Assembly: GCF_002835825.1 (NCBI RefSeq)
Contig: NZ_PIZH01000030.1
Location: 1-11,291 of the forward strand
Length of the DNA: 11,291 nt
Direction of reading: 5' to 3'
From: Methanoregula sp.
GTDB lineage: Archaea; Halobacteriota; Methanomicrobia; Methanomicrobiales; Methanospirillaceae
Part shown: positions 1 through 11,291 of the stretch, in pieces
Layout of the letters: each line of letters begins with the position of its first letter
Numbering within the stretch: the stretch's first letter is position 1
Translations under genes and position numbers: made by a program
Notes under the pieces: model-generated
Told to the model about the DNA's origin: nothing
Seen by the model: the letters and a program-made list of their open reading frames with translations, nothing else
Databases searched by the model: none

Positions 1-414
1 GATCGGGTACGGGTGGGCCTTCCGGACAGCCTGCATCTGGCACGGGGTGCCGACGATACCGATCTTGTCCAGGCCGAAGCTCCGGGTTGCTTCCTTGAGG
101 AGGGCAACGTTCGGGCTGATGTTGTACTTGGTTCCGGCTGCTGCAAGCAGCTCAGCCTTGGTGTTGACGATCGCCGGGATGGGTCTCCAGGGTTCGATCA
201 TGTCAAAGTTCGTGCTGTCGAGGATGACCTTGGACGGGTTCTTTGCTGCAAACTCCTTGCTTGCTGCAACGATGGCACCGTCGATGATGCCCTCGTCAAG
301 TGCAAATGCAAAGAGCGAGGAAACAATACCGCCATCCTGGGCGCACTTGAGAAGCTCCTTGTCGGTGCTCCGGGCTGAGATGACTGATTTGTATTTACCG
401 AGTTCTGCTCCCAT
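1..414 (-). CDS. frhB: F420-reducing hydrogenase subunit beta (FrhB), 3' end outside window
   Basis: This is the first 138 codons of the beta subunit of the coenzyme F420-reducing [NiFe]-hydrogenase; the rest lies left of the window. FrhB carries FAD and an iron-sulfur cluster and passes electrons from FrhG to F420. The translation begins [20 protein letters not shown] and continues with family-typical stretches: [19 protein letters not shown], the EPWRPIP region, [18 protein letters not shown] and the GTPCQ motif near residue 125. A strong ribosome binding site (AAGGTGAT) lies 4 bases before the ATG at 412-414 and overlaps the stop of frhG, so the two genes are translationally coupled with an 11-base gap. 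Last gene visible of the frhADGB operon. Identification is confident; C-terminal features cannot be judged. Confidence 0.93.
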
Positions 415-425
415 GTTAATCACCT

Positions 426-1289
426 TCACTGGAGTGCCGCCATAATGGCCTCGTTGATCGCCTCGTAGTTCTCAACCACATCGAAGCTGAACCAGCTCCG
501 GGGGCACTGGCTGTAGCACGCGCCGCACTTGATGCACAGGTCGCGCTCGCCCTGGGGCTTGCCGTACTCCATCGTGATTGCATTGACCGGGCATGCTGCC
601 GCACAGGTTCCGCAACCCATGCACAGGCCCTGGTTGATGACGTTGGTCATCAGCTCGCAGAAGCATGCGCTGTTGTTCTCGGTCAGCTTCATGAGCGGGG
701 TCAGGAATGCGGTTGCGAGATCCTTCTGTTCCTTGGTTCCCTTGAGGAGCAGGTATGCCATGACCGCGACGTTCCGGATCATCTGGGGGGTCGGTGCGCA
801 TCCGGGGATGAACACGTCGACCTTGATCAGGTCGCCGATCGGCAGGTATGCCTCGTGGGCGGGCTGGTTCTGCTGTCCGCCGCGGGAGAACCGGGTGATG
901 TTGCCATAGCAGGCGCAGCCGCCGAGGGCGACGACGATTGCTGACTTCTCACGGGTCTCCTTGATCTCCTCCACTGCGAGTTTGTCGTTAATACAGACTG
1001 AACCCTCAACGAACGAAACGTCTACCTTCTGGATGTGCCTTGCGTCTGCAAGTGTCGGCATATACTTAAGGTCTACGTACCTGTCGAGGAGTGTTAATAA
1101 TCCGGCATAGTTGTCTGCTAATGCTACAGTACAACCGGTGCACCCACTGAGGTGGGTGTATCCTACGGTAATCTTGTCTGCCACAGGCTTAACCTCCTTT
1201 TTAGTTTCTGCTGGTTTTGATGCTACGCTAGCGGGCTTTGGCGGCTCTGCGCTCGCGTCCTTCTTCTTGAAGATTGATAGTAGTCCCAT
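426..1289 (-). CDS. frhG: F420-reducing hydrogenase subunit gamma (FrhG)
   Basis: Small, electron-transferring subunit (287 aa) of the cytoplasmic Frh complex; it relays electrons from the [NiFe] site of FrhA to FrhB through three [4Fe-4S] clusters. Visible: the SGCTGC motif (C50, C53), GGCAC (C125) and PGCAP (C164) for the proximal cluster. Two ferredoxin motifs follow at the C-terminus: C223, C226, C229, C233 and C252, C255, C258, C262. The start chosen is the ATG at 1287-1289, preceded by GGAGTG five bases upstream; a TTG at 1310 in the same frame has no such site. The start lies 62 bases inside frhD in another frame. Residues 1-37 form an unusual Lys/Pro/Ala-rich extension, beginning [10 protein letters not shown], ahead of the usual family start near ADKITVG. 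The stop is TGA. Confidence 0.95.
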
Positions 1290-1758
1290 AATCCACTCCA
1301 ATTTCTGCAAGTATGACCTGGATTGCTTTCGGGATCGCGTTTCTCACATCATCGGAAAGCTCCATGTCAACGTCCGCATCTCCTTTGATGATAGCCTTTG
1401 CCGGCTGGCACAGGACAACGGTCGTTTCGATCGTGTCCCTGATGCGACAGAGCTGGTCGACACCGTCCCATGAATGCGGGTCGATGTACGCCCCCGGTTT
1501 CAGGTCATTACCGGAGATTTTCGAGATTGATCCGGGCTTTGCGTTGAAATCTGCAATATCGACAACAATCAGCTTTTTCGTCACTTCGGGGTCGAGGAAA
1601 TTAAAAATAAAGTGCGGGGCGCCAGCGCCGCCGTCCGTTATTGTTATATTGTCGGGAAGTGTGAGCTTCTCCATTTCCTCGATTACCGCAGGTCCAAAGC
1701 CGTCATCGCCAAACAGGGGGTTTCCGCACCCCACGATTACGATCTCCGAATACAGCAT
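1228..1758 (-). CDS. frhD: Hydrogenase maturation endopeptidase (FrhD, peptidase M52)
   Basis: Maturation protease (176 aa) that senses nickel in the FrhA precursor and clips its C-terminal peptide so the [NiFe] site can close. Family marks: the N-terminal VGCGNPLFGDDGFGP segment (D18/D19), VVDIADF (D67) and DPHSW (H95). These three positions correspond to the nickel-contacting acidic and His residues known from HycI/HybD. The ATG at 1756-1758 is favoured, with GTGAG nine bases upstream; a TTG at 1767, two bases after the frhA stop, is the alternative. The last ~25 residues, a charged tail rich in Arg and Glu, go beyond the catalytic domain and overlap the start of frhG. The gene ends in TAG, followed in frame by TAA only eight codons later (1201-1203). 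Position between frhA and frhG is the standard frhADGB order. Confidence 0.93.
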   Translation of the reverse strand: MLYSEIVIVGCGNPLFGDDGFGPAVIEEMEKLTLPDNITITDGGAGAPHFIFNFLDPEVTKKLIVVDIADFNAKPGSISKISGNDLKPGAYIDPHSWDGVDQLCRIRDTIETTVVLCQPAKAIIKGDADVDMELSDDVRNAIPKAIQVILAEIGVDYGTTINLQEEGRERRAAKAR

Positions 1759-1768
1759 CAGGTGCAAC

Positions 1769-3136
1769 TCACTGGATGAGCTTCTGCGCTACTACCTTGT
1801 TGTCTTCATCCAGTACAATCATGTGGGTTGCACATGACACACAGGGGTCGTACCCGCGCATGATAACTTCGGCAAGCTGCCAGGGTGCGCCCTTGAGGGC
1901 TGCGCTGCAGGTTGCAAAGTTCCAGGTGGTCGGGACGAGCATGCTGAAGTACTGGACCTTCCAGTCCTTGACACGGGCAAGGTGGACATCGGTACCGCGG
2001 GGTGCCTCGTTGGATGCCCAGCCGAGGGAACCGTCGCCGTCGGGGATGTAGTCTGCAACAACCTTGCCGGCAGTGTTGAGCTCGTCAAGGCAGTCGATCG
2101 TCTCGTACAGGCAGTCCTGGTACTCCATCTCACGGGCAATGTTCTGGCCCTGGGTGCCCTTCTCGTCAAAGTTCTTGTAGGTGACAAGGCGGGCGCGGGG
2201 GCCGACTTCAACGGGCTGGCCGTCGTACATCGGGATACCGGTGCAGGCTTCCATCTGGGGGTTGACCTTGGTGCCGACCTTGGTGGTTCCGCCAATCGGG
2301 TAGCGGGGCTCCTCTAGGTCAACAGTCATCTCACCCATGTACCAGTCCCACGGGCGGACTTCCTTGAACCGGCGGATGTCCCAGGAGGGGCACTCGTCCA
2401 TGCTCGAGGATCCGTAGAATGCGTGGGTTGCAAGGTAGCCCTGGTTGTGGAAACCGAGATCCTTGGGCATCGGGACCTTCATGCCGCCGACGTCAACAAA
2501 GTCTCTCTTGTGGTAGTTCCGGATGACCGCGATCATGAATTCTGACTGGGCGTGGGCAAGGACGAGTCCTTCCTTAGCGAGGTCGTACATCTTGGTCTTG
2601 GCCTGCTCCGAGACATTGCGGTACATGCCGCCGACGCGGGTGTTCCGCGGGTGGATGCAGTCGCCTGCTGCGATCTGACCGATGGTCTGGCCGATCTCAC
2701 GGAGGCGCTGGATCCGCTTTGCAACGGTGCGGACCGGCTCTTCTGCCGTGAACGGGTTGATCTTGGTCTCGGTGCCCGGGATATAGAAATCGGGCAGGAT
2801 CAGGATGTCATGCAGTGCAATGCTGTGCAGCCGGTTTGCCAGCTGGAGAATGTGACGGAGCATCAGTGCGTCCTTCGGGATCTCGCACTTGATGGATGCT
2901 TCCATTGCTTCGGTAGCCGCGAGGTTGTGGGCAATCGGACAGATACCGCAGACACGGGATGCAATCTTGGGGACCTGCTCGGGGGTCTTGCCCACGGCAA
3001 GCTTCTCTACTCCACGGACCGGTGTAATGGAACACCAGTTGCCGGTCTCGATGATGCCCTGGTCGTTGACCTTGAGCGTCAGCTTGGAGTGTCCCTCATG
3101 TCTTGTGGTTGGGGAAATCTCTACAACTTTCGACAA
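1769..3136 (-). CDS. frhA: F420-reducing hydrogenase subunit alpha (FrhA), [NiFe] large subunit
   Basis: Catalytic subunit (455 aa) that splits H2 at a Ni-Fe(CN)2CO centre for F420 reduction. The N-terminal SPTTRHEGHSKL motif, RVCGIC (C63, C66) and the C-terminal DPCVSCATH motif (C432, C435) are all present, giving the four metal-binding cysteines. The ligand codons are Cys, not selenocysteine. Residues after H438 (17 aa) match the peptide removed by FrhD. No ATG begins the protein; TTG at 3134-3136 fits, with a GAGG ribosome binding motif eight bases upstream, so a non-ATG start is inferred. First gene of the operon; frhD begins almost immediately after its TGA stop. Length and motifs are normal for the family. 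Confidence 0.95.
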   Translation of the reverse strand: MSKVVEISPTTRHEGHSKLTLKVNDQGIIETGNWCSITPVRGVEKLAVGKTPEQVPKIASRVCGICPIAHNLAATEAMEASIKCEIPKDALMLRHILQLANRLHSIALHDILILPDFYIPGTETKINPFTAEEPVRTVAKRIQRLREIGQTIGQIAAGDCIHPRNTRVGGMYRNVSEQAKTKMYDLAKEGLVLAHAQSEFMIAVIRNYHKRDFVDVGGMKVPMPKDLGFHNQGYLATHAFYGSSSMDECPSWDIRRFKEVRPWDWYMGEMTVDLEEPRYPIGGTTKVGTKVNPQMEACTGIPMYDGQPVEVGPRARLVTYKNFDEKGTQGQNIAREMEYQDCLYETIDCLDELNTAGKVVADYIPDGDGSLGWASNEAPRGTDVHLARVKDWKVQYFSMLVPTTWNFATCSAALKGAPWQLAEVIMRGYDPCVSCATHMIVLDEDNKVVAQKLIQ

Positions 3137-3193
3137 TATTATCGCCTCATGTTATTCTGAGTTGTTCGAATTACTGTACAAAATTACTCTATA

Positions 3194-3242
3194 CATCTCT
3201 CATCTCTAGAGATTGGTGAGCGTACAAAGTACGTTCATCTCT
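3194..3242 (-). repeat. Three AGAGATG heptamers with palindromes in the frh leader
   Basis: Read on the minus strand, AGAGATG occurs at 3236-3242, 3201-3207 and 3194-3200; the last two are in direct tandem. The copy at 3236-3242 overlaps the start site predicted from the TATAAAA box. The copy at 3201-3207 forms one arm of the palindrome at 3202-3213. Possible operator half-sites or a leader RNA element; no protein is assigned. Confidence 0.45.
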
Positions 3243-3412
3243 ATCTTGATCCATCCGTTTTATAATCTTTATGAAATGAGTTCCCGCCGGAAAAAGCCAT
3301 AAATCAGCGTTATTTTCTCCCGATTCTGTGCAAATCGTGTGTTTTGGAATATTCGACGAAAAAGTAAAACAAATGTGAAAATAAATACGATTTTCTTAAC
3401 TATACAAATATT

Positions 3413-3424
3413 TTAAAAAAAAAT
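3413..3424 (-). terminator. Poly-T terminator after mptA
   Basis: On the minus strand a run of nine T residues (3415-3423) follows 10 bases after the TAA at 3434-3436. This is the usual archaeal oligo-T termination signal and supports 3434 as the true 3' limit of mptA rather than the earlier TAG. Confidence 0.55.
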
Positions 3425-3433
3425 ATGAAGTTT

Positions 3434-4429
3434 TTAACCGTTTTCGTGCTTTTCGCCGTTCAATTCATCGACCAATTCGGCAATCGTGGCCTTGCGTTCG
3501 GCATACGCATCGTGCTGGTGGATGCTCTCCTCGTTGGTCTGCTTGATCGTGACAACGGAATCCCCGGAAAGCTACTCAAATTCGGCCAGTACTTTCCTGG
3601 CCATCTCCCGTACGCAGTCCTCAACGAACCGGGGATTTTTGTGCGCGGCCAGGACCACGGCTCCTTCGTCGCCGCGTTTTAAGAGCTCGTAGATCCCGCT
3701 GCTCATGGACTCCTTCAGGATATAGATTACCCGCGAGAGGTCAACGTGCTGGTCATCGTCGGTCTCGATGCAGAGGAAGCCCTTGCCGCGCTGGTTGTGG
3801 GTGGCCATCGGGACTTCCGCGAAGAACGCATCAATCTTGTCCTTCGGGATGTCAATGCCTTCGAGGACTCGCATCGCCCGCTCCTTCATGATATTCTGGG
3901 CGCAGGGGCATGCGGTCATACCGGTGACTTCTGCGCCGATGCTCTTTCGCACGATTGGTGCGCGGAACGTGCGGCGGGCGATTGCCCGTGCATGCACCTT
4001 GACGACTTCGTGGCAGGCCGTCTTGCTGATGGGCGTTTCACGTTTGACCATGAACTCGCTTCTCATGAAGACTTCCGTCCGGTCTGCGTACTCGTGGCGG
4101 TCAAGCAGTTTCCGTGCAACAACGCTGCAGAGATTCTCGATCTCGTTGACTTCACCATCGATCGCCTGCTGGAGGACCTCGTCGATCACCTCGAAATTGC
4201 GCGACAGGTTCGCTCCTTTGAGGCTGCCGGGAAGGTCGACATAGACATCGAAGTTGGAGATGAATATGACCGGGCGCTTTCCTTCGCGGTGCACTTCAAC
4301 GAGTTTCTTGACGTTCTTTACTCCGACTCTCGTAAGGTTGATCCGCACATCGGGCGACGAGGCCTGGATGTCCGGAAGTTCCCTGGTAAATGCTTTATCG
4401 GGGGTTTGATCTGATGCTTTGCGGCTAAT
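3434..4429 (-). CDS. mptA: GTP cyclohydrolase MptA, interrupted by an in-frame TAG
   Basis: Archaeal Fe(II)-dependent GTP cyclohydrolase of the FolE2 superfamily; it converts GTP to 7,8-dihydroneopterin 2',3'-cyclic phosphate, the first step towards tetrahydromethanopterin. Family marks, numbered from the GTG at 4346-4348: [12 protein letters not shown] (9-20), [19 protein letters not shown] (32-50), the TACPCAQ metal-site motif (145-151), MATHNQRG (181-188), [13 protein letters not shown] (213-225) and [16 protein letters not shown] (237-252). The frame then meets TAG (3572-3574) and continues with no shift into [20 protein letters not shown] and on to TAA at 3434-3436, which is MptA-like sequence. 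At the 5' end the conserved-looking [11 protein letters not shown] lies before the GTG. The frame is open back to TGA (4433-4435) and the only start-like codon there is ATT (4427-4429). Longest uninterrupted piece: 3572-4348. It may be read through, or a young pseudogene, or contain sequence errors. Confidence 0.85.
3572..3574 (-). other. In-frame TAG codon within mptA
   Basis: The codon series around it reads GCC GAA TTT GAG TAG CTT TCC GGG GAT, with intact family-like protein on both sides and no change of frame. The TAG replaces a variable residue just after the EF dipeptide; homologues as recalled have an ordinary residue there. Confidence 0.8.
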
Positions 4430-4474
4430 AGGTCATCGCATCCATGGGATGTTCGTGTGTCTCTTTAGTTTTTT

Positions 4475-4489
4475 CATATAATATTTATG
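4475..4489. promoter_or_regulatory. AT element shared by divergent mptA and ilvC
   Basis: The near-symmetric CATATAATATTTATG is the only strong TATA-like sequence in the 91 bases between the two genes and looks like a TATA box on either strand. Start sites about 25 bases away would fall near 4509 (12-base ilvC leader) and near 4457 (mptA leader of about 28 bases to the ATT). Inferred from position and composition. Confidence 0.5.
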
Positions 4490-4520
4490 TGCTTTGTTGC
4501 TGATATGAAAGGGATCATCT

Positions 4521-5510
<990 letters not shown>

Positions 5511-5582
5511 TCACTCTCTCTTTTTCCCGCCCTTTTTCACATATCGATGCTTTTTCCTTGTGGCGATCCCAATACTATCCCA

Positions 5583-6068
5583 ATGAACGTCTGCATCATT
5601 TACCACAGCGAGACGGGCAACACCCGCCACGTGGCACAGCACATCGCGGAAGCGTGCCGGGGGAAACTGGTTGAGGTGACCGACAGGACAGAATATGGCC
5701 GGCTGACCGGGTTTCTGGTCCGGTGCAAGATGGCCCGCGGTGAGGAGATGACGGCTGTCGAGCCCGCTTCCATCGATGTCTCGGGGTATGACCAGCTGGT
5801 GTTCGGCTCACCGGTCTGGGCCTTCAAGCCAACGCCCGCGATCCATGCGGCCATCAACGCGCTGAAGGGATGCGAGGGCAAGCGCGCAACAGCGTTCTGT
5901 ACGCACGGGGGAAAGCCCGGGCAGACGGCCGAGGTCTTCCAGAAATGGATCGAGGCACGCGGCATGAAATGCGTGGGGAATGCCGGTATCAACCAGAAAG
6001 ATATCGAGAACGAGAAGAAGAATCGCGAACTGATCGAGATCCTGGTCAAGGATCTCCCCTCTGCCTGA
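5583..6068 (+). CDS. Flavodoxin family protein
   Basis: Small soluble electron carrier or FMN-binding reductase (161 aa). The N-terminal strand and phosphate loop IIYHSETGNTRHVA (5-18) carries the SxTGNT FMN-phosphate motif. The middle has VFGSPVWAFKPTPA, a typical second flavin-contacting loop, and THGGKPGQT follows in the position of the third. Length fits a single flavodoxin-like domain with no membrane segment. The ATG at 5583 is preferred because MNVCIIYHS is the canonical start; a start codon at 5547 in the same frame would add 12 residues unlike the family. No clear ribosome binding site, so possibly leaderless. In methanogens such proteins accept electrons in varied pathways; the partner here is unknown. 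Confidence 0.85.
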   Translation: MNVCIIYHSETGNTRHVAQHIAEACRGKLVEVTDRTEYGRLTGFLVRCKMARGEEMTAVEPASIDVSGYDQLVFGSPVWAFKPTPAIHAAINALKGCEGKRATAFCTHGGKPGQTAEVFQKWIEARGMKCVGNAGINQKDIENEKKNRELIEILVKDLPSA

Positions 6069-6103
6069 ACGGCGGCCGTCCCCTGCCGGCGCACGGGGAT
6101 GAG

Positions 6104-6141
6104 GGCAGGTTGCAGCAGGCCTGCCGGCTGACACCTTTTTT
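6104..6141 (+). terminator. Hairpin and T-run after the flavodoxin gene
   Basis: GGCAGG (6104-6109) and CCTGCC (6120-6125) can pair around a 10-base loop, and six T residues follow at 6136-6141. It sits between the flavodoxin stop and the aIF2-beta start, so the two genes are probably separate units. Confidence 0.5.
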
Positions 6142-6186
6142 CGTTGAGAAAGCCTTTTTGTCCGCCGGCACCTTTCTATATACACT

Positions 6187-6801
6187 ATGACGGACCCGTA
6201 CGAAAAGCTCCTCAAACAGGCATACTCCAATATTACGGAGAAAACCGAGTCCTCGGAGCGGTTTGTCGTCCCCGAGGCAAAGGCCTACGTGGAAGGCAAG
6301 ACCACCGTGCTTGAAAACTTCGCCGATATTGTCGGGAAGGTCCGGCGGGACCCCGACCACCTGATGAAATTTTTACTTGGCGAACTTGGGACCAGCGGCA
6401 AGATTGACGGGAACCGTGCGATCTTCAACGGCAAGTTCGAGATCCAGCTCATCAAGGCCATCTTCAAGAGTTATGTCGATGACTTCGTGATCTGTTCCGA
6501 GTGCGGCAAGCCGGACACACGGCTCGTCAAGGACGACCGGGTAACTCTCCTCCGGTGCGATGCCTGCGGCAGCCACCGCCCGATCCGGAAGCGGAAGGCC
6601 CGGACCGAGCCGGTCTCGGAGAACCTTGAAGAGGGGCAGATCATGGACGTCGAGATCCAGTCTGTATCAAAACGGGGCGACGGGGTTGTCAAGATGGGCC
6701 GCTACATCATGTACGTAAACGGTGCAAAGCCCGGCCAGAAAGTCAAGATCAAGATCTCCCGTATCTCCGGGTCCATCGTCTTCACCGAGCGGGCAGAATA
6801 A
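6187..6801 (+). CDS. Translation initiation factor aIF2 subunit beta with C-terminal TRAM domain
   Basis: Beta subunit of the archaeal initiation factor aIF2, which brings Met-tRNAi to the ribosome with GTP. Residues 1-30 form the N-terminal helix region ([17 protein letters not shown]), 31-100 the alpha-beta core with [20 protein letters not shown], and 101-135 the zinc ribbon (C103, C106, C124, C127). Residues 145-203 add a TRAM RNA-binding domain, marked by [20 protein letters not shown] and [14 protein letters not shown]. The 204-residue length fits the longer euryarchaeal form rather than the ~140-residue form without TRAM. The ATG at 6187 has no ribosome binding site; CTATATAC just upstream is too close to serve as its TATA box. 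Gene identity is secure. Confidence 0.95.
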
Positions 6802-6809
6802 CGCCCCTG

Positions 6810-6823
6810 AAAAAATCTTTTTT
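6810..6823. terminator. Bidirectional A/T-run between convergent aIF2-beta and rpoL
   Basis: AAAAAATCTTTTTT gives a six-T run on both strands, nine bases after the aIF2-beta stop. It suits aIF2-beta termination on plus; on minus it could back up the T6 run at 6887-6892. Confidence 0.55.
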
Positions 6824-6886
6824 CGTGTAGTCCTTTCACCTGCCGTTGCCGATGATCAGGGTGGCAGACTGAAGGAAAATGTATTG

Positions 6887-6892
6887 AAAAAA
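6887..6892 (-). terminator. T6 run after rpoL
   Basis: Six A residues on plus, hence six T on minus, 21 bases past the rpoL stop codon. Simple archaeal oligo-T signal. Confidence 0.4.
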
Positions 6893-6913
6893 GTATTCCG
6901 GAAGGACCCGGGG

Positions 6914-7189
6914 TTATGCCTTCGTCTTCTTGATGCCCTTGAGGATCTCGTCACAGTGACCGGTGATCCGCTTGCAGGCTTTCTTGATGATGGGCAGGGG
7001 GTTCTTCTTGTTCTTGGTTGTGACGAGCAGTTCCGGGTCAGAGAACTGGAACTCGATGGTATAGCGGGCGACGTCGACGTCGGGGTCGCTTAAGATCTCC
7101 TCAACAAGGGCGTTCATGAACGTGTGCCCCTCGCCCTGTATGATGAGCCGCACCTTGTCCTTCTCGAGATCGAGTACTTTTACAATCAT
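6914..7189 (-). CDS. rpoL: DNA-directed RNA polymerase subunit L (Rpb11-like)
   Basis: Small assembly subunit (91 aa) of archaeal RNA polymerase that pairs with subunit D, the counterpart of eukaryotic Rpb3/Rpb11 and of the bacterial alpha dimer. The family core is clear: IIQGEGHTFMNALVEEIL near residues 14-31, then DVDVARYTIEFQFSDPELLV and a basic C-terminal helix. The ATG at 7187-7189 gives the canonical MIVKVLDLEKD start. An in-frame start codon at 7207 would add six residues and is less likely. GGTGG abuts the ATG, too close for a normal ribosome binding site; with CTTAATAG about 30 bases upstream, a leaderless or very short leader is likely. Not obviously cotranscribed with the MBL gene 69 bases upstream. 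Confidence 0.95.
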   Translation of the reverse strand: MIVKVLDLEKDKVRLIIQGEGHTFMNALVEEILSDPDVDVARYTIEFQFSDPELLVTTKNKKNPLPIIKKACKRITGHCDEILKGIKKTKA

Positions 7190-7258
7190 CCACCTATGTT
7201 TGGGCACCTGAAAACTATTAAGGTATGGGTCCCGGGTACCGCCTTAAGCGCAGCATTT

Positions 7259-7981
7259 TCAGGGGAAAGTGAAGGTATCCCCGTCCTTTGCCGTGTGCGG
7301 GAGGTCCCAGGGGATGTAGTGGCTTAAGTGCACGCACCGGAATTCTTTTGGGGCCAGTTCCCCGGCAAGCGTGCAGGCATCGAGATAGTTCATGTGCTTT
7401 GCTATGGTGAAGCTGGATGGCGCGAGAGCATCGAGCAGGAGAAGGTCAAGGTTAGTAAGAAGCTCAAGGCTCTTTTCCGGAATATCCCGGTTGGTGTCCG
7501 AAGTGAACCCGACCCTAGAAGTCCCGGTCTCAAAGAGCATCCCGGTGGTGAATGCCGGGGGATGTTTTACCATGAAGGGGGTGATCGTGATCCCACAAAG
7601 AGTGAACGGGATGTAGGGATCAACCGGGAATGTCGGGAAATTCAGGAACCGGAAGAATTCCTTGCAGTACGAGAGGACCTGCGGTGCGGCATAGACCGGG
7701 GGGATCTGCTGGACCCGGTAGAACTCGCCAAAGCCCATGAAGTGGTCATAATGCCCATGGGTCCAGATGACGGCATCGATATGCGGCGAGCCGCAGCGTA
7801 AAAGCTGCTGTCTCAGGTCCGGTGAGGAGTCGACTAGGAGGTGCTTTCCCTCGTTCTCGATCAACAGCGACGTGCGGAGGCGTGTCGCCCCGGTCCGGTG
7901 CGCATGGGTGCACTGGGGGCAGTCGCACCCGATACGGGGCGTGCCGATTGCGTCACCGGTGCCAAGAAGCGTGATCTTCAT
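7259..7981 (-). CDS. PhnP-like metallo-beta-lactamase fold hydrolase
   Basis: Predicted dinuclear-metal phosphodiesterase (240 aa) of the PhnP/RNase Z branch. It opens with LLGTGDAIGTPRIGCDCPQC: C19, C21 and C24 match the structural zinc site of PhnP. The metal motif THGHYDH supplies H75, H77, D79 and H80; H140 (KHPP), D162 (SDT) and H218/H221 (VHLSH) complete the usual set. PhnP in bacteria hydrolyses ribosyl cyclic phosphates in phosphonate breakdown, but no phn genes are nearby, so the substrate is unknown. The ATG lies one base beyond the stop of the AAA+ gene, with no separate ribosome binding site, which indicates translational coupling. All catalytic residues are present. Confidence 0.85.
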   Translation of the reverse strand: MKITLLGTGDAIGTPRIGCDCPQCTHAHRTGATRLRTSLLIENEGKHLLVDSSPDLRQQLLRCGSPHIDAVIWTHGHYDHFMGFGEFYRVQQIPPVYAAPQVLSYCKEFFRFLNFPTFPVDPYIPFTLCGITITPFMVKHPPAFTTGMLFETGTSRVGFTSDTNRDIPEKSLELLTNLDLLLLDALAPSSFTIAKHMNYLDACTLAGELAPKEFRCVHLSHYIPWDLPHTAKDGDTFTFP

Positions 7982-7982
7982 G

Positions 7983-9257
7983 TTATAGCCAGTTCTGGTG
8001 CCGGATCGCTTCGCGGTTCCGGACCATGGCGATGCCCTTTGCGATATCGCTCTCCCGGATATCGTTCCTCTTGTCCATGAGCGCCGAGAGGATCGCCTCC
8101 TTGGTCATCATGCGGAGGTCTGAACCGGAGAACCCTTCGGTCTTCTTTGCGAGGGCTGCATAATCGACAGCGCAGTGGAGCGTTGAGGTGACTTTCTTCA
8201 GGATATTCTTCCGCATCTCCTCGTCGGGAAGGGCGAACTCCACGACCTCGTCGAATCGCCGCCATGCGGCTTCGTCCAGCAGCTGGGGGTGGTTCGTTGC
8301 ACCGATCAGGAGGACGCCGTTCCGGATAAGGTTGATCCGGTCAATGTTCTTCAAGAGGGAGTTGACCGCCCGCTTCATGGCGCCATGGTCGTCAGCGGTG
8401 CGGCTCTTTGCCACGAAATCGAACTCGTCGACAAACAGGATCGCCGGGGAGAGCTGCTTGGCAAGGTCGAAGATGCGGTCGATGTTCTTCGAGGTTTCTC
8501 CAAGGTACTGCGAGGTGACCATGGAGAGGCGGACTTCGAGGACCGGCATGTGCATGGTGCGGGACATTGCAAGGGCAAGCGAGGTCTTGCCGGTACCGGG
8601 CGGCCCGACAAAGAGGAGCTTACCGATCTCGTAGATCCGGTGCCGGTGGAGGAAGTCGCGGTGGTCGAGAGCGTGCTGGATCTTTTCAATGATGGCGATC
8701 TGGTCGTCCGTGCAGACCAGATCTTCGATATGCTGCTCGATCTCGTCCGGGGCGCTGAGAATGACAAGATCAAGCGCTCCCCGGAGTTTCTCATCCTCGC
8801 TGATGAGTTTTGAGATCCGTGCGTCAAGGTGGGCTTTTGTGTCCTCGAACGGGGGATTTGCCTTCCTCACGTCCTTGTAGGTCACCCCGTTGGACCCGCC
8901 GATCTTCTCGAAATAGAAGGCAAGCGCCGGGTTCTTTTCCAGAAATGGCTTGCCCCCCTGCTTGAGGAACCACTGCCCGGCCGGTTCAAGGGCCGTGATC
9001 TTGAGCCGCTGGCCGAATTCTTCGTAGGCAATGAAAGGGTTTGCCGAGAGTTTCGTGTGGGCGTCGGAAATGGAGAGGGCACGCTTGATCAGCCCATCGC
9101 TGACATAGACCGGGCGCTTGATCTCGGAACCGGTGGCACCAAAGACCTCACGGCAGAGGGGCGTGACGTCGTTGATGTCAAGTTCCGGGTGCTGGTTGAA
9201 GATCTCGGCCGTCAGCACGACCTCCATGATGCGCAGGGTTTCAGAATCTCCGGACAT
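7983..9257 (-). CDS. AAA+ ATPase with an uncharacterised N-terminal domain
   Basis: A 424-residue protein with one classical AAA module: Walker A GPPGTGKT (218-225), Walker B ILFVDEFD (273-280), sensor 1 in GATNHP (N322), candidate arginine fingers in AWRRFDEVVEF (R333/R334) and the sensor 2 region GFSGSD (375-380). The second half resembles the Vps4/FtsH/proteasome-ATPase group; there is no protease motif, transmembrane segment or second AAA module. Residues 1-160 match no domain I recognise and probably choose the substrate; 145-200 is a charged helical linker. The ATG at 9257 has no clear ribosome binding site; an in-frame ATG ten codons later is possible. A TATA-like CCTTATGCAT about 35 bases upstream suggests its own promoter. 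Likely a remodelling or unfolding ATPase of unknown target. Confidence 0.85.
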   Translation of the reverse strand: MSGDSETLRIMEVVLTAEIFNQHPELDINDVTPLCREVFGATGSEIKRPVYVSDGLIKRALSISDAHTKLSANPFIAYEEFGQRLKITALEPAGQWFLKQGGKPFLEKNPALAFYFEKIGGSNGVTYKDVRKANPPFEDTKAHLDARISKLISEDEKLRGALDLVILSAPDEIEQHIEDLVCTDDQIAIIEKIQHALDHRDFLHRHRIYEIGKLLFVGPPGTGKTSLALAMSRTMHMPVLEVRLSMVTSQYLGETSKNIDRIFDLAKQLSPAILFVDEFDFVAKSRTADDHGAMKRAVNSLLKNIDRINLIRNGVLLIGATNHPQLLDEAAWRRFDEVVEFALPDEEMRKNILKKVTSTLHCAVDYAALAKKTEGFSGSDLRMMTKEAILSALMDKRNDIRESDIAKGIAMVRNREAIRHQNWL

Positions 9258-9311
9258 GGCTGTAACCTTAATTAATCGACCCGGGCATGCATAAGGTTTC
9301 TTATCGTTCTC

Positions 9312-10187
9312 TTACCGGGTCGTTACCATGCAGCCGTCTGCGGTGACGATGACCGTATGCTCGTGCTGGGAGACAAGGGAGCCGGGAATGTCGGCAAGGA
9401 CGGGGTAGACATGCAGCGTCCCCGATCGTACAAGCGCAGGAAGGGCGAGGTCGAGTTTCTTCTCGCCCAGCCAGCGCCGGGAGAATGGCAGGCCATTCCG
9501 ATCTTTGATACGGTCAAGAATGGTGCGGCCTGCCGGAATGCGCACAGGGCGGTTCGAGATCTGCGAGTAGATCTCCATCCGGGATTTCTCTCCCACGCGG
9601 CCGCTTCCCGTGGTGGCGAACGGTTCGATCGCAAAGACCATGTCCTCTTCGAGCACGACACCCCCGCCAATGGCGGTGTTGTGGATCGTGGGCGGGCCGT
9701 GAAGGAGAAACCTGCCCAGGCCGTGGCCGGTAAGGTTTGCAACCGGGCGATATCCCCTGCTCTCGATCTCCTGCTGGATGGCGGCCCCGAGCGCTCCGGC
9801 CGGAACGCCGGGCTTTATTGCGCGGATCGCTGCTTCAAGGGCTTCCTTCGATGCGTCGAGCAGCAGCGAGTTGTTCCCGAGGTCCACGGTGACAGCGGTG
9901 TCGGCAATGTACCCGTCAATCTGCACCCCGAGGTCGAGCTTGGCAACGTCCCCTTTCCGGAAGACCCGTTCATCTCCCGGAGAGGCAGTGTCGTGTGCAG
10001 CATCCTCGTTTAAGGAGAGGTTGAGCGGGAATGCAAGCGCAGCCCCCTCCTCTCTCACCCGTGCCTCAACGGATTCGACAAGATCGAGGTAGGATGCCCC
10101 GACACGGATCCCCTTCGCACCTTCGCGGAGGATCCGTGATGCAAGGGAGCCGGCGGTCCGGTAGTTTTCCAGAACATCGTCCTTCAC
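9312..10187 (-). CDS. map: Methionine aminopeptidase, type II (peptidase M24A)
   Basis: Removes the initiator methionine from new proteins; 291 aa, normal for archaeal MetAP2 enzymes. The dimetal ligands are visible: D85 and D96 in LDLGVQIDGYIADTAV, H155 in LTGHGLGRF, E188 in AIEPFAT and E276 in QHEHTVIV. H65 in NEDAAHDTA is the conserved substrate-side histidine. The lid insertion typical of the type II form lies between E188 and E276. The start is GTG at 10185-10187, inside the last codons of the upstream M24B gene (GTGA overlap), with GAGGAG eight bases before it. The overlap implies shared transcription and coupled translation with the M24B peptidase. Confidence 0.95.
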   Translation of the reverse strand: MKDDVLENYRTAGSLASRILREGAKGIRVGASYLDLVESVEARVREEGAALAFPLNLSLNEDAAHDTASPGDERVFRKGDVAKLDLGVQIDGYIADTAVTVDLGNNSLLLDASKEALEAAIRAIKPGVPAGALGAAIQQEIESRGYRPVANLTGHGLGRFLLHGPPTIHNTAIGGGVVLEEDMVFAIEPFATTGSGRVGEKSRMEIYSQISNRPVRIPAGRTILDRIKDRNGLPFSRRWLGEKKLDLALPALVRSGTLHVYPVLADIPGSLVSQHEHTVIVTADGCMVTTR

Positions 10188-11224
10188 AGGACCAGCTCCT
10201 CAGAAAAGTGCGTGAAATTGGAGAAGCCCTTTGCAGTGACCGCTCCCATGTCCTCAAGTCGCACCCCGCCGGTGCCGGGATAGTACAGGCCCGGTTCGAT
10301 AGTGATAACGTTCCCGGGGCGAAGTTCCTTTCCTGCCGGTCCCACGGTCGGCAGTTCGTGGACCTGCAATCCTACGCCATGCCCGAGGTTGTGGGTGAAT
10401 CCCCTTGTATCGCTCTCGTACCCGTGGTCCTTGAAGAAATCCACGACCGCCTGGTAGACATCGGCCCCTGGCACGCCCGGTTTTATCAGGGACGTTGCGA
10501 GGTGTTTTGCCGTATACAGGGTATCGTACATCTCCCGGATTTCGTTCGAGGGCTCGCCTTTGACCACGGTGCGGGTCATGTCGGAGTAATAGCCGCCTGC
10601 CTCTTCGACCGGGAAGAGGTCGATGATGATCGGCTCGTCAGCGTGCAGGGGTCCGGAGCCGGTGGCATGCGGGATCGCCGTGTCCTCACCGCAGGCAACG
10701 ATCGTGTCAACAGCTGTGCACCCGCAGGACAGAAGTTGGCTGTGCATGGCGAACCGGATATCTTCCGAGGTCAGCGGCTTTCCCTTGCGATGGAGGATGC
10801 CTTTCTTTACCGTGGACTTCCGGATCAGGTCAACGCCGAGGCCAAGCGCGGTCTCGGTCACCTTCTGGACGCGGCGAATTGCAGCGATCTCGACCCGTGA
10901 CTTCTCGGCCCGCATGGACAGGATCGTCCCTGAATCTACGATCACGGTGCAGTGTTTCTCCAGCGCCCGGGCAAGCCCGACCGGGAACTGGGGGGGGACG
11001 AGGATCTTCTTTCCGGCCTGCCCGGCAATCATTTTCGCTGTTGCGCGGAGCGGGTCTTTCTCTTTTTTCAGGATCTCCGGCAGGTGCGCCTCGGCCCGGG
11101 TCATCACTGCCGCAGGCGATTCGCGGGACGCGCGCCCTACTTCCATCTGGGAGATGATGATCGTGTTTTTTTCCCCGTCCTTCCGGACAACGACGAACGG
11201 GTTGGTTGTCCATAACTGCGTCAT
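10184..11224 (-). CDS. Xaa-Pro aminopeptidase-like M24B family peptidase, 5' end uncertain
   Basis: Metal-dependent peptidase of the creatinase/aminopeptidase P family. The catalytic pita-bread domain (about residues 110-346) has the full ligand set: D202 and D215 in IDLFPVEEAGGYYSDMTRT, H282 in LGHGVGLQVHE, E310 in TIEPGLYY and E324 in VRLEDMG. The N-terminal creatinase-like domain is short. The ATG at 11222-11224 begins in the middle of what looks like homologous sequence: upstream codons in the same frame read NTRGADRLY before MTQLWTTNPF, a common pattern in this family. That frame is closed by TGA at 11255-11257 and TAA at 11264-11266. The gene may therefore be truncated, frameshifted near the window edge, or genuinely short (346 aa against a usual 370-400). 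It overlaps map by four bases. Confidence 0.85.
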   Translation of the reverse strand: MTQLWTTNPFVVVRKDGEKNTIIISQMEVGRASRESPAAVMTRAEAHLPEILKKEKDPLRATAKMIAGQAGKKILVPPQFPVGLARALEKHCTVIVDSGTILSMRAEKSRVEIAAIRRVQKVTETALGLGVDLIRKSTVKKGILHRKGKPLTSEDIRFAMHSQLLSCGCTAVDTIVACGEDTAIPHATGSGPLHADEPIIIDLFPVEEAGGYYSDMTRTVVKGEPSNEIREMYDTLYTAKHLATSLIKPGVPGADVYQAVVDFFKDHGYESDTRGFTHNLGHGVGLQVHELPTVGPAGKELRPGNVITIEPGLYYPGTGGVRLEDMGAVTAKGFSNFTHFSEELVL

Positions 11225-11291
11225 ATACAGCCTGTCCGCCCCTCTCGTGTTGGCTCACACCTGTTACGGATCCGCCCTTCCTATCCTCATA

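Follow-up and report, generated by a model that had tools for sequence, protein, structure and literature searches.

The gene for the GTP cyclohydrolase MptA in a Methanoregula contig is interrupted by a single in-frame TAG, which we regard, with a probability of about one half, as a wrong consensus base (or a base from a minority strain) in a fragmented metagenome-assembled genome (MAG); that the letter itself is wrong we infer from comparison with relatives. In that case the TAG would be an isolated nonsense letter where mptA, otherwise intact and conserved, should have a tyrosine codon, and the living cell would have the tyrosine codon of its relatives and make a full-length MptA enzyme. 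At its other end the same gene probably begins, as do most of the Methanoregulaceae homologues read, at a conserved AUU codon; this 5' end result is the more solid of the two.

The window, by which we mean the whole stretch of 11,291 nucleotides analysed, is contig C510 of the source genome (G000), a MAG whose 2,617,107 bases are spread over 814 contigs, with a completeness of 90.18% and a contamination of 2.54%. The features at issue in and after the break are the following.

3434..4429, minus strand: mptA (GTP cyclohydrolase MptA) frame of 331 codons and a final TAA, counted from the probable AUU start and broken at codon 286
3572..3574, minus strand: in-frame TAG in mptA, a Tyr codon (TAC or TAT) in 29/29 inspected same-genus relatives
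3437..3571, minus strand: 45 codons past the TAG, conserved MptA C-terminus with ESIHQHDAY, matching TIGR00294 at 265-301 of 302
3436-3434, minus strand: natural TAA of the mptA frame

A sequence-only reading of this DNA had described a TAG at 3572-3574 in frame with MptA, followed by 45 codons, a TAA at 3434-3436 and a nine-T run. Direct reading of the minus-strand frame bears out each of these points, the TAG being codon 286 of 331 when counted from the probable AUU start and the T run lying beyond the TAA at 3423-3415. The gene, frame and group had also been named correctly: the piece before the TAG matches the NCBIfam MptA family TIGR00294 over profile positions 11-262 with 357.6 bits (curated cut-off 220 bits) and Pfam GCHY-1 (PF02649) with 222 bits, and most of the nearest named records are Methanoregula. 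The 45-residue piece after the TAG matches TIGR00294 at 265-301 of 302 (46.1 bits, E 3.6e-12) and is therefore the true MptA C-terminus rather than a chance open frame; because the two matches follow one another along the profile, the pieces before and after the TAG are one gene with one stop codon in it. The conserved look of the continuation and its ESIHxHDA segment, both remarked on earlier, are confirmed by the profile match and by the alignment of ESIHQHDAY in the window with ESIHNHSAYA of solved FolE2 proteins. A histidine of this segment is presumably a metal ligand in the related FolE2 enzymes, and the mptA frame of the window does not reach the segment uninterrupted, being broken at codon 286.

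Alignment of MptA homologues across the site, which had been proposed as a check, gave a tyrosine codon in all 29 same-genus loci inspected (TAT 15, TAC 14) and a conserved continuation in the relatives read. The idea that a single C-to-T or G-to-T change would explain the TAG fails, since the same-genus codon is TAC or TAT in every one of these loci. Among 80 named loci, which partly come from the same genomes as the 29 counted separately, 78 gave Tyr 35, Asp 31, Glu 6 and others 6; the two that remain are L245, whose sequence runs out ahead of the site, and L205, where the codon is Tyr. No stop was found at this codon in the 29 same-genus loci or in the 78 named loci and L205. All Methanoregula read thus have tyrosine at this place, but beyond them the residue may vary freely, so the TAG lies in a tolerant stretch. 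This variability could be taken to favour a functional shortened MptA, or two pieces made separately and then assembled, and two genomes of the genus do lack the end of the protein on paper. We nevertheless consider such an arrangement highly improbable: the residues past the site are conserved in relatives, including the segment common to FolE2.

The sequence past the TAG bears no sign of relaxed selection over its 45 codons when compared with G033, the nearest complete relative genome (2,820,858 bases), and with G030, a further close relative. Against G033 there are nine synonymous nucleotide differences and two non-synonymous codon differences, and against G030 three and one; the same codons differ between G033 and G030 by eight synonymous and one non-synonymous changes. 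Loss of purifying selection downstream of 3572, which had been named, together with an intact second mptA and the lack of a tRNA able to decode TAG, as what would refute the earlier reading, is not seen in these codons. An alignment of 30 MptA proteins has 310 columns, 214 of them invariant; only at the TAG does G000 by itself break a column that all the other sequences share. Together with the tyrosine codon in 29 of 29 same-genus loci and the undecayed downstream frame, this argues for a consensus error, as does the presence of a single mptA in an assembly of so many contigs. The rest of the gene has no other odd residue, a point that counts against a consensus error.

Synonymous differences between G000 and G030 number 2 in the first 40 codons after the TAG, versus 90 in the 268 codons before it. 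Gene conversion at the 3' end was considered and rejected, as this end is well conserved in general and the downstream flank differs. Between mptA and frhA, a block at about 3200-3275 is almost identical in G000, G033 and G030 and is probably the frh promoter and leader.

The TAG may instead be a true recent nonsense mutation present in some or all cells, a possibility to which we give serious weight though short of even odds. MptA would then be truncated at 285 residues and inactive or weak, and H4MPT would depend on a gene that lies outside the assembled part of the genome, be obtained from neighbours, or go unmade in a failing lineage. The letter does stand in the assembly, little decay would be expected after a recent mutation, another mptA copy is conceivable in a genome only 90% complete, and a second genome of the genus, that of Methanoregula sp. 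OWC_0057, has its own mptA TAG. However, the window copy is the only mptA in the 90%-complete assembly, so the earlier suggestion of a second copy elsewhere does not hold within the part of the genome present. The lost piece also carries the ESIHxH segment common to bacterial FolE2, and loss of mptA would be unusual, the gene being matched in 215 of 232 genomes of the order and in 134 of 135 good-quality ones.

The mptA locus of OWC_0057 (L205, with genome G061 taken as the same genome because its PylS-like hits share their coordinates with those of G063, in which L205 lies) has its TAG at 2320-2322, 15 codons past the site of the window, at a Glu codon in relatives. The continuation is intact and ends at TGA; the contig is 37 kb long, in a genome of about 40 contigs. 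This second TAG is what decoding of the codon as an amino acid would predict, and we cannot explain it away. A base-call error and a recent nonsense mutation, both among the options first proposed, remain the likeliest explanations.

Elsewhere internal stops in mptA are scarce. A scan of 107 of 110 loci (leaving out L234, L258 and L278, where the pattern was not matched; L245 runs off its end) found early stops only in the source genome (L030) and in L205, both TAG, and the search of 232 genomes gave, among the matches listed, inside stops only in G000 and G061, again both TAG. Of the full-length same-genus matches, 2 of 36 thus have an inside TAG and 34 have no inside stop. Five further rows with TAA, obtained with a longer query, were discarded: the query overran shorter natural ends, and four of the five were stop-free with a shorter query, the fifth (G050) not being among the matches then listed. 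As a control, LeuRS (685 residues) was searched in the same 232 genomes, 231 of which gave a match; no inside stop was present among the matches listed, G000 and G061 included. These assemblies therefore seldom have inside stops, and finding two in a single gene of a single genus exceeds what this control would lead one to expect. Both the rarity and the independent OWC_0057 case (2/36 full-length matches) count against a consensus error in the window.

Short pieces resembling the mptA 3' end and containing stops were seen at G006:C11:353-583, G012:C525:5715-5849 and G004:C75:15600-15743, each in a genome that also has a full mptA. In L218, from the Methanoregula sp. LacPavin MAG, the MptA frame follows the family up to HDAYA and then at once departs from it, which looks like the effect of a frameshift or of a chimaeric stretch.

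Inside-stop scans covered mptA, LeuRS and one partial genome pair, in which 591,060 bases of G000, made up of the window, 80 contigs and 13 more pieces and including 13,853 letters N, were compared with 1,200,000 bases of G033. A filter that kept alignments differing mostly at third codon positions left 176 between G033 ORFs and G000 (59,596 codons), and in these G000 has 13 internal stops: TAG 6, TGA 4 and TAA 3. Sorting by eye left two of the 13 as convincing, in genes that read on and are not near a contig end: mptA and a DUF169 gene. In a third, a TGA in L083, the end of the contig is no more than about 90 bases away and the match to the protein degrades; the remainder we took, also by eye, to be antisense shadow frames or ORFs whose start was mis-predicted. 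With the roles exchanged, 183 alignments (63,634 codons) likewise held 13 internal stops, now in G033, and at least one of these falls in what seems to be a decayed gene of that genome (L107 against L081). This equal number and the sorting by eye weaken the case for a consensus error that the DUF169 gene otherwise supports.

L099 4195-4932, contig C756 of G000: DUF169 gene with an isolated in-frame TAG, Pfam PF02596, 206 bits

Its TAG, at 4828-4830 of L099, is a Glu codon in G033; the sequence beyond it is conserved and reaches a TAA common to both genomes 34 codons on. Matches were found in 36 of the 39 genomes of the genus, and the nearest two relatives (96-98% identical) are unbroken. Besides that of G000, 12 rows list stops, three of which are TAG in copies 72-73% identical that match to residue 243-245 of 246. 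A count of genes with TAG followed by conserved sequence, suggested at the outset, thus yielded two convincing cases in the 591,060 bases. A second isolated TAG in the same MAG, at a position unbroken in the nearest relatives, favours a consensus error. Against it, all three convincing cases (G000 mptA, G000 DUF169 and OWC_0057 mptA) are TAG.

The same observations are those that decoding would produce. An amber suppressor tRNA or strong readthrough in these Methanoregula would give full-length MptA, and the conserved in-frame continuation, the like TAG in DUF169, the independent TAG of OWC_0057, the uniform use of TAG and a LeuRS with no inside stop among the matches listed are all in line with it. 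The machinery, however, was not found. The best match to PylS in the 90%-complete G000 scored 21.8 bits against a cut-off of 178.15; no PylS above the cut-off occurred in the 39 same-genus genomes or in the OWC_0057 genome (0/1), and weak matches were present also in 13 of 14 control genomes. In G000 the PylS N-domain was not found (0/1) and MtmB was absent by genome search. Pyrrolysine occurs in the protein families MtmB, MtbB and MttB, and MptA, which bears the TAG here, lies outside them. The release factor aRF1 is represented in G000 by one full match with no inside stop.

Across G000, 27 matches to the tRNA family RF00005 were recovered, an incomplete set, and ARAGORN read none as having a CTA anticodon. 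One tRNA that it first missed (L029) it read as an intron-bearing tRNA-Met once introns were allowed. Another needs separate mention.

L073 1917-2022, contig C222: intron-bearing tRNA, called Asp by ARAGORN

By our reading of the anticodon stem this is a tRNA-Tyr with anticodon GTA and an intron. It is identical to the copy in G033, so that suppression by a changed tyrosine tRNA is not supported. The recommended search for pylS and an amber suppressor was therefore negative for pylS, and for the suppressor it was negative among the tRNAs recovered; as that set is incomplete, a suppressor on a missing contig is possible. Conserved genes that end with a stop in both G000 and G033 use TAG in G000 at 11 of 120 ends, which rules out genome-wide reassignment, and TAG closes 49 of 434 ORFs of at least 150 aa in G000, shadow ORFs included. 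With no machinery found, an ordinary tRNA-Tyr and aRF1, TAG in use at normal gene ends, three sites that correspond to Tyr, Glu and Glu codons of relatives, and no inside stop in 34 of the 36 full-length mptA matches from the genus, we consider it unlikely that the codon is decoded, and the option of TAG read as an amino acid, put forward at the outset, finds no support in PylS, its N-domain, MtmB or the recovered tRNAs. Decoding, if true, would in our judgement extend amber recoding beyond the organisms known to use pyrrolysine. A wrong consensus base thus remains our preferred reading of the TAG, whose value lies in the caution it urges over single stops in MAGs; two Methanoregula genomes with an mptA TAG are the loose end.

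The beginning of the gene involves three features.

4427..4429, minus strand: ATT, probable mptA start codon, with an in-frame TGA two codons upstream
4435..4443, minus strand: GGATGCGAT, putative ribosome-binding block, conserved site by site in 31 Methanoregula-type loci and ending 5 nt ahead of the ATT
4379..4426, minus strand: 16-codon N-terminal extension from the ATT to the conserved LPDIQ segment, with codon-periodic substitutions

The start picked by the ORF caller is the GTG at 4348. Translation of mptA must begin above it, because the conserved LPDIQ segment lies upstream. Over the 18 codons between LPDIQ and the TGA, the frame of the window has no ATG, GTG or TTG and a single Ile codon, the ATT at 4429-4427. 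The pattern of the window (4427-4443, minus strand) recurs in most of the loci read among L031-L059 and L200-L255, and G033 also has a probable ATT start. The survey of starts took in 86 distinct loci, those with a long enough flank; L243 and L260 fell short. In 50 of the 86 the 10 codons above the key Ile codon offer no standard in-frame start, and the key codon is ATT in 47, ATA in 2 and ATC in 1; as the rule required an Ile codon, these figures test only the choice among ATT, ATC and ATA. Further into the protein, at 11 Ile columns that never vary, ATT accounts for 131 of the 550 codons of these 50 sequences.

The other loci are more varied. An ATG or TTG stands two codons upstream of the key codon in 13 of the 86 (there ATT 9, ATA 3, ATC 1), and a start 4-9 codons upstream of it in four. 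Nineteen, among them L263, whose title says Methanoregulaceae, have no such Ile codon; in 16 of the 19, ATG GAA comes immediately ahead of LPD. Some Methanolinea-type loci have a standard start more than 10 codons upstream, and in 14 of the 50 an ATG, GTG or TTG occurs inside the extension. Of the 50, 28 are Methanoregula-type loci with an in-frame stop two codons above the key codon (ATT 27, ATA 1): 21 have no standard start before LPD, and seven have one inside the extension.

Substitutions between close relatives change character at the ATT. After it they number 151, 172 and 397 at positions 1, 2 and 3 (62 pairs) and are codon-periodic; before it they number 282, 319 and 266 (93 pairs) and are not. 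Upstream, the block GGATGCGATGACYT (GGAKGCGAT) is conserved 5 nt before the ATT, many Methanolinea-type loci reading GGAGCGAT there. The latter is close to an archaeal ribosome-binding site. The leader of aEF1A in P. abyssi is reported to have GGAGGUGAU (PMC6237735). From its conservation and spacing we infer that the GGAKGCGAT block may serve in ribosome binding.

The main rival to initiation at AUU is a +1 frameshift from an out-of-frame ATG at 4436-4434, inside the block. Over 31 loci the bases of this ATG are each conserved at 84-97%, yet relatives that keep ATT or ATA (L223, L233, L239-L241) lack it, and for this reason we prefer AUU initiation. AUU start codons exist, for example in infC of Escherichia coli. 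If an AUU start of mptA is true, a gene for tetrahydromethanopterin synthesis would have a non-canonical start throughout the lineage, and this might set or regulate its level; if confirmed, it would be a conserved archaeal start other than AUG, GUG or UUG, and the standard ORF caller would here be cutting 27 N-terminal residues off MptA. A general literature search, in which mptA was never combined with either term, gave no title on a TAG in mptA or on an AUU start of the gene.

The TAG resembles pyrrolysine UAG decoding in methanogens (PMC8211752) in being an in-frame UAG with a conserved continuation. It differs in that neither PylS above the cut-off nor MtmB was found, that the gene is no methylamine methyltransferase and that the relatives read lack the TAG there. 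Isolated nonsense letters in MAGs are a closer likeness: the assembly is fragmented, the site is stop-free in relatives, there is no downstream decay, and a second similar case, DUF169, occurs in the same MAG. The difference is that a relative, OWC_0057, has an independent TAG in the same gene. For the probable AUU start, the likeness is to infC of Escherichia coli, ATT taking the place of ATG after a ribosome-binding-like block; mptA differs in being an archaeal biosynthetic gene and in having its ATT conserved over many species.
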